In this document: piece by piece, positions 1 to 64,000 of the stretch
How positions within the stretch are numbered: the stretch's first letter is position 1
How the letters are laid out: each line of letters opens with the position of its first letter
NCBI GenBank assembly: GCA_900555265.1
Contig: UNSL01000004.1
Span: 1 to 64,000, forward strand
Direction: 5' to 3'
Source of the DNA: Candidatus Saccharimonadota bacterium
GTDB lineage: Bacteria > Patescibacteriota > Saccharimonadia > Saccharimonadales > Saccharimonadaceae
DNA: 64,000 nt
Made by a program: the position numbers and the translations under genes
The notes under the pieces: model-generated
Database searches by the model: none
What the model saw: only the letters and a program-made list of their open reading frames with translations
What the model was told of the DNA's origin: nothing

Positions 1-679
1 CCGTATAGCCATCCTTTTTCAACTCCTCCAAATATCTGTAAGTGCTGGCGTCATACTCATGTGGCGGCAAGTCAGCCAAATCAATCGCGTTATAAACCAC
101 CTCAATTTTCTCTGGCGGAATGTGATAATTCTTAACAATTATTTCCTTCGTGATTTCACTAACGGCGATTATCCGATCAGCCATCAACAAGCCTTGCTGC
201 TCAATTTCGTGAACCAGAGGGTTTCCTGACTGCTCGCCAGAACGGTCAAATTCCGTCGCGTGAACGTGCACAATTAGCGGCGCGCCCGTCATTTCCTTAG
301 CAATTATTCCAGCTTCCATCGTCAACCAATCATGCGCATGAATCGCGTCAGGCTGATGATTTTTCACAAATTTCCGAACATATTTGCCATAACGCCTTTG
401 TACAGCACGCATCGGCGAAAGACCATATTCATCCTTAGCGTTTTCACGATCTTCCTCTGAACCGTTATTATACGCACCCAAATCGTGATAATTCGGCGGC
501 AAAGGAGTAGCTGAATAGATATTCATATAGTCAATTCCAGGATGCTCGGCGGTGTAGGGAATGATAAAGTCGATATCAACGCCCTCCGAAGCAAGCGCCT
601 TCGACATCTGATAGCAAGCAACGCCAAGTCCGCCACTATTGTGCGGAGGAAGTTCCCACCCAAGCATTAAAATTTTCAT
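1..679 (-). CDS. GT4/GT5-like glycosyltransferase, C-terminus cut by window edge
   Basis: About 226 N-terminal residues are visible; the rest lies beyond base 1. The start MKILMLGWELPPHNSGGLG is the classic N-terminus of starch/glycogen-synthase-like glycosyltransferases, where the nucleotide-sugar transfer fold begins with a Gly-rich loop. Further on, DAIHAHDWLT and IVHVHATEFDR are family motifs, and a linker around ADRIIAVSEITKE leads into the second Rossmann domain. The likely role is transfer of a hexose from an activated sugar to a glycan or lipid at the cytoplasmic membrane; the acceptor is unknown. The start ATG at 677-679 has TACAAT ending 10 bases upstream and no Shine-Dalgarno site, like many single genes here. 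Sure of the superfamily, not of the substrate. Confidence 0.88.
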   Translation of the reverse strand, partial: MKILMLGWELPPHNSGGLGVACYQMSKALASEGVDIDFIIPYTAEHPGIDYMNIYSATPLPPNYHDLGAYNNGSEEDRENAKDEYGLSPMRAVQRRYGKYVRKFVKNHQPDAIHAHDWLTMEAGIIAKEMTGAPLIVHVHATEFDRSGEQSGNPLVHEIEQQGLLMADRIIAVSEITKEIIVKNYHIPPEKIEVVYNAIDLADLPPHEYDASTYRYLEELKKDGYT

Positions 680-805
680 CTCTGAGTTAATTGTAGAACT
701 ACGCTTATGTTTTTTCAAGGGATTTTGGGATCTTTTTCACGAGTTTTTATTTTTCACAATTTTAACATTTGCGACAAAGCTAATTCGTGATAAAATAGTT
801 ACTAT

Positions 806-882
806 AGGAGTGTAGCTCAGGTGGCTAGAGCACTGGTCTCCAAAACCAGGTGTCGGGGGTTCGAGTCCCTCCACTCCTGCCA
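806..882 (+). tRNA. trpT: tRNA-Trp (CCA anticodon)
   Basis: A complete cloverleaf: 7-bp acceptor stem (806-812 with 872-878), D-arm with TAGCTCAGGTGG, anticodon stem CTGGT/ACCAG around loop CTCCAAA giving anticodon CCA, T-arm with TTCGAGT, discriminator G at 879 and an encoded CCA at 880-882. A strong terminator follows at once. Confidence 0.97.
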
Positions 883-911
883 AGATTCTCGCTTGAAAGA
901 GAATCTTTTTT
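883..911 (+). terminator. Intrinsic terminator of tRNA-Trp
   Basis: AGATTCTC at 883-890 pairs with GAGAATCT at 899-906 around an 8-base loop and is followed by a run of T. Confidence 0.9.
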
Positions 912-942
912 ATTAGTCAAAAATCTGCTATAATTTTTCAAT

Positions 943-1485
943 ATGAAACCTTTATCACCTTCACTTCCGCATATTATCGCCATGGTTGGTGCGCCAGGTT
1001 CAGGGAAGACGCAATTCGCTGTAGAATTTGCGAAGATTTTCAATTCTCCAGTGGTAAGTTCTCGACAATTTGAAGTTTTTACGGACAATACAAAAACCAT
1101 TTCTGACGCAACATTGTCGCTTTTGGAAGAATTTTTGAAGACTAAGCAAACTGTCATTTTGGACGGATCAACAGATCAGCGCACGAATCGTATGCGTATC
1201 AATCGTCTTGCCAGGGAATATGGATATAAAGTCCTATTTGTTTGGGTGCAAACCGATCCAGCTACCGCCAAGCATCGCTGGATAAAGGCTTACGGCGGAA
1301 ATGACGAATCTTTCGAGCGACGATTGAAGCAATTCTCAGCGCCGCACAGCAGCGAATCTTACGTCGTGATTAGCGGTCGCCACACCTTAAGTAGTCAGGC
1401 TCGCACTGTTCTTAAGCAAATCGGCGCTAGTCGCCCAGAAGCTCCACGTCGCCCAATTGCCGGAAATCGCATTAACATAGGTTAG
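943..1485 (+). CDS. P-loop kinase (AAA_33 / zeta-like NTPase)
   Basis: A 180-residue single-domain P-loop NTPase. Walker A is GAPGSGKT at residues 16-23, a strand ending VILDGSTD at about residues 89-96 looks like the substrate/Walker B side, and a stretch with paired arginines at about residues 122-129 may be the lid. This layout suits the AAA_33 small-molecule kinases (polynucleotide-kinase or shikimate-kinase-like), which transfer the ATP gamma-phosphate to a small substrate; the substrate cannot be read. TATAAT at 929-934 ends 8 bases before the ATG, so the mRNA is probably leaderless. Only 2 bases separate it from the next gene, suggesting co-transcription with the YgjP-like protease. 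Confidence 0.85.
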   Translation: MKPLSPSLPHIIAMVGAPGSGKTQFAVEFAKIFNSPVVSSRQFEVFTDNTKTISDATLSLLEEFLKTKQTVILDGSTDQRTNRMRINRLAREYGYKVLFVWVQTDPATAKHRWIKAYGGNDESFERRLKQFSAPHSSESYVVISGRHTLSSQARTVLKQIGASRPEAPRRPIAGNRINIG

Positions 1486-1487
1486 TC

Positions 1488-2180
1488 ATGGCAATTATTA
1501 CCGACGAAGAATTCGGAGAAATTGTCGTTAAAAAACGCAGCCTGGCGAAGACTGTTAGTTTGAAAATTGCACCAGATGGACGAATACAAATCACAATGCC
1601 GCCACATGCACCGCTGCTGGCCGCAAAGGCATTGATTAAAACTTCCCGGAAGCAAATCCGCGAATTAGTTTCTCAATACCGAGAAAAACTTTCTTACACG
1701 AAGAACCAGCAAATTGGCAAAAGTCATAATTTATTGATACAAACGACCGCGAAACCTTCGAGTGTAAAAATCGTCGGAACGCAGATATTGGCAGAAATAA
1801 ATGAAGCAGAATCTGTCGAATCGGCCACAAACCAACAACTTATCCGCAGTAAAATTCTGGCAGCTCTCAGAAAAGAAGCCAAGTCATATTTACCAAGGAG
1901 ATTGTCGTTTTTAGCGAAAGAACACGGCTTTTCTTTTGCTCGGAGTAAAATCACACACTCATCAAGTCGCTGGGGAAGCTGCTCTTCATCTGGAACGATT
2001 AGCTTGAACATCGGGATGATGAACTTGCCATTTGAGCTGATTGATTACGTAATTATCCACGAATTATGTCACACCAGGCATATGAATCACTCGACGAAAT
2101 TTTGGAATGAAGTTGCCAAATTTGACCCGCATTATAAAATGCACCGAAATGAATTGAAAAAATATTCGCCATACATATAG
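1488..2180 (+). CDS. YgjP-like M48-type metallopeptidase (DUF45)
   Basis: A 230-residue protein of the YgjP/DUF45 family. The zinc site is clear: HELCH at 191-195 supplies two histidines and the catalytic Glu, and the NHS at 200-202 supplies the third ligand, as in this family. The preceding RWGSCSSSG at 161-169 is the usual family signature. The N-terminal ~100 residues are the typical beta-rich region. Family members are annotated as predicted metal-dependent hydrolases; the physiological substrate is not known. It directly follows the P-loop kinase and is probably translated from the same message. Confidence 0.93.
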   Translation: MAIITDEEFGEIVVKKRSLAKTVSLKIAPDGRIQITMPPHAPLLAAKALIKTSRKQIRELVSQYREKLSYTKNQQIGKSHNLLIQTTAKPSSVKIVGTQILAEINEAESVESATNQQLIRSKILAALRKEAKSYLPRRLSFLAKEHGFSFARSKITHSSSRWGSCSSSGTISLNIGMMNLPFELIDYVIIHELCHTRHMNHSTKFWNEVAKFDPHYKMHRNELKKYSPYI

Positions 2181-2210
2181 AAACGCATATGCTTATGTTA
2201 TACTTTAGCT

Positions 2211-3404
2211 ATGTGGGCGCTAATTTTTCTATTGATCACTCTGAGTGTTGTTTTAGGTGTTATAGCTATTGTTTTACATAAAATATTGTCGGAAATTAGC
2301 GATAAATCTGATTATAAAAATGATAAAAAAAGCCTTAGCGAACATCAAAGAATGATTACGCTTATCAATAATATTACCGACGCGATTCTCAGTACGGACG
2401 AGCACGGAATTATCAATACGTACAATTCTGCGGCACTTAATTTGATTGACACGAACAGCGGAATTAACGGCGAACATATCAGTCAAGTTCTGAACCTTGA
2501 GACGACAGATAAAAAGCCGATTGACATTTTTAAGGAACTTACCAAATCTTCCGCAATTCGCCAACGCGACGACGTTCTGATGAAAATCGAAGATGGCGAT
2601 TATATTCGCCTGGAAGTTACGCTTGCACCGGTTCAGGGCGGCGATAAGATGACACCGGACGGATACGTGCTTATTTTACGCGACATCACGAAGACGAAGA
2701 GCCTCGAAGAGGAGCGCGATGAGTTTATTAGCGTAGTTAGTCACGAATTACGCACGCCAATTGCTATTGCTGAAGGCTCGCTGAGCAACGCCAAATTGCT
2801 GGTCGAGCGTAAAATGACCAGCAAAATCCCCGAAGCCATTGACGAGTCCCATAAGCAAATTTTATTCTTAGCGCGAATGATCAACGACCTCAGTACATTA
2901 TCGCGCGCCGAGCGAGGTGTAGCCGATGAAACGGAAATAATTGACGTGACAGAGTTGGCGGCTCAGATAAATTCCGAATATTCACCTCAGGCGAGCGAAA
3001 AAGGTTTGGCTTTCAATTTGGATATCGGCGGGCGACTTGGCGTGGTTAAAGTTTCTCGTCTATATCTGGAGGAAATTCTTCAGAACTTCATTACCAACGC
3101 CATTCGATATACACAAAAAGGCTCCATAACTTTATCAATCAAGAAAAATAAATCTGGCGAAATCACCTTCAAGGTTATTGACACGGGAATTGGCATTAGC
3201 AAAGCCGACATAGCGAAAATTTTCGACAAGTTTTACCGCGCAGAAGATTATAGAACTCGCGAGACGAAAGGTACGGGATTAGGTCTATATGTTTCCGCTA
3301 AGTTAGCGAAGAAATTGGGCTGCAAAATTGAGGTAGAAAGCCGATTAAACCACGGATCGACGTTCGGATTCAAGCTGAAAGAGTTCAAAAATAATGACAA
3401 ATAA
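2211..3404 (+). CDS. Sensor histidine kinase with PAS domain
   Basis: 397 residues. One N-terminal membrane helix (about 2-24) is followed by a short cytoplasmic linker, a PAS domain (about 45-160, ending in the PAC-like LEVTLAPVQ region), a HisKA domain with the phospho-acceptor in SHELRTP (His178), and an HATPase_c domain with N box NFITNAIRYT, G1 DTGIGI, F box and G2 GTGLGLY. There is almost no extracytoplasmic sensor, so the input is probably internal (redox, ligand) through PAS. No response regulator lies beside it, so it is an orphan here. TATACT ends 6 bases before the ATG. Confidence 0.95.
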   Translation: MWALIFLLITLSVVLGVIAIVLHKILSEISDKSDYKNDKKSLSEHQRMITLINNITDAILSTDEHGIINTYNSAALNLIDTNSGINGEHISQVLNLETTDKKPIDIFKELTKSSAIRQRDDVLMKIEDGDYIRLEVTLAPVQGGDKMTPDGYVLILRDITKTKSLEEERDEFISVVSHELRTPIAIAEGSLSNAKLLVERKMTSKIPEAIDESHKQILFLARMINDLSTLSRAERGVADETEIIDVTELAAQINSEYSPQASEKGLAFNLDIGGRLGVVKVSRLYLEEILQNFITNAIRYTQKGSITLSIKKNKSGEITFKVIDTGIGISKADIAKIFDKFYRAEDYRTRETKGTGLGLYVSAKLAKKLGCKIEVESRLNHGSTFGFKLKEFKNNDK

Positions 3405-3455
3405 CATTCGGTCAACTTGTTTTTTTGACTCGGATGAATTACAATGACTATTGAC

Positions 3456-3479
3456 AGTCTGTGAAAAACAGACTTTTTA
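3456..3479 (+). terminator. Terminator-like hairpin directly before secE
   Basis: AGTCTGT (3456-3462) and ACAGACT (3468-3474) form a perfect 7-bp stem with loop GAAAA and a T-rich tail. It may end the histidine-kinase message. However, a TACAAT box at 3440-3445 would start transcription almost exactly at the hairpin, so it could instead be an attenuator for secE-nusG. Confidence 0.75.
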
Positions 3480-3493
3480 AATTGGGAGAAAAT

Positions 3494-3823
3494 ATGGCAC
3501 AGAAAGGCAAGGCAAGCAGCAAAACTACGGTTCGTCGAATTAAGGCTACCGACGACGCGCCAAAAAAAGAAAAAACTGTAGCGAAAAAAATCAATAAACC
3601 AACCAAAATCACCACAAAAGCGTCTAAAAAATCTGGCGAAAAAGGTGGATTGATTGGATATTTCAAGGGCGCTTGGGAAGAGTTGAAGCTAGTTCGCTGG
3701 CCAACCCGCTCAGCAACTTGGGCAATGACAGCGGCGGTGCTTATCTTCACATTTGTGTTTGTTGTTCTGATTTTATTACTTGACGCCGCATTCAACTGGG
3801 GCTTTAACCAAATTTTGAAATAG
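3494..3823 (+). CDS. secE: Preprotein translocase subunit SecE
   Basis: 109 residues from the chosen start ATG at 3494, which has GGGAGA six to ten bases upstream; an upstream in-frame start would lie inside the terminator-like hairpin and is unlikely. The first ~55 residues are a Lys/Ala/Thr-rich tail. The conserved SecE core then follows: an amphipathic helix with EELKLVRWPTR and one transmembrane helix (about 75-97) with VLIFTFVFVVLILLL. SecE clamps SecY in the membrane translocon. It is followed after 10 bases by nusG, the classic bacterial order. The long basic tail is unusual compared with the shortest single-helix SecE proteins. Confidence 0.95.
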   Translation: MAQKGKASSKTTVRRIKATDDAPKKEKTVAKKINKPTKITTKASKKSGEKGGLIGYFKGAWEELKLVRWPTRSATWAMTAAVLIFTFVFVVLILLLDAAFNWGFNQILK

Positions 3824-3833
3824 AGGAGAGATT

Positions 3834-4379
3834 ATGAGTTCAAAACGATATGATGACAGTAAGCAATGGTATGCAATTCATACCTATTCTGGCTACGAAG
3901 AGAAAGTTGCTGAATCAATCCGCCAACGAATCAATGGCGTTGATATGGCTGATAAGATTTTTGACGTTATTGTGCCAAAAGAAAAGCAGATCCAGATTCG
4001 CAATGGTAAGCGTAAAATTGTTGAAGCTAAGATCTTCCAGGGTTATGTCTTGGTTGAGATGAAATTGACTGACGAAACTTGGTACATTATCCGCAACACG
4101 CCAGGCGTTACAGGATTTGTGGGCGCCGACACTACACCAACTCCAGTTTCTGAAAAAGAAATTGCGAAGATTAAGAAGCGAATGGGCGTTGAAGAGCCTA
4201 AGCATCAGATTGACTTCTCAGAAGGCGAGGTTGTTTCAATTATCGACGGTCCATTCAAGGGCTTTGACGGTGCCGTGAGCGAAATTGACGCATCTAAGGG
4301 CACTTTGAAGGTTATGGTCAGTATGTTTGGCCGCGACACTCCAGTCGAGCTGGATGCCCTGCAGGTTAAAAAAGTTTAG
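3834..4379 (+). CDS. nusG: Transcription termination/antitermination factor NusG
   Basis: 181 residues, full length for NusG. The N-terminal NGN domain begins WYAIHTYSGYEEKV and contains the GYVLVEM strand and NTPGVTGFVG; the C-terminal KOW domain carries EGEVVSIIDGPFKGFDG and ends VELDALQVKKV. NusG binds the RNA polymerase clamp, increases processivity and couples it to Rho or the ribosome. It has a good SD (GAGGAGAG) and is probably co-transcribed with secE. Confidence 0.98.
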   Translation: MSSKRYDDSKQWYAIHTYSGYEEKVAESIRQRINGVDMADKIFDVIVPKEKQIQIRNGKRKIVEAKIFQGYVLVEMKLTDETWYIIRNTPGVTGFVGADTTPTPVSEKEIAKIKKRMGVEEPKHQIDFSEGEVVSIIDGPFKGFDGAVSEIDASKGTLKVMVSMFGRDTPVELDALQVKKV

Positions 4380-4380
4380 C

Positions 4381-4409
4381 TTGCAATTTTAAGCATTTTT
4401 CGATACAAT
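4381..4409 (+). promoter_or_regulatory. Sigma-70-type promoter for rplK
   Basis: TTGCAA (4381-4386), a 17-base spacer, then TACAAT (4404-4409). The predicted start lies about 30 bases before the rplK ATG, leaving room for the AAGGAAGA ribosome site. Confidence 0.65.
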
Positions 4410-4445
4410 ATTCGAGTTACGCACTACAAACTATAAGGAAGAACT

Positions 4446-4871
4446 ATGGCAAAGAAAATTATTGGTAATTTGAAATTACGCATTCCAGCCGGTCGAGCAA
4501 CAGCAGGTCCTCCAGTGGGATCAACGCTTGGTCAGTGGGGACTAAACATGATGGATTTCATCAATCCATTCAATGACGCTACAAAAGACATGATGGGTAA
4601 GGACGTAATTGTTCACATTCAAGTTTACGAAGACCGAACATTTACCTGGAACTCACTTGGTCAGCCAGTTGACGATATGATTCGTGAGAAAGCTGGAATC
4701 CAAAAGGGTAGCGGTAAGCCACACTCAGACAAGGTCGGTAAGATTACTCGCGCACAATTGCAAGAAATCGCTGAGGCGAAAAAAGATCAATTGAACGCAA
4801 TCGACATCGAAGGCGCAATGAAAGTTATCGCCGGATCGGCACGCTCAATGGGCGTTGAAGTCGTCGACTAA
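4446..4871 (+). CDS. rplK: 50S ribosomal protein L11
   Basis: 141 residues, the usual length. It shows the L11 N-terminal signature (IPAGRATAGPPVGSTLGQWG, with the GPP-containing loop) and the C-terminal rRNA-binding domain ending GSARSMGVEVVD. L11 binds the GTPase-associated centre of 23S rRNA together with L10/L12. In most bacteria rplA follows directly; here a terminator, tsaC and enolase intervene before rplA. Confidence 0.98.
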   Translation: MAKKIIGNLKLRIPAGRATAGPPVGSTLGQWGLNMMDFINPFNDATKDMMGKDVIVHIQVYEDRTFTWNSLGQPVDDMIREKAGIQKGSGKPHSDKVGKITRAQLQEIAEAKKDQLNAIDIEGAMKVIAGSARSMGVEVVD

Positions 4872-4888
4872 GCTACAGAACTTTTAAT

Positions 4889-4919
4889 AAATAGCCCCGA
4901 ACTTCTCGGGGTTATTTTA
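4889..4919 (+). terminator. Intrinsic terminator after rplK
   Basis: AATAGCCCCGA pairs with TCGGGGTTATT around ACTTC, followed by a short T-rich tail. It uncouples rplK from tsaC. Confidence 0.85.
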
Positions 4920-4935
4920 TGATAAGATGAAATAA

Positions 4936-5493
4936 ATGATTGTGAAGAATATTTTAGACAACAGTGTAATCTCCGCGCTACAGAACGAGCAATTGATAAT
5001 CGCCAAAACTGACACGATTTACGGAATATTAGCCGCTGCCAATTCAAAAAAAGCCGTCGAGAAATTGTACGAAGTTAAGCGGCGCCCCTTGAATAATCCG
5101 GTCATTATTTTGGTTGCGGATATTGACGACATTCCTAATCTTGCGCCGTCGATCAAACGCAAATATCAAGAAATCTCCAAAAATAGACCAACAACAATCA
5201 TCACCAAAGTGAGCCCTAATTTTCTGCCACATCTTCCGAGAAATGGCGGAACATTGGCATTCAGAGTCGTACCAGAATCTCCATTAGCAGAGTTAATTCG
5301 AACCGTTGGTCTTTTGGTTGCGCCCAGTGCAAATCCATCAGGAGAAGAACCGGCAAAGAACGTCACCGAAGCGATAAATTATTTCCACGAATTAGTGCCG
5401 ATTTATGTCGATTCTGGAGAAACCGCCGACGCTCAACCGTCGCAAATTATCCGAATCAACGAGGGCGGGGAAATTGAGTTTTTAAGAAGATAA
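4936..5493 (+). CDS. tsaC: Threonylcarbamoyl-AMP synthase, TsaC/Sua5 family
   Basis: A 185-residue YrdC-domain protein, the short TsaC form without the extra Sua5 domain. Family motifs include PTDTIYG-like KTDTIYGILAAA near residue 25-36, KRRPLNNPV, the ATP/Thr-site segment TLAFRVVPESPLAELI, and LVAPSANPSGEEP. It makes threonylcarbamoyl-AMP from Thr, bicarbonate and ATP for t6A37 modification of ANN-decoding tRNAs. It sits alone between two terminators, with TAAGAT ending 7 bases before the ATG and no SD, so it is probably leaderless. Confidence 0.93.
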   Translation: MIVKNILDNSVISALQNEQLIIAKTDTIYGILAAANSKKAVEKLYEVKRRPLNNPVIILVADIDDIPNLAPSIKRKYQEISKNRPTTIITKVSPNFLPHLPRNGGTLAFRVVPESPLAELIRTVGLLVAPSANPSGEEPAKNVTEAINYFHELVPIYVDSGETADAQPSQIIRINEGGEIEFLRR

Positions 5494-5524
5494 TCCTCGA
5501 ATAATTGTCAAAAAATCGCCAAAT

Positions 5525-5561
5525 AAAAAAGACTTCCTCTGAATTACGGGGAAGTCTTTTT
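5525..5561. terminator. Bidirectional terminator between tsaC and eno
   Basis: A symmetric hairpin with AAAAAAGACTTCC on one side and GGGGAAGTCTTTTT on the other. It has A-runs before and T-runs after, so it can serve the two convergent genes. Confidence 0.9.
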
Positions 5562-5568
5562 GCGCGAG

Positions 5569-6849
5569 TTACTTCACAAACGGATGTGCAATCTCCAAAT
5601 CTGGACGCTTTTCCGCAATTCTCAGCAGCTCATTGTACTTAGCAATTCGCTCTGAACGCGACATCGAGCCAGTCTTAATTTGACCCGTACCCAAACCGAC
5701 CGCCAAGTGAGAAATCGTTACGTCCTCCGTCTCGCCAGACCGGTGGCTCATCACTGTATTCCAGCCAGCATTCTTCGCCATCAAAACAGCTTGAATCGTC
5801 TCAGTCAATGTGCCAATTTGGTTCGGCTTGATTAAGATCGCATTGCCAGCCTTTTCTTCGATTCCGCGCTTCAATCGCTCGACATTCGTCACCAAAAGAT
5901 CGTCGCCAACCAATTGCGCAAAATTGCCCAAATCAGCCGTCATTTTCTCCCAATCTTCCCAAGCTTCTTCGTTCAATCCATCCTCAATCGATAGAACAGG
6001 GACGCGTTCCAACAGAGCTTTATACGTGCGAATCATTTCGTCAGCTGACAGAATTCTGTGTTCAGTCGCCAAGTTATATTTGCCGTCCTTGTAAAGCTCG
6101 CTCGCCGCAACGTCCAGCGCAAAACCAAAGTCCACACCTAATTTATAGCCAGCCTGCTCGATGGCGCGAGATAGCAACAAAATAGGCTCCATATTACCAT
6201 TCCTGACATGAGGTGCATAGCCGCCCTCATCGCCAACCGTCGTAGGATAACCTTCGTCTTTCAGGATTTTTGCCAACGCATGGAAAACTTCCGCGCTCAT
6301 TCGAACCGCGTCCGCAAAAGTTGCCGCACTAGTTGGAATAATCATATATTCCTGAAAATCAGTCGCACCGAGCGCATGCTGACCGCCGTTCATCACGTTG
6401 ATCATCGGCATCGGCAAGCACATTGTAGGATTTCCAGCCAAGCTATTGACATATTGATACAACTCCACGCCACGCGACTTAGCAGCAGCTTTCGCCACAG
6501 CCAGCGACACCGCTAAAATCGCATTCGCACCCAAGCGCGCCTTATTCGGCGTACCGTCCAGACTCTTCATTTTTTCATCAATTGCGGCCTGGTCGAACGG
6601 ATTAGAGCCCTTCAAAGCCTGCGCAATCTCACTATTGACATTTTCGACCGCACGAAGAACACCTTTACCGCCGAACGCCAACTCGCCGTCCCGAAGCTCA
6701 ACAGCCTCGAAAGAGCCAGTGCTTGCGCCAGACGGAACAGCCGCACGCCCAAACGAACCGTCACTCAAAGTCACGTCCGCCTCGACCGTCGGATTTCCAC
6801 GCGAATCTAAAATTTGCCTTGCTTGTATGTTTGTAATTGTTATATCCAT
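5569..6849 (-). CDS. eno: Enolase (phosphopyruvate hydratase)
   Basis: 426 residues from the start chosen at 6847-6849 ([18 protein letters not shown]), which matches the usual enolase N-terminus. ATGs further upstream would add about 23 atypical residues. Signature regions are all present: PTVEADV, the SGASTG loop, [14 protein letters not shown] with the Mg ligands, GDDLLVTN, and [14 protein letters not shown]. It interconverts 2-phosphoglycerate and phosphoenolpyruvate. TAAAAT ends 7 bases before this ATG and no SD is visible, so the message is likely leaderless. It lies on the minus strand inside a ribosomal-protein cluster on the plus strand. Confidence 0.97.
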
Positions 6850-6870
6850 AATTACTATTTTATCAAACAT

Positions 6871-6978
6871 TTGCCTCAATATCTGAAAATATGGTATAAT
6901 TTCATCACTATCAATCAATGTTGGGAGGCCGATTTGTTAAGATGACAAATTGCCGCTTGCACCACAGAAAGGATTATT
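6871..6978 (+). promoter_or_regulatory. rplA promoter and short structured leader
   Basis: TTGCCT and TATAAT (6895-6900, extended by TGG) form a promoter. The ~70-base leader contains GGCCGATTTGT paired with ACAAATTGCC, a hairpin that could carry the L1 autoregulatory binding site known in other bacteria; that role is inference. The SD AGAAAGGA stands 7 bases before the rplA ATG. Confidence 0.55.
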
Positions 6979-7986
6979 ATGGCAAAGAAAGCCGAGTTGC
7001 TAGAAAAAGCAGCAGAACTAAAATTAGAAGTCAGTGAGAAAAACACAATCGCTGAAATTGAAGCAGCAATTGCAGAAGCTACAGACGCAAGCAAATCTCA
7101 CGACAACAAAGACAAAGACGTTGTTGCTGAGCGCGAAGCTACTGTCGCTAAGTCTGGCAAACGTAGCCAAAAAGCTCTTGACGAAGCCGCTGAAAAAGCA
7201 GAGAAGGAAGCTCGCAAGGAAGCTGGCGACACTACTCCACAATCAGACGACGTCGAAGCTCACGTAAAGAAAGGTCCAAAGCCAGTTACTCGTCCACGCT
7301 TGGAGCGCCGCGGTAAAAAATATCAAGACGCTGCAAAAAACGTTGAAAAGAACAAATTGTACAGCTTAGACGAAGCTTTGAAATTAGCTACTGAAACCAG
7401 CCCAGTCAAGTTCGACGCTAGCGTTGAAATCCACATCCGCCTAGGTGTTGACCCACGCCAAGCTGACCAAAACATCCGCTCGACCGTAGCATTACCACAC
7501 GGTACAGGTAAAGATGTTCGCGTAGCAGTTTTTGCACCAGAATCAGAACACGCTGCCGCTAAAAAAGCTGGCGCTGACATCATCGGTGACGAAGAATTCC
7601 TAAGCCAATTGGACAAGGAAGAATTGAACTTCGACATTTTGGTTGCAACTCCACAGTACATGCCAAAGCTTGGTAAATACGCACGTTTGCTTGGTCCACG
7701 CGGTTTGATGCCAAATCCAAAGTCTGGCACTGTTGCTACTGACGTCGCTAAAGCCGTTTCTGAAGCAAAAGCCGGAAAAGTTGAATACCGCGTTGATAAG
7801 CAAGCCATCGTTCACTTATCAATCGGCAAAGTATCATTCGGCGCTGAAAAATTGTCAGAAAACGCACGTGCATTCTTAACCAGTTTGAACTCCCAAAAGC
7901 CATCCAGCTTAAAGGGTGTTTACGTTAAGAGCGTTGCAATTGCCACAACTATGGGCCCTGGCATTAAAGTAGAGAACTCTCTGTAA
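6979..7986 (+). CDS. rplA: 50S ribosomal protein L1 with ~110-residue N-terminal extension
   Basis: 335 residues against ~230 for normal L1. The L1 core starts at about residue 110 ([11 protein letters not shown]) and is ordinary, with [20 protein letters not shown], the [10 protein letters not shown] segment and the [12 protein letters not shown] strand. Ahead of it come ~35 residues ([19 protein letters not shown] and on) that look like a SAP/Rho-N-type helix-extended-helix, then a Lys/Glu/Ala-rich linker. L1 forms the mobile L1 stalk of the 50S subunit and represses its own mRNA. The SD AGAAAGGA precedes this ATG, so the extension is translated. The domain match of the extension is by eye only. 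Confidence 0.95.
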
Positions 7987-8007
7987 TCTTTATATTTCAG
8001 GCAATTA

Positions 8008-8036
8008 AATCCCGTCGATTCTGGCGGGATTTTTTG
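8008..8036 (+). terminator. Intrinsic terminator after rplA
   Basis: AATCCCGTC and GGCGGGATT close a hairpin around ATTCT-type loop bases and are followed by TTTTTG. Confidence 0.88.
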
Positions 8037-8058
8037 TGTTACTGAGGAGGTTCACCAC

Positions 8059-8085
8059 ACCCGCTCCACCACGGAGCGGGTTTTC
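8059..8085 (+). terminator. Second terminator-like hairpin
   Basis: ACCCGCTCC pairs with GGAGCGGGT around ACCAC, followed by TTTTC. It is a tandem back-up terminator for rplA or the end of a very short RNA. Confidence 0.75.
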
Positions 8086-8144
8086 TCTTTGGTTAGACAT
8101 AGACATCTATTGATTTTATTACGTTATCATTGTAAAATATCAGA

Positions 8145-8471
8145 ATGCCAGAATCACATAATCCATATTTAGGCGACTATTGGCGAGGTGGCGCCGAATG
8201 CGCTAAACTACCCGCCAAGGAAGCTGATTACCTATTTTTTCAGGAAAACCCAAATAATCCAAAAAGAGGGCTAAGGGCGGAGCCTACCCGCCTAGCTAAG
8301 GATATGTGCCAAAAATGTCCAGTCTTAAAGCAATGTTTGAAAGACGCCCTTAATCATCCAGAATTGGCAGGATACGGAGTACGGGGAGGAAAGTCTGCGC
8401 GTGAGCGTCAAGAAATATTACGATTAGGCGAAAATGCAATAAATAAAGCGATTGAATCGGCTGGAAAATAA
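8145..8471 (+). CDS. WhiB-like iron-sulfur regulator
   Basis: 108 residues with the full WhiB cysteine set: Cys19, then Cys55-x2-Cys58-x5-Cys64, expected to hold a 4Fe-4S cluster. After these comes the family turn, here GVRGG at 78-82 (usual form G-V/I-W-G-G), followed by a basic tail with SARERQE. WhiB proteins bind the primary sigma factor region 4 and steer transcription in response to redox or nitric oxide. The Trp-to-Arg change in the turn would alter the contact with sigma. The spacing between the first and second cysteine is about 35 residues, as usual. TAAAAT ends 6 bases before the ATG. WhiB is characteristic of Actinobacteria and their phages, so transfer from a host lineage is plausible but unproven. 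Confidence 0.88.
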   Translation: MPESHNPYLGDYWRGGAECAKLPAKEADYLFFQENPNNPKRGLRAEPTRLAKDMCQKCPVLKQCLKDALNHPELAGYGVRGGKSARERQEILRLGENAINKAIESAGK

Positions 8472-8483
8472 TCGCCATAACTC

Positions 8484-8512
8484 TTGTTTTTCGTTGTCAT
8501 TTCTGCTACAAT
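8484..8512 (+). promoter_or_regulatory. Promoter of the rplJ-rplL operon
   Basis: TTGTTT (8484-8489), 17 bases, TACAAT (8507-8512) with an extended TGC just before the -10. Transcription would start near 8519, at the 5' edge of the L10 leader. Confidence 0.7.
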
Positions 8513-8518
8513 GGTCTG

Positions 8519-8650
8519 GAACATTACCAAAGACAGTGGCGACTTGGCGTAAAACAAGTATAAAAATGCCACCGAGGGATGAAACTAACAGTTTTATTTG
8601 ACGTCTTTGGTAGTGCGAGAATCAAAGACGTTTTTTGATTCTCCATTACC
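8519..8650 (+). ncRNA. Ribosomal protein L10 leader with attenuator
   Basis: The closing helix P1 is TACCAAAGAC (8525-8534) with GTCTTTGGTA (8603-8612). Inside are AGACAGTGGC, an ACTTG/CAAGT hairpin and GCCACCGAGG, the hallmarks of the L10 leader that the L10-(L12)4 complex binds. Downstream, ACGTCTTTG (8601-8609) pairs with CAAAGACGT (8623-8631) before a T-run, making a terminator that competes with P1. A third option pairs GAGAATCAAA (8617-8626) with TTTGATTCTC (8634-8643). Confidence 0.88.
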
Positions 8651-8704
8651 GCACGTTAACAAATTGGCACATAACAAATTAACTCAATCAAAGAAAGGAT
8701 TTTT

Positions 8705-9229
8705 ATGGCAATTTCACGCGATAAAAAACAAACTTTGGTTGCTGAACTGACAGAGCTATTAAAAGACGCTAAGGGTACGGCTTTTGCTCGATATCAAACT
8801 CTTACCGTTGCCGACCTACAAGAACTACGCAAGGCAGCTCGCGAAGCGGGTGTTACCATCAAGGTTGTTAAAAACCGATTGGTGCGCGTAGCTCTTCAGG
8901 AAATCGATACTTACAACGAAACCGACACCAGCTTATTGGTTGGTCAATTGGTTTACGCTGTAAGCACCGAAGATGAAGTTATGCCAGCAAAGGTATTGGA
9001 CACGTTTGCAAAAACACATCCAGCATTACAACTTGCAGGCGGCTTCTCAGGCGAAGGCTTGGCAATTAGCGAAGCTGACGTTAAAGCATTGGCAGGCCTA
9101 CCAAGCAAAGACCAGCTCGTTGCTCAAGTGGTATCACAATTGCTATCACCAGTACACGACACAGTCAACGCGCTTGGCGGCAATTTGCACGGACTTTTGG
9201 ACGGCATCGAAGCCAAAGCTACTGCTTAA
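8705..9229 (+). CDS. rplJ: 50S ribosomal protein L10
   Basis: 174 residues, normal length. The N-terminal RNA-binding domain shows the L10 pattern (KKQTLVAELTELLKDAKG, then ELRKAAREAGV and VVKNRLVRVAL). The C-terminal helix ends in a segment suited to binding L12 dimers. L10 anchors the L7/L12 stalk on 23S rRNA and represses its own operon through the leader just upstream. The SD AAAGGA is 6-7 bases before the ATG. It is co-transcribed with rplL, 65 bases downstream. Confidence 0.97.
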   Translation: MAISRDKKQTLVAELTELLKDAKGTAFARYQTLTVADLQELRKAAREAGVTIKVVKNRLVRVALQEIDTYNETDTSLLVGQLVYAVSTEDEVMPAKVLDTFAKTHPALQLAGGFSGEGLAISEADVKALAGLPSKDQLVAQVVSQLLSPVHDTVNALGGNLHGLLDGIEAKATA

Positions 9230-9294
9230 GTTTAGCAATCAACACTAGTAACGTTGCAACAATCGCAACAATATAATAATAAAGGAGAATATTA

Positions 9295-9672
9295 ATGGCT
9301 GATATTAAGAAATTGGCTGAAGAACTTGTAAAATTGACAGTTCTAGAAGTTAACGAATTGAAAAATCATCTTAAAGAAGAATACGGCATCGAGCCAGCTG
9401 CTGCAGCTGTCGCTGTTGCTGGTCCAGCTGCTGGTGGTGACGCCGCTGCTGCTGACGAAAAAACTGAGTTCACAGTTACTTTGAAAGACGCTGGTTCTCA
9501 GAAGGTTGCAGTCATCAAGGCTGTTAAGGAAATCACCGGCCTAGGTCTAGGTGAAGCAAAAGCTATCGTTGACGGCGCTCCAGCACCAGTCAAGGAAAAA
9601 GTTTCTAAAGACGAAGCTGAAGCTGCAAAGAAAACTTTGGAAGACGCTGGCGCTACTGTCGAGCTTTCATAA
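9295..9672 (+). CDS. rplL: 50S ribosomal protein L7/L12
   Basis: 125 residues with all three parts of L12: an N-terminal dimerisation domain (about 1-35), an Ala/Gly-rich hinge (about 36-52), and a C-terminal domain [13 protein letters not shown] through KIAVIK-like [19 protein letters not shown]. It recruits and activates translational GTPases. Strong SD AAAGGAG. In most bacteria rpoB follows, but here a terminator and unrelated genes do. Confidence 0.98.
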
Positions 9673-9702
9673 TTTGTTATATAACGCCAATTTGTTTCGT
9701 TT

Positions 9703-9732
9703 AATCACCGTCCGCTCTGGGCGGTGATTTTT
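9703..9732 (+). terminator. Intrinsic terminator of rplJ-rplL
   Basis: AATCACCGTCC pairs with GGGCGGTGATT around GCTCT, followed by TTTA. Confidence 0.9.
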
Positions 9733-9922
9733 ATGCCGCCAATCTTAATATCACGAACCACACATCATTTTCAAGAGTAAAATTTGCAACACTTTTTCGT
9801 CCATATCTTATAGCGCTGTGGAAAATCAGAGAAAATTAAATGACATGACTTGATATAAATGTAAGGATATGCTATATATTAGTTAAGTATTATAAAAAAT
9901 AGACAAAGGAATTGCGAGAACC

Positions 9923-10438
9923 ATGTCTGAATTACCAGAAAAGCAAATTAAGCGTCTGAGGACACTTATTCAAGAGGCGGAGACTAATTTAGCTGCCGCA
10001 AAAGAATTATTGATTAGTATTATTGGCGATGATGGTCAAGTTGTTACGCCAAAAACTTCGTCAGATAATGTAGCAGGAAAGATTATCGAAGGCGTATTTG
10101 ACGGACAAATGATGCTCAGTCCTGACGGTAAAAATTACCCAATCCCAGCTAACTACGCTTCAAAATCGAAGCTGGTTGAAGGCGACTTGATGAAATTGAC
10201 AATCGCCGAAGACGGCAGCTTTATCTATAAGCAGATCGGTCCTGTACCACGAAAGCAAGTTATTGGAACGCTTGTTCAGCACGACGGAATTTACTACGTC
10301 GAGGCTTCCGGCCGAGAATATCGCATTTTGCTTGCTAGCGTAACTTACTTCCGAATTAACGTCGGCGACCAAGTTACAATCATCATCCCTGAAGACAATC
10401 CTGACGCAACTTGGGCTGCAGTCGAAGCTGCATTGTAA
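9923..10438 (+). CDS. Conserved-looking hypothetical protein with N-terminal coiled coil
   Basis: 171 residues, not recognised. Residues 1-35 (LPEKQIKRLRTLIQEAETN onward) form a likely amphipathic helix or coiled coil. After a short Ser/Asp-rich linker the remaining ~120 residues are a soluble beta-rich domain with repeated Gly/Asp turns (DGKNYPIP, GDLMKLTIAEDG, GDQVTIIIPED), which looks like two small barrel-like repeats. No signal peptide, membrane helix, cysteines or catalytic pattern can be seen. A ~190-base upstream gap contains AT-rich promoter-like sequence (TTGATA with TATATA-type -10). The next gene starts 6 bases after its stop, suggesting an operon. Confidence 0.8.
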   Translation: MSELPEKQIKRLRTLIQEAETNLAAAKELLISIIGDDGQVVTPKTSSDNVAGKIIEGVFDGQMMLSPDGKNYPIPANYASKSKLVEGDLMKLTIAEDGSFIYKQIGPVPRKQVIGTLVQHDGIYYVEASGREYRILLASVTYFRINVGDQVTIIIPEDNPDATWAAVEAAL

Positions 10439-10443
10439 ATATT

Positions 10444-11319
10444 ATGCTACCGAGCGAATTTCTGCTCAGTTACGCCAGTTTTAACGCTGACAATAAGCCT
10501 TTTATTGAATGTCAAGTTGACAGTAAAATTGAGCGTCATGAATTGTTCGAGCAAAATTTGTCTCTTGAGTTTGATTTTTCTGTTAAATATTGCGCGGGTT
10601 GGGTGGATTTTGAGAATCGCTGTAGCCAAATTTGTCCAGATTACGCCACGGTTGATGAAAAGTATGAAAATTGCTTAAAATGCCGCGATAAAACAGGCTT
10701 TAATCCAGCATTTTACAACGCCAGTTCGGTTTCCGCCCAACAAGAAAAAATCAATCAAAACCCGCACTTTGTTTACTTGGCGTACTTCGCAACAAACGTC
10801 ATAAAAGTTGGAATCTCGCAAGAAGAGCGCGGAATTCGGAGATTGTTGGAACAGGGAGCGCGATTAGCCATAAAATTAGAAACGTTTTCTTCGGCATTGA
10901 TCGCCAGGCAATACGAGGCGAAAATTTCCAAGCTGGACGGAATAGTTGAAACCCTGCCAGTTTACAAAAAGCTGGAATTGATAAAACAAGCGTTTAACCG
11001 TGCTGACGGCGAAAGGGAATTGCGGCAAAAATTACTTGAAATTGAGCAGAAAATTGGCGTGTCGTTTCCGAAATCTGAGCTAATTCCTTGCGAAGATTAT
11101 TTTCAAACCGCTGGCGTTGATTTGTCACGTGTCGTTTTAATGAAGGATTGCAGTCAATTGGTCGGACGCGTACGCAGTGTCATCGGCTCAATTGTCATTA
11201 CTGATTACGACGGTCAGCTGCTGGCTTACAACATCAAAAAGCTTATTGGCTATCAGGCGCAAAAAGTTGACGGAGAAATTGAGCTGGATTTACCAACCGA
11301 GCAATTAACGTTATTTTAA
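10444..11319 (+). CDS. DUF2797 family protein
   Basis: 291 residues from ATG 10444. The N-terminal half has a Cys cluster (CAGW, CSQICPDY, CLKCRDKTGFNPAFYN), likely a zinc-binding element. It is followed by FVYLAYFATNVIKVGISQE, a GIY-YIG-like strand pattern typical of DUF2797, with GIRRLLEQGA after it. The C-terminal region ends in a beta-rich part (RVRSVIGSIVITDYDGQLL). DUF2797 proteins have no established function; the zinc and GIY-YIG-like pattern hint at nucleic-acid binding. It starts 6 bases after the preceding gene, so the two are probably translated together. Confidence 0.85.
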   Translation: MLPSEFLLSYASFNADNKPFIECQVDSKIERHELFEQNLSLEFDFSVKYCAGWVDFENRCSQICPDYATVDEKYENCLKCRDKTGFNPAFYNASSVSAQQEKINQNPHFVYLAYFATNVIKVGISQEERGIRRLLEQGARLAIKLETFSSALIARQYEAKISKLDGIVETLPVYKKLELIKQAFNRADGERELRQKLLEIEQKIGVSFPKSELIPCEDYFQTAGVDLSRVVLMKDCSQLVGRVRSVIGSIVITDYDGQLLAYNIKKLIGYQAQKVDGEIELDLPTEQLTLF

Positions 11320-11417
11320 AACCTTATTTTTACAATATATTTTTGATGAAATAGCTTGAAATTTCACTCTATTACTGATATATATAAATCAAACTTTCAC
11401 AGTAAAGGAGGCTACCA

Positions 11418-11639
11418 ATGAGCTTAACTACAATATTATTAAATACTTCAATAGTACTGGCGCGATACTTGCCATATGTCTCAGGAACGGTGACTCTAAT
11501 TACATCAATATTCATCCTTAAGAAAGAAAAAATTAGCAAGAAGTCTAAGGCTCTGTTATTAACTTGCATAATTACTGCCATTATCACAATAATAATCGTA
11601 TTTATGCGATCTCGAATACTCGGAAATCACATTTGTTAA
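11418..11639 (+). CDS. Small two-helix membrane protein
   Basis: 73 residues. The strong SD AAAGGAGG at 11404-11411, six bases from the ATG, argues that it is translated. Two hydrophobic helices (about 17-34 and 44-62) flank a Lys-rich turn KKEKISKKSK, giving a hairpin with the loop on the cytoplasmic side. Not recognised. An open segment in another frame begins inside its 3' end (11597), so the original gene may have been longer and frameshifted. Confidence 0.65.
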   Translation: MSLTTILLNTSIVLARYLPYVSGTVTLITSIFILKKEKISKKSKALLLTCIITAIITIIIVFMRSRILGNHIC

Positions 11640-11832
11640 CTTCTACTGCGGCGGCAGGTTTAGTAACATCCCCGGTGATAGTCATGGTCATGTCAGAGCC
11701 ACTGGCGGTCCGCTCGGCGAAAATATCGTCTATTGGAGGCTGCCTGAGAGCGAGGGCGGTCAGGTTATCGTAGACAACTCATGGGGAATCATGAACGGCA
11801 ACGACTTGCGCGATCACCTCACTGACTTCTGA
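11597..11832 (+). pseudogene. Start-less coding fragment, GC-richer than neighbours
   Basis: An open frame of ~78 codons with no ATG, GTG or TTG at its beginning runs to TGA at 11830-11832. Its product reads like real protein (NFYCGGRFSNIPGDSHGH, then GGQVIVDNSWGIMNG). Base composition is visibly GC-richer than the flanks. It is best explained as a truncated or frameshifted C-terminal remnant, perhaps once fused to the 11418 frame. A structured non-coding segment is the alternative. Confidence 0.4.
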
Positions 11833-11888
11833 GTCATAAGACCTGGATATGTCTGAAAACTATCCATCTTACCTGGTATAATTTCATT

Positions 11889-12281
11889 ATGAACAATTAC
11901 TCAAATTTTGTATTTCCGGCTGTAGTTTTTGAAGCATTTCCAATTCTGAAAAAATTGGGGTATGTTCGACAATTCGCACCGCTAGCACCATTATATCCCG
12001 ACACCACTTTTCATCTATTTACCGACGATAGCGGACGGTTTCTAATATTAGTTATGACCGACTATGCCGACCCAATAGATCAGAGTCGAGAACTAAAGAA
12101 TATTTCTGGTGAATATGCGTTTGAGTTTACTAAGCTCATCAAACCGTATAGTAACGATGAATATATTGGGATAAAAGAAAATGACGAGATACTTGAAGAT
12201 CCAACCGTGTCAGACCCTAATAGTTACTACCGTTTTTATGTCGCCGAAACAAAACACAAAATCGATCTGCGTTATCCATAA
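11889..12281 (+). CDS. Hypothetical protein, 130 residues
   Basis: Not recognised. A soluble acidic protein without signal peptide or membrane helix, with alternating strands (TTFHLFTDDSGRFLILVMTD) and an acidic C-terminal half. TATAAT at 11877-11882 ends 6 bases before the ATG, the same leaderless arrangement as the recognised genes around it, which supports it as a real gene. It ends 46 bases before dnaX, whose own TATAAT lies in between. Confidence 0.7.
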   Translation: MNNYSNFVFPAVVFEAFPILKKLGYVRQFAPLAPLYPDTTFHLFTDDSGRFLILVMTDYADPIDQSRELKNISGEYAFEFTKLIKPYSNDEYIGIKENDEILEDPTVSDPNSYYRFYVAETKHKIDLRYP

Positions 12282-12327
12282 AAAATGCCGTTTTCTGCTA
12301 TAATTATCTCATGAGGAGCATGAGGGG

Positions 12328-13776
12328 ATGAGTCAGGCGCTATATCGTAAATATCGCAGTCGTAGTTTGGATGAAGTTTTAGGTCAAGATCACGTGACTA
12401 GTATTTTACGTCGAGCGTTAGATCAGGGAAAAATTGCTCATGCGTACTTGTTGACTGGACCGCGTGGCGTGGGAAAAACATCGGTGGCGCGAATTCTGGC
12501 GCACGAGATTAACCATCTGCCATATGATGATGACTCCTCAAACTTGGACATCATTGAAATTGACGCAGCCAGCAATAACGGCGTCGATGACATTCGCGCT
12601 TTAAGGGAAAAAGTCCAAGTCGCGCCTGTTTCTGCGCCGAAAAAAGTTTATATCATCGACGAAGTTCATATGCTGTCAAAATCAGCATTTAACGCGCTAT
12701 TAAAAACCTTGGAAGAACCGCCAGAGCACGTGGTGTTTATCTTAGCTACAACCGACGCCGACAAACTTCCAGCCACAATTCTTAGTCGTGTGCAGCAATT
12801 TTTCTTCCGCCCAATTCCGACGGAAATTATGACGCGCCAATTAATGAATATAGCGAAAAAAGAAGGATTTGCAATCGAAGAGGATGCTGCCAAGTTAATT
12901 GCTGAACGTTCCCGTGGCGGATTCCGTGACGGCATTAGTATGCTTGACCAATTGTCGATTTTAGCAACATCAGACCAGCCACTGACGGCGAATATGGTTA
13001 CCGAATATTTGGGACTGAGCGACGCGACGATGCTCGGCAATTTGTTGGATTCATATCCATCCGACGACAACGAGAAAGTCTTAAACATCTTTCAGGAATT
13101 AGAAAATAGCGGCGCAAATTCAGTTATCGTGTCGCATCAATTATTGTCGATTGCTCGCAATAGATTGCGGAAAAATCCAAACCTTGTTGGGCTGGTTCAG
13201 CAATTGATCGAGGTTGATCGGCACCCGCATCCAGACTTGAAACTATTGACGATATTCATGAATAGCAATTCTCAGCCGGCAGAAAAACCAGTCACGCCAA
13301 AGAAAAATATAGCTCAAGCCGCGTTCCAAAAACCCGCCGAAAAACCAGCGCCAATTAAGTCAGCAGAGCCAACCAAACCGACAGAAAAACCGATTGAAAA
13401 AGAAGAAAAACCAGCCGAGCCAGTGAAAAAAACTGCCGCAAAACCAAAGAAAACCGACGCGCCACTAGAGCTAAATTGGGAAAAAGTCATTGAAAGAGCG
13501 AAGGAAAAATCCCTCGGGCTGGCGTCATTGTTGCAGAAAAGTCAGTGGTCGTTTGACGGTGAAAAATTGACAATTTACGCAGGTTCCGCGTTTTATAAGA
13601 AAAAGCTGGACGACGCAAAAAACAAACCATTGATCTCAGAAATTATCTCAGAAGAAACCGCGATGGATTTGGAAATTGATATAATTGGAGAGAAGAAGCC
13701 GCCGGAGGACGAAAAATTGGCGGAAATTGCAGAATTAATGGGTGGCGGCGAAGAAGTTAAGCTGGAGGATATTTAA
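12328..13776 (+). CDS. dnaX: DNA polymerase III gamma/tau subunit
   Basis: 482 residues. AAA+ clamp-loader core: Walker A GPRGVGKT at 44-51, Walker B VYIIDEVHML, sensor-1 FILATTDADKLP, and the SRV-type arginine-finger region. In standard DnaX a four-Cys zinc module follows RILA; here residues 58-75 (HEINHLPYDDDSSNLD) contain no cysteine, so the module has been lost. After the lid domain comes a Pro/Lys/Glu-rich linker (~315-375) and a short C-terminal domain that may bind the replicase. It loads the sliding clamp. The SD GAGGAG precedes the ATG. Its stop overlaps the dnaB start (TAATG). Confidence 0.96.
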   Translation: MSQALYRKYRSRSLDEVLGQDHVTSILRRALDQGKIAHAYLLTGPRGVGKTSVARILAHEINHLPYDDDSSNLDIIEIDAASNNGVDDIRALREKVQVAPVSAPKKVYIIDEVHMLSKSAFNALLKTLEEPPEHVVFILATTDADKLPATILSRVQQFFFRPIPTEIMTRQLMNIAKKEGFAIEEDAAKLIAERSRGGFRDGISMLDQLSILATSDQPLTANMVTEYLGLSDATMLGNLLDSYPSDDNEKVLNIFQELENSGANSVIVSHQLLSIARNRLRKNPNLVGLVQQLIEVDRHPHPDLKLLTIFMNSNSQPAEKPVTPKKNIAQAAFQKPAEKPAPIKSAEPTKPTEKPIEKEEKPAEPVKKTAAKPKKTDAPLELNWEKVIERAKEKSLGLASLLQKSQWSFDGEKLTIYAGSAFYKKKLDDAKNKPLISEIISEETAMDLEIDIIGEKKPPEDEKLAEIAELMGGGEEVKLEDI

Positions 13777-15128
13777 TGGCAGACAAGAGCGAAGAAGTAA
13801 AAGGGAAGATACCGCCACAAAATTTGGACGCGGAAAAGAGTTTGCTTGGGGCGGTTTTAATTGACGAGGAAGTTTTGGCGGACGCCGCAGAAATTACTCA
13901 CCCTAGCGATTTTTACGACAAGAATCACGGATTGATTTTTGCCGGAATGATGCGGCTATTTGAAAAACACAAACCCGTCGACCTTCTGACCTTAACTGAC
14001 GAATTGAAGCGAAAGGACGAACTGGAATTGGTCGGCGGATCGGCATACCTGACAGAACTAACAAACTACGTCCCAACGGCAGCGCACGCATCGGCTTACG
14101 CGGAGATGATCGCGCAAGCAGCAGTTCGCAGGCGTCTGATAAAAGCGAGTGGCGATATTTCCGAGCTTGGCTATGACGAATCGACGACCACGCAGGAGTT
14201 ATTAGAGAAGGCCGAAGCTGAACTTTTCAGCGTGTCAGACCAATCAACCAAGCAAGATTTGGTCAGTCTGGAAAGCATTCTGACGGATAGTTTTGATCGA
14301 ATTGAAGAGCTCAGTAAGAATAAAGGTTCTCTTAGGGGAGTTCGCACTGGCTATCGTGATTTGGACAATATGACCGCTGGCTTGCAAAAATCAGACTTGA
14401 TCATTCTGGCGGCGCGCCCAGCCATGGGTAAGACGACGTTGGTGACAAATCTGGCTTATAACGTGGCAACGATTGAGAAAAATCCCGTCCTATTTTTCAG
14501 CCTAGAGATGAGTAAGGAACAGCTGGTCGACCGTATGTTAGCGGATGCATCGGGAGTTGATAGCTGGAATATTCGCACCGGAAATCTGAGCGACGAAGAT
14601 TTTGCTAAATTGTCTGAAGCTATGGGGGAAATGGCCGAGGCGCCGATTTACATCGATGACACACCAGGATTATCAGTTTTGGAAATGCGCACGAAAGCTC
14701 GAAGAATTGCCCACGAGAATCCATTAGGATTAATCATCGTCGACTATTTGCAGCTTATGCAGGCCAACGGAAACCACAACGGAAACCGCGTTCAGGAAGT
14801 TTCGGAAATTTCACGCGGACTGAAGCTTATTGCTCGCGAACTGAATGTGCCGCTAATTGCCCTGAGCCAGTTGAGCCGTTCCGTTGAATCACGCACGCCG
14901 CCAATTCCGCAACTAGCCGACCTGCGTGAATCCGGTTCCATTGAGCAGGACGCCGACATCGTGAGCTTTATTTATCGCCCTGGATATTATGAGCCAGACA
15001 ACCCAGAAGTACAGAATATTACAGACCTCATCATTGCCAAGCACCGTAACGGTCCAGTCGGTAAAGTCCAATTATACTTCCACCCAGAGCGCCTACGCTT
15101 TATGAGCCTGGATCGCAAGCATGAATAG
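13776..15128 (+). CDS. dnaB: Replicative DNA helicase DnaB
   Basis: 450 residues, full length. The N-terminal DnaB helical domain (about 14-115) has the PPQNLDAEKSLLGAVLID opening. The RecA-like C-terminal ATPase has Walker A ARPAMGKTT (Lys219), FSLEM, Walker B LIIVDYLQLM, and the SQLSRSVE arginine region. It unwinds DNA ahead of the fork as a hexamer. It overlaps dnaX by one base and is translationally coupled to it, an unusual but sensible replication pairing. Confidence 0.98.
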   Translation: MADKSEEVKGKIPPQNLDAEKSLLGAVLIDEEVLADAAEITHPSDFYDKNHGLIFAGMMRLFEKHKPVDLLTLTDELKRKDELELVGGSAYLTELTNYVPTAAHASAYAEMIAQAAVRRRLIKASGDISELGYDESTTTQELLEKAEAELFSVSDQSTKQDLVSLESILTDSFDRIEELSKNKGSLRGVRTGYRDLDNMTAGLQKSDLIILAARPAMGKTTLVTNLAYNVATIEKNPVLFFSLEMSKEQLVDRMLADASGVDSWNIRTGNLSDEDFAKLSEAMGEMAEAPIYIDDTPGLSVLEMRTKARRIAHENPLGLIIVDYLQLMQANGNHNGNRVQEVSEISRGLKLIARELNVPLIALSQLSRSVESRTPPIPQLADLRESGSIEQDADIVSFIYRPGYYEPDNPEVQNITDLIIAKHRNGPVGKVQLYFHPERLRFMSLDRKHE

Positions 15129-15149
15129 AATTGTGTTATAATCATACCA

Positions 15150-16610
15150 ATGAAAAAGCAAAAAGTTACCGATATATTCCTTTACCGATGGCGCTACGTT
15201 TTCGGCTATACGCTGCTGGCGCTGCTATACATAGGGGCTATTATAATTTCCGCGTTGCACGTACCGGGAGGTTTGTCGCAAGCAGAAATCGACATGGTCA
15301 ATACGACAAATCACTTGAATTTTAGCGTCGAAGGAATCGCCGTCACAAATCTGCCATTTCACCTTCTTCAATTGCTATTCTTCAAGCTATTCGGCGTCAG
15401 CTTATTAACAATTAAAGCACCCGCCGTAATCCTTTCAATCGCCAGCTCCGTCGCTATTTTCTTCCTCTTAAAACGCTGGTTTAAGCCGTCCACAACGATT
15501 CTATCGCTATTAATCATGGCAACGACCGGACAATTCTTATTCATCGGTCAAAGCGCAACTGTTGGCATTTTATACATCTTTTACACCGCGCTAACTTTAC
15601 TTTTTGCCACGTTAATTCTCCAAAAAGCCCAGAACGCCTCCATTTGGCGAATCAGCTTAGCCATCACCACGGCACTCAGCCTCTTCACTCCGTATTTTTG
15701 GTACATCAATCTGGGACTTCTGATCATCGCCTTTTTACATCCACATCCACGCTATTTCCTCGTCTCCAGAAAACATCGCAAGTCTTGGATTGTGCCGTCC
15801 GCTATTTTATTCACGATTGGTTGTGCGATTAGTTTTCTTTGCTATAAATCCCACGCGCTATTTTACAACCTCATCGGCATCAACAGCCTAAGTTTTGATA
15901 TCGCTTCGAACCTCAGGACTTTATATTACACATACATCCGCATTTTCCCATCAGTCGTAGGAAACCAAATCACGCCAATTATGGACGTTAACGCAATGGT
16001 GCTAATTGGACTAGGACTATTCCGCAGCTTCCAAAAAATCTCCAGCGCCCGCTCGTTTATGATTTGGTCGTGGCTAATCTTAGCATTGGCGCTACTCATC
16101 TTCCAGCCAAGTCTCACCCCGATAATCATCATCCCGCTATTTATTCTCTTGGCGGTCGGATTGGAGTCCCTAATGAATATGTGGTACGGACTTTTCCCGC
16201 GCAATCCATACGCTCGTGGCACAGGGCTGGTTCTTATATCAATGCTAATCATCGTTATGGTGGTAGGTGGCAGCTTCCGCTATATTGACAGTTATCGCTA
16301 TTTCCCAGAAGCAGCTTCACGCTTTAATAAAGATTTATCTCTACTCTGTAAAAATACCGCGCCGACCGATTCATTCTCATTATTGGTCAGCAAAGAAGAA
16401 TCACCGATTTACGAAGCGCTTAAAAAACACAACTATCACCAGATATCGATTATCCACACAGCGCCAGCAAGCGTCGGACAGACTTTATATGTTAGCCACA
16501 GCGTAAAGTCTCAAATTCCGCAGACTTACTCTGGGCACTTGTCGTCAGTAATCGTCAATGACCATAAGGACGGCGACCGATTCTATATCTACACATCCGA
16601 CCGCAAATAG
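15150..16610 (+). CDS. GT39-like polytopic membrane glycosyltransferase
   Basis: 486 residues with about ten predicted membrane helices. The order fits the GT-C fold of dolichyl-phosphate-mannose-type (PMT/GT39) enzymes: a first helix, an extracytoplasmic loop beginning HVPGGLSQAEIDMVN (acidic residues expected for metal/substrate binding), then alternating helices with FKLFGVSLLTIK and LLKRWFKP, and a C-terminal extracytoplasmic tail (~120 residues). Such enzymes use polyprenyl-phosphate sugars to glycosylate proteins or glycans outside the membrane. TATAAT ends 7 bases before the ATG. Acceptor unknown; the GT39 assignment is by topology and motif feel. Confidence 0.75.
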   Translation: MKKQKVTDIFLYRWRYVFGYTLLALLYIGAIIISALHVPGGLSQAEIDMVNTTNHLNFSVEGIAVTNLPFHLLQLLFFKLFGVSLLTIKAPAVILSIASSVAIFFLLKRWFKPSTTILSLLIMATTGQFLFIGQSATVGILYIFYTALTLLFATLILQKAQNASIWRISLAITTALSLFTPYFWYINLGLLIIAFLHPHPRYFLVSRKHRKSWIVPSAILFTIGCAISFLCYKSHALFYNLIGINSLSFDIASNLRTLYYTYIRIFPSVVGNQITPIMDVNAMVLIGLGLFRSFQKISSARSFMIWSWLILALALLIFQPSLTPIIIIPLFILLAVGLESLMNMWYGLFPRNPYARGTGLVLISMLIIVMVVGGSFRYIDSYRYFPEAASRFNKDLSLLCKNTAPTDSFSLLVSKEESPIYEALKKHNYHQISIIHTAPASVGQTLYVSHSVKSQIPQTYSGHLSSVIVNDHKDGDRFYIYTSDRK

Positions 16611-16642
16611 GGTATAATTGTAAGTGTTAAATAAGGAGGAAT

Positions 16643-16933
16643 ATGGCGTTTGATCAGGTAAAAATGCTGCAACAATTACGCAAAGCACAGAAACAATTAG
16701 GGAAAGAAATCATCGAGGTTGAGGCTGGCGATGGCGCTGTGATCGTACAAATCACTGGCGAATTAAAGATCAAATCTGTAAAGATTGACCCAGAAATGGT
16801 CGACTTGGAGAATATCGAAGAGTTGGAGCACTGGATCGAAATCGCAGTTCGCGACGGCATGACAAAGGCTCAGGAAGTCGCTGCTGAAACTATGAAGCCA
16901 TTGATGGGCAGCTTGGGCAATTTGCCATTCTAA
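16643..16933 (+). CDS. ybaB: YbaB/EbfC nucleoid-associated protein
   Basis: 96 residues, usual size. The YbaB pattern is clear: MLQQLRKAQKQLGKE helix, VEAGDGAVIVQITGELKIKS strands, then a helix and the Met/Gly-rich tail MKPLMGSLGNLPF. The protein forms tweezer-like DNA-binding dimers. SD AAGGAGG. It is followed 4 bases later by recR, the standard bacterial dnaX-ybaB-recR order with dnaB and a membrane enzyme inserted after dnaX. Confidence 0.95.
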   Translation: MAFDQVKMLQQLRKAQKQLGKEIIEVEAGDGAVIVQITGELKIKSVKIDPEMVDLENIEELEHWIEIAVRDGMTKAQEVAAETMKPLMGSLGNLPF

Positions 16934-16937
16934 AGTC

Positions 16938-17555
16938 ATGTCAATCGACATTTTACCAAAAGCTCTGACTGCTTTAATTGATGATTTTGGTAATCTACCT
17001 GGAGTTGGACCGCGTACGGCTGAAAGATATGCCTACGCGGTTTTACGCCGCAACCCCAAATCCGCAAAGCAATTAGCGCATTCATTAGACCGATTACACG
17101 ACCGAGTAAAAACCTGCCCGAAGACATTTGCGTTGATCGACTCAGATGACGATGTGTCGCCTTTATACGCAGATTCGAACAGGAATAAAAAAGTAGTTTG
17201 TGTAGTCGAGGAGCCGCTAGACATCGTTGCTATAGAAAGAACGGGGCAGTTTCTGGGCACATACCACGTGCTGGGTGGCGTTATCTCACCAATTGACAAC
17301 ATTGGACCAGAGCAATTACATATACCAGAGCTAATTGAGCGTATAAAAACTGACGACGTTCAGGAGATTATTATTGCCACGAATGCTTCAGTTGAGGGCG
17401 AGTCGACCGCGCTATTCTTGCAGCGCTACATCCAAGAAGCTGGATTGAATACGACTATCACACGCTTGGCTAGAGGCATTCCAGTCGGCGTTGACCTCGA
17501 ATATGCAGACCAAATCACGCTGACTCACGCGCTGGAAGGTCGAAAACAGTTATAG
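16938..17555 (+). CDS. recR: Recombination mediator RecR (zinc finger absent)
   Basis: 205 residues. Helix-hairpin-helix LPGVGPRTAERYAY at 20-33 and a TOPRIM domain (VVCVVEEPLDIVAIERTGQ, then ATNASVEGEST) are intact, as is the C-terminal RLARGIPVG and LTHALEGR. Between them a normal RecR has a CxxC...CxxC zinc finger at about residues 55-75. Here that region (HDRVKTCPKTFALIDSDDD) keeps a single Cys60. RecR with RecO/RecF loads RecA at gaps. The structural zinc is probably not used in this lineage. Confidence 0.95.
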   Translation: MSIDILPKALTALIDDFGNLPGVGPRTAERYAYAVLRRNPKSAKQLAHSLDRLHDRVKTCPKTFALIDSDDDVSPLYADSNRNKKVVCVVEEPLDIVAIERTGQFLGTYHVLGGVISPIDNIGPEQLHIPELIERIKTDDVQEIIIATNASVEGESTALFLQRYIQEAGLNTTITRLARGIPVGVDLEYADQITLTHALEGRKQL

Positions 17556-17576
17556 ATTCAAAGCTTCATAACCAAT

Positions 17577-17608
17577 AAAAAATACCCGCCATCTCGGCGG
17601 GTATTTCG
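17577..17608. terminator. Bidirectional terminator between recR and the surface protein gene
   Basis: AATACCCGCC pairs with GGCGGGTATT around ATCTC, with A-run before and T-rich sequence after. Confidence 0.88.
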
Positions 17609-17624
17609 TTGCTAGCTTGACCTA

Positions 17625-18806
17625 TTACATTTGGCGGCGGCTAGCGATGTAAGCGATAGTAGCTGTAGTTAGTCCACCTAGGCCTAGTGCTGACATAATC
17701 GCGTCACTTGCACCAGTCTTTGGCAATTCTGGGCTAGGTGTTGGTGTTGAAGGAGTGTTTGGTGTAGGGGTAGTAGGTGTAGTAGGAACTTCCTTACACT
17801 TGCTCAAGTCAGTTGTGTGCTTTGACTCGTTGTATTCTTCCTTCTTGATTTCACGAAGCTCTTTTTTATCGATTACACAGATTGTGATCTTAGCAGGTGC
17901 TTCTTTACAGTCATTTGGATTTGTTGAGTACTTACTTTTATCAAATTCTGACTTCTTAATCTCTACATATTTCTTAGTCTTAAGGTCACAAACTTGAAGT
18001 TTTGTTTCAGGTTCGATTACGATAGTCTTTTCACAGTTTGGACTTTGTTTCTTGACTTCGCCGTTTTCTTTACCATTTACGATTACAGTAACCTTGAAGC
18101 TGCCGTACTTTGTGTAAGTGTGTTCAATTGTAGATGAGTTAATAGTCTTAGTTGTACCGTCACCAAAGTTGTATGTGTAGCTGGTGATGCTTGCACCGTT
18201 CTTAGCGGTTGCGTTTACAACAAACTTGTAGGTGTTGTCTTCAATTTTTAGAACTTGCAATGCGTCACATGTTAATGCAGGTTTTGCAGGAGGTGTTGTT
18301 GGAGTACCCCAAACTGGGTTACCACAGTCTTTAATCACACCAGTGATAAACTTACCGTCGTTATCAAACCATGCATACATTTTGTAGCTCTTAGGACCGT
18401 CAACGAAGCTTTGACCAGTTGGATATTGGTAGTAAGTGTATCCGTTTGAAGTCTTGTAGCTACGTTGTGGCTGAGGCTGACGAGTACCAGCCTTAGACTG
18501 TACAGTTATAGAGTTTGTAGCAACGACACGACCGTCAACAGTAATGTTACCGTTTGCGTCAACTACACCCTCACGCATGTTTGATCCACCTTGGATCATA
18601 GTACTGGTAATGTACCATTCTTTATATAGTTCTTTAATTTCTGTACGACTGTATGCTGTTTGCAATTCTGACATAGAATGTGTACCACAGTATACAACGT
18701 TAAATTTGTTACAGCCGGCAGCCTGTGAAGGTGATGCCAACCAGATTCCACCGAGCATAGCAAATCCCAGAGAGATAGCAATGCCGATTTTCTTAAATTT
18801 GTTCAT
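17625..18806 (-). CDS. LPKTG-anchored surface protein with PKD domain
   Basis: 393 residues. Signal peptide: KFKK, a hydrophobic core and a cleavage site after SQA (about residue 29). Mature N-terminal region of unknown fold with two cysteines. PKD-like domain at about 205-250 (SYTYNFGDGT, EHTYTKYGSFKVTV). Then two tandem ~30-residue modules with bounding cysteines: CDLKTKKYVEIKKSEFDKSK to NDCKE, and CVIDKKELREIKKEEYNESK to SKCKE. A Pro/Thr-rich wall linker follows, then LPKTG (361-365), a hydrophobic helix and a basic tail. It should be anchored to the wall by a sortase, one of which is encoded at 58552. SD GAGGAG; strong promoter upstream. Likely adhesin or host-contact protein (inference). 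Confidence 0.93.
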   Translation of the reverse strand: MNKFKKIGIAISLGFAMLGGIWLASPSQAAGCNKFNVVYCGTHSMSELQTAYSRTEIKELYKEWYITSTMIQGGSNMREGVVDANGNITVDGRVVATNSITVQSKAGTRQPQPQRSYKTSNGYTYYQYPTGQSFVDGPKSYKMYAWFDNDGKFITGVIKDCGNPVWGTPTTPPAKPALTCDALQVLKIEDNTYKFVVNATAKNGASITSYTYNFGDGTTKTINSSTIEHTYTKYGSFKVTVIVNGKENGEVKKQSPNCEKTIVIEPETKLQVCDLKTKKYVEIKKSEFDKSKYSTNPNDCKEAPAKITICVIDKKELREIKKEEYNESKHTTDLSKCKEVPTTPTTPTPNTPSTPTPSPELPKTGASDAIMSALGLGGLTTATIAYIASRRQM

Positions 18807-18849
18807 AAAAACTCCTCTTTCCAGCCCTATCTTCAGGCTTTATGTCCTC

Positions 18850-18878
18850 ATACTAGCACAATCTTTATATTTTGTCAA
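18850..18878 (-). promoter_or_regulatory. Strong sigma-70 promoter of the LPKTG gene
   Basis: On the minus strand TTGACA (18873-18878), a 17-base spacer and TAGTAT (18850-18855). It predicts a ~37-base 5' UTR carrying the GAGGAG ribosome site. This is one of the few consensus promoters with a true leader, which suggests high expression. Confidence 0.8.
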
Positions 18879-19013
18879 TAATAATTTATAAAAATGTTTA
18901 TGTTTTTTTGATTGCGCAGTATTTTTAATAGTCCATCACATATTATACCACTTATGTAATTAAAAACAATATATTTTATATTAGAGTAAAAATCATTTGT
19001 TATAATAAATAAT

Positions 19014-20000
19014 ATGCTAGATACAGCTAAACAATTCATTCAATCCGCAAACAATATAGTTATTATTCAAGCCGAAAATCCCGACGGCGACAGCCTGGGT
19101 TCAAGTTTGGCGCTGGAAGAGGTCTTAAGCGACCTAGGGAAGACTGTTACTTTATATTGTCCAGTAGATATACCGAAATATCTTCATTATATTCGCGGTT
19201 GGGATCGAGTGCAGAACGACTTTCCATTTCAAGCCGACGCCGCGATAATTGTCGATACGAGCGCGGACGTCCTTCTTAGCAAGGTATTAGAAACTCCCGG
19301 CGCACGACATTTCTTAGAAACGCACCCAACTCTAGTTATTGACCACCACACAGCTGAATCGACACTTAGCTTTGATCATATTATGTTATCAGAAACCGTC
19401 GTGGCGACCGGGGAATTACTATATAAACTGTTCAAGCATTCCGACTGGAAGATAAATCCTCAGGCGGCTGAAGATTTGTTGATAGCTATTATGAGCGATA
19501 GTCTGGGGCTTACTACGCAAAACACTACGGCTCAGACTTTCCATACAGCGGGGGAGCTTACAGAGTTGGGCGCATCCAACGCGGAAATTGAAGAGCGACG
19601 ACGCGAATTTATGAAAAAATTGCCAGAAATTTTGGCGTACAAGGGAAAATTGATCGAGCGAATCGAATATTTATTAGACGGACAATTAGCGTTGGTGCAT
19701 GTGCCATTTGAGGAAATCCAGACCTACAGCGATGCCTACAACCCTGGAGCGTTGATTGGTGATGAATTGAGACTGGTTGAAGGCGTGGCGCTTAGTTGTG
19801 TTATTAAAACTTACCCCGACGGCAAATTAACTGCGCGCCTACGAGGTAATTTACCGATTGCCGATACCGTAGCTGGATATTTTGGCGGCGGCGGCCATCC
19901 GTACGCGGCAGGATTCCGCGTGTATGACAATTACGACGAAATAGTAAGAGAATTAGTTACAGCAACAGATCAAGCTTTGCAAGAAGTAGGGCAGGGTTAA
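19014..20000 (+). CDS. nrnA: DHH-family phosphoesterase, NrnA-like
   Basis: 328 residues. DHH domain: NPDGDSLGSS with Asp24 and Asp26, Asp81 in VDTSAD, and the DHH triad at 110-112 (VIDHHTAES), all metal ligands. The C-terminal DHHA1 domain has the substrate loop FGGGGHPYAAG. NrnA-type enzymes degrade short oligoribonucleotides and 3'-phosphoadenosine phosphate; which activity dominates here cannot be told. TATAAT (19001-19006) ends 7 bases before the ATG, with no SD. The 207-base gap upstream is very AT-rich and is shared with the divergent LPKTG gene. Confidence 0.93.
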   Translation: MLDTAKQFIQSANNIVIIQAENPDGDSLGSSLALEEVLSDLGKTVTLYCPVDIPKYLHYIRGWDRVQNDFPFQADAAIIVDTSADVLLSKVLETPGARHFLETHPTLVIDHHTAESTLSFDHIMLSETVVATGELLYKLFKHSDWKINPQAAEDLLIAIMSDSLGLTTQNTTAQTFHTAGELTELGASNAEIEERRREFMKKLPEILAYKGKLIERIEYLLDGQLALVHVPFEEIQTYSDAYNPGALIGDELRLVEGVALSCVIKTYPDGKLTARLRGNLPIADTVAGYFGGGGHPYAAGFRVYDNYDEIVRELVTATDQALQEVGQG

Positions 20001-20089
20001 AAGTTATTGTAACATTGTTGGTATATATCAGTCTTTACGTCTGTAACAGAGTTGAGAAAAATATTATACCACATTTTTGACAAAATCCA

Positions 20090-20118
20090 TTGACTTTTTA
20101 ATATAAGTGTGATATAAA
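20090..20118 (+). promoter_or_regulatory. Sigma-70 promoter of the 20344 locus
   Basis: TTGACT (20090-20095), 17 bases, TATAAA (20113-20118). It would start an unusually long (~220-base) leader. Confidence 0.65.
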
Positions 20119-20124
20119 TAACAT

Positions 20125-20343
20125 TAGCTTTTGTTGATGAGTTGAGATTTACTCCTTGTCCGAAAGCGTACCTTGACAAGCAGATGATTAGATTAAGACG
20201 AAATTAAGCATGAAGCGAGATTTTGGTTGTTGAAAGAAGATGTAATTGACAATTGAAACCTCGTTCCATGCTAAATTCCCATGGAGTCTTTGCCAAAAAG
20301 CAAAGATGGCAACTTCGCCGCGAGATAGAGAAAGGCCAGAAAA
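20125..20343 (+). other. Long structured 5' leader
   Basis: Paired elements: CTTGTC with GACAAG; AATTAAGCATG with CATGCTAAATT (one mismatch) enclosing CGAG/CTCG; and TCTTTGC with GCAAAGA just before the ribosome site. A 65-codon basic ORF in another frame starts at ATG 20268 (MLNSHGVFAKKQRWQLRR) and overlaps the next gene. It could be a leader peptide or the true N-terminus across a frameshift. No known riboswitch pattern recognised. Confidence 0.5.
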
Positions 20344-21060
20344 ATGGCACCTATCGCAAACAACGCCAAGCGTTCTACCGAGTGGTACGCCGTACCGCCA
20401 CAGCAAAAGATCGCTATCCACGCGAGCGGATTTTCCTTCTACTCCGGCGAAGACAAGAGCGTTAACGTCATGTTCCCGAGCAACAAGAAGTACTGGCCAG
20501 ACTGGAAGATCGGCCATCTTGACAATAACGGAGGGCTTCACCACTATGGCCACGAACTATCCGACGGCCATGGCGTCGATGTAGGTTTTATCTTCGGCAA
20601 TCAGGGTGATCCTGGGCTACTGCCAATGTACGACGATAATGGAAATACTTACGGTTACAGCTTCAGGCACGGCTCTCGAGGTCACGTACAACTAAAGTAC
20701 GGCGACTTCTTTACTGCCACTCGCAATGCAGCTGGCACTCTTATCGACACGACTGACGAATCATGTTTTTTCTCCATGCTGGACGGTGACGTATACAACT
20801 TATACGTGTTCCGAAAAGGCGCCAACCTGACCTTAGGTGAGGTACTTTACGCCAAGGAATTCGCATGTCGTATTCCCGGAAAAGAAGATATTTACTTGTG
20901 CAAAGTAGAATCTTCCCCTCACCGCGGAGAACTTCGAATGCAGAAATTTGTTGGCGACAAGTGCGAAGGATTCGTATCGGTAAAGGGCAGCATCAACAGC
21001 CCGTTTATCTCTAAGCTACTCTCCAGGGTAGTCCCTGGAGAGTATCGCCCCTTGCCTTAA
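20344..21060 (+). CDS. Unknown protein, GC-richer than neighbours
   Basis: 238 residues, not recognised. No signal peptide or membrane helix. Rich in His, Gly and Asp in the first half (HHYGHELSDGHGVDVGFIFG, HGSRGHVQLKYGDFF) and with four scattered cysteines in the second half, so metal binding is possible but only a guess. The SD AAGG lies 8 bases before the ATG. Its codons use C and G at third positions more than the surrounding genes, suggesting transfer. It sits between a ~220-base structured leader and ~180 bases of hairpins with a terminator. Confidence 0.65.
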   Translation: MAPIANNAKRSTEWYAVPPQQKIAIHASGFSFYSGEDKSVNVMFPSNKKYWPDWKIGHLDNNGGLHHYGHELSDGHGVDVGFIFGNQGDPGLLPMYDDNGNTYGYSFRHGSRGHVQLKYGDFFTATRNAAGTLIDTTDESCFFSMLDGDVYNLYVFRKGANLTLGEVLYAKEFACRIPGKEDIYLCKVESSPHRGELRMQKFVGDKCEGFVSVKGSINSPFISKLLSRVVPGEYRPLP

Positions 21061-21076
21061 ATGAGGTAGCTCTGAC

Positions 21077-21119
21077 CTCCTGATTTATTGCCGTTTTTTT
21101 GACGGTAAGTTATCAGGAG
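21077..21119 (+). other. Long two-part hairpin after the unknown gene
   Basis: CTCCTGAT (21077-21084) pairs with ATCAGGAG (21112-21119). Inside it TTGCCGT (21088-21094) pairs with ACGGTAA (21102-21108) around a loop of seven bases, mostly T. Confidence 0.75.
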
Positions 21120-21124
21120 CAACC

Positions 21125-21205
21125 GAATAGTGATGAGCAGACGGCGGTATTGAACCGATGCCACACCCGGCATCTAATCTTATATCTTCATCTGCTTCAC
21201 TATTC
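21125..21205 (+). ncRNA. Cloverleaf-like structured RNA candidate
   Basis: GAATAGTG (21125-21132) pairs perfectly with CACTATTC (21198-21205). AGCAGA (21136-21141) pairs with TCTGCT (21191-21196). Inner hairpins are CGGT/ACCG (21145-21157) and GATGCC/GGCATC (21157-21174). It resembles a compact multi-arm RNA, but no anticodon arm, CCA or known family can be assigned; strand is inferred from the terminator downstream. Confidence 0.5.
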
Positions 21206-21219
21206 CTTGAAAATTATTA

Positions 21220-21242
21220 AGTCCCAACTGGGGCTGTTTTTT
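21220..21242 (+). terminator. Intrinsic terminator of the 20090 locus
   Basis: AGTCCC and GGGGCT (one G-T pair) around AACT, followed by G and six T. Confidence 0.8.
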
Positions 21243-21287
21243 ATGTCAATTTTGAAAAACTGACCAGAGTAACGTACAATAGAACTA

Positions 21288-22721
21288 ATGATAAAGCTCT
21301 ATAACACGCTCACTAGACGGAAAGATGAACTGACGCCGCTTGACGGAGAAACGGTCAAATTTTACACCTGTGGTCTAACAGTTTATTCGCAGCCACACAT
21401 TGGCAATTGGGTTGGCTATATTTACTGGGACGTGTTAGTACGATTGCTACGCTGGCAAGATATTCCCGTTATTCGAACACAAAACATCACCGACGTTGGA
21501 CATTTGACAAGTGATGACGATAACGGCGAGGACAAAATGGAAAAAGGTGCGCGCCGTGAGGGGAAGACTGCTTGGGACGTGGCGGAAAGATATATTTCCA
21601 TAGCCAATCACGAGGCCTACGACGTACTGAAATTGATAAAACCAGATTACTTGGTACGGGCGACGGATTATATTCAGCAGCAGATTGACTTCGCAAAAGG
21701 ACTGGACGAAAAGGGATTTTTATATAAAATCGACGGCGACGGCATGTATTTTGACACGTCGCTTTTGAAGGATTACGGTAAATTAGCGCGGCTGGACGTG
21801 GCGGGCCTGGAAGCTGGCGCCAGAGTGAGCGTTGAAGGAAAGCGCAATATTACTGACTTCGCCGTATGGAAGTTTTCGCCAAAAGACGCCAAGCGCGATA
21901 TGGAGTGGAACAGTCCGTGGGGAGTCGGTTTTCCTGGCTGGCATCTGGAATGCTCGACAATTGCCCGTGAAACACTTGGGGATTCTATTGATATTCACGC
22001 TGGCGGGATTGATCATATTCCAGTTCATCACACGAATGAAATTGCCCAGAGCGAGAGTCTGACCGGAAAACAATTTTCTCAGATTTGGCTACATAATAAT
22101 CACATAAAAGTTGACGGCCGAAAAATGAGTAAATCTCTAGGGAATATTATTACGCTGGAAGATATTATTTCGCGAGGGTTTAGTCCGATGGCGTTTAAGC
22201 TGGCGATTCTCAGTAAGCATTATCAGACGGAAGGCAATTTTACCTGGGAAATCTTGGAAGCAGCACAGGCGCGATTGAATCATTGGCGGGATTACGCGGT
22301 TCTGAGACATCAGACTCACGACACGCTGGAAGATGACGACGATAAGGACGAGCAGGACGATTCGGTTTCATTATTAGCGGGACGTCAGGCGCTGGTCGAG
22401 AAATTGAACGATGATTTGGATACCCCAGGCGCACTGGCGTTGATTGATGAAGTGTTTTCAAAGTTGGATCATACGCCGCTTGATAAAATTCATCGACAGA
22501 GTTTGGTGCAGTTTATTGATGAGATTGACGAGATTTTAGGGCTGGATTTGGCTGAGTCTACGCCTGATATTACTGACGATTTGAAGAGGTTGATTATCCA
22601 GCGACGTCAAGTACGCGCAGAGAAAAACTGGGAAGAATCCGACAGAATCCGCGATGAACTTCTTCAGGCTGGCGTCGCTGTTCGTGATACACCAAGCGGC
22701 AGCATTTGGACGTGGAAATAG
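21288..22721 (+). CDS. cysS: Cysteinyl-tRNA synthetase
   Basis: 477 residues, class I synthetase. Zinc ligand Cys28 in YTCGLTVYSQPHIGN (the HIGH-type motif at 36-39), a second zinc Cys in WHLECS, then IPVHHTNEIAQSE supplying His/Glu ligands, and the KMSKSLGN loop. The catalytic zinc that selects cysteine is thus fully retained, unlike the structural zinc sites lost elsewhere in this window. The C-terminal anticodon region is helical. TACAAT (21275-21280, with TTGAAA 17 bases upstream of it) ends 7 bases before the ATG: leaderless. Confidence 0.97.
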   Translation: MIKLYNTLTRRKDELTPLDGETVKFYTCGLTVYSQPHIGNWVGYIYWDVLVRLLRWQDIPVIRTQNITDVGHLTSDDDNGEDKMEKGARREGKTAWDVAERYISIANHEAYDVLKLIKPDYLVRATDYIQQQIDFAKGLDEKGFLYKIDGDGMYFDTSLLKDYGKLARLDVAGLEAGARVSVEGKRNITDFAVWKFSPKDAKRDMEWNSPWGVGFPGWHLECSTIARETLGDSIDIHAGGIDHIPVHHTNEIAQSESLTGKQFSQIWLHNNHIKVDGRKMSKSLGNIITLEDIISRGFSPMAFKLAILSKHYQTEGNFTWEILEAAQARLNHWRDYAVLRHQTHDTLEDDDDKDEQDDSVSLLAGRQALVEKLNDDLDTPGALALIDEVFSKLDHTPLDKIHRQSLVQFIDEIDEILGLDLAESTPDITDDLKRLIIQRRQVRAEKNWEESDRIRDELLQAGVAVRDTPSGSIWTWK

Positions 22722-22750
22722 CCCGCTAGATTCAACGGGCTATATTTTTT
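22718..22750. terminator. Terminator between cysS and the AI-2E transporter gene
   Basis: ATAGCCCG pairs with CGGGCTAT, followed by six T. The stem overlaps the cysS stop codon. Confidence 0.85.
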
Positions 22751-22759
22751 CTGCGTCAA

Positions 22760-23893
22760 CTAATCTTCGTTTTTCAATTTCTTAACTAATTTATTAAGAG
22801 GTTTTTCGCTTTCAACACGCTTGGACTTGGCTTGCTCTAAGTAATTGTCCAGCAAAACTTTCACGACGCCAGCGGCTGGAATAGCAACCAAACCGCCCAA
22901 TAGACCGCCGACATATAAACCAATTGTCACCGCGACCAAGACAGTCAGAGCCGACAGCTCAACCTTCTTTGATTGGATGGACGGGGAAACAAAGTTATTC
23001 TCAATCTGCTGGTAAATCACGAAATAAATCGCGTAAATAATGCCCGCGGTCATATTATTGAAGAACAATAGTAATGATATCAACGCGCCAGCAATCGTTG
23101 CGCCAAACATCGGAATTAGAGTCAACACAAACGTCGCCATAACGGTGAGCATTGCCAAATTTGAATTTATGACAGGGAATGTCAAACTCAGTACAAACAC
23201 CACGAAACCTGACAATATCGCATCGATTCCAGAAACGGTCAATTGCCCAGAAACATAACCTGTAACCACGTTATACATACGGCCGACCAGCTTCTTATGG
23301 CGCTCCATTTTTTCTTCGTCGTTGTATAGTCCCCACAAACGCTTCACCCAAGTTGGACCCTCGAGAAGCATCAGGAATGACAGTACCAGCACCAAGAATA
23401 GCGAGCCTAAGAATGACGCCAAAGAGCCAACACTGGATAATAAATTCGTGCCGACGCTCGTAGCCCAAGACGAAGATTGCTGCTTGATGTTTTCCATCAT
23501 CGAATCGACCTGCGGGCGTAAATTATTCTTATCAATAAAATCATTGACACCGCGCCACTGTGAGCTCGCTTGGTCGATTATGCTCGGAATACTTTCGACA
23601 AATTTGGCAGATTGTTGGACAATTGGCGGAATAACGAACCAAACCACGCAACCCAAAAGCAAAACCAGCGTCGTATACGCCAGCGCCGTGCCGCCCAATC
23701 GGCTTTTCCCGGGCAGTTTTTTAGCAATTGCTGCGACTGGACGGTTCAATGCCAACGCCAAAAACAGGGAAATCCCCAATAAAACCAGCGCGTCCTTCGC
23801 GGAATAAATTGCCAAACCAGCCAGACCAAAGCCCATCACGACCAGCCAAAATCGCACAAATGTTTTCGTGTCTATCTCTATACGTACTTTCAT
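22760..23893 (-). CDS. AI-2E family transporter (PerM-like)
   Basis: 377 residues with eight predicted membrane helices: two pairs at the N-terminus, a ~110-residue extracytoplasmic/amphipathic stretch containing FVESIPSIIDQASSQWRG, then the conserved C-terminal cluster with VVTGYVSGQLTVSGIDAI, PMFGATIAG and IYQQIENNFVSP. The family exports or exchanges small solutes including autoinducer-2 and Na+/H+; substrate not predictable. It starts 2 bases after the ABC permease stop, so it belongs to the same minus-strand operon. Confidence 0.92.
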   Translation of the reverse strand: MKVRIEIDTKTFVRFWLVVMGFGLAGLAIYSAKDALVLLGISLFLALALNRPVAAIAKKLPGKSRLGGTALAYTTLVLLLGCVVWFVIPPIVQQSAKFVESIPSIIDQASSQWRGVNDFIDKNNLRPQVDSMMENIKQQSSSWATSVGTNLLSSVGSLASFLGSLFLVLVLSFLMLLEGPTWVKRLWGLYNDEEKMERHKKLVGRMYNVVTGYVSGQLTVSGIDAILSGFVVFVLSLTFPVINSNLAMLTVMATFVLTLIPMFGATIAGALISLLLFFNNMTAGIIYAIYFVIYQQIENNFVSPSIQSKKVELSALTVLVAVTIGLYVGGLLGGLVAIPAAGVVKVLLDNYLEQAKSKRVESEKPLNKLVKKLKNED

Positions 23894-23895
23894 AA

Positions 23896-25128
23896 TTAAA
23901 CTTTACCAGCTTTTCGACGTGTTCGCAACGCCGACAGAGATAATTTACTATCATAAGACATCGCGCCGTAGCGGAAAACGCGCACTGATAGCCACATAAC
24001 AAACACCGCTGTAGTGACCAAAATTGCCGTACCGAGCAAAGCTTCCCAAATTGGCAAATTACCTATTGCGTTTCGTAATAACAATGGAATCGGCGCGGTG
24101 AATGGAAATAGCGACAAGAACTTAACGAAGAAATAATCAGGGAAGGAAACAAACGCCGTGATTCCGTAAAATGGACCAATGAATAGCATAATCACAATTC
24201 CGAACCACTGACTGGCTTCTTTGGCGGTCGGCATCATCGCGCCCAAAGTCACCAACATTCCCGTAAATAAAGTGAAGCTTGCGGAGAAAATTATGATCGC
24301 CAGACCAATTCTCACAGGATCAAACACGAGCGTACTCAAGTCCAGATTAGGCAATTGCAACTTCGAGCCAAATGCCAAATAGCCCGCCAAAACCGGCAAA
24401 ACAATCACCAAAATCTGAATCAAAGCCAACACCATCAAAGACAGAATTTTACCCGTAATCAAAGTGTCGGTTTTAACGGTCGTAAGCAGCATTTCTACCG
24501 TGCGATTTTCTTTTTCCTCGGTGGTACTAATGAGCATTTGATTGCCAAAAATACTGATGAGAATGAACAAAACAGCCAAAAACATTCCAGGCACAATCAT
24601 CTCATTAATGCCGCCGTGTTCTTTTCCGTCTAGGTACGTGGTTGATGACAATTGGACTTTGTCGCGTAAAATCGCAACTTGCGCTGGATTAACGTCGCTT
24701 GCTACTGATTGACTCAACAAACTCTGCGCCACCGCGCTATATTTTCCGTTTTGGAATAGCCCAACATCTTTACCATAAACTTCGACCTTTTGTTTGCTCA
24801 AATCTTTTGGAAAATAAACATATGCATCAACCTTATTATTTTTTACGTCGTCAATTCCAGATTCTTTCGATTTGGCAGTTTTGGCTTTAATTGCCGCCAG
24901 TAATTCTGGCTTCACCAACTTCGAATCGTCGGTGACCTCCAGCGAAAATTCTTGATTTTCCAGATTTTTCGACGCTTCAATAGTCGTGCTTTGTGACCAA
25001 AACATAATGCCATACAGCACGCCAATCAACAAAGGAAAACCCAATGCCGTCAGCCAAAACGTCGGTTTCTTCAGTGTTCTAAGTGTCTCAAATTTGAAAA
25101 CCGTCCCCAAATTATGCATTTTACTCAT
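23896..25128 (-). CDS. ABC-2 type exporter permease (NatB-like)
   Basis: 410 residues. One N-terminal membrane helix (about 26-46), a ~150-residue extracytoplasmic domain, then five or six membrane helices, the ABC2_membrane_3 layout of NatB-type permeases. TTEEKENRTVEMLLTTVKT before the membrane bundle is the coupling-helix signature (E-x-R-T-x-E-x-L). It pairs with the ATPase gene that overlaps its start by 8 bases. Probable role: export of a toxic compound, lipid or ion, driven by the ATPase. Confidence 0.92.
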   Translation of the reverse strand: MSKMHNLGTVFKFETLRTLKKPTFWLTALGFPLLIGVLYGIMFWSQSTTIEASKNLENQEFSLEVTDDSKLVKPELLAAIKAKTAKSKESGIDDVKNNKVDAYVYFPKDLSKQKVEVYGKDVGLFQNGKYSAVAQSLLSQSVASDVNPAQVAILRDKVQLSSTTYLDGKEHGGINEMIVPGMFLAVLFILISIFGNQMLISTTEEKENRTVEMLLTTVKTDTLITGKILSLMVLALIQILVIVLPVLAGYLAFGSKLQLPNLDLSTLVFDPVRIGLAIIIFSASFTLFTGMLVTLGAMMPTAKEASQWFGIVIMLFIGPFYGITAFVSFPDYFFVKFLSLFPFTAPIPLLLRNAIGNLPIWEALLGTAILVTTAVFVMWLSVRVFRYGAMSYDSKLSLSALRTRRKAGKV

Positions 25129-25870
25129 CGCTCAACTCCTTCGCTTCGCCGCCGTAAACTTGGACAAAAATGTCGTCCATTGAAGCGCCACCAAATTGTT
25201 TTTTCACTTCTTCCAATGTTCCGTACGCCGCCGCTTGACCGTCCTTCAATAAAATCAAGCGATCGCACAATCTTTCGACTTCCTCCATCTGGTGTGTAAC
25301 GTAAATAATTGTTGCGCCAGCTTTTCGTTGCTCCTCAATTATATTCATTAACAAACGACGATTCACTGGATCAAAGCCTTTGGCTGGCTCGTCCATAATC
25401 AACAGTTCTGGATCGCCCATAATCGTTACGCCAAGCTGAATCTTCTGCTGCTGTCCGCCAGATAATTTATCAAGTTGTGTATTAGCCTTGTCTGCCAAAT
25501 TGACGCGCTCCAAAAACTTCAGGGAAAAATCCTTAGCTTCTTTGCGACTCAAACCTTTCAGTTGACCAAAGTAAAGCATCACGTCCAGAACTTTTTCTTT
25601 TTTATACAAGCCGCGCTCCTCAGGAAGATATCCGAGGCGAATCTGGCTTTCCACCGAATATGGCTTGCCGTTTATCAATAAATCGCCCGCAGTCGGCTGA
25701 TATAGTCCAAGCAGTGCGCGCAACGTCGTAGTTTTTCCCGAACCATTACTTCCCAAAAAACCAAAAACTTCGCCGCGAAAAACATCAAAACTCAGATCTT
25801 TAATAACAGTTTTATCGCCGAAACTCATCTTAAAATGACGAATCTCAACCATTTTTTTATTATCTGGCAT
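25121..25870 (-). CDS. ABC transporter ATP-binding protein
   Basis: 249 residues. Walker A GSNGSGKT at 40-47, Q-loop YLPEERGLY, signature LSGGQQQ, Walker B LLIMDEP with a following AKGFDP, and switch His in VTHQMEE. The EERGLY Q-loop is typical of NatA-like exporters. The C-terminal ~25 residues extend beyond the core. A good SD (AAGGAGG) precedes the ATG. Divergent from a two-component system at 25934, which probably controls it. Confidence 0.95.
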   Translation of the reverse strand: MPDNKKMVEIRHFKMSFGDKTVIKDLSFDVFRGEVFGFLGSNGSGKTTTLRALLGLYQPTAGDLLINGKPYSVESQIRLGYLPEERGLYKKEKVLDVMLYFGQLKGLSRKEAKDFSLKFLERVNLADKANTQLDKLSGGQQQKIQLGVTIMGDPELLIMDEPAKGFDPVNRRLLMNIIEEQRKAGATIIYVTHQMEEVERLCDRLILLKDGQAAAYGTLEEVKKQFGGASMDDIFVQVYGGEAKELSDE

Positions 25871-25933
25871 ACGCCTCCTTTTCTTTAAATAAAATTATAG
25901 CACTTAGCGCAGGAAAAAAGATATAATATAAGT

Positions 25934-26602
25934 ATGCGACTGCTAGTCATTGAGGACGAACGAAAAATTGCGAGGGTTATAACCGAATCTTTGAAGCGCG
26001 AAAAATACGCGGTTGATGCGGCGTATGACGGAGAAGAGGGCTTTAATTTGGCGGATAGTCAGCCGTATGATTTGTTGATTGTTGATCGAATGTTGCCGGG
26101 ATTAGAAGGCACGGAGATTGTTAAAAAATTGCGCGAAAACGGGAAAAATATGCCAATTCTGTTTCTGACAGCGCTGAGTACGACCGAAGATAAAACGCTC
26201 GGGCTGGACGTGGGTGCTGATGATTATTTGACTAAGCCTTTTGCAATTGATGAATTGTTGGCGCGCGTGCGAGCCTTGCTTCGTCGGCCGCCGATTAGTC
26301 AGCCAGACGTTCTGCAAATTGACGATTTGAAAATTGACAAGCAGCAGCAAACCGTAACGCGAGCTGGGAAGAATATCGACCTCACGAGCAAAGAATATGC
26401 GCTGCTGGAATATTTGATGCAGCATCCGAATCAGATTCTCAGTAAAGAAACGCTGATTGATCACGTTTGGGATTTTGACGCTGATATTTTACCGAATAAT
26501 GTCGAGGCGTACATAAAAAATCTGCGCCAAAAAATCGACAAGCCGTTCAAAAAACAATTGATAAAAACCGTGCGCGGCTTCGGCTATAGGATTGAATCAT
26601 GA
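25934..26602 (+). CDS. OmpR-family response regulator
   Basis: 222 residues. Receiver domain with acidic pocket Glu7/Asp8, phospho-acceptor Asp51 (LLIVDRMLPG), Thr in FLTALS and Lys in TKPF; then a winged-helix DNA-binding domain (about 125-222) with LTSKEYALLEYL and VRGFGYRIES. TATAAT (25922-25927) ends 6 bases before the ATG. It overlaps the kinase gene by 4 bases (ATGA). Divergent placement suggests that it regulates the ABC/AI-2E operon; no operator repeats could be identified with confidence. Confidence 0.97.
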   Translation: MRLLVIEDERKIARVITESLKREKYAVDAAYDGEEGFNLADSQPYDLLIVDRMLPGLEGTEIVKKLRENGKNMPILFLTALSTTEDKTLGLDVGADDYLTKPFAIDELLARVRALLRRPPISQPDVLQIDDLKIDKQQQTVTRAGKNIDLTSKEYALLEYLMQHPNQILSKETLIDHVWDFDADILPNNVEAYIKNLRQKIDKPFKKQLIKTVRGFGYRIES

Positions 26603-27549
26603 AAATTTTTACTTCAGCAACAATTAAGTTGGCGGGCTGGTATTTGATGATTTTGATGATCGTCAGTCTGCTGTTTAGTAGCATTATTTTTCAGGTGGCG
26701 CGCTCGGAAGTTGATGCGCAAATTCATAAAATTATCGTTCAAAGGAAGGATGATTTTCCTGCAATTAATTTGTCAGAGAGAATAGATAATTCAACTCGGA
26801 ATCTTTTGATTAGTTTGGGCTATATAAATCTTATCGTTCTGCTCGCTGGCGGTTGGTGTTCGTATTTATTGGCAAAAATCACTTTGCGGCCGATAGAAAC
26901 CGCCCACAAAGCTCAATCGCGATTTGTTGCCAATGCCAGCCATCAGCTCCGAACACCTTTGGCAATTATGAAAGCAGAAACTGAATTTGCGCTAAAAAAT
27001 CGGAAGGCGAATAAGACGGAACTTACAGAAACTTTGGAAAGTAATTTGGAGGAAATAAATAAGTTGACCGAACTTACGGCGATGCTTCTGGAACTGTCGC
27101 GGACGGAAAATAAGTTGGCACTGGAAGATAAAAGTTTCAATTTGACGGAATTGATATCCGAACTCATCCGCGAACGAAAAGCCGAAGCGCGAGTTAAGAT
27201 GAATTGCCCAGAACACATAAATATTCCGCTTCATCACACCGCCACGCGAGAATTGTGCGCGATTTTGCTCGACAATTCATTGAAACATAGCCCGAAAAAT
27301 TCTGTGGTAAAAATTCGCATTATCCCATCGAAACAAAACATCACCGTCAACTTCATCAACGACGGCACAATTTCACAACAAACTCTGCCGCACGTCTTTG
27401 AGCGATTTTTCCGCGGCAATCAAAGCACAAAAGGCTATGGATTAGGATTGCCATTAGCGGAACAATTGACAAAAGCGCTCGGCGGACAAATCTCTGTTAA
27501 TACCTCGAAAACCTCAACCATTTTCACGATTTCTTTACCGATTCTGTAA
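26599..27549 (+). CDS. Sensor histidine kinase, partner of the OmpR-type regulator
   Basis: 316 residues. Two membrane helices (about 11-33 and 69-91) bracket a short ~35-residue extracytoplasmic loop. HisKA with ASHQLRTP (His115), then HATPase_c with the N box LLDNSLKHS, RFFRGN F box and GYGLGLPLAEQ G2 box. The very short sensor loop resembles intramembrane-sensing kinases that respond to envelope stress or to the ABC exporter they neighbour; that mode is inference. It overlaps the regulator by 4 bases. Confidence 0.95.
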   Translation: MKIFTSATIKLAGWYLMILMIVSLLFSSIIFQVARSEVDAQIHKIIVQRKDDFPAINLSERIDNSTRNLLISLGYINLIVLLAGGWCSYLLAKITLRPIETAHKAQSRFVANASHQLRTPLAIMKAETEFALKNRKANKTELTETLESNLEEINKLTELTAMLLELSRTENKLALEDKSFNLTELISELIRERKAEARVKMNCPEHINIPLHHTATRELCAILLDNSLKHSPKNSVVKIRIIPSKQNITVNFINDGTISQQTLPHVFERFFRGNQSTKGYGLGLPLAEQLTKALGGQISVNTSKTSTIFTISLPIL

Positions 27550-27626
27550 ATTTTCAGCTATTTTTCAGAATTAGATGTTGTAATAGGATTGTTGATTGGC
27601 AAAGTTGCCGATCCGAAAGGGGAAGT

Positions 27627-28085
27627 ATGAGTACAACATTTTTAAGTAAAAAAGGATTTAAGGAGCTTCAGAAAGAAATTTCTGGACTAGAGATTTCAGA
27701 GAAAGCGCTCATATTAGAGTTGAAAGAAATTGGGCGCGCCAAATCGCGCGATGACAAATTACGCCGCAACGATGTAATTACGCAACTGGAAAACATTCAA
27801 TCAAAAATCTTTATGAAGAAGGATATTTTACGTCACGCTAAGCCGCTACCAAGGAAGCGCGATCGATTGAAAATTGCTATTGGCTCAGTCGTGGATTTGG
27901 TGGATCAGCAAGGGAAAATCTTCCGCTATACGCTGGTTCACAGCCTGGAAGCGAACCCTCTGGACGGGCGAATTTCCGTGGATAGTCCGCTGGGAAAAAG
28001 TTTATTAAATCACAAGAAATCAGAAACTGTCTCCTGGAAAAATGGCTTGATGACCAGACAGCTACAAGTCGTTAAAATTAGCTAA
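27627..28085 (+). CDS. GreA/GreB-family transcription factor with altered tip
   Basis: 152 residues, the Gre size. An N-terminal helical pair (about 8-75) precedes a C-terminal FKBP-like domain with IGSVVDLVDQQGK, ISVDSPLGKSLL and VSWKNG. In GreA the coiled-coil tip carries GDLKENAEY, whose Asp and Glu hold the catalytic Mg of RNA polymerase. Here the matching stretch is SRDDKLRRNDV: one Asp may match, the Glu does not, and the tip is basic. It may therefore be a Gre-like protein that enters the secondary channel without stimulating cleavage. SD AAAGGGGAAG before the ATG. Confidence 0.85.
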   Translation: MSTTFLSKKGFKELQKEISGLEISEKALILELKEIGRAKSRDDKLRRNDVITQLENIQSKIFMKKDILRHAKPLPRKRDRLKIAIGSVVDLVDQQGKIFRYTLVHSLEANPLDGRISVDSPLGKSLLNHKKSETVSWKNGLMTRQLQVVKIS

Positions 28086-28110
28086 TCCAAATTGTCCACC
28101 ACGACAGTTT

Positions 28111-28141
28111 AGCTCTCACTGGTAAGTGGGAGCTTTTTTAT
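28111..28141 (+). terminator. Terminator after the GreA-like gene
   Basis: AGCTCTCACT with AGTGGGAGCT (one T-G pair) around GGTA, followed by six T. Confidence 0.9.
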
Positions 28142-28270
28142 TTTTAATAGTATTTTATTCCGTTTCTGAAATTTAATATAAAAACAAAAAATCGCCCAAA
28201 TTTTAAAATTATCTGCCACCGGGTTTTTATTTAAGAAAAAGCTGGACTATCGGCATAACTATCCAAAATA

Positions 28271-28318
28271 GCAAAGACAGTGGTACCTAGAACAGCAAAG
28301 TCGCTGCCTACTGCGACG
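28271..28318 (+). other. Possible decayed L10-leader-like segment
   Basis: CAAAGACAGTGG is identical to 12 bases of the L10 leader at 8529-8540. A GTCGC/GCGAC hairpin follows, but the diagnostic ACCGAGG half of the leader is missing. Chance identity is not excluded. Confidence 0.25.
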
Positions 28319-28338
28319 TCAAAATAAGCAAAAGGTGA

Positions 28339-28344
28339 TATAAT
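28339..28344 (+). promoter_or_regulatory. -10 box of the restriction-modification leader RNA
   Basis: TATAAT at 28339-28344. The predicted start (~28350) coincides with the first base of the structured leader. No clear -35. Confidence 0.55.
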
Positions 28345-28350
28345 GGTAAG

Positions 28351-28480
28351 GTCTTACTTTCATTATCAATCTGACGACCATTTTATGTGGTTGCCGCAAA
28401 TAAACGGCACCGCATAAACAATACGGCAACTCGTCGGGTTGTGAATGGAAGTAAGACACCGTTGCGGTGTCGTTTTTTTA
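28351..28480 (+). ncRNA. Structured leader RNA ending in an intrinsic terminator
   Basis: GTCTTACTTTCATT (28351-28364) pairs with AATGGAAGTAAGAC (28444-28457) over 14 bp with one G-T. Inside, CTGACGA pairs with TCGTCGG, and GTTGCCG can pair either with a nearby CGGCA or with CGGCAAC further on. Immediately afterwards GACACCG/CGGTGTC (28455-28471) plus seven T forms a terminator ahead of the restriction gene. It may be an attenuator for the operon or a free-standing ~130-base RNA; no known family recognised. Confidence 0.65.
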
Positions 28481-28506
28481 TTTTGGCATCGCAGAAAGAC
28501 GATGCT

Positions 28507-29307
28507 ATGAATATATGGACCCAAAAAAGTATTGAGCTTGCAAACCAAAGGAATTATCTTGACTTACTTTATCGTGTTTACCCGATGTCTGTAAATTTAC
28601 GGAGAGAGCTCCCTAATTCAACACTGAACGATATAAGAATAGCGTTTAATAATAGAGACGACGATTCTCTATTGAAGATATTACTGAAGCAAGAAGTGTT
28701 TCCAATCAAAGATTCTTATGTTGCATATCTAAAAAGAGACAACTCATCTATAGAACGCAACCCAAATACAGCTCAAAGATTAGTGGGCATGCTATACGAA
28801 ATGGGTCTTGATGACATTATTGACCATACAACTGCACCCAAAGAGACTAATCGCCAAATTGGACCACTGTTTAAAAACTGGATTAAAACTGGCAATCTTG
28901 GCGTTCCAGTTTTCACAAATGCAACAGACTTTGTAGACATAGAGCAAAACGCAGTTTTTGATGGCTCCGATTTTGCGATGGAGTCTTTCGCTCACAGTCA
29001 ACTTGGATACGACCGCCCAAAGGGTTTGGATTTTATAGCCAAATTTAATGGCAAATATATAATCGCCGAAGCAAAGTTCCTATCAGATTTTGGAGGTCAT
29101 CAAAATGCGCAGTTTAATGACGCAATATCGACAATGCGAGCGAATTTAACTCCGGTCGGTAAAGAAGTTATAAAAATCGCCATTCTGGATGGTGTTTTAT
29201 ATATCAAAGGAAACAATAAAATGCACAAATCAATTACTACTCAATTTAGTGATGATGAAGTGATTATATCAGCGGTGTTATTAAGAGACTATCTGTTTTC
29301 GCTGTAA
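28507..29307 (+). CDS. Type II restriction endonuclease, PD-(D/E)XK type
   Basis: 266 residues from ATG 28507, which lies past the leader terminator; longer reading frames would translate the terminator. A PD-(D/E)XK core is visible: Asp175 in KGLDFIAKF, then Glu188-Ala-Lys190 in IIAEAKF, with SDFGGHQNAQ after it. An N-terminal helical half with DGSDFAMES precedes it. The pairing with an adenine/cytosine methyltransferase 5 bases downstream makes the restriction role likely. Recognition site unknown. The region is markedly AT-richer than flanking genes, suggesting acquisition. Confidence 0.85.
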   Translation: MNIWTQKSIELANQRNYLDLLYRVYPMSVNLRRELPNSTLNDIRIAFNNRDDDSLLKILLKQEVFPIKDSYVAYLKRDNSSIERNPNTAQRLVGMLYEMGLDDIIDHTTAPKETNRQIGPLFKNWIKTGNLGVPVFTNATDFVDIEQNAVFDGSDFAMESFAHSQLGYDRPKGLDFIAKFNGKYIIAEAKFLSDFGGHQNAQFNDAISTMRANLTPVGKEVIKIAILDGVLYIKGNNKMHKSITTQFSDDEVIISAVLLRDYLFSL

Positions 29308-29312
29308 CTATT

Positions 29313-30395
29313 ATGAGGATTGACTATACAGGTAAAAAAACAGAAAAAGAGATTTTAGCGAAAGCTAAGTCTCTAGAAAGACCTATTAAAAATATAGACG
29401 GCTCACTACTGCTTAAAGGTGATAATTTCGTAGCTTTGTCGTCATTGCTACCTTTTTATGCCAGTAAAATTGATTTGATATATATCGACCCTCCCTTCAA
29501 TACAAATCAAACCTTTACCGTAGAGGATGAAAGAGTCAGCACGATTAGTCGCAAGAAAAATGCAACGATTGCATATTCTGACCAAATGAATCCACCTGAA
29601 TATATTGAGTTTATACGCGAACGACTAATACTTTTACGAGAATTACTTTCTGAATGCGGTTCTATATATCTACACATCGATACAAAAATGGGTCATTATA
29701 TAAAAATTATCATGGATGAAATTTTTGGAATCGATAATTTCAAGAATGATATTACTAGAATTAAATCAAATCCTAAAAACTTTATGCGGAAAGCGTATGG
29801 CAATCAAAAAGATGTAATATATTTCTACGCAAAAAATAAAGATAAAAACATTTTTAATAATGTCACTATTAAGCTTGACGAAAATGATAAAGTCAGAATG
29901 TTTAAAAAGATTGATAAGGACGGGCGCAGATATAATACAGTCCCAGTTCACGCACCTGGCGAGACCAACGGCAAAACTGGCAGCGAATGGCACGGAATGC
30001 TTCCGCCGAGTGGTAGACACTGGCGTACGGATCCAGCTGAATTAGATAAGCTAGATGAGCTAGGTTTAATTGAATGGTCAAAAAATAATGTGCCTCGCAT
30101 AAAGAAGTTTGCCGATGAGCATAAAGGTAAAAAAATACAGGACATTTGGAATTACGTTGATCCAGCATATCCAATTTATCCAACCGAAAAAAACCTAAAA
30201 ATGCTAGAAATGATAATTGCACAATCATCGAATGATAGCTCTATAGTTCTTGATTGTTTCGCGGGCAGTGGATCTACGCTTTTAGCGGCTCAGAATCTTG
30301 GTCGTAAGTGGATAGGTATTGACCAGTCAGACGTATCACTCAAAGTTATCAGAGATCGACTCGACAAGGTAGCCTATGAGTATTTTGAAATATAG
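29313..30395 (+). CDS. Site-specific DNA methyltransferase (beta class)
   Basis: 360 residues. Motif IV DPPF at 59-62 (LIYIDPPFNTNQTF) comes before the SAM-binding FxGxG motif (LDCFAGSGSTLLAAQ, about 325-339), the beta-class order of amino-methyltransferases. The middle (about 130-290) is the target recognition region, with SEWHGMLPPSGRHWR. The DPPF form favours N6-adenine methylation; N4-cytosine is the alternative. It should protect the host from the adjacent endonuclease. It starts 5 bases after that gene without a clear SD, so coupling is likely. Confidence 0.95.
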   Translation: MRIDYTGKKTEKEILAKAKSLERPIKNIDGSLLLKGDNFVALSSLLPFYASKIDLIYIDPPFNTNQTFTVEDERVSTISRKKNATIAYSDQMNPPEYIEFIRERLILLRELLSECGSIYLHIDTKMGHYIKIIMDEIFGIDNFKNDITRIKSNPKNFMRKAYGNQKDVIYFYAKNKDKNIFNNVTIKLDENDKVRMFKKIDKDGRRYNTVPVHAPGETNGKTGSEWHGMLPPSGRHWRTDPAELDKLDELGLIEWSKNNVPRIKKFADEHKGKKIQDIWNYVDPAYPIYPTEKNLKMLEMIIAQSSNDSSIVLDCFAGSGSTLLAAQNLGRKWIGIDQSDVSLKVIRDRLDKVAYEYFEI

Positions 30396-30412
30396 CTGAT
30401 ATAATAAGAATC

Positions 30413-31393
30413 ATGAGTAAGCGACTTTCAAGAGGAGTCAAAGAGCTGCTAGCTAAGGCTATTGATTCTGCCACTCAAGCAATATCAACATACAATGACC
30501 CTAGAAGCTCATTCAGAACTGGAAATTTTACAATCTTAATGATTATTGCTTGGACTGCCGCGACACACGCCTATCTTGAGCGAAAAAAGATAAGCTATTT
30601 TTATAAAGAAAAGAACGGTAGATATAAGAAAATTGATGGCGACAAAAAGGCATGGGAATTATCAAGGACAGTAACGGAAATTTTTAGTGAAACTGATCCT
30701 ATCCGTAAAAATATTGAACTTTTCATTAAATTACGCAACAAGATAGAGCATCGTAACTTGCCAGCTCTTGATAGAGAGCTGGTGGGAGAAAGTCAATCTC
30801 TGGTTCTAAATTTTGAGGACTGGCTAATTAAGGAATTCGGCGAAAGATATACCCTAATTGATACTCTTTTTGTGCCAATACAACTCTCGAGACAATTAAA
30901 AAGAACTCTTCCGGTTAGTAAAGACGAAAAGTCTGTAATAAATTTTGTCAAGGATTATCGTGGACTGCTTGAGGCGGAAGTAGAAAACTCGCAAAGATAC
31001 TCATTTAAAGCATATTTAATACCGAAGATTGGAAATCACCGCTCATCATCCGACCTGGCTATAGAATTCGTTAAGTATGATTCAAAAAACCCGCAAGAAA
31101 TGAAAAAATACGATAAAGCAATTATTGCTATAAAGGAAAAACATGTACCCGTGTCTAACGTTAATTACTTAAAACCAAGCATGGTTCTAGAGAGACTGAA
31201 AGAAAAAGGTTATATAAAAACAATGAATTGGCACACCGATATGTGGCGTAAGTACAAAGTAAGACCCGCAAGTGGAGCAACAAACAAATCTAGCTGTAAG
31301 GTTGAGTACTGTGTATACGACAAGCCGCACAAAGATTATTTATATACAGACGCTTGGGTTCAGCATTTAATTGAAAAAGAGTTAAGTAAATAA
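30413..31393 (+). CDS. DUF3644 protein of the restriction-modification island
   Basis: 326 residues. The first ~130 show the DUF3644 pattern: NFTILMIIAWTAATHAYLE, ISYFYKEKNGRYKKIDGDKK with AWELSR, then RKNIELFIKLRNKIEHR. Its HEPN-like RxxxEHR ending is suggestive, since HEPN RNases use R-x4-6-H; here R-N-K-I-E-H fits. The C-terminal third (about 220-326) is a basic helical domain that looks winged-helix-like. DUF3644 genes often lie beside restriction systems; a defence role is inference. TATAAT ends 7 bases before the ATG, so it may also have its own promoter. Confidence 0.8.
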   Translation: MSKRLSRGVKELLAKAIDSATQAISTYNDPRSSFRTGNFTILMIIAWTAATHAYLERKKISYFYKEKNGRYKKIDGDKKAWELSRTVTEIFSETDPIRKNIELFIKLRNKIEHRNLPALDRELVGESQSLVLNFEDWLIKEFGERYTLIDTLFVPIQLSRQLKRTLPVSKDEKSVINFVKDYRGLLEAEVENSQRYSFKAYLIPKIGNHRSSSDLAIEFVKYDSKNPQEMKKYDKAIIAIKEKHVPVSNVNYLKPSMVLERLKEKGYIKTMNWHTDMWRKYKVRPASGATNKSSCKVEYCVYDKPHKDYLYTDAWVQHLIEKELSK

Positions 31394-31503
31394 TAAAAAA
31401 ATAAAATCGGCGAGGGAAATTTTTAAAAAACGTAAAAGTCAAGACTAACGAAGTGAAGCTATAGCTTCGAGAAAATTCGTAAAAGCGAGCCAAAATTTAG
31501 CAA

Positions 31504-31531
31504 ACAAAAAATCGCCCAAAAGAGCGATAAT
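31504..31531 (-). terminator. Terminator of tRNA-Gln
   Basis: On the minus strand ATCGCTC and GGGCGAT (reading ATCGC/GCGAT core) around TTTT, followed by six T. Nearly the same hairpin follows tRNA-Leu at 58319. Confidence 0.8.
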
Positions 31532-31547
31532 TTACACCTGTCAAATT

Positions 31548-31622
31548 TGGCTGGGACGGCAGGATTCGAACCTGCGAATGCTGGGACCAAAACCCAGTGC
31601 CTTACCACTTGGCGACGTCCCA
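31548..31622 (-). tRNA. glnT: tRNA-Gln (TTG anticodon)
   Basis: Complete cloverleaf on the minus strand: acceptor TGGGACG/CGTCCCA, anticodon stem CTGGG/CCCAG around loop TTTTGGT (anticodon TTG), T-loop TTCGAAT, discriminator G and encoded CCA (31548-31550). Its 3' end faces the restriction-modification island. Confidence 0.96.
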
Positions 31623-31695
31623 CTATTGCCAGGACAATGACGATTATAGCACGCCAGCCAGAAAAAATCCACACATCCTGATATAATATAACCTA

Positions 31696-33009
31696 ATGAG
31701 AAAACAAATTTTTGAGACTTTAAGATTGGAAAAAATCGTTGGCGGCGGGCAAGCCATCGGGACGCTTGACGACGGCCGCAAAGCGTTCGTCTGGGGAGGA
31801 CTGCCGAAAGAACTTGTAACGATTCGCGTGACAAAGAAAAAATCGCACTTCGTCGAGGGAATAGTTACGGAGATTATCGAGAAAAGCCCAGAGCGAATTA
31901 CGCCGCGGGACGAAAATAGCTATTTAAGCACCAGTCCTTGGCAAATAATGCCGATGTCCAGCGAGCAATCATACAAAGCGCTGCTAATCAAAGAGGCTTT
32001 TTTACTTCACAACATCACATTGCCTGAAAAAATCAAGGTATTTTCTGACGGCGTAGAATTTAATTATCGCAACAAAGTTGAATTCAGTTGGTTCGGCGAC
32101 AAAACGGACGACGACGAAAAGGAAACTCTGGACTTGGCGTTTTTCAAGCGTGGCAGCAAGGGAAAAGTTGTCGTCAACGGAACCAGCTTGGCACACCCGA
32201 GCATAAATAAATTGGCAATTGAAATCCGCAACCTCTTACGAACAAAACCAATTGTCGCGCGCCAACTAAAAACACTCCTGATTCGCTCAGATCAACAGGG
32301 AAACGCCGTCTGGCAATTGTACGTAAAAGATAAGATAGAAAACCTGATTTCCGAGGACGAAGCCAAATTATTATCAGCCAAAGGTGGCGAAATAATCTAT
32401 TCCGACCCCAAAAGTCCAGCCAGCAGAATCACCGAACGCTTGAACAAATTCGGCGACACGACGCTGAGCGACACGATTTTAGGCGTCACCTTCAACTACG
32501 CTTGCGAAGGGTTTTTCCAAGTCAACATTCCCGTCTACGAAAAAGCCCTGAGCGATATGAAAGCGTGGATTAATTGCAATAAAAAAATGCCGACACTCGA
32601 CCTTTACTCTGGCGTTGGGACAATTGGTTTGACAATTGGAGGCGATGACGTGACGCTCGTGGAGATTAACGAGCATGCCGTCGCGGAAATGCAGAGGAAT
32701 ATTGTCAAGCTGAATCGACCGAACGCCAAGGCGATTTTGGCGCCGAGCGAAAAATCTCTGGAATATATAACGGGCGAGCAAATTGTCATCGTTGATCCGC
32801 CGCGCGCTGGACTTCACGCGGACGTTACTAATAGACTGCTGGAAACTGAGCCGCCTAGGATTATTTATCTGAGCTGCAATCCTGTCACGCAAGCGCGAGA
32901 CGTCAGCCTACTTCAGGAAAAATACGAAATCGTGCATCATCAAGGCTACAATTTCTTCCCGAGGACGCCGCACATTGAGCACCTTGTGGTTTTGGACAAG
33001 AAAGCGTAA
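31696..33009 (+). CDS. RlmD/TrmA-family uracil-C5 RNA methyltransferase
   Basis: 437 residues. N-terminal TRAM domain (about 5-60; LRLEKIVGGGQAIG). SAM domain with LDLYSGVGTIGLTI, VEINEHAVAEMQ, and VDPPRAGLH. Catalytic nucleophile in YLSCNPVTQARD. RumA-type enzymes usually hold a 4Fe-4S cluster through C-x5-C-x2-C after the TRAM domain; the equivalent stretch here (ENSYLSTSPWQIMPMSSEQ) contains no cysteine, so the cluster has been lost. Target probably a 23S rRNA or tRNA uridine. TATAAT ends 8 bases before the ATG. Confidence 0.92.
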   Translation: MRKQIFETLRLEKIVGGGQAIGTLDDGRKAFVWGGLPKELVTIRVTKKKSHFVEGIVTEIIEKSPERITPRDENSYLSTSPWQIMPMSSEQSYKALLIKEAFLLHNITLPEKIKVFSDGVEFNYRNKVEFSWFGDKTDDDEKETLDLAFFKRGSKGKVVVNGTSLAHPSINKLAIEIRNLLRTKPIVARQLKTLLIRSDQQGNAVWQLYVKDKIENLISEDEAKLLSAKGGEIIYSDPKSPASRITERLNKFGDTTLSDTILGVTFNYACEGFFQVNIPVYEKALSDMKAWINCNKKMPTLDLYSGVGTIGLTIGGDDVTLVEINEHAVAEMQRNIVKLNRPNAKAILAPSEKSLEYITGEQIVIVDPPRAGLHADVTNRLLETEPPRIIYLSCNPVTQARDVSLLQEKYEIVHHQGYNFFPRTPHIEHLVVLDKKA

Positions 33010-33018
33010 TCTATAGCC

Positions 33019-33396
33019 ATGAAGACTAGAATATTAAAGCAAGCTACGTTTAGAGGAATTATTCCTTTTGTTATAATGTCGGCATTAGCTCTCATAATGA
33101 CATATCAAAAAATTGACCCGTCACAAACTAAGGGAACATTCTTAACTGGCGTCATAATATCCATAGTTGCGGCCGCATCTGTAATATACGACATTGAAAA
33201 ATGGTCATTACTTAAACAATCCGCCATACATTTTATCGTCATGATATTGACAATTTTTCCTTGTTTATTAATAAGTGGCTGGTACGAGTTAAGCTCGTTC
33301 GCAGACTACTTGAAAGTATTCGGAATATTTTTACTATGCGGTTGCGTTTTCTGGACTATAGGATATTTCGTTTTTGGCAAATTACTGAATAGGTAG
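33019..33396 (+). CDS. Four-helix membrane protein (DUF3021-like)
   Basis: 125 residues with four predicted membrane helices in two pairs (about 14-30, 42-58, 68-85 and 98-118) and short polar loops. Size and topology fit DUF3021, a family of small membrane proteins often linked to LytTR-type regulation, but no LytTR gene is nearby and the match is by appearance only. It starts 9 bases after the methyltransferase gene and ends 8 bases from the convergent P-type ATPase gene. Confidence 0.65.
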   Translation: MKTRILKQATFRGIIPFVIMSALALIMTYQKIDPSQTKGTFLTGVIISIVAAASVIYDIEKWSLLKQSAIHFIVMILTIFPCLLISGWYELSSFADYLKVFGIFLLCGCVFWTIGYFVFGKLLNR

Positions 33397-33404
33397 ACAA
33401 GTTA

Positions 33405-35717
33405 CTACCGAACAATTCGTCGACCAGCCCAGCGAGCAATGAATAGCTGGGCTAACATCGCTACGACAATTGCGCCAGCTGCTGGCCACATTATGAACAA
33501 ATTTGGCACGGTAAAGTCGAAGAAGTCGCGCAGGAATCCAAAGCTAAAGCTTCCAGCCGCTATGATGATCACCGATAGAAGATAAAGCAAGCGAGCATGC
33601 TTGGCAGATTTATCGATAGTTACGTCCAGCATAATTCCCACCAAGAACACCAAATATACGCCGAACAAAGTCGCGGTAAGCACGGTCATCGTTGCGACTT
33701 CTGCAGCGTGGCCGGGGAACATAACAGAGGTAATCCAATAGGTGAACGCGACAGTCACGCCAGTAATTAAAGCAATCGGCGTAACAGCCAGCAAAGTATC
33801 ATGCCAAAATCTCTTCGGATTTATTCGATGCTTCGGAACGGGTGGAAACAGCGTCCACATAAGAGTCGGCATAGTCACCAGAAAAATATTCATAAACGTA
33901 ATGTGGCGCGGCGAATACGGATAATTCATATTGATGAGAATCGTCGCAAGAAGAAGCGTCACGCCGTAAATAATTTTATGGAAGAACAAAACAGCGATGA
34001 CTTCGATTGCTTGCATGATTTGATTGCCCAATTTCATTCCCATCGGCAGAGAAGTGAACGAATTGTTAAGCAATATAATGTCGGAAACTCGACGAGAAGC
34101 CGGCGCGCCAGCGTACATTGCCACACCGAGGTCGGCCTTTTTCAGCGCCAAAGCGTCATTCACGCCGTCGCCAACCATACCGGTGAATTTTCCGGATTGC
34201 TGGAATCGATTGATCAAGCGCTCTTTTTGGTCTGGCAAAACTCTGGCAAAAATCGTGTAAGTATCGGCAGCCTTATTAAATTCATCTTCGCTAAGCGCCG
34301 CCAAATCTTCGCCTAAAATCGCCTTTTCTGGATGTTTAATTCCAGCCTCCTTAGCGATGTATTGAACTGTGCGCGGATTATCGCCAGAGATTACGCGAAT
34401 AGTTACGCCTTGGCGCTGCAAAAAATCCACCGTTTCAACAACGCCATGACGCAGAGAATTGCGCAGAACAACCGCACCAATTGCTGTTCCAGAACCGTTT
34501 TTCAAGTCTTTCAATTTGGTTTTATCGTCCGAAAATTCAGCCAACATCAACACGCGCAAACCGTTGTCAGCCCAATCATTCAGCTTCTTCTGAGTTTCCT
34601 TATCCACTGGCGCCAACTTCGACACGAACTCTGGCGCGCCCATCATTAACGTCCGAATTTCGCCATCAATATTCGCCCTCACGCCAGCCATTTTACGCGC
34701 CGACGAAAACGCCATCACTTCCAAAACTTTCGTATTTTTTGGCGACGTAGCTTCCGCCAAAATCGCACGACCAGTGATATTACCGCCACTGGTTTCATGA
34801 GCAATTAACGCCGCAAAGCTGGCAATGTCAGAGTCTGAATAGTCATTTTCATCACCGAAAGCCTCTACCCGCTCCAGCGTAACTTCATCACTAGTCAAGG
34901 TGCCTGTTTTATCTACTGCCAGCAAATTCAAAAGTGCCATGGCTTCAATTGCTGACAATTTCTGCGGCAAGACTTTCGCCTGGGCTAGTCTCAGTGAACC
35001 GAACGCCAAAAGCAGAGAGCTTGCCAACAATAAACCTTCCGGCACAACCGTAACCGCCGCCGAAGTGATGGTTTTTAAGATAACGACGACATTATCGCCA
35101 GAGAAATAATAGACAATAGCAATAAGTAGCGACAGGACAATTGCGCCGTAAGTCAAGAAGTAAATTGCGCGCCAAATCGCCAATTGCAAAGGTGTGAGTT
35201 CTGGTTTGTAACGCTTCAGAACTTGGCTAATCGCGCCAGCTTTCGTGTCGTCACCAATCGCGATTACTCGCGCCGTACCTTCACCAGCCAAAACCGTAGT
35301 CGCCGCCAACACGACATCGCCGTCCTTTTTCTCAATCGACGCAGACTCGCCAGTCAACATACTTTCATTCAGCTCTAAGCCTTTCGACTCAATAACTTTC
35401 GCGTCTGCAGGTAGTTCGTCGCCAGCCTGAATAAGAATCTCATCGCCAATCTTAAGCTCGTCATAACCGACCTCGACAACATTTCCGTCTTTTAACAATC
35501 GAGCTTTCGGCGCGCTCATCAGCTCCAATTGCCGCAAAACTCGCTTGGCCCTTAACTCCTGAATAATGCCAATCGTCGAGTTTACGACAATCACCACCGA
35601 GATAAACCACGCATCACGATATTCGCGAACATAAACCAGCGCGCCAGCCAACAGAAAAATCACTACGACGATAGGTGAAAGTAGGTTTCGCTTAATAATG
35701 TCCAAGTAGTCGCGCAT
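33405..35717 (-). CDS. Cation-translocating P-type ATPase
   Basis: 770 residues from ATG 35715-35717, preferred because it overlaps the upstream stop as TAATG. An earlier ATG would give a 48-base overlap. Order: two membrane helices, actuator domain with LTGES, two helices with VVPEGLLLA (the PEGL form of type II pumps), DKTGTLTSDEV phosphorylation site, nucleotide-binding domain, MVGDGVNDALALKKAD hinge, and about six C-terminal helices. There is no N-terminal heavy-metal domain or CPC, so transport of Ca2+, Mg2+ or another non-heavy-metal cation is likely. Confidence 0.95.
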   Translation of the reverse strand: MRDYLDIIKRNLLSPIVVVIFLLAGALVYVREYRDAWFISVVIVVNSTIGIIQELRAKRVLRQLELMSAPKARLLKDGNVVEVGYDELKIGDEILIQAGDELPADAKVIESKGLELNESMLTGESASIEKKDGDVVLAATTVLAGEGTARVIAIGDDTKAGAISQVLKRYKPELTPLQLAIWRAIYFLTYGAIVLSLLIAIVYYFSGDNVVVILKTITSAAVTVVPEGLLLASSLLLAFGSLRLAQAKVLPQKLSAIEAMALLNLLAVDKTGTLTSDEVTLERVEAFGDENDYSDSDIASFAALIAHETSGGNITGRAILAEATSPKNTKVLEVMAFSSARKMAGVRANIDGEIRTLMMGAPEFVSKLAPVDKETQKKLNDWADNGLRVLMLAEFSDDKTKLKDLKNGSGTAIGAVVLRNSLRHGVVETVDFLQRQGVTIRVISGDNPRTVQYIAKEAGIKHPEKAILGEDLAALSEDEFNKAADTYTIFARVLPDQKERLINRFQQSGKFTGMVGDGVNDALALKKADLGVAMYAGAPASRRVSDIILLNNSFTSLPMGMKLGNQIMQAIEVIAVLFFHKIIYGVTLLLATILINMNYPYSPRHITFMNIFLVTMPTLMWTLFPPVPKHRINPKRFWHDTLLAVTPIALITGVTVAFTYWITSVMFPGHAAEVATMTVLTATLFGVYLVFLVGIMLDVTIDKSAKHARLLYLLSVIIIAAGSFSFGFLRDFFDFTVPNLFIMWPAAGAIVVAMLAQLFIARWAGRRIVR

Positions 35718-36205
35718 TAGCTTGTCCGAATCCTTCTGTAACTGAACCTTGCTCCAACTCGCCAATTTCCGTACGCGTCAGAATCAAATTGATATATCTC
35801 GCCATTTTTCACTTCAGAAATCAAAACCAAGGCAGGATTATACGGCGCCAAAGTTTTATAAAAATGCAAATCTTCATCAGTAACGTGCCTTCTTCCAGGA
35901 AAAACTTCGCGGAATTTGCGTTTGCCGATATCTTCAAAATATCGCGGCTGACCTTTTGGTGGAAGAAATAATTCCGCACGCATACCCATTCGAGAAATTA
36001 TCTTTTTAACGTCAGATAAAATCAACGGCGAAGTCGCCTCCAAATACATCATCAGCTGCTTTTTATTCGTCAAAAACACCGACGCCTTAGCCGTGCGACT
36101 AACATCAGCGTGCCACAAAATTATCGACTGAACATCAATTGGAAAACCAAATTTTTCCTTAGCAATTCGCTCCAGTGCCAGCTCGTCGTACGTCGCCTTA
36201 TTCAT
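35717..36205 (-). CDS. Unknown 162-residue protein coupled to the P-type ATPase
   Basis: Not recognised. A soluble alpha/beta protein with no signal peptide or membrane helix. Residues 1-75 read as a compact domain (ERIAKEKFGFPIDVQSIILW), followed by a basic stretch (GKRKFREVFPGRRHVTDED). A beta-rich C-terminus (ALVLISEVKNGEIYQFDSD) ends SYRRIRTS. TAAAAT ends 7 bases before the ATG. The stop overlaps the ATPase start (TAATG), so a role linked to the pump is possible. Confidence 0.75.
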   Translation of the reverse strand: MNKATYDELALERIAKEKFGFPIDVQSIILWHADVSRTAKASVFLTNKKQLMMYLEATSPLILSDVKKIISRMGMRAELFLPPKGQPRYFEDIGKRKFREVFPGRRHVTDEDLHFYKTLAPYNPALVLISEVKNGEIYQFDSDAYGNWRVGARFSYRRIRTS

Positions 36206-36260
36206 AGATAATATTTTACCATTTTTTTATGAGGTGCGCGAGATGGCAAAGATGTGAAAT

Positions 36261-36480
36261 CTAATAACCAACCTGCCTGGTCGATTTGACTGCTTGACGG
36301 GAAATATCCAAGTGGCTTTTACCCTTAAACGCGTCTTCTGGATGTTTTTCATTCCAAGCGTCGACATTTTCTTCAGTACAATCTTTAATGGCATGATTAA
36401 CACAAAACTCAAGTCGCTTAATGCTTTGGGTATTAGCAATTTTGATATTGCGTTCTGAAGACTGCCGACATGGTAGAATA
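36261..36480 (-). pseudogene. Start-less coding remnant
   Basis: A minus-strand frame ending in TAG at 36261-36263 gives protein-like sequence (SIKRLEFCVNHAIKDCTEEN, AWNEKHPEDAFKGKSH) but has no start codon before it runs into the uvrD start region. It is probably the 3' end of a deleted gene. A longer ORF in another frame of the same stretch lacks any protein-like character. Confidence 0.4.
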
Positions 36481-36485
36481 AAACT

Positions 36486-39400
36486 ATGGATTTCAATACT
36501 CGTTACGCTAAATTAAACGATAATCAACGACAAGCAGTCGACTACATTCACGGATCGCTTTTGGTAATTGCTGGGCCAGGAACGGGGAAAACCGAGCTTC
36601 TAAGTATGCGTACCGCCCAAATCCTAAGACAAACCGACACTTTGCCAAACAGTATTTTATGTCTAACGTTTACAGAAAGCGGCGCCACGAACATGCGCCA
36701 ACGACTCCGCCAGATTATCGGTGAGGATGCGTATAAAATTGCGATTCATACATTTCACAGCTTCGGCACAGAAATCATCAATCAACATCGCGAGTATTTT
36801 TTCCGTGGCGCCGACGCTCAGCCGGTTGACGAATTGACGCAATATCAAATTATCTCTGGAATACTCGAAGAACTTGATTGGCGAAATCCATTAAGCGCGA
36901 AAAACAATGGGGAATTTGTCTACATCAAAGACTTCATCCGCATTATTTCTGAGTTCAAGCAAAGCGGCTTAACGCCGTCAGAATTACGGGCAATTATTGA
37001 GGACAATCAAAGCACAATCGCCGAAATTGCGCCAGACATTCAGCAAGTATTTTCCGCCAAAATATCGAAAAAGACAATCGAAATGTTTGCGCCGATAGCT
37101 GAGAAAATTGCCAATTTAGCCGCCAAAAATCCTGACGAGAAAAACTCAAAATTGCCAGCCTCAATCACGCCATACGCCAACGTTTTGGCGCTGAGCATTG
37201 TGCACGCCACCCAGGAAGCGATTGACGAAAACTCAACCAAGCCGCTGACTGCTTGGAAAAATAAATGGTGTGAAAAAAATGCCAATGGCGAATTTGTCCT
37301 GAAAGATTTTACCGCCGCAGAAAAATTATCTGCCGCAATTGACGTTTACGAGAAATACGTAAATATTTTATCCGAACGCTCGTTATTTGACTACGACGAC
37401 ATGATTTTATCCGTTATTCAAGCCTGCGAATCTCACCCAGAACTGCGCGCAAATCTCCAAGAGCAATTCCAATTCATCATGGTCGACGAGTTCCAGGACA
37501 CAAATTTGGCGCAATTACGATTATTGTTCAATTTGACCAGCGAGAACGACGATAATCCAAACATCATGGCAGTCGGCGATGACGACCAAGCAATCTTCAG
37601 CTTCCAAGGCGCAGACGTGGGCAACATCCATCGTTTCCGCCAGCATTATCACGACCCAAAAATTATCGTTTTGACCGACAATTATCGTTCCGCCGAGAAC
37701 ATTTTATCCTCAGCACGAGACGTTATCACCCAAGGCGCGGATCGACTGGAAAACACGATCGACGGACTATCAAAGCAATTGACCGCACACGCAAATAGCG
37801 AAGGCTCAAAAGTCGAAATCCAAGAATTCTCATCTGTTGGCGAAGAGCGAGCGGGAATTGCCAAACAAATTGCTAAGCTGATAAAAAATGGCGAGAAACC
37901 AGAAAACATCACGATTATTGCGCGCCACCATAAAGAACTCATTGAAATTCTTCCGCATCTTTATAAGGAAAATCTTTTTGTTAATTACGAGCGCCACGAC
38001 GACATTCTAGAGCAAGACATAATCCAAATTCTGGACAAATTAGCGCGAACTGTCGTGGCGATTAGCCAGAATAATTTGGACGTTGCCAATAGTCTACTAC
38101 CGGAAATTACGGCTCATCCAGCGTTTGGATTTTCTGCGCTGGACATCTGGAAATTGAGCCTTCAAGCTTACAAAAATCGGCAATTGTGGCTGGAAAGTAT
38201 GTTGGCAAATAGCGTATTTAAGGAATTTGCAAAGTGGCTTTTGGAGCGCGCTAAAGACGTGCCGAATCTGCCATTGGAAGAGCAATTGGACAATTTATTA
38301 GGCTTAACTAACGATGAAAGCGGCGATCTTCAAGTCAATTCTCTCGCCAATTTCTATTTCTCGCCAGAAAAGCTAGATAAAAACCCAGAAGCATATCTGA
38401 CAATTCTGGAAAGTTTGCGTACTTTGCGTCAAAAACTTCGCGATCGAATCACCGATAAAAACCCAACTCTGGAAGATTTTTTGGAATTTATTGATCTGCA
38501 TATTTCAACAAAAACTCGCTTAACGCAAATTCGCACGCACGCAAGTTCACTCAGCGGCGCCATAAACTTAATGACCGCCCATAAATCCAAAGGTCTGGAA
38601 TTTCCGCACGTTTTCGTGATTGGGGCAATTGACAGCGCTTGGGGCGAGAAGGTTCGTTCACGCAGCCGAGCTATCCGATATCCCGCAAATCTCCAGCTTC
38701 AGCCAGCGGGCGCCACTTACGACGAACGACTTCGGCTATTTTTCGTGGCGATGACTCGCGCCAAAACCACATTGACCATGGCTTATTCTCAAACCAACGA
38801 TTCTGGTAGCGACACGATAATTGCCAGTTTCTTGACGAATTGCACGCCGACCGTCATTCCGACCAGCGACGATCCAGCGGAACAAATTGAACTCGCTGAA
38901 ACCGACTGGACGACACGACTAACTTCGCCGATTGTTCCAGAATTAAAGGATTTATTGGCGCCAGCGCTGGAAACATACAAGCTTTCCGCGACGCATTTGA
39001 ATAATTTCCTCGACGTTTCACGTGGCGGACCGCAGAATTTCTTATTGAACAATTTGCTACATTTTCCATCCGCCAAAAATTCCGCCGCAGCTTACGGAAC
39101 TGCGATTCACAGCAGCCTTCAGCAAGCACATTGCTCATTAAGCGCCGATCACCAATTGCCAAGCACCGAACAAATCCTCCAATTTTTCCAAAAATCCCTC
39201 GAGAGCCAACATTTGCCAGCGGACGATTTTCAATTGTATTTGGATAAAGGGAAGTCGGCTTTAACTGCGTTCTTAAACGCCAAATCTTCAGATTTTCACG
39301 AAACGGATTTGGCGGAATTGGACTTTTCAAACCAAGGCGTAATTATAGATAACGCCAGATTGACCGGTAAACTTGACGTTGTCGACATCGACAAGCAAAA

Positions 39401-39782
39401 TAAAACCATCTTCGTAACGGATTATAAAACTGGCAAGCCGGCGCATTCTTGGAAAGGTTCGGCCGATTACGAGAAAATCAAACTTCATAAATATCGTCAG
39501 CAATTGATGTTCTATCAGCTGCTGGTCGAGCATTCACGCGATTATAGCAATTTCACGTTTACCGGTGGGCGACTGCAATTTGTCGAGCCAGACATGAAGA
39601 CCGGCGATATTCTCAGCCTGGAAGACACATTCTCCAGCGAAGAATTATCCGAATTCGCGAAACTCGTAAACATCATTTGGCGAAAAATTACCACGTTAGA
39701 TCTGCCGGATATTTCTGGCTATTCGGCGGATTATAAGGGGATGCTACAATTCGAAAAAGACCTGCTGGCGGGCGAAATATAA
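36486..39782 (+). CDS. UvrD/Rep-family helicase with C-terminal PD-(D/E)XK nuclease
   Basis: 1098 residues. Superfamily 1A motors: Q motif LNDNQRQAVDY, Walker A GPGTGKTE (30-37), motif II VDEFQDTN, motif III GDDDQAIFSFQGA, motif IV NYRS, motif V TAHKSKGLEFPHVFV and motif VI FVAMTRAK. The last ~230 residues hold a RecB-like nuclease: AAYGTAIHSSLQ, LTGKLDVVD, FVTDYKTGKP and the QLMFYQLLVEH helix. This combination resembles AddA or AdnA-type double-strand-break resection enzymes, made here as a single chain. TAGAAT ends 6 bases before the ATG. Confidence 0.95.
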   Translation: MDFNTRYAKLNDNQRQAVDYIHGSLLVIAGPGTGKTELLSMRTAQILRQTDTLPNSILCLTFTESGATNMRQRLRQIIGEDAYKIAIHTFHSFGTEIINQHREYFFRGADAQPVDELTQYQIISGILEELDWRNPLSAKNNGEFVYIKDFIRIISEFKQSGLTPSELRAIIEDNQSTIAEIAPDIQQVFSAKISKKTIEMFAPIAEKIANLAAKNPDEKNSKLPASITPYANVLALSIVHATQEAIDENSTKPLTAWKNKWCEKNANGEFVLKDFTAAEKLSAAIDVYEKYVNILSERSLFDYDDMILSVIQACESHPELRANLQEQFQFIMVDEFQDTNLAQLRLLFNLTSENDDNPNIMAVGDDDQAIFSFQGADVGNIHRFRQHYHDPKIIVLTDNYRSAENILSSARDVITQGADRLENTIDGLSKQLTAHANSEGSKVEIQEFSSVGEERAGIAKQIAKLIKNGEKPENITIIARHHKELIEILPHLYKENLFVNYERHDDILEQDIIQILDKLARTVVAISQNNLDVANSLLPEITAHPAFGFSALDIWKLSLQAYKNRQLWLESMLANSVFKEFAKWLLERAKDVPNLPLEEQLDNLLGLTNDESGDLQVNSLANFYFSPEKLDKNPEAYLTILESLRTLRQKLRDRITDKNPTLEDFLEFIDLHISTKTRLTQIRTHASSLSGAINLMTAHKSKGLEFPHVFVIGAIDSAWGEKVRSRSRAIRYPANLQLQPAGATYDERLRLFFVAMTRAKTTLTMAYSQTNDSGSDTIIASFLTNCTPTVIPTSDDPAEQIELAETDWTTRLTSPIVPELKDLLAPALETYKLSATHLNNFLDVSRGGPQNFLLNNLLHFPSAKNSAAAYGTAIHSSLQQAHCSLSADHQLPSTEQILQFFQKSLESQHLPADDFQLYLDKGKSALTAFLNAKSSDFHETDLAELDFSNQGVIIDNARLTGKLDVVDIDKQNKTIFVTDYKTGKPAHSWKGSADYEKIKLHKYRQQLMFYQLLVEHSRDYSNFTFTGGRLQFVEPDMKTGDILSLEDTFSSEELSEFAKLVNIIWRKITTLDLPDISGYSADYKGMLQFEKDLLAGEI

Positions 39783-39801
39783 AAATTATTCTAGTATATT
39801 G

Positions 39802-39830
39802 TTGCATTTTTTTATAATTAGTGTTATTAT
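39802..39830 (+). promoter_or_regulatory. Promoter of the 39840-40549 RNA locus
   Basis: TTGCAT (39802-39807), 17 bases, TATTAT (39825-39830). A TATAAT overlaps at 39828. Transcription would begin near 39838, just ahead of the first hairpin. Confidence 0.6.
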
Positions 39831-39848
39831 AATAAATGCTTTATTGGT

Positions 39849-39904
39849 AGAGCCGATTTCATATCGTGCTCTCCAGGAGCATGGTTGAGAAGTCGGCTCT
39901 TTTC
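39849..39904 (+). other. Terminator-like leader hairpin (attenuator candidate)
   Basis: AGAGCCGA (39849-39856) pairs perfectly with TCGGCTCT (39893-39900) and TTTTC follows. A second stem GTGCTC/GAGCAT sits inside. A GCCGTA/TACGGC hairpin follows at about 39910-39925, before the ribosome site. Confidence 0.7.
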
Positions 39905-39945
39905 TTCACGCCGTATAGTTACGGCGCAGAAAGAGGTGAAAACTC

Positions 39946-40107
39946 ATGCCTACGTGGACCGATGCCGATCGCGATAGGGCGATCAGCAAAGGTAAAGCTG
40001 GAGGTAAGCTCTCTGACTGGGAGCGAAAAAAGCTTGAGGAGGCAGTGAAGGTCAATAATCGCGGCGATGACGCCGCTGATGCCCTGAAGAAGCAGGACCA
40101 TCACTGA
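39946..40107 (+). CDS. Small charged protein, 53 residues, strong SD
   Basis: ATG at 39946 with SD AGAGGTG seven bases upstream, stop TGA at 40105-40107. The product is very hydrophilic: MPTWTDADRDRAISKGKAGG, then a likely amphipathic helix (LSDWERKKLEEAVKVNN) and a His-His end. Not recognised. Composition is GC-richer than the flanking genes. It lies between an attenuator-like hairpin and ~440 bases of dense structured RNA. It could be a leader-type or regulatory peptide, or a small RNA-associated protein. Confidence 0.6.
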   Translation: MPTWTDADRDRAISKGKAGGKLSDWERKKLEEAVKVNNRGDDAADALKKQDHH

Positions 40108-40230
40108 CCCTCAGGATGACGGTCATAGATCTTAATCTATCTATGGGAAAGTTGATTTAGAATCAACAAAAGGGTGTCCGTCCACCCCTGGGCCTGATTC
40201 CCCAGCCGGTAATCCGGAAAAGAATCAAAG
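40108..40230 (+). other. Run of short hairpins after the 53-residue ORF
   Basis: Successive perfect stems: GACC/GGTC, CATAGAT/ATCTATG, GTTGATT/AATCAAC, GGGTG/CACCC, CTGGG/CCCAG and CCGG/CCGG. No ORF longer than a few tens of codons is convincing on either strand. Looks non-coding. Confidence 0.55.
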
Positions 40231-40302
40231 GGATGTGCGACCTGGAGTCCCTCTCTCTCGTACGAGAGAGAGGAGAGGGTTCGACTCCCTCCATGTCCGC
40301 CA
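40231..40302 (+). ncRNA. tRNA-like element without an anticodon loop
   Basis: Acceptor GGATGTG (40231-40237) with CATGTCC (40292-40298, two G-T pairs), D-like arm GAC/GTC with a GG-containing loop (40239-40249), then a 10-bp stem with a 4-base GTAC loop (40250-40273) where the anticodon arm should be. A perfect T-arm GAGGG-TTCGACT-CCCTC (40275-40291), discriminator G and encoded CCA (40300-40302) complete it. No anticodon can be read. The tRNA-like domain of tmRNA is similar in plan, but no tag frame is enclosed. Confidence 0.6.
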
Positions 40303-40316
40303 TCCGGCAATCGAAA

Positions 40317-40426
40317 AACCTAACGCTGTCGAGCGCCTCAACGGCGGCGTTCAGGTTCATCAATACTCCCCGCTAGACAATGACGTCTAGCAACGTGAGC
40401 CGGCACGTGGAAGTATTGATGTTTTC
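40317..40426 (+). other. Two strong hairpins, second terminator-like
   Basis: AACCTAACGC (40317-40326) pairs with GCGTTCAGGTT (40347-40357, one bulge). CATCAATACT (40358-40367) pairs perfectly with AGTATTGATG (40412-40421), encloses GCTAGAC/GTCTAGC, and is followed by TTTTC. Confidence 0.65.
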
Positions 40427-40510
40427 TAATTTTCGGGTTCGCGAGTTCACTCGTGGTAGTTTTTCTCACCGTTGAGATCAACTCCGAGCAGAACCGCTCG
40501 AGCCCGCCAC

Positions 40511-40549
40511 ACCCTATCTCGATGATGAGATAGGGTTTTCTCCTTTTTG
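40511..40549 (+). terminator. Strong terminator closing the RNA locus
   Basis: ACCCTATCTC pairs perfectly with GAGATAGGGT around GATGAT, followed by TTTCTCCTTTTT. The 40427-40510 stretch before it holds only weaker inverted repeats (GAGTTCACTC type). Confidence 0.9.
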
Positions 40550-40565
40550 TGATAAAATAACAGAG

Positions 40566-41537
40566 ATGATATCGTTTTGGAATGATTTACCGCAGCCATT
40601 TTTCATATTGGCACCGATGGAAGCCGTCACCGACGTCGTGTTTCGTCATGTCGTGAAACAAGCTGGTGCGCCAGATATATTTTTCACTGAGTTCGCAAAT
40701 GCCACCGGCTGGGTTCACGCTGGCGATAAGGCCATAGCTGGGCGACTAATTAAAACTGACGATGAACAGCCGCTCATTGCGCAAATCTGGGGTGGCGAGC
40801 CAGGGGATATGGAAGCTTTCGCGAAGCACTGCGCGGAACTTGGTTTTAACGGAATTGATATCAATATGGGTTGTCCCGCCAAATCTGCCATTAAAAGCGG
40901 TGGCGCGGCTCTGATTCATCGACCCGATATAGCGATAGCCGCAATTGACGCCGCCAAAAAATCTGGATTGCCAGTTAGCGTAAAAACTCGGCTGGGTTAT
41001 ACTTATGTCGATGAATGGCGAGAGTGGCTGACGACAATTCTCAAACAAGACATCGTGAACTTGACGATTCATCTGCGCACAAAAAAAGAGATGAGCAAAG
41101 TTGCGGCGCATTATGAATTGATTGACGAGATTGTTAAGCTGCGCGATGAAATTGCCCCACAAACATTCCTGACTATCAACGGCGATATTCGCGATCGAGA
41201 GCATGGGCTGGAAATTGCCAGAAAACATCCCGGCGTGAGTGGAATTATGATTGGGCGAGGCGTTTTTAGTGATCCGTTCTGCTTCCGTAAATCGAAAACT
41301 GACGCAGAGAATCATAAAGAAGAACTATTGGCGCTTCTTAATTATCACTTGGATTTGTTCGATTCTTACCAGCCGATTTTAGGGCGACCTTTTGAAACTC
41401 TAAAACGTTTTTTCAAGATTTATATTCGCGATTTTGACGGCGCAAAGGAACTTCGAGAAAACTTGATGCACACCACGACAACCGACGAGGTGCGATCAAT
41501 ACTTGCACACAACGATCATCCACACTATACTTATTGA
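40566..41537 (+). CDS. dus: tRNA-dihydrouridine synthase
   Basis: 323 residues, TIM-barrel flavoenzyme of the Dus family. FMN-binding opening LAPMEAVTDVVFR, catalytic-loop Cys in NMGCPAKSAIKSGGAAL, PVSVKTRLGY, and phosphate-binding GIMIGRGVFSDPF. The C-terminal ~70-residue helical domain has the LLNYHLDLFD region. It reduces uridine to dihydrouridine in tRNA D-loops. TAAAAT ends 7 bases before the ATG. The stop is TGA, showing that TGA is not reassigned. The next gene starts one base after the stop. Confidence 0.95.
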   Translation: MISFWNDLPQPFFILAPMEAVTDVVFRHVVKQAGAPDIFFTEFANATGWVHAGDKAIAGRLIKTDDEQPLIAQIWGGEPGDMEAFAKHCAELGFNGIDINMGCPAKSAIKSGGAALIHRPDIAIAAIDAAKKSGLPVSVKTRLGYTYVDEWREWLTTILKQDIVNLTIHLRTKKEMSKVAAHYELIDEIVKLRDEIAPQTFLTINGDIRDREHGLEIARKHPGVSGIMIGRGVFSDPFCFRKSKTDAENHKEELLALLNYHLDLFDSYQPILGRPFETLKRFFKIYIRDFDGAKELRENLMHTTTTDEVRSILAHNDHPHYTY

Positions 41538-41538
41538 C

Positions 41539-41994
41539 ATGACAACAAAAAAACAAAAACTACAAAAACAACAGGCCATAGACACATGGATCGTCATAGC
41601 ATTATGGGTAAGTGCTATCTGGTTCTCGTTCGCACGCGGATTCATTACTGGCATCGGCGGTTGGGTACTAGCACTACTTGCCCCGTGGGCGCTTATCGTT
41701 AGCTGTATCTGTCTTGCAATCATCTCCCGACAAATGAAAAAACGCCATGCATCAAAAGACCATCTCACCACAATAGTACGTGTTTCCTTTATCGTCATGT
41801 CAATCTCATTATTTATCTGCGGCCTTGCAATGCCTGATTTTAGCGACATGGAGACCTTTTCAACATTATCCGTGTATACAAATAACGCTATTTCATTTAA
41901 AACATCAAAAACTATCGCCATTATCTCAGGGTTTGTAGTGGTTCTGTCTCTATTCGTGGCTGTTACTTTTGGTATCGCTGAAGATAAAGAATAG
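41539..41994 (+). CDS. Four-helix membrane protein, unknown
   Basis: 151 residues from ATG 41539, chosen because it lies just past the dus stop. Four predicted membrane helices in two hairpins, with a basic N-terminus (TKKQKLQKQQ) and a Lys/Arg cluster (RQMKKRHASKDH) between the pairs; the extracytoplasmic loop is MPDFSDMETFSTLS. No family recognised. No independent promoter is visible; probably co-transcribed with dus. Confidence 0.65.
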   Translation: MTTKKQKLQKQQAIDTWIVIALWVSAIWFSFARGFITGIGGWVLALLAPWALIVSCICLAIISRQMKKRHASKDHLTTIVRVSFIVMSISLFICGLAMPDFSDMETFSTLSVYTNNAISFKTSKTIAIISGFVVVLSLFVAVTFGIAEDKE

Positions 41995-42093
41995 ACGACG
42001 GAAGACGTCGCTATTTAGATTAGTATTAATTAGAGTCTTAGTGCTATACACAAATTGATTGAAAAAGTATAGATAATATTATATAATATAAAT

Positions 42094-42879
42094 ATGTTAC
42101 CTTCAGAAATGCGTGCATGTGGCATATTACACCAGGATCAACCAAAGAGGAAACTGCGTACGGCAATAGAAAATACACCCAGCGGACAACTCCTCATAGC
42201 AAATAATACACCGCTGAGTAGCGTTACTCGCGGTCAAAGATTAACATTTACTCCCGTTGAAGATTATTATACAGGACGACGGGACGCAACAAGTGGCATC
42301 ATGTTCGGAAATATGTCAACAAACGACATAAAAATACCTGTAGCAATTAAGCCTCATGACAATATCGCTTCTGCACTTTCAGAATTTTGTATTACACAAC
42401 ATCTTATTAGTAAAGGACACATTAAACCATACCAACCACTAGGATTTTTATCAGGCAGAGATTCTATATATACACTATCAGCATTCGAAGGCGATGTTGT
42501 GAGCTGTGACACGATTACCGACGGCACAGATATTCCTAAAAAGATACAAAAGGTTCTACTTGTGGGAGCAGCGACTCTCGCGATGCTACATAAATCGGGA
42601 GTTGCACATGGCGACGCGCAAATTAAAAATACCGCATTCAGTGTAAAGACAGGAGAAGAGCGAGCAATAGATCTAACTTCCTCTTATTTTGACAAAAGCG
42701 GTCGCGGCATCATTGATGACATGCATTCGTATATAGATACATTACCTGATTACATTAGTCCAGTATTAGACGATGAGCATATCAAGGAATATTTTATTGA
42801 TCCATATTTATCTCTAGTCGCTGGTGCACTATCAAAAAGACAACAGAATAGTGTCCGTCGCGTTACTAGTAGTCTATGA
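42094..42879 (+). CDS. Protein-kinase-fold protein
   Basis: 261 residues. A kinase-like fold can be traced: Lys86 in VAIKPHDN as the ATP-binding lysine, a helix with SEFCITQHLISKG, hinge region YTLSAFEGDV, catalytic loop VAHGDAQIKN (His172, Asp174, Asn179) and Asp193 in AIDLTSS as the metal-binding equivalent of DFG. HGD-x4-N is typical of the Kdo/RIO/APH-like families rather than HRD kinases. Residues 1-60 are unassigned. Substrate unknown. TATAAT (42082-42087) ends 6 bases before the ATG. Stop is TGA. Confidence 0.75.
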   Translation: MLPSEMRACGILHQDQPKRKLRTAIENTPSGQLLIANNTPLSSVTRGQRLTFTPVEDYYTGRRDATSGIMFGNMSTNDIKIPVAIKPHDNIASALSEFCITQHLISKGHIKPYQPLGFLSGRDSIYTLSAFEGDVVSCDTITDGTDIPKKIQKVLLVGAATLAMLHKSGVAHGDAQIKNTAFSVKTGEERAIDLTSSYFDKSGRGIIDDMHSYIDTLPDYISPVLDDEHIKEYFIDPYLSLVAGALSKRQQNSVRRVTSSL

Positions 42880-42925
42880 GTAAATCTGTATATACCTTTC
42901 AATCTTCACGCCCAGTTTAAGGCAC

Positions 42926-42961
42926 AAAAAAACAAAACCCCGACGATATCGACAGGGTCTT
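42926..42961 (-). terminator. Terminator of the ATP synthase operon
   Basis: On the minus strand GACCCTGTCGATATCG and a complementary CG-rich arm ending GGGGT are followed by TTTTG and seven more T. Confidence 0.75.
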
Positions 42962-42985
42962 GTCCAATTATTTACGCACTCAAAT

Positions 42986-43411
42986 CTAGCGTCGTCGCTT
43001 ACGCCTATGAAGATCCGCCACCTTCAATCGCACCATATGACGATCGATAAGTTGCTTGGCTTTCTCACGCTCAACTTGATCGCCAGCTTCATCACGCGCC
43101 TTGATAGCACGCTCCAGAGCCTTCTGAGTTTCCGCCTCGATGATGTCATCGCCGTGATCAGCTTCATCAACCAAAATTTGCACCGACGAATAGTCAATTT
43201 TTACCACGCCACCAGAGATTGCGAAATACTCCAACTGATTATCAGAATCTTCTTTATGTCGACGCACGGTAATCACGCCATCTCTCGCGATAGTCACTAG
43301 TGGCTCATGGCTTGGGAAAACGGAAATTTCTCCGTCAGTGGTCGGAATTGACACCGAATAAACTTCTTCGTCAACCTTCGTACCGACAAGTGTGACTAAT
43401 GACAATTTCAT
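42986..43411 (-). CDS. atpC: ATP synthase subunit epsilon
   Basis: 141 residues, usual size. N-terminal beta-sandwich (MKLSLVTLVGTKVDEEVYSV, ISVFPSHEPLVT) and a C-terminal helical hairpin (EAETQKALERAIKARDEAG). It is part of the F1 central stalk and inhibits wasteful hydrolysis. The start lies 2 bases downstream of the atpD stop. Last gene of the operon. Confidence 0.95.
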   Translation of the reverse strand: MKLSLVTLVGTKVDEEVYSVSIPTTDGEISVFPSHEPLVTIARDGVITVRRHKEDSDNQLEYFAISGGVVKIDYSSVQILVDEADHGDDIIEAETQKALERAIKARDEAGDQVEREKAKQLIDRHMVRLKVADLHRRKRRR

Positions 43412-43413
43412 GA

Positions 43414-44874
<1,461 letters not shown>

Positions 44875-44898
44875 TTAATCTCACTTTTCATATCACAT

Positions 44899-45348
44899 CT
44901 ACGCCTCCTGATAATCCATAATTATATCCAAAGAATAACTCTTATCCGACAACGCTCGACGAGCCGGCTCTATCATATCATCAGGGAAGCGTAAGTTCAG
45001 TTTCTCTAAAGCCTCTAACGTCACGAAGTCAATCTGCTGGATTCCTTCTTCGTGCGCGACAGGAGAATCATCGGCAACGTGCCCTAGAAAGAACACAACC
45101 AGCGACACACCAGAATCAGTATTTTTCAACAGCACCGACAGCACACCATCAATTGCAACTGTGTAGCCAGACTCTTCCTTCGCTTCGCGTATCGCCGCAT
45201 CCACCAAGCTTTCGCCAGGCTCAACATGACCAGCTGGAAAATTCCAGGTATCTAATTGACCATAATTATTTTTGCCTTCTTGAACGACCAGCAGCTTACC
45301 GTCCTTTACAACAACAGTACTGACAAATAGGGTTGTGTTATTTATCAT
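44899..45348 (-). CDS. Nudix hydrolase inserted in the ATP synthase operon
   Basis: 149 residues. Complete Nudix box GHVEPGESLVDAAIREAKEE followed by SGY (G-x5-E-x7-REAxEESGY). It hydrolyses nucleoside diphosphate-linked compounds; the substrate is not predictable, though a damaged-nucleotide or NAD(P)H-type cleanup role is common. It lies between atpG and atpD, overlapping the atpG stop by 4 bases (ATGA), so it is translated as part of the operon. This position is not standard. Confidence 0.95.
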   Translation of the reverse strand: MINNTTLFVSTVVVKDGKLLVVQEGKNNYGQLDTWNFPAGHVEPGESLVDAAIREAKEESGYTVAIDGVLSVLLKNTDSGVSLVVFFLGHVADDSPVAHEEGIQQIDFVTLEALEKLNLRFPDDMIEPARRALSDKSYSLDIIMDYQEA

Positions 45349-46226
45349 TGTTCCATCGCCTCCACGCCACCAGAAATTTCAGCAAGCTCCTGAGTAATCG
45401 CCCCTTGACGAGCTTTATTCATAGCTAGCGTCAAATCATCAACCAAATCACTGGCATTATCCGTAGCATTCTTCATCGCCATCATACGCATAGAATGTTC
45501 ACTGGCACGAGCATCAAGCAATGCCTGTAACAGTCGCGCGCCGACCAAACGATACGCCACCGCATCCAAAACCTCTGGAATGCTCGGCTCATATTTGGCG
45601 TCAGAAATCGTGTTAGAAACTTCACTCGGATCAACCAAGATTTTCGTTCCTGCTGGCAATAATCTGTCCAATTCAGCAGTCTGAACCATGCTATTGACAA
45701 AACGCGTATAGACAAGCGTAACGGCGTCAACTTCGCCATTTTCAAACATATTTACTGCCGTATTCAAAATCGTATGGAATGTCAATCCAGACGGCTGATC
45801 TGGCAAATCTTCATACGTACCGATGATTTTCGTATCTTTAAGACGCGTTGCGAATTGTGAAGCTCGCCGACCAATCGTCAAAGTCAAGTTCTCAATTCCG
45901 CGCTCGTCATCACGCTTTAGCAGCTCCAAATATTTCTTCAAAACGTTGGTGTTGTATGCGCCAGCCAAACCCTTATCGCTGGCCACCACGATAATCAATC
46001 GCTTATTTATCTTGCGCCTAACGAACAGCGGGTGATTGTCAGTTGCGCCTTGGCTAGCCAAATAAGACAGCAATTCTTCCGCCGCCATCGTGTACGGCGC
46101 AGAAGCTTTGTCCGCCTCTTGAGCGCGACGCATTTTACTAGCCGCCACCAATTGCATAGCCTTGGTGATCTGCTTAGTTGAGTCCACCGAACGAATGCGA
46201 TTTTTCAGCGCGCGAGTGCTCGGCAT
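45345..46226 (-). CDS. atpG: ATP synthase subunit gamma
   Basis: 293 residues. N-terminal helix ALKNRIRSVDSTKQITKAMQ, the conserved VVASDKGLAGAYNTNVLK segment, and a C-terminal helix with MMAMKNATDNASDLVDDLT. It forms the rotating central shaft. It lies 3 bases downstream of the atpA stop. Confidence 0.97.
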   Translation of the reverse strand: MPSTRALKNRIRSVDSTKQITKAMQLVAASKMRRAQEADKASAPYTMAAEELLSYLASQGATDNHPLFVRRKINKRLIIVVASDKGLAGAYNTNVLKKYLELLKRDDERGIENLTLTIGRRASQFATRLKDTKIIGTYEDLPDQPSGLTFHTILNTAVNMFENGEVDAVTLVYTRFVNSMVQTAELDRLLPAGTKILVDPSEVSNTISDAKYEPSIPEVLDAVAYRLVGARLLQALLDARASEHSMRMMAMKNATDNASDLVDDLTLAMNKARQGAITQELAEISGGVEAMEQ

Positions 46227-46229
46227 GAA

Positions 46230-47756
46230 TTACTCCTCAAATCCTTTCGCTATTTCTTTTGTAGCTTCGTCAATCAATTTCAATTGCTCATCCGAAGGCT
46301 TGTTACCCTTGTTTAGCTCACGCATAGCATCTTTAGAATTTTTCCAGAGATAAGTCAATAGGGCAGACTGCGCGTCCTTAATCTTAGAAACTGGAACTTC
46401 GTCAAACATACCGCCAGTCACCGCGTGAATGCTGACAAATTGCTCCCAAACACTCATTGGTTGATATTGTGGCTGCTTCAAAAGTTCAGTGAGTCGCTGA
46501 CCGCGGTCAATTTGAGCCTTTGTCGCGTCGTCAAGATCTGAGCCGAATTGAGCAAATGACGCCAATTCGCGGAACTGAGAAAGACCGAGCTTCAAGTTTC
46601 CGCCGACAGATTTAACGGCTTTCGTCTGAGCTGCGCCACCAACGCGAGAAACTGATAGACCGGCTGAGATGGCTGGGCGAATGCCTTGATAGAACAAGTC
46701 GGTTTCCAGGAAAATCTGACCGTCGGTAATAGAAATCACGTTGGTTGGAATATAAGCGGAAATGTCGCCAGCCTGCGTTTCGATGATTGGCAGAGCCGTC
46801 AAGCTTCCCGCGCCAAGTTCATCAGACAATTTGGCCGAACGTTCCAACAAGCGTGAATGCAAATAGAACACGTCACCTGGGTAAGCTTCGCGTCCTGGTG
46901 GGCGGCGCAACAACAGCGACATTTGTCGGTAAGCTACCGCGTGCTTTGTCAAATCGTCATAAATCATCAATGCGTGACCGCCGTTATCGCGGAAATATTC
47001 TCCCATGGCGGTACCGGCGTAAGGTGCCAAGTAAAGCAGAGAGGCCGCGTCGGACGGGCTGGTTGCGACGATAATCGTCTGGTCCATCACGCCTTCTTCT
47101 TTCAATCGGTCGACCAATCGAGCGATCTTCGACAATTTTTGACCAATAGCCACATAAACGTTCACCACGCCGGTTTTTTGACGAGCCTGGTTAATCATCG
47201 TATCGATAGCAATTGCCGTCTTACCAGTTTGGCGGTCACCAATGATAAGCTCACGCTGACCACGACCGATTGGGAACATTGCGTCAATCGACATAATACC
47301 AGTCATCAGAGGCTCATTAACCGATTTACGGCCCATCACGCCAATAGCAGGACGCTCAATTAAACCACGTTTCTTCGTCTTAATCGCTGGACCATCGTCA
47401 AGAGGTCGACCTAGCGGATCAACCACTCGCCCCAACAGCTCTTCACCGACAGGAACGTCTAGCACCGAACCTTTGCGGTGAACGCTGGCGCCAGCCTTAA
47501 CCTTATCTTCGCCACCAAGAATCACCGCACCAATTTCATCTTCCATCAAATTCAAAGCAAATGCCTCAACCGTGCCGCCGTCAGTTTCAATTTCCAGCAC
47601 TTCACTATAGCCAGCACTACTTAAACCATGCACCCAAGCCACGCCGTCACCAACGCGAATAACCACGCCGGCATCTTCCAAACCTTCTGTCGCCTCCAAC
47701 TGCGCGATTTTTTCCCGCAGGCTTTTGGCTAATTCTGTCACATCAATCTTGCTCAT
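46230..47756 (-). CDS. atpA: ATP synthase subunit alpha
   Basis: 508 residues. Regulatory F1 subunit: Walker [38 protein letters not shown], and the arginine-finger region [15 protein letters not shown]. Complete in length. SD-type sequence AGGAGG precedes the ATG, 8 bases after atpH. Confidence 0.98.
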
Positions 47757-47764
47757 TTTTCCTC

Positions 47765-48163
47765 CTAGATTTTCTTCGCCCGCAAGTCGTTTAACTTCTT
47801 CGAAACCGTTGCGTCCAGTGTTGCGGTCGGCGTTTGTAGCTTAAATCCGCCAATCAGCGTCGGGTCAATTGATTCTCTTAGCGACACTTTTGGCTTGCTA
47901 TTTTTACTGCTCGCCGCAGTCGCCAGAAATTGCTCTATCTTGCGCCTCGTGTTGTCATCAAGCACTCTCGCACTCTCGACCGACGCCACAATTTCACCAC
48001 GCTCAGCCAATTCTGCCTCAATATCTCGCACCAACAAATCAACTTCACGTTCGTGCTTTTCGTAAATCAAAAGACCAGCAATTTCTTCCAACACCGCGTC
48101 ATTGCCAGCTAAAATCTGCTCAGCTGCGTACTTTGCCAACTTTCTCCTGGACACTAATCTCAT
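47765..48163 (-). CDS. atpH: ATP synthase subunit delta, short form
   Basis: 132 residues against ~175-180 in most bacteria. The C-terminal half ([20 protein letters not shown] and on) is the diagnostic delta/OSCP region that contacts b and alpha. The N-terminal six-helix domain appears reduced to about 75 residues. Placement between atpF and atpA supports the call; the start directly abuts the atpF stop. Confidence 0.9.
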
Positions 48164-48706
48164 CTATTCAGCCTCCTCAAGCGCTTCCGAAATCAGCTTT
48201 GTATCTTTCTTCGCATCAATCTTCTCGCCCAAAACCTTGCCAGTCGCTTCAGCCACCAACTCTAATGTCGAATTGTGCAAATCTTTCTTTGCATTCTCAA
48301 TTTCTTGAGCAATCGTATTATGCGCTTCTTTAATCAAAGCTTCAGATTTGGCAGTCGCTTTTTTAGCCGCTTCTTCAACAACTTCGGTCGCTTCTTCTCG
48401 AGCAGACGCCACGATGTCGCTAGCTTGCGCTCGTGCTTTTCGCATCATTTCGGCGGTCATTTCTTCAGCTCGGTCAGCATTTTCCTTGGCAGATTTTGCC
48501 GCCGCGTCAGCCGCTTTCAAGTCTTTTTCTCGCTTGACGAGCATTTCCATCATTGGCGGATAAACAAACTTGCGAAGAACAAATAGCAAGATTAAAAATG
48601 CTACCGTCTGAAACGCCAACAGCGCCCAATCAATACCTAGCGAATCAAACAAACCAGCTTTTTCCGATGCGCCAGAATTGGCAAATTGTGTTAATATTTT
48701 CTCCAC
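48164..48706 (-). CDS. atpF: ATP synthase subunit b
   Basis: 180 residues. One membrane helix near the N-terminus (about 28-46, WALLAFQTVAFLILLFVLRK), then a long Lys/Glu/Ala-rich helix that forms the peripheral stalk. The ~25 residues before the membrane helix are longer than in E. coli. 16 bases after atpE. Confidence 0.95.
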   Translation of the reverse strand: MEKILTQFANSGASEKAGLFDSLGIDWALLAFQTVAFLILLFVLRKFVYPPMMEMLVKREKDLKAADAAAKSAKENADRAEEMTAEMMRKARAQASDIVASAREEATEVVEEAAKKATAKSEALIKEAHNTIAQEIENAKKDLHNSTLELVAEATGKVLGEKIDAKKDTKLISEALEEAE

Positions 48707-48722
48707 AATTTACTCCCGAAAA

Positions 48723-48935
48723 CTACATAACTTTGCCGACGATTGCTGCGACGAAACCGATAATAGCAATAGCGTCGATGAATGAAATACCCAAGATCAT
48801 CATTGTGCGTAGGTCGTTGATTTTTTCTGGATTACGACCAGCGGCGTTCATAGCTGCTGCACCAACGATTGCAGCACCGATTGCTGCAAATGCTGCTGGG
48901 ATTGCGTAGGTAAGTGCAAATGATAATGCTTCCAT
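48723..48935 (-). CDS. atpE: ATP synthase subunit c
   Basis: 70 residues, two membrane helices joined by the polar loop AGRNPEKINDLR. Ion-binding carboxylate Asp54 in the second helix (ISFIDAIAIIGFV). Asp with no Gln/Ser/Thr sodium ligands around it favours protons. Strong SD AAGGAGA. Confidence 0.95.
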   Translation of the reverse strand: MEALSFALTYAIPAAFAAIGAAIVGAAAMNAAGRNPEKINDLRTMMILGISFIDAIAIIGFVAAIVGKVM

Positions 48936-48971
48936 TGTTAATATTCTCCTTTTAGTTAATTATTACCTAAT

Positions 48972-49808
48972 TTAATCACTCTCTGATATCGCCAATTTAT
49001 TAGCTTCAGCAGAGGAGTGAACTTCATCAATTGGCTCGTGCGAATCATGGTGAACCAGCCCCAGGGAAATAAACACAGTTGACAACATAAAGAAAATATA
49101 CGCCTGAATACCACCTATAAACAACTCGAAGAAATAGAACGGCTGCAGAGCCACGGGCGACAAAAACTTCGTCATGTAAGCGATAATCGCCAAGAGAATT
49201 TCGCCAGCCAAAACGTTACCAAATAGGCGGAAACTCAGTCCCAGCATTCGCGAGAACTCAGCCACCAGTTCCAGTATGCCGACAAATGACATAATTGGAT
49301 CATGCAGCGGGTTAACGAAATATCGCCCCATATTACCCTTAAAACCCAAATACTTAAACGCGTAAACCTGAGCCGCGACAATCGTTACAATTGCCAAGCC
49401 GAAAGTCATATTAAGATCTGCCACGCCACCGCGGAACAGAGGAGTGTGATGCTCGCCAATTGTAATCGGACCAACGATCGGCAAAAGCCCCAGCCAGTAC
49501 TGCGCGATGATAAAGAAAAATAAAGTAATACAAAGCGGAGCAACTTTACGCGCCCATTTTTGGTCTGGAATAACTTGGCAAACCGTATTATAAAGTCCGT
49601 CGAACGTCCACTGAATTAGTCTTGTAATAAAATTATGCTTCTTTTTACCTAAAACCGCCGCACGAGTACGGAACATTGCCCACACCAGCACGATCAATCC
49701 CAAGAATCCCATCAAGTGCGAATTCGTAATAGATACGCCAGCGATATTGAGAACTTCATCAACTTTTACTGAAATATGCGGACCAGCGCTTGCCATATAA
49801 TCGATCAT
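48972..49808 (-). CDS. atpB: ATP synthase subunit a
   Basis: 278 residues with five or six membrane helices. Essential Arg lies in LSFRLFGNVLAGE. The half-channel helices follow, ending in QAYIFFMLSTVFISLGLVH and a polar tail rich in His, Ser and Glu. Overlaps the atpI-like gene by 4 bases. Confidence 0.95.
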   Translation of the reverse strand: MIDYMASAGPHISVKVDEVLNIAGVSITNSHLMGFLGLIVLVWAMFRTRAAVLGKKKHNFITRLIQWTFDGLYNTVCQVIPDQKWARKVAPLCITLFFFIIAQYWLGLLPIVGPITIGEHHTPLFRGGVADLNMTFGLAIVTIVAAQVYAFKYLGFKGNMGRYFVNPLHDPIMSFVGILELVAEFSRMLGLSFRLFGNVLAGEILLAIIAYMTKFLSPVALQPFYFFELFIGGIQAYIFFMLSTVFISLGLVHHDSHEPIDEVHSSAEANKLAISESD

Positions 49809-50065
49809 TTTTTCAACTCCTGCTGTTTAATTTTAGCAATTTGCAAAGCTATGAGAATCACCGAGATAATCGCGCCAGAAACAATTCCAGCAAGCAACCA
49901 TCTCATCTTCATTCCGCTGACATTATCCAGCCACAATCCCAACAAAGTTAAGCCAATCGTCGGCAAAAACATTCGCCACATTGTACCAATCATCGTCCTT
50001 GCCAAAATCATCATTGCACCAGAATCGCCTGTATCATTAGCCGAAATGTCAGTTTCTTTTACCAT
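49805..50065 (-). CDS. atpI: AtpI-like membrane protein, first gene of the atp operon
   Basis: 86 residues, two membrane helices (about 31-47 and 55-76) after a polar N-terminus. Position at the head of the operon and size fit AtpI/AtpZ, thought to help assemble the c-ring or import Mg2+. Sequence similarity itself is not obvious. TATAGT ends 8 bases before the ATG. Confidence 0.7.
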   Translation of the reverse strand: MVKETDISANDTGDSGAMMILARTMIGTMWRMFLPTIGLTLLGLWLDNVSGMKMRWLLAGIVSGAIISVILIALQIAKIKQQELKK

Positions 50066-50104
50066 TACTTTCCACTATATCAATCTGTTATACTATTTTG
50101 CAAG

Positions 50105-50329
50105 ATGCCACGACGAAATTATTCAAAAAATAGTCAAAAAACCCAAAAAACATCATTGATGTCAATTTCAGGGTTGGCTAATTGCCAGAAAAAACGTCGC
50201 TTCTCAACAGAGATAAAAGCCCGCCAAGCAGCAGAAATCCAAGAATTAGCAAACCCGAATTTGTCGATTGATATATATCATTGTGAATGGTGCAAAAATT
50301 GGCATTTGACGTCGAAGAATTCTAAATAG
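50105..50329 (+). CDS. Small zinc-ribbon-like protein
   Basis: 74 residues. Basic N-terminal tail, then Cys27 in GLANCQKKRRF, and near the C-terminus YHCEWCKNWHLTS with a CxxC and a His. C...CxxC...H is a plausible four-ligand zinc site, and the phrase resembles small DNA-associated zinc ribbons found in Actinobacteria and phages. Divergent from the ATP synthase operon with facing -10 boxes; no known function. Confidence 0.65.
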   Translation: MPRRNYSKNSQKTQKTSLMSISGLANCQKKRRFSTEIKARQAAEIQELANPNLSIDIYHCEWCKNWHLTSKNSK

Positions 50330-50377
50330 ACGTAACCGTTATGTTATAATTGGAAGTGTTATTAAATAGGGGAATAT

Positions 50378-50665
50378 ATGAGCGAAGACACAACGAACAA
50401 CCATCAAGACACAAAAGTTGTCGTGTACAACACTAGCTGGTGTGCGTTTTGCCACACGGAAATGGAATGGCTGAAGAAGCTGGGAATTGATTTTGTTTCC
50501 AAAGATATCGAGGCTGATCCTGGCGCAAAAGAGGAATTGCTAAATAAAAATGGCGGCAATTTCCAAGGCGTGCCAGTAACGGATATTAACGGGGAATTAG
50601 TGCTTGGTTTTGATCGACCGAAACTACAAGATTTGCTACGAAAAAACGGCTTATTGTCCGACTAA
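50378..50665 (+). CDS. Glutaredoxin-like thiol-disulfide protein
   Basis: 95 residues with a thioredoxin fold: VVVYNTSWCAFC active site (CxxC), then GVPVTDINGE containing the cis-Pro and a C-terminal helix. Similar to mycoredoxin/NrdH-type glutaredoxins. It reduces disulfides, for example in ribonucleotide reductase or peroxiredoxins; which partner is not clear. SD AGGGGAA. Confidence 0.9.
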   Translation: MSEDTTNNHQDTKVVVYNTSWCAFCHTEMEWLKKLGIDFVSKDIEADPGAKEELLNKNGGNFQGVPVTDINGELVLGFDRPKLQDLLRKNGLLSD

Positions 50666-50685
50666 TTTTCTTAAAAACTATTCAA

Positions 50686-50718
50686 GATTTTCCGTCAAAT
50701 TCTGGCGGAAAATTTTTA
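50686..50718. terminator. Bidirectional terminator between glutaredoxin and ABC-F genes
   Basis: ATTTTCCG pairs with CGGAAAAT, followed by TTTTTAT. It overlaps the last bases of the convergent ABC-F gene. Confidence 0.8.
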
Positions 50719-52374
50719 TTCTGCGCCAATTTGCACAACTTTGCCGCCAAGTTTTTCGCGGAAATAATTATCGTGGCTGACGTAAAGAATCGCGCCGGAA
50801 TATTTGGCCAACGCCGTTTCCAACTCTTCGATACTCGGCAAATCCAAGTGGTTCGTCGGCTCGTCCAGAACTAGCAGTTGCGGGTCGTTCGCCAGCATAG
50901 CAATAATCTGAAAACGCGCCTTTTGACCGCCAGACAAGCGAGCCAGCGGCGTCATCCGATCAGCATCTGTGAACAAATAGTCGGCCAAAAGTTGCCGAAT
51001 TTTCGTATCAGAAATCGACAAATCGCGACTCATATACAATTTTTCAATCGCTTTTTCTAGCGGATCAGACAGATATCGCTCGTCAATTTCTTGCTCATAA
51101 ACGCCAATTCGAACCTGCGGATCAAGGAAAATATCGCCAGAATAAAGAATAGGACCGTCGTCAAAACTCTTGCCCGACGCCAAAATCATCCGAATCAACG
51201 TAGTCTTACCAGCGCCATTGCGACCTCTAATTTCAATCGCTTCACCTTCGCGCAAATCAATATTCACATCCTCAAACAATATCCGCTCACCAATCCCAAC
51301 CGCCACATTTTCCGCGCGGACCAACACGTGTTGACTGCGACTGGAGGCGTCTTTCATACTCAGGCGGATATTACGCGACTTGAATTTTCCGTAACGCTCG
51401 GCCGATTTATAATCCAATTGACTAGCAGATTCTTTGTCGATCCAAAACGTCGGCTTTTCCATTTCCGACAATTCCTCCAGCTCCGCCCGCGCCTCATTTT
51501 CCAAGCGCTTAAATTTCTGAATCGTGCCAGGATTACGCGACTTTTCCTTAAGTCTTTGATAGTCCAAAACTTTTTGCTTCAGGTTAACAATTCGCTTCTC
51601 AATCTGCTCAAAATTATTCATTCCAGCCGTCGTCGCTTGAGCGTTCTGCTTCAAATACGCGTCGTAATTTCCGCGGTAACTCACGGCTTGACCGTCCTTA
51701 ATCTCAACTATTCGATCAACTTGCCCAAGTACATCGCGATCATGTGTAATTATCAACATCGCTTGATGTGGCTGCGAATTCATCCAATCAATAAACTGCT
51801 GTTTCGCAACGTAATCCATGTGGTTGGTCGGCTCGTCAATCAGCGCCAAATGCGCCTCCGAGTGCATAATTTTAACAATTTCCACCAGTCTTTTTTGACC
51901 GCCAGACAGGGAAGAAATCTTCCGATTGCTATAACCGTCTAATTGAAAATTGCTCAGCTCCCGCTCAATTTTTTCTTCAACTTGATAAAATCCTTTTTGG
52001 TCAAATCGCTCCAGGGCTTGCGTATATTCCTCAATTTTTCGCATATTGTCGCCCATAGTCAGCGGATATTCATCGATGATTTTCTTCAGCTTGGAATATT
52101 CTGGAAGTCCGCCAAGAATATACGACATAACCGTTTGATCGCCCAAACCATGATGTTCCTGGGCGGTAGTCGCAACCGTAATGCCGCGCCGAAAAATAAC
52201 CTCGCCAGTATAATCAGTGTCTTTTCCGCTCAATATTCCAAACAGCGTCGACTTGCCAACACCGTTACGACCAACCACGCCGACTTTCTCGCCGTCGTCT
52301 ACACTGAACTTGACGTCTTTCATCAACGTCTTATCGCCAAAACTTTTTTCAGTAATGTGAATGTCGGCTATCAT
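50716..52374 (-). CDS. ABC-F family ATPase (translation factor type)
   Basis: 552 residues from ATG 52372-52374 (MIADIHITEKSFGDKTLMK). Two ABC domains in one chain: Walker A GRNGVGKST and GRNGAGKTT, signatures LSGGQKRLVE and LSGGQKARFQ, Walker B LALIDEPTNHMD and LLVLDEPTNHLD. They are joined by a charged coiled linker (about 235-310). There are no membrane helices. ABC-F proteins act on the ribosome to relieve stalls or antibiotic blocks. TACAAT ends 9 bases before the ATG. Confidence 0.95.
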   Translation of the reverse strand: MIADIHITEKSFGDKTLMKDVKFSVDDGEKVGVVGRNGVGKSTLFGILSGKDTDYTGEVIFRRGITVATTAQEHHGLGDQTVMSYILGGLPEYSKLKKIIDEYPLTMGDNMRKIEEYTQALERFDQKGFYQVEEKIERELSNFQLDGYSNRKISSLSGGQKRLVEIVKIMHSEAHLALIDEPTNHMDYVAKQQFIDWMNSQPHQAMLIITHDRDVLGQVDRIVEIKDGQAVSYRGNYDAYLKQNAQATTAGMNNFEQIEKRIVNLKQKVLDYQRLKEKSRNPGTIQKFKRLENEARAELEELSEMEKPTFWIDKESASQLDYKSAERYGKFKSRNIRLSMKDASSRSQHVLVRAENVAVGIGERILFEDVNIDLREGEAIEIRGRNGAGKTTLIRMILASGKSFDDGPILYSGDIFLDPQVRIGVYEQEIDERYLSDPLEKAIEKLYMSRDLSISDTKIRQLLADYLFTDADRMTPLARLSGGQKARFQIIAMLANDPQLLVLDEPTNHLDLPSIEELETALAKYSGAILYVSHDNYFREKLGGKVVQIGAE

Positions 52375-52463
52375 GCTTGAGATATTGTAACATAAGTCAT
52401 ATTTCAGCCGCACCAAACTAGCCTAAATATACTGTCGCGTTAAGTTTTGCTATAATATAATCC

Positions 52464-52940
52464 ATGTCAAAGCCAAAAGCTAAAAAACCAGCCACACAGA
52501 ATATTGTCAATCGTCGCGCACGGTTTGATTATGAGCTTGGCGAAGAAATTGTAGCCGGCTTGGTTTTAACTGGGATGGAAGTGCGAGCCGCCAGAGAAGG
52601 ACACGTCCAACTTAAAGGCTCATTTGTTAGCTTAAGAAACGGCGAATTGTGGCTAAATAACGCCAGCTTTTCACTGCGATTAAACGTTCGCGGAGAAGCA
52701 AATAGCCGCTCAGTCGATACTTCGGCGCGGAAATTATTGGTAAGTAAAAAACAATTGTCCAATTTTACAGAAGCCAAAAAACAGGGAATGACAATTGTCC
52801 CGACCAAATTATTGACCAACGGAAAATTCATTAAAGTTGTAATTGCACTCGGAAAAGGTAAGAAAAATTACGACAAGCGCCAAACCATCAAACGCCGCGA
52901 CCAAGACCGAGAAACCAGGCGACTTATCTCTAATAGATAA
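52464..52940 (+). CDS. smpB: SsrA-binding protein SmpB
   Basis: 158 residues. Core beta-barrel with NIVNRRARFDYELGEEIVAG, GMEVRAAREGHVQLKGSFV and the basic tail GKKNYDKRQTIKRRDQDRE. It guides tmRNA to stalled ribosomes; no tmRNA gene was recognised in this window. TATAAT ends 7 bases before the ATG. A weak AAACTCA/TGAGTTT hairpin after the stop may serve as terminator. Confidence 0.97.
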   Translation: MSKPKAKKPATQNIVNRRARFDYELGEEIVAGLVLTGMEVRAAREGHVQLKGSFVSLRNGELWLNNASFSLRLNVRGEANSRSVDTSARKLLVSKKQLSNFTEAKKQGMTIVPTKLLTNGKFIKVVIALGKGKKNYDKRQTIKRRDQDRETRRLISNR

Positions 52941-52969
52941 TCGTACCGATTACAAACTCAGCCTGAGAT

Positions 52970-54268
52970 TTATTGAGTTTCGCGCGCGTCAATTAGCTTT
53001 TGATAGAGCTTTTCAAGCTTCTTCACTTGACTTCGCTCCGTGAATTTATTAGCCAGCTTCTTACTTTCAGCACTAAATTCTGCTTGTTTTTTCGGACTTT
53101 TTAGAATCGCAATTACTTTTTCCGCGACACTTTCTGGATTATTCTCCGCAAAATAACCATTAACTCCGTCCTTCACGACCTCTGAAACTTCCTTGTCAAT
53201 AATAACAATCGGCTTTCCAGCGTGAGCGGCTTCGTGAAGAACCCAACCTTGCGTATCTTTAAGCGAAGGAAAAGTAAACACGTTCATCACTTTATACGCC
53301 ACACCCAAATCTTCTCGTGGCATAGCGCCAGTAAATATAATCCTATGCGCAAAATCCGTCTCGGCTGCCATTTTTTCCAAAGTCTTTCGATATTCAAAAT
53401 CACCGACAAACAATAGCTTCGATTTCGGACGAGCTTCGGCAATAAACTCGCTAAACGCCTGAATCAAAATTGGCAAATTCTTTTCCTCACCCAAACGCCC
53501 CACAAAGCCAAACACTTCATCTTTTTCATCAAGACCCCATTGCTCGCGAAATTCCGCAACTCGCTTCGCGCTCGCCCGCGGAAGAGCATTCACGCCGTTT
53601 GGCATTAAAGTAACATCGTACGTATAATCTTCGGTCTGCCAAGATTCCAATTGATCGCGGCTTTTACGCGACAGGGCAATCACCGCATCCGCCTTGCTGT
53701 ATAAAATAGTAATAACGCGCTCAATAATATCTTTATTCCATTTCGTTACGCCATTACGCGGACGATATAATTTGGCAACTTCCAGCAAATCCTGTCCGTT
53801 CAGCTTTACCGACAACGGAAAAACCACTCCCGCCAACGCCAAAACTCCCGGCAAAACCGCAGGATAATGATCGACGAATTCGTATAGATCCGTACAATGC
53901 TGGATAATCAAAGGAATATTATTTTTCTTCGCTGCCTTCACACCCAATAGACCAATTTGCGACGGCGTAAAAATATGAACAACGTCCAGATGCATATTAG
54001 CAATTTGACGCTGCACTACAGGAGGGAAAAACACCGACGTGTCGTAATCGTCAAAGAACGCGCCCGTAATTGAGCGGAAACGAATTATTCGACTATTCTC
54101 ATCTTCGTGAAGAAGTTCGGCTTGCTTGGACGGACTAATAGACTTTGCTGGGCAAAAAACATAGACCTCATGCCCCAAAGCTTCCAGCTCGCGCTTTAAT
54201 GATTCAACAACATAAACGATACCGTTAATGGACGGTCTGTAGCTGTCCGTAAAAAGTCCTATCCTCAT
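52970..54268 (-). CDS. GT4 glycosyltransferase (diglycosyl-lipid/mannosyl type)
   Basis: 432 residues. GT-B fold: MRIGLFTDSYRPSINGIVYV opening, DVVHIFTPSQIGLLG, then FVGRLGEEKNLPILIQAF and DTQGWVLHEAAHAGKPIV with the E-x7-E-type donor site. The opening resembles enzymes that glucosylate or mannosylate diacylglycerol-type lipids. TATAAT ends 9 bases before the ATG with GGGG between. 19 bases from the next GT4 gene upstream. Confidence 0.93.
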   Translation of the reverse strand: MRIGLFTDSYRPSINGIVYVVESLKRELEALGHEVYVFCPAKSISPSKQAELLHEDENSRIIRFRSITGAFFDDYDTSVFFPPVVQRQIANMHLDVVHIFTPSQIGLLGVKAAKKNNIPLIIQHCTDLYEFVDHYPAVLPGVLALAGVVFPLSVKLNGQDLLEVAKLYRPRNGVTKWNKDIIERVITILYSKADAVIALSRKSRDQLESWQTEDYTYDVTLMPNGVNALPRASAKRVAEFREQWGLDEKDEVFGFVGRLGEEKNLPILIQAFSEFIAEARPKSKLLFVGDFEYRKTLEKMAAETDFAHRIIFTGAMPREDLGVAYKVMNVFTFPSLKDTQGWVLHEAAHAGKPIVIIDKEVSEVVKDGVNGYFAENNPESVAEKVIAILKSPKKQAEFSAESKKLANKFTERSQVKKLEKLYQKLIDARETQ

Positions 54269-54287
54269 AATAGCCCCATTATACCAT

Positions 54288-55310
54288 TTATATCAGCGAT
54301 CGATAAAATTCGACCAATCGCTCGGCGCCAGCGCTGCTGTCAAAACGTTTGGCAATTTTCTCAGCACCAAGTTGCGCTTTCTTATAAGCTTTCTTATCTT
54401 TGCGCAATTTACTAATCAACTCCAAGAACTCATCGTCCGTTTTCGCCATAACAGCGTCGCCCTTAAATGTGTCATTGTACTGCGGAATGTCGCGCAGAAT
54501 GATCGGCAAGCCAGCGCCAGCCGCCTCCAAAACGCACATAGGATGATTTTCCTGCATAGCTGGCAGAACAAAAACGTCGGCAGCAACATAATAGTCCCGA
54601 ACATTCTCCAGAGGTATCACACCAGTTACAGTGAGATTATTCGGCGCATTTTTTATCATATTTTGCATGGCGTTATAATCCGCGCCCAAATTCTTAAACG
54701 GAATTCCTCCCACCCAGAAAAACTTTACATCTGGCATTTCTTTGGCGGCTTTTATTAAAATATCCAAACGTTTTCGCGGCTGGACTTGACCATTTCCCAT
54801 AACCACAAAATCATCGTCCTTCAAGCCAAGTTTCTTCCGAGCCGACTTTTTCTCCGCAGCAGAATGTTTGTACCTCGACATATTTATCGTATTGTAAAGA
54901 ACTTTCGTCTTTGGCACGTGCATATCATTTATCAATTCATCAGCAACCATACCAGAGCAAGCCAAAACCAAATCAGCCTTTTTGTAAAAGAATTTTAGCC
55001 ACGCTCGACCCAAAGGCTTCCAATATTTCGCGCCTTTAATTGAGCCAATAAAACTATCCGGCACAATGTGAGCAGAAACAACTTTTTTGCCACTTTTTTT
55101 CATCAAATGCCGAAATGAATACAGCCCCATAGTCTGAATATGAACAATGTCAGCAGGACGATCAGAATTCACTTCAATATCAATATCCTTCCTCTTGCGT
55201 AGCGCGTCCGTAATCTCCTTATAAGCCGTATGCACACCGTGACCCTGAACGGTGAATTCGCTCTCAGAAATCATATTAACAATTAGTTTTTTATCGTCTT
55301 TCTTACTCAT
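54288..55310 (-). CDS. GT4 glycosyltransferase
   Basis: 340 residues, shorter than its neighbour. VSAHIVPDSFIGS and the acceptor domain come first, then the donor domain with NGQVQPRKRLDILIKA and the acidic site HPMCVLEAAGAGLPII. Likely acts after or before the 52970 enzyme on the same lipid or glycan. TATACT ends 6 bases before the ATG. Confidence 0.93.
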   Translation of the reverse strand: MSKKDDKKLIVNMISESEFTVQGHGVHTAYKEITDALRKRKDIDIEVNSDRPADIVHIQTMGLYSFRHLMKKSGKKVVSAHIVPDSFIGSIKGAKYWKPLGRAWLKFFYKKADLVLACSGMVADELINDMHVPKTKVLYNTINMSRYKHSAAEKKSARKKLGLKDDDFVVMGNGQVQPRKRLDILIKAAKEMPDVKFFWVGGIPFKNLGADYNAMQNMIKNAPNNLTVTGVIPLENVRDYYVAADVFVLPAMQENHPMCVLEAAGAGLPIILRDIPQYNDTFKGDAVMAKTDDEFLELISKLRKDKKAYKKAQLGAEKIAKRFDSSAGAERLVEFYRSLI

Positions 55311-55353
55311 ATCTACAGTATAGCAAAAGATTTTCGTTACTCATGGATATAGG

Positions 55354-56271
55354 CTATTTGTGCTTATCGCAAGCAATACCGTCATTGTCGCCGTCAAGGT
55401 GGGGTGAATATCCAGGCTCGCCACGACGCATATGGCTATATCCAGCGGCGCGAGCCTCCTTACAACTACGGAAATGTGGACCCTGAGGAGATGGCTGTGG
55501 GGCAGGAGCAGCCTGGCGTGGTGTGGGCTGAGATCTAGTATTCTGTTGCTGAGTATTAATCTGCTGCTGGCGCGCCCGAGCAGCCGCTGCAGCCGCTGCA
55601 GCCTCTTCCTGCTTCTTCTTTTCTTCCGCCTCTTTCTTAGCTTTCTCGGCACGCTCTTTTTCTTCCTGCTTGGCTTTTTCTAATTTAGCAATACGCTCAG
55701 AGAATTGTCCGCGTTTATCTTCTGGCAATTTATCAATATCTGATTTGGCACGAGAAATATTTTCATCAGAAGAATCTTCTTCTGCTTTCTTAACTATTTC
55801 TTCAGTTTTACTAAGAGCTTTCTCAAGCTCCTGCTTATCATAATCATCCTTTGTTTGGCGATGGATTTTAATTGTCTTATCACCACGACGCTTGCCATCA
55901 ACAATAGAAATGTTCACATCGCTGTCGCCTTCTTTGATATTTTCAATCTTATACTTGATGAAGCCGCTCGTATCTTTACGGTTATATACACTAGTCCTAT
56001 CTCCAGCAACCTTCACATCAGCAAAAACGCTAATACCAGAAATTTTAGCGGAAATCTCACGCTTAGTCGTGTAATAATCAAGCTTAATGTCATCATCTAC
56101 CTCAGAAACTACTATCGACACATTATCTCTCTCAAGTCTAGACTGCTCCATTAAGCCACCCACATAGCCAATAATCCCCAAGGCTACAACTATGCAGCCA
56201 AAAATAATTAACCCTCGTTTTCGTTTTTTTGTAAGTAGCGGTCGTTCAATTTTTTTCAAGAGACTAAGCAT
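55354..56271 (-). CDS. Membrane-anchored Excalibur-domain protein
   Basis: 305 residues. Basic N-terminus and one membrane helix (about 20-41), an extracytoplasmic beta domain (~45-135), a Lys/Glu/Ala coiled coil (~150-225, with a run of Ala), a Gln/Pro-rich linker, and a C-terminal Excalibur domain: FRSCKEARAAGYSHMRRGEP through the calcium loop DGDNDGIACD. Excalibur domains bind Ca2+ outside the cell. Possibly a cell-surface structural or adhesion protein. TATAAT lies ~35 bases upstream with a true leader. Confidence 0.9.
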   Translation of the reverse strand: MLSLLKKIERPLLTKKRKRGLIIFGCIVVALGIIGYVGGLMEQSRLERDNVSIVVSEVDDDIKLDYYTTKREISAKISGISVFADVKVAGDRTSVYNRKDTSGFIKYKIENIKEGDSDVNISIVDGKRRGDKTIKIHRQTKDDYDKQELEKALSKTEEIVKKAEEDSSDENISRAKSDIDKLPEDKRGQFSERIAKLEKAKQEEKERAEKAKKEAEEKKKQEEAAAAAAAARARQQQINTQQQNTRSQPTPRQAAPAPQPSPQGPHFRSCKEARAAGYSHMRRGEPGYSPHLDGDNDGIACDKHK

Positions 56272-56333
56272 GACAAAAGCCTATTTTCCTTTCTTTATGG
56301 ATGGATTATATCACAATGAGATATAATTAGCTT

Positions 56334-57134
56334 ATGAAATTATTTTCCTGGAACGTAAACGGCATTCGTGCGGTCATCAATAAAGGTGAATTCGCGAAGT
56401 TTATCGACACGTACGATCCAGACATTTTGTGTCTACAGGAAACTAAGGCTACCAGAGATCAAGTTGAAATTGACCTGCCGAATTATCACGAACATTTTTA
56501 TTCCGCCGCCAAAAAAGGTTACTCTGGTACGGCGATTTTCTCAAAAATTCCACCCTTAAGTTGGCGTGACGGTTTTCCGCCAAACATCATTGAGCAATTT
56601 GACTTAACCGGCGACGAATACGGCAATCCAGCTGACGAAGGACGAATCATTACCGCCGAGTTTGACGATTTTTGGGTTGTCAATTGTTACACTCCGAACT
56701 CAAAAGGTGATTTGAGCCGATTAGATTTGCGATATAAAAAATGGGACAAGGCGGTGTTGGCTTATCTGGAAGAATTGGAATTGTCAAAGCCAGTCCTTTA
56801 TTGCGGCGATATGAACGTGGCGCATCAGGAAATTGACTTGACAAATCCGAAACCCAACGTCGGCAAGCACGGCTTCACCGACGAAGAAAGGGAAGGTTTT
56901 CAGAACTATTTGGACGCTGGATTCACAGACACTTTCCGAGCAGCTTTCCCTGAAAAAACTGGCGCGTACACTTGGTGGACGCATTGGGCGAATGCCAGAG
57001 CGCGAAATGTTGGTTGGCGGATTGACTATTGGCTGGCGTCGCGTGAAATTGCAAATCGCGTTACTAATCCGCAAATTCATCCAGAACAAATGGGTAGCGA
57101 TCATTGTCCGGTGAGTATTGAGGTAAATTTGTAA
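56334..57134 (+). CDS. xth: Exodeoxyribonuclease III / AP endonuclease
   Basis: 266 residues, standard ExoIII. SWNVNGIRA with Asn7, CLQETK with the metal Glu36, YSGTAIFSK, NCYTPNS, GDMNVAHQEID, and catalytic GSDHCPVSIE at the end. It repairs abasic sites and removes 3' blocks. TATAAT ends 6 bases before the ATG; the stop overlaps the next start (TAATG). Confidence 0.97.
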   Translation: MKLFSWNVNGIRAVINKGEFAKFIDTYDPDILCLQETKATRDQVEIDLPNYHEHFYSAAKKGYSGTAIFSKIPPLSWRDGFPPNIIEQFDLTGDEYGNPADEGRIITAEFDDFWVVNCYTPNSKGDLSRLDLRYKKWDKAVLAYLEELELSKPVLYCGDMNVAHQEIDLTNPKPNVGKHGFTDEEREGFQNYLDAGFTDTFRAAFPEKTGAYTWWTHWANARARNVGWRIDYWLASREIANRVTNPQIHPEQMGSDHCPVSIEVNL

Positions 57135-57925
57135 TGGATATGAAATTTTGGCAGAAACAGGAGCTGGGAAAGCCACTTTTTCCAGATGTCGAATGGAACA
57201 AGCCAGAACGACGCGACCAAGCGGGAAAATTAGGAATCATCGGCGGTAACAAATTAGGCTTTTTGGCGGTGGCAGAAAGCTATCAAGAGGCGCTCAAGGC
57301 TGGCGTGGGCGAGGCTCGCGTTTTACTCCCTGATGCCTTGAAAAAAAATGTTCCCGCGAATATGACCGACGTTTTATTCGCACCAACAAACCAATCGGGC
57401 AGTCTGGCAAACGAAGCGCTCACTGAAACTTTGGCGCTAGAAAGATGGGCGGATGTATTACTATTATGCGGCGACGCTGGGCGAAATAGTCAGACGGCGA
57501 TTGTCTATGAAGAATTGATCAAAAAATCAGAAATTCCCGTCGTGCTGACGCGAGATGCGATTGACCTCGTGCAAAATAGTTTTCAGGAAATTCTGGACAA
57601 TCCGCACGTGGTTTTCGTGGCAAGTCTGGCGCAAGTTCAGAAAATATTCCGCGCAATTTTTTATCCAAAAATGATTACATTCAGCATTCAATTGTCGCAA
57701 CTCGTCGAAGCGCTTCACAAATTCACCATCACATATCCCGTAACAATTTGCGTTTTTCATGCCGACAATTTAATAATCGCCCACAGCGGAGAAGTCGTCA
57801 CCCAAAAATGGGACGCACCAATGGCAATTTGGCGGGGAACCGTCGGCGCCCGCGCCGCAAGCTACTTGATTTGGTCGCCGAAAGCACCACTAGCAGCAAT
57901 CAGTACCGCTATCTGCAAAATGTAG
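57134..57925 (+). CDS. Degenerate YjeF-C / NAD(P)HX dehydratase-like protein
   Basis: 263 residues. A ribokinase-like fold is suggested by RRDQAGKLGIIGGNKLGFL, DVLLLCGDAGRNSQTA (in place of GPGLGRDE) and IPVVLTRDAIDLV (in place of PLVLDADALNLL). The family's final GSGDVLAG, with its catalytic Asp, is replaced by IWRGTVGARAASYL, so enzyme activity is doubtful. Coupled to xth by a one-base overlap. Alternative: a carbohydrate-kinase relative with another task. Confidence 0.65.
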   Translation: MDMKFWQKQELGKPLFPDVEWNKPERRDQAGKLGIIGGNKLGFLAVAESYQEALKAGVGEARVLLPDALKKNVPANMTDVLFAPTNQSGSLANEALTETLALERWADVLLLCGDAGRNSQTAIVYEELIKKSEIPVVLTRDAIDLVQNSFQEILDNPHVVFVASLAQVQKIFRAIFYPKMITFSIQLSQLVEALHKFTITYPVTICVFHADNLIIAHSGEVVTQKWDAPMAIWRGTVGARAASYLIWSPKAPLAAISTAICKM

Positions 57926-57943
57926 CCTTGTATAAATATATGC

Positions 57944-57972
57944 TTGACATTACGTACAATTAGTTGTATTAT
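57944..57972 (+). promoter_or_regulatory. Consensus sigma-70 promoter
   Basis: TTGACA (57944-57949), exactly 17 bases, TATTAT (57967-57972). The leader that follows folds AAGGGC/GCCCTT and CGAGA/TCTCG hairpins before the ribosome site. Confidence 0.8.
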
Positions 57973-58061
57973 ACTACCAAGCTTCCGCTCGGACTCGTCA
58001 AAGGGCGAAAGTAGCCCTTGGTCGCGAGAGTAAAAGCACTTCTCGAAAGGAGGTGAAAGTG

Positions 58062-58214
58062 ATGCGTCGCAAAATTGATATGATTATTAGCAAGATTATC
58101 AGCAGGATTATCATTAATGCTGCAGAAACGACCGATAAGATCATTTCTATGCTTTACTATCGGGTCGCGCTCTACGCATGTGATTTTAGCATTCGCGAGA
58201 CTGACCGCGGTTAA
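58062..58214 (+). CDS. Small 50-residue protein, very strong SD
   Basis: ATG 58062 with AAAGGAGGTG upstream, TAA at 58212-58214. The product starts MRRKIDMIISKIISRIIINA, an amphipathic Ile-rich helix flanked by Arg/Lys, and ends polar (DFSIRETDRG). It could insert in or lie on a membrane. Not recognised. Its SD is one of the strongest in the window and its promoter is consensus, so high expression is expected. Confidence 0.65.
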   Translation: MRRKIDMIISKIISRIIINAAETTDKIISMLYYRVALYACDFSIRETDRG

Positions 58215-58234
58215 AATTGCCGAGTGGCTTAGAG

Positions 58235-58311
58235 CCCGCAGAAAAAAGGAAACAGCTCGCCTGGAAGGCTATAAAGCCTCGGTAGCGCCTTTCTCTGTGG
58301 GCTGTTTTCTT
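58235..58311 (+). other. RNA with two mutually exclusive long stems
   Basis: AAGGAAACAGC (58246-58256) can pair with GCTGTTTTCTT (58301-58311), 11 bp with one G-T, ending in a terminator-like T-rich arm. CCCGCAGA (58235-58242) can pair with TCTGTGGG (58294-58301), and these two helices cross. AGGCT/AGCCT lies inside both. It may be a switching terminator; alternatively just the 3' end of the small-ORF message. Confidence 0.6.
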
Positions 58312-58318
58312 TGCATGA

Positions 58319-58344
58319 AAAAATCGCCCAAAATCGGACGATTA
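58319..58344 (-). terminator. Terminator of tRNA-Leu
   Basis: On the minus strand ATCGTCC with GGGCGAT around GATTTT, then six T. Confidence 0.85.
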
Positions 58345-58361
58345 TCACCTGAAGCTGCCTC

Positions 58362-58448
58362 TGGTACCGCGGGCCGGACTTGAACCGGCACGAGCTATTG
58401 CTCACCAGATTTTGAGTCTAGCGCGTCTACCAATTCCGCCACCGCGGC
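58362..58448 (-). tRNA. leuT: tRNA-Leu (CAA anticodon)
   Basis: Class II tRNA on the minus strand: acceptor GCCGCGG/CCGCGGT, D-arm with GGCGGAATTGGTAGACGC, anticodon loop CTCAAAA (anticodon CAA), long variable arm GAGCAATAGCTC, T-loop TTCAAGT, discriminator A and encoded CCA (58362-58364). Confidence 0.96.
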
Positions 58449-58551
58449 ACAAGAGAACGCTCCAAGCTACCGTATGATTGTAGCACAACTAGCAATTTCT
58501 CACAAGCACGACTTTTATTTGATATCAATTTGACGTATAATAAAAGGAGTT

Positions 58552-59955
58552 ATGTATCCGACGGATGATCAATCAAACGGTCGAGTGGGCATGCCGGTAT
58601 CAGATCAGCGCCGATCTCTCACGCCGCCAACTCGCGATTCAGCAGCCTCACGAAATGCCGCTGCTGATGTTATTCGTGGGCAACTTGACGCTATTTATTC
58701 CAGATCAGAAGAGCAAAGTTCTGCGCCAGAAAAAACTCAGACGCAACCATTTTCCGCTCAATTGCAATCAAAGCCCGAAGTCCGATCAGAACAGCCCAAA
58801 GCGCAAATAGTCAAACCTCAGCAAATCTCAACAACGCCACAGCCTGAGCCAAAAAAAGACACCGTCAATCACGCTATGCGAACGGCGCCAATTGCCCAAA
58901 CCCAGATTCAGCCAAAGCCGCAAATTAGCAATTCCGCTCCCGCAAACCAAACCGCTCAAACTCAAAATTCAGCCGTCCACACTCAAGTTTCAGCCGACCA
59001 GTGGAAGCAATATCACAGCGCTTGGCAGAAATATTATCAGATGTATTACGAGCGTTACTACGCGGGCGACATCGCGGCAAAAAACCGTGAGATTTCTCGA
59101 TTGACGAAGGAAAATCAGAATATCACGCCAGTAGTCAGCGCAGATGAGCCTCTGGACCCACAAAAAGCAGCCATAAAAGAACTCCGCAGTCAAATTCAGC
59201 AAAAGGTTCGTGACTCCGCAAATAAGGTGAAAAAATCCCGACATTTTGTTCCGGCGATTGCTGGATTATCGGTGCTATTAGTCTTCATGTTTTTGCAATA
59301 TAACCGCATTGTTTTCGGCGCAGTCGCAGCCTACACAACACCTGGCGCAATTAACCCGCAAAACATCATCGTTGACGCTTCCACCGACGTAACTGTCGGA
59401 CCAGAACCTAGGATTATCATCCCAAAGATTAACGTTGACGCGCCAGTTATTTACGGTGCCGCCAGCGACACAAAATCGCAATCAAAAGCCATGGAGAAGG
59501 GAGTAGCTCACTTTTCAATTCCTGGCGCCAGCGCCGTGCCAGGCGAAGTCGGAAATGCCGTATTTGCCGCCCACTCCAGTAACGACGCTTTTGCTGGTGG
59601 CGATTATAAATTCGTTTTTGCTCAAAATGAAAAGCTGGTCAAGGGCGACATTATTTATATGAACTATAATGGAAAGCGTTACACTTACAAGGTAACTTCG
59701 ACAGAAGTTGTTATGCCAACCGAAGTTTCAAAAGTTCAGATTAATACAGATAAGCCAATGCTGACGCTTGTAAGTTGCGTGCCTTTAGGAACCGCAGAAA
59801 AGCGACTTCTTATCTTCGCAGAACAGATCAGTCCAGACCCAAGCAAAGCCACTGCGACGTCAGAATCCAGCTCAAATCAGCAGCAAAGCAACAACTCAAA
59901 TATCCCAGGAAAACCCGAGCCGACTTTGCTTGAGAAGTTATTCGGTGGTCGATAA
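58552..59955 (+). CDS. Sortase with long Gln/Pro-rich cytoplasmic region
   Basis: 467 residues. Residues 1-230 are Gln/Pro/Ser-rich and then helical, on the cytoplasmic side; a membrane helix spans about 232-249. The sortase domain (about 285-425) has catalytic His341 (FAAHSSND), Cys409 (LTLVSC) and Arg418 (AEKRLLIFAE). It would attach LPKTG proteins such as the 17625 product to the wall. The 230-residue N-terminal region is far longer than in typical sortases. TATAAT ends 10 bases before the ATG, with AGGAG in between. Confidence 0.92.
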   Translation: MYPTDDQSNGRVGMPVSDQRRSLTPPTRDSAASRNAAADVIRGQLDAIYSRSEEQSSAPEKTQTQPFSAQLQSKPEVRSEQPKAQIVKPQQISTTPQPEPKKDTVNHAMRTAPIAQTQIQPKPQISNSAPANQTAQTQNSAVHTQVSADQWKQYHSAWQKYYQMYYERYYAGDIAAKNREISRLTKENQNITPVVSADEPLDPQKAAIKELRSQIQQKVRDSANKVKKSRHFVPAIAGLSVLLVFMFLQYNRIVFGAVAAYTTPGAINPQNIIVDASTDVTVGPEPRIIIPKINVDAPVIYGAASDTKSQSKAMEKGVAHFSIPGASAVPGEVGNAVFAAHSSNDAFAGGDYKFVFAQNEKLVKGDIIYMNYNGKRYTYKVTSTEVVMPTEVSKVQINTDKPMLTLVSCVPLGTAEKRLLIFAEQISPDPSKATATSESSSNQQQSNNSNIPGKPEPTLLEKLFGGR

Positions 59956-59963
59956 ATTATCCA

Positions 59964-61460
59964 TTAATTGAATAGCCCAACAGATCCATTGTCCATATTC
60001 ATTTTACTCAGGACAATTTTTCCAGAAGCGTTGGTCGTCAATCCGTAAACGTATCGCTGATTCGAGGACAAAACAGAATCCAAACCAGGTTTAACGCTTA
60101 TCAGCGTATGAGCGTTCGTGCCATCAAACTCGCGAATCTCCATTTTTCCCGACGCAGAAACGCTACGAATATAGAAGTTGTCAAGCCACTTCACTTCCTG
60201 CGCCACGCCAATATTAAACGCGCTCGACAATTCTTTACGCTCCAAGTCATAAGTCTGCAATATCGCGCCGCTTTGCGCCACGACAAATCGCCCAGCATTG
60301 TCCATCGTTACGTTCGTAATCGCATTATCAGTCTTAATAATCTTCGCCGTTTTCAAGAACTCTTTTTGGCGGTCCTTAGAATCCGAAATGTCGCCTCTGT
60401 AAATTGTCATATTTTTACCATCAGTCAAAACCACTGTGTCTTTATTGAAATAGCGAGAAATTCGAATTACCGGAGTAGAATCAGTAGCAAAAGTGCCAAT
60501 CACAAACGGCTCTTTCCAATCTCGCTTCCAAATTCCTGCCACTTTTTTACCGTCAATAACAGCCAGGTAGGACAAACGATCGTCGCCGTAAAGCTTGAAA
60601 GATTCAACGCCAGTCAAGATTGGGCTGGAAATTGTCGAGCTATCAAGATCAACTCGTCTCAATTCGCCAGTTTCCTGCAAGGCGTAAACCGTGTGCGCGC
60701 CAGTCCCCGCAAAGCCAATTTGCTTAATTCCAAAACCAGTCATCGCTGTTACGTCAATAATTTTCTCTGGATTTTCTCTATCAAAAACCAGCCACTGCAC
60801 GCCCGTAGCGTTATTTTCCGTTGGATACGAATGCTTCACTAGCGCGTAACGAGAATCGCGGTCCCACTCCGACACGGTAAACGTATGATTATCAGAGGAC
60901 AGGGAATAGCCAGTCAAAACGCTCGTACTTAACGCATGCTCCGTGAACTTTTCCTTATCTTTGTTCGTGTCGCGAATGTCGCCAATTGTCAAAATCGGAG
61001 TTTTATCTTTAACGCCAAATCCCATCAAGAAATTACCAGCTGGCGACAGAGAAACGGATTGCAATGAGTCAAATGTTTTTACCTCAGTAGTTTCGCGTTT
61101 TGTCGGAATCAGCCTGGCGTAATTCAAATTCGTAACGGTATCAGATTTAATATTCAACGTCTTTTGCCACGGTTCGTATTTATCCAATTTCATCGAAAAA
61201 GTGTGCTTGCCAGGAAGAACGGTGCTTTTCGTTGGAGTGCGGCGTAGCTCCATATCGTCAACATAAACCAGCGCCCCGCCAGGATGTGATTCATATTGGA
61301 CAAGTCCAGTTTGTTGCAATTCTTTCGTATTTGGATCAAACGTATAGCCAAGCATTCTAAACGTCAAAAACGTAAGAAGAATTATAAGTGATAATGTCAT
61401 CAGCGTGTACACAAAGGTCCGCCGTGCGAGCTCTTTAGTGCGATTCTTTTTCTGGTACAT
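59964..61460 (-). CDS. PEGA-domain membrane protein with beta-propeller-like region
   Basis: 498 residues. One membrane helix (about 14-34) in a type II orientation, then a PEGA domain (about 54-120: GGALVYVDDMELRRTPTKS and LPGKHTFSMK). About 370 residues of repeated beta strands follow, with Asp/Gly turns and short WD-like repeats (LSPAGNFLMGFG, SSDNHTFTVSEWDR, VTMDNAGRFVVAQSG), suggesting a propeller outside the cell. Likely a surface or envelope protein. Convergent with the sortase gene, 8 bases apart. Confidence 0.88.
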   Translation of the reverse strand: MYQKKNRTKELARRTFVYTLMTLSLIILLTFLTFRMLGYTFDPNTKELQQTGLVQYESHPGGALVYVDDMELRRTPTKSTVLPGKHTFSMKLDKYEPWQKTLNIKSDTVTNLNYARLIPTKRETTEVKTFDSLQSVSLSPAGNFLMGFGVKDKTPILTIGDIRDTNKDKEKFTEHALSTSVLTGYSLSSDNHTFTVSEWDRDSRYALVKHSYPTENNATGVQWLVFDRENPEKIIDVTAMTGFGIKQIGFAGTGAHTVYALQETGELRRVDLDSSTISSPILTGVESFKLYGDDRLSYLAVIDGKKVAGIWKRDWKEPFVIGTFATDSTPVIRISRYFNKDTVVLTDGKNMTIYRGDISDSKDRQKEFLKTAKIIKTDNAITNVTMDNAGRFVVAQSGAILQTYDLERKELSSAFNIGVAQEVKWLDNFYIRSVSASGKMEIREFDGTNAHTLISVKPGLDSVLSSNQRYVYGLTTNASGKIVLSKMNMDNGSVGLFN

Positions 61461-61549
61461 AATTACGGAAATTATAACATATTTTTACACTTGAAAAAAC
61501 CTTAGGCGATTTGTACTATAATATATAGGAATAAACATTAGGGGGATTA

Positions 61550-62572
61550 ATGGCAAGTAAAAATTACGTGGTAATAAACGGGCGAGCTTATAATACTATC
61601 ACTGGAATGGTGATGGATGATATTAAGATTGAAAAATCTGAAATAGAAAAAGAACAATCAATCAGTAGGCGCGGCACATCCGTATCAAATATTCACGCCG
61701 CACACGTTCAGAAATCCAGTACACTGAATCGTCGGCACGTTAAAATGCCGCAGCGTACGCCATTGGCTGCCAAACCCCAGAAGGCTCGCGTCGACGTGAA
61801 ACAACATGTCGCCGTGAAGAAGTTTTCTACGCCAATTGTCAGCAAGCCAGCTCCTCAGAAAATTGCTATTAACCGCCCAGCCGAAGCTCACCCCGTTACT
61901 CGTCGCGCCCAACAAAGATCTCTTAGCGTTGATAATAAATTGCGAAAAGAACGCCAGCCTCTGGCTATGAATAACAATCCGCTTGTCGCTACGGCTCCAC
62001 AAAAAATAGAAAAGCCAATTACAAAAACCGCTCATCAATTGAAAAACGAAGCGATTGAGAAAGCTTTGTCGAATGAAATTATCAGCAATAAAAAAGCACG
62101 TCGACGCCAGAAAAAGGGCGGTGCCTTGCGTTGGTTGAATACGTTTTCTGTTGGTTTTGCGGTGATGCTACTCGGTGGCTATTTAACATACCTGAGTATG
62201 CCAAATATCTCTATAAAAATGGCAGCCGTTCAATCAGGAATTGACGCCAAATATCCAGGTTACAAGCCAGACGGCTACGCGCTAAACGGACCTATCAAAT
62301 TCAAATCGGGCGAGGTCTCTATGAAATACGCCTACGCCGACGGAAGTTCAGGGTACACCATAACTCAGCAAAAAAGCGGCTGGAATTCGTCAGCAGTGAA
62401 AGAATTTTTCTCTGAAAAACACAAGAATCCGAACACCACGATGATCGACGGATTGACAATTTACAGCGGCGGGAAAGAAGCGGCTTGGGTAAACGGCGGA
62501 ATCCTATATCAAATCAGCGGTGACGCGAACCTCTCAAGCAGTCAAATTGAAAAAATTGCCACTAGTCTGTAA
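61550..62572 (+). CDS. Single-pass membrane protein with DUF4367-like C-terminal domain
   Basis: 340 residues. Residues 1-190 are a basic, low-complexity cytoplasmic region rich in Lys/Arg/Gln/Pro. A membrane helix lies at about 196-218. The extracytoplasmic C-terminal domain (about 225-340) has the pattern SGEVSMKYAYADGSSGYTI, GWNSSAVKEF and WVNGGILYQISGDANLS, resembling DUF4367 and related lipoprotein-like domains tied to sigma/anti-sigma systems. Strong SD AGGGGGA. Similar plan to the sortase: long basic/polar cytoplasmic tail and outside domain. Confidence 0.75.
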   Translation: MASKNYVVINGRAYNTITGMVMDDIKIEKSEIEKEQSISRRGTSVSNIHAAHVQKSSTLNRRHVKMPQRTPLAAKPQKARVDVKQHVAVKKFSTPIVSKPAPQKIAINRPAEAHPVTRRAQQRSLSVDNKLRKERQPLAMNNNPLVATAPQKIEKPITKTAHQLKNEAIEKALSNEIISNKKARRRQKKGGALRWLNTFSVGFAVMLLGGYLTYLSMPNISIKMAAVQSGIDAKYPGYKPDGYALNGPIKFKSGEVSMKYAYADGSSGYTITQQKSGWNSSAVKEFFSEKHKNPNTTMIDGLTIYSGGKEAAWVNGGILYQISGDANLSSSQIEKIATSL

Positions 62573-62601
62573 CTCATCAGATAACGTGCTATAATTTATT
62601 C

Positions 62602-64000
62602 ATGACTATTAGAACTCGTTTTGCGCCAAGTCCGACTGGCTATATTCACTTAGGCAACGTCCGCACCGCGCTATACACATACCTTGTCGCCAGAGCGCAT
62701 CAGGGAGATTTCATCTTACGCATTGAAGACACGGATCAAGCTCGGTTCGTTGAAGGCGCGGAAGAAATGATTTTGGAAACTCTAAATTGGCTAGGGCTAA
62801 ATTGGGATGAGGGACCAATTCTTAACAATCCAAAAGAAGAGTCTGGCAATTTTGGTCCATATCACCAAACAGATCGCCGTGATATTTACATAAAGTGGGC
62901 AAAGAAAATGATTGGCGAAGGACTAGCTTACGCCGATCCGTACACGCCTGAAGAAGTGCAAGTTTTCCGCGACAAAGCCAAGGCTGAAAAACGAGCATTT
63001 TTATATCGCGACCATCGTCCAGAGAATCCACCAGAGTGGCAACTTGGAATGCCGCTGCGCTTCAAAGTTCCGGAAATTAAGCGATATTCTTGGAAAGACG
63101 CCGTTATGGGTGAGTTGTCGGCTGGTCCAGAAGCTTTGGACGACTTCATTTTGATCAAAGCGGACAGTCTGCCAACCTACAATTTTGCGCACATCATTGA
63201 CGATTTCGAAATGCAAGTCACGCACGTGATTCGCGGCTCGGAATATATTGCCAGTACGCCTAAGTATCTGTCGCTTTACGAAGCGCTTAAAATTACGCCA
63301 CCGATTCTGGCGCACGTGCCACATATTATGGCGCCATCGGGAAATAAAAAACTTGGCAAGCGTGACGGCGCTAAAAGCGTAACTGAATATCGATCAGAGG
63401 GGATTTTGCCGGAAGCGATGCTTAATTTCTTAGCGCAACTTGGTTGGAATGACGGCACGGAACAGGAAATTTTCAGTAAAGCTGAACTGATTGAAAAGTT
63501 CTCACTTGACCGCGTTCAAAAATCTGGCGCGCGCTTTGACGAACAGCGACTCATTTGGCTGAATGGTCAATGGATCCGATCGCTTAGTCTGGACGATCTT
63601 TATTCTCGCTGCCAATCATTCTGGGGCGAAGAAGCCAAAAACGCCGACGAATCTTATAAAAAACGCGTTCTGGAATTGGCGCAAGATCGCTTGAAGACAT
63701 TGCAAGATTTGCCAAAATTAACAAGCTATTTCTTCGTCGAGCCTGAAATTGACACGGAATTAATTGATGGAAATAAGCAACTTCGCAAATTGACCGACGA
63801 CGAGCGACGAGATTTATTGACAATTGCTCGCCAAGAATTCGAGAAAATTACAGATTGGACGTCAGAAACAGTTCAGAATTGCCTTAATGAATTACTAGAA
63901 ACGACGGGGCAGAAGCCGGGGATTTTGTTTAGTCTGGTGAGAATTGTGACAACGTGGGCGCCGTTTAGTCCGCAGCTTAACGACACATTGGCGCTAATTG
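62602..64000 (+). CDS. gltX: Glutamyl-tRNA synthetase, C-terminus beyond the window
   Basis: 466 residues visible, still open at base 64000. Class I motif RFAPSPTGYIHLGN (5-18), the acceptor-binding FLYRDHRPENPPEW area, and KMSKS-like NKKLGKRDGAKSV, where Ser of KLSKR is Gly. The typical DDFEMQVTHVIRGSEY segment is intact. It charges tRNA-Glu, and in organisms without GlnRS also tRNA-Gln; which applies is not visible here. TATAAT (62590-62595) ends 6 bases before the ATG. Confidence 0.96.
   Translation, partial: MTIRTRFAPSPTGYIHLGNVRTALYTYLVARAHQGDFILRIEDTDQARFVEGAEEMILETLNWLGLNWDEGPILNNPKEESGNFGPYHQTDRRDIYIKWAKKMIGEGLAYADPYTPEEVQVFRDKAKAEKRAFLYRDHRPENPPEWQLGMPLRFKVPEIKRYSWKDAVMGELSAGPEALDDFILIKADSLPTYNFAHIIDDFEMQVTHVIRGSEYIASTPKYLSLYEALKITPPILAHVPHIMAPSGNKKLGKRDGAKSVTEYRSEGILPEAMLNFLAQLGWNDGTEQEIFSKAELIEKFSLDRVQKSGARFDEQRLIWLNGQWIRSLSLDDLYSRCQSFWGEEAKNADESYKKRVLELAQDRLKTLQDLPKLTSYFFVEPEIDTELIDGNKQLRKLTDDERRDLLTIARQEFEKITDWTSETVQNCLNELLETTGQKPGILFSLVRIVTTWAPFSPQLNDTLALI

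Follow-up and report, generated by a model that had tools for sequence, protein, structure and literature searches.

A proposed family of hypervariable, mostly non-decoding tRNA-like elements between a helicase-nuclease gene and dus in Saccharibacteria

Why would a bacterium keep a tRNA-shaped gene without an anticodon loop? This question is raised by a 72-nt element in the window, i.e., the whole stretch of 64,000 nucleotides of Saccharibacteria DNA that was analysed. The element cannot decode, though it is able to fold like a tRNA. It sits in a 787-bp gap between a gene for a helicase-nuclease and dus, 3' of a 53-aa micro-ORF, and the gap closes with a terminator-like hairpin (Table 1). The best explanation is that it belongs to a hypervariable, mostly non-decoding family of tRNA-like elements located between these two genes in Saccharibacteria.

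The element and its surroundings

The element has the acceptor, D and T arms of a tRNA. It lacks a 7-nt anticodon loop and U33 and has a 10-bp stem with GTAC in their place. The sequence-only reading had described this architecture, including the G-CCA end, and direct reading of the letters agrees with it.

Table 1. Coordinates of the element, its parts and the neighbouring features in the window
Feature	Position	Strand	Basis
UvrD-type helicase with C-terminal PD-(D/E)XK nuclease domain, 1098 aa; upstream border of the locus	36486..39782	+	PF00580 E 6.8e-65; PF13361 E 5.4e-31; PF12705 E 9.1e-17
Micro-ORF, 53 aa, MPTWTDADRDRA..., SD AGAGGTG	39946..40107	+	SD-led ORF
Pseudoknot (PK) module: GACGG, two hairpins, GGGTG-TCCGTC-CACCC, CTGGG/CCCAG interlaced with TGATTC/GAATCA	40118..40227	+	similar in G051, G132 and G377
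tRNA-like element, 72 nt, encoded CCA	40231..40302	+	direct sequence reading; own finder; pairing kept in relatives
Acceptor stem, 5' strand GGATGTG	40231..40237	+	pairs 7/7 (two G-U) with CATGTCC, 40292-40298
D arm GAC-CTGGA-GTC, GG in loop	40239..40249	+	sequence reading
10-bp palindromic stem with GTAC closure (40260-40263), replacing the anticodon arm; strands CCTCTCTCTC (40250-40259) and GAGAGAGAGG (40264-40273)	40250..40273	+	sequence reading
T arm GAGGG-TTCGACT-CCCTC	40275..40291	+	sequence reading
Acceptor 3' strand (40292-40298), discriminator G73 (40299), CCA (40300-40302)	40292..40302	+	sequence reading
Long imperfect hairpin CATCAATACTCCC...GGAAGTATTGATG around CTAGACAATGACGTCTAG (40373-40390)	40358..40421	+	sequence reading
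3' motif GAGTTCACTC...GCAGAACCGCTCGAG	40438..40505	+	common to G132 and G051; by eye also G377, G053 and G091
Terminator-like hairpin with T-rich tail, 5' of dus	40511..40546	+	sequence reading
tRNA-dihydrouridine synthase (dus); downstream border	40566..41537	+	PF01207 E 4.4e-47

Standard annotation passes over the element. ARAGORN called three ordinary tRNAs in the 64-kb window and left it uncalled, and at gathering thresholds Rfam matched three tRNAs and a ribosomal protein L10 leader in the window but not 40231-40302. The L10 leader is found at 8509-8645, above the Rfam cut-off. Our own finder requires seven acceptor pairs (or six if all are Watson-Crick), a T stem of 5 bp and a T loop that matches T[TG]C[AG]A; on both strands of the 64 kb it gave four matches, which are the three ordinary tRNAs and the element.

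An alternative fold as one long hairpin had also been proposed from the sequence, and this fold is real: the lowest-energy structure is a variant of it at -35.7 kcal/mol, and the cloverleaf at -34.4 kcal/mol is 1.3 kcal/mol less stable in energies that leave out tertiary contacts. Judged from this single sequence the predicted fold is ambiguous, but the pairing kept in relatives favours the tRNA-like one.

The RNA surrounding the element is also highly structured. The 461 nt from 40100 to 40560 fold more stably than 100 of 100 shuffles (z -7.9), and within the PK module a further pairing of GACGG with CCGTC was noted by eye only. The hairpin CTAGACAAYGRCGTCTAG (40373-40390) is located 3' of the tRNA-like element in the window but 5' of the PK module in G051 and G377 (L089 and L091), as if modules had moved. 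The micro-ORF has four database clusters of 53-54 aa with 80-98% identity, one of which represents 247 contigs. Relatives of the window's dus protein in the database are at most 98% identical, and one named relative, from Nanosynbacter lyticus, has 72% identity; on this basis we assign the window to a Saccharibacterium. The window's dus protein has 323 aa and many close relatives have 358-425 aa, and matches in some genomes stop near residue 245; both suggest a variable insert.

tRNA-like elements upstream of dus in relatives

Relatives were compared with dus as anchor; at the thresholds used, it was detected in 56 of 61 members of the family and in 245 of 294 of the class. The loci of 86 relatives, mostly those with the dus most similar to that of the window, were examined together with the window (87 loci), and the helicase C-terminus was located upstream of dus in 70 of them, the window included. 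Elements were collected as the union of matches of our finder and Rfam tRNA matches upstream of dus, whereby the Rfam scans took in 80 of the 86 fetched loci. This yielded 40 elements in 28 of the 87 loci (27 by both detectors, 5 by Rfam only and 8 by the finder only), and the helicase-nuclease gene was located on the far side of the element region in 23 of these 28. The remaining 59 loci contain no element by these detectors. Every one of the 40 lies on the sense strand. Over the 51,821 bp of the 70 gaps whose two borders were located, the strict finder gave 28 forward and no reverse matches; shuffled gap sets gave one match in each of 2 of 20 sets, and 70,098 bp of helicase coding sequence gave none on either strand.

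The curated Rfam tRNA score is passed by 32 of the 40 elements, and several reach the scores of ordinary tRNAs (65.2 bits in G051; 58.5 and 55.1 bits in G188). Nevertheless the anticodon arm is canonical by rule in only 10 of 40, as against 60 of 61 ordinary tRNAs, and only the window copy and five others encode CCA (6 of 40), as against 61 of 61. The sequence-only reading had taken normal anticodon arms in relatives as a sign of a degenerate tRNA. Such arms are mostly absent; the exceptions are the ten canonical cases, or 13 of 40 on a generous count. The generous count adds three elements in which the rule misses a 7-nt U33 loop seen by eye (the second of L138, the second of L142 and L207). 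The rule also accepts L146 as canonical, although the frame of this element is doubtful. One anticodon rule was used for elements and controls, and an earlier additional condition ('ext') was removed since 6 normal tRNAs failed under it. The controls derive from the tRNA matches of G051 and G188, of which 70 of 83 were fetched; the finder failed on 8 of these 70, and from the 62 control matches L251 was subtracted since it is itself a locus element. L272 is the sole non-canonical control. Fisher tests used these counts.

Three further matches were left out of the 40 as ordinary tRNAs with encoded CCA and without a located helicase: L195, which is truncated at the end of the stretch, L196, which runs opposite to dus, and L201, a tRNA-Glu next to dus. 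This exclusion was our choice, and the kept loci L137, L146, L158, L163 and L167 likewise have no located helicase. With the three restored, at most 13 of 43 are canonical, 9 of 43 have CCA and 42 of 43 are on the sense strand. Restriction to the 23 loci with a located helicase leaves 33 elements, 9 of them canonical and 6 with CCA. ARAGORN labels some other elements as tRNAs with odd or ordinary-looking anticodons. Since it misses some, such as that of the window, and labels others in this way, the family may be misannotated in genome records.

The gaps also contain SD-led micro-ORF candidates alongside the elements. They are about 40-60 aa long, variable, of at least two kinds and have a strong SD (window 39946-40107; gaps in L127-L212). 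Two recurring kinds of micro-protein were aligned, a helical kind (8 sequences) and a zinc CxxC kind (6 sequences); 9 of these 14 are in loci with an element and none overlaps one. Among SD-led ORF candidates of any kind in these loci 13 of 58 overlap an element, and we take these 13 as chance frames. The DnaJ zinc domain PF00684 matched 2 of 8 scanned micro-proteins below threshold (E 0.014 and 0.044). In the near relatives G056 and G178 the micro-ORF differs while the RBS and flanks are unchanged, and between G005 and G060 the middle of the gap is swapped and the ends are conserved. In the locus pairs L154/L191 and L144/L170 of near relatives, a different micro-ORF occupies the same place. 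Many gaps (L139, L173, L191, L145, L146 and others) have a second conserved 3' end, TATTCCTGTCCGTCTCACATTC-hairpin-GATGTGAGGCG, 5' of dus. Of the 61 gaps that are 300 bp or longer, 30 have a sigma70-like promoter (at least 10/12) within their first 220 nt, compared to 3.9% of base shuffles. In the window gap the best such match is 7/12, and a second promoter scan found none there.

The PK module directly 5' of the element is the best conserved part of the gap RNA, and the element is less conserved. When 392 class members were searched at the DNA level, 23 had matches at E <=0.01. Three of these are clear (G051, G132 and G377; E 3e-14 to 6e-10) and the others are short with E 0.0015 or weaker. 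A covariance model of the conserved gap part found the same three among the 392 genomes at E <1e-20, and eight weaker genomes at E 1e-4 to 0.08; inside the genus of G132 it found G132 alone (1 of 13). In the PK part at 40151-40227, 76 of 76 cells are paired in the four sequences with double changes in 3 of 19 pairs, a covariation score that 8 of 500 shuffles reached. The RNA containing the PK module is situated between helicase and dus in G051 and G132. Inspection by eye places it between them in G377 too, where a gene identified by eye as Fic-like (L091) separates it from dus. G207 (L117, L125) has two weak matches to the PK model of 27.7 and 25.7 bits, and L117 is divergent near a uvrA-like gene.

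Kept parts of the elements and their possible function

The body of the elements shows compensatory change. In five elements of the same sub-type, including that of the window, 60 of 60 acceptor and T-stem cells are paired, with double changes in 4 of 12 pairs and a score reached by 2 of 500 shuffles. The trio of G062, G129 and G077, which occupies one site after a common 5' region and has total lengths of 135, 74 and 128 nt, has 35 of 36 cells paired and three double-changed pairs, with a score reached by 25 of 500 shuffles. The covariation in relatives that had been named as a check on the element is thus present in both sets. The pairing percentages are partly a selection effect because most members were found by a finder that favours intact stems; the member of G377 came via the DNA and PK searches, and that of G129 was missed by the strict finder.

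Bases 74-76 are ignored by the finder. At position 74, 37 of 40 elements have C (1.55 bits); position 75 carries 0.07 bits, which is close to random, and 21 of 40 have A at position 76. The discriminator is A in 22, G in 8, T in 7 and C in 3. We read this as probable selection on a tRNA body with N73-C74, in which decoding and charging would be mostly abandoned. In a share of the relatives, differing tRNA look-alikes occupy this one chromosomal spot next to very small protein genes, which suggests a tRNA-shaped module that acts outside translation rather than a broken tRNA.

The class II CCA-adding enzyme (PF01743) was not found in 12 of 12 genomes, and 10 of 10 bacterial control genomes were positive. 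With CCA encoded in only six elements, most of the family is therefore probably unchargeable. A chargeable decoy, which the sequence-only reading had offered, is not supported as a general function, although the window copy, which encodes CCA itself, may be charged. RNase Z was below cut-off in 12 of 12 genomes. RNase P RNA is present in 12 of 12 relatives (11 above cut-off), and these RNAs contain GGTAA motifs, which we take to be the L15 GGU. In bacterial RNase P a GGU pairs with R73-C74-C75. At the sequence level the elements have features of RNase P substrates, namely 12 bp of acceptor and T-stem pairing, the T loop and N73-C74. The bases upstream of them are A or C at -3 in 35 and at -2 in 34 of 40, unlike the leaders of ordinary tRNAs in two genomes (n=60), where T occurs at -3 in 39, and A in 26 and G in 18 at -2. 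We do not count leader likeness as a strict requirement of RNase P.

We propose, with a probability of roughly 45%, that a tRNA body freed from decoding serves as a processing, end-capping or scaffold module, recognised by RNase P, in a hypervariable micro-ORF transcript. Selection would hold the acceptor stem, the T arm, usually the D arm and N73-C74. The anticodon arm would be unconstrained and could take the form of a tetraloop hairpin, a long stem, a loop of odd size or an insert, with C75-A76 mostly lost. RNase P would recognise the body and cut at its 5' side, and so punctuate the putative transcript of micro-ORFs and structured RNA. The downstream RNA would be left with a tRNA-folded, nuclease-resistant end, and elements without anticodon and mostly without CCA would be kept out of translation. 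This would explain the kept body and C74, the free anticodon arm, the tolerated loss of CCA and the place of the elements beside or between micro-ORFs. Several observations count against it: the poor promoter of the window, the CCA kept in six copies, the better energy of the hairpin fold in the window, the 13 micro-ORF candidates that overlap an element and the 59 loci without one. The leader bases count against an ordinary RNase P leader, and the loss of C75 counts against RNase P as sole reader, because C75 would then be expected to be kept like C74.

Other readings of the tRNA body were weighed against RNase P processing. It could be a natural scaffold, i.e., a stabilising frame in which the hairpin or insert displayed at the anticodon position is the active part and cleavage is not. 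At least seven elements (G062, G077, G119, G085, G377, G171 and the window) have a long stem or an insert where the anticodon would be, and the architecture matches that of a laboratory tRNA scaffold (PMC3753655); both are consistent with this. We nevertheless consider it unlikely, as a short odd loop (GCAA, UUCG and C33 loops) leaves many elements with little to display, and among the loops listed only CCAAAAG recurs (G051, G053). The elements could also act as a decoy or sponge, in which case a tRNA-binding enzyme, a toxin or a modification enzyme (including the dus product) would read the elbow and not the anticodon or CCA. This would fit the retained body and elbow, the missing anticodon arm and a variability as in an arms race. 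Anticodon-reading nucleases would however require the arm that is missing, and adjacency to dus is perhaps chance, with a terminator-like site intervening in the window; such a role seems quite unlikely.

It is improbable that the elements are decaying tRNA genes caught in a variable intergenic region. Missing CCA, aberrant loops, four elements with 69-79% identity to the nearest tRNA of their own genome and the element of G081, whose T arm is degenerate and whose anticodon loop is canonical, would agree with decay, but the compensatory changes, the restriction to the sense strand, C74 kept alone and one locus across many genomes do not. Because the detectors favour intact stems, they would miss decayed copies, and this bias explains in part why damage seems concentrated in the anticodon arm. 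That the elements are working but unusual tRNAs, which could suppress frameshift or missense mutations or donate aminoacyl groups outside translation, is highly improbable. Some 8-10-nt loops (G261, G188), a few near-normal elements (G129 with GGG, G119 with CAA, G125 with GCA) and the six copies with CCA would suit such tRNAs; tetraloops, inserts and 10-bp stems should be non-decoding, and 34 of 40 elements have no CCA in a group in which 12 of 12 searched genomes yielded no class II CCA-adding enzyme. That the window element is merely a long hairpin with secondary tRNA likeness agrees with its best-energy fold, but is just as hard to believe given the acceptor and T pairing with double changes in the five similar elements and the elements of G132 and G051, which have no such palindromic arm.

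More broadly, we tentatively suggest, as a possibility that falls well short of even odds, that Saccharibacteria have a hypervariable RNA and micro-protein system at one address. In it, a tRNA body minus anticodon and CCA would be selected, exchanged as cassettes with zinc or helical micro-proteins of 40-60 aa, and used outside translation, possibly in phage conflict or host-bacterium contact.

Comparison with known tRNA-like RNAs

To our knowledge, few bacterial tRNA-like RNAs outside translation are known: tmRNA, YrlA and some pseudo-tRNAs. In one open-access library, searched for noncoding and tRNA-like RNA and small ORFs of Saccharibacteria and the candidate phyla radiation, no account of a tRNA-like locus between helicase-nuclease and dus was found. 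The family marks a hypervariable locus of RNA and micro-ORFs in small Saccharibacteria genomes. A family that loses the anticodon arm and mostly CCA, with compensatory change in its body, would make it possible to ask which enzymes recognise nothing but the tRNA body.

The region 39780-40600 was compared with known families by Rfam at a lax threshold. The tRNA-like domain of tmRNA (RF00023) resembles the window element in its acceptor and T arm, reduced D arm and absent anticodon arm, and the element aligns to this model with the message skipped (16.3 bits, E 2.2e-4). A relationship to tmRNA, also raised from the sequence, is nonetheless not supported: there is no message or tag, the gathering score is 47, and a canonical tmRNA is present elsewhere in 10 of 10 genomes of relatives that carry the locus. 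In mascRNA/menRNA and in mitochondrial tRNA punctuation, both eukaryotic, a tRNA-like element within a longer transcript acts as RNase P signal. The elements described here share the putative RNase P signal in a longer transcript and the window scores 18.5 bits with RF01684; this is under the cut-off of 42.5, the known cases are eukaryotic and cleavage of the elements is only predicted. Tymoviral tRNA-like structures are viral and 3'-terminal. The model Tymo_tRNA-like (RF00233), which gives 20.3 bits for the window, shares a pseudoknot directly 5' of the tRNA-like element, but the score is under the cut-off of 40 and the elements are bacterial.

The protein partner of the bacterial Y RNA YrlA is Rsr/Ro60. 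YrlA is described as a noncoding RNA with a tRNA-like domain (PMC7790460). It differs from the family in that the TROVE domain of its partner (PF05731) was not found in 12 of 12 relatives, and no Y RNA family is among the Rfam matches listed for the window and loci. Pseudo-tRNAs are tRNA-like genes with non-decoding roles, such as the S. aureus tRNA-Gly(UCC) isoacceptor, which is efficiently charged, and the B. cereus pseudo-tRNA, as stated in an excerpt of PMC8007984; in contrast to these, CCA and a canonical anticodon arm are missing from most elements of the family. The laboratory tRNA scaffold consists, according to the portion of its description cited above (PMC3753655), of the acceptor stem and the T and D arms, with the anticodon stem-loop as insertion region. 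It is man-made, whereas the elements are natural and mostly without encoded CCA, but both appear to follow the same plan, in which the acceptor, T and D arms are kept and another RNA hairpin replaces the anticodon stem-loop.
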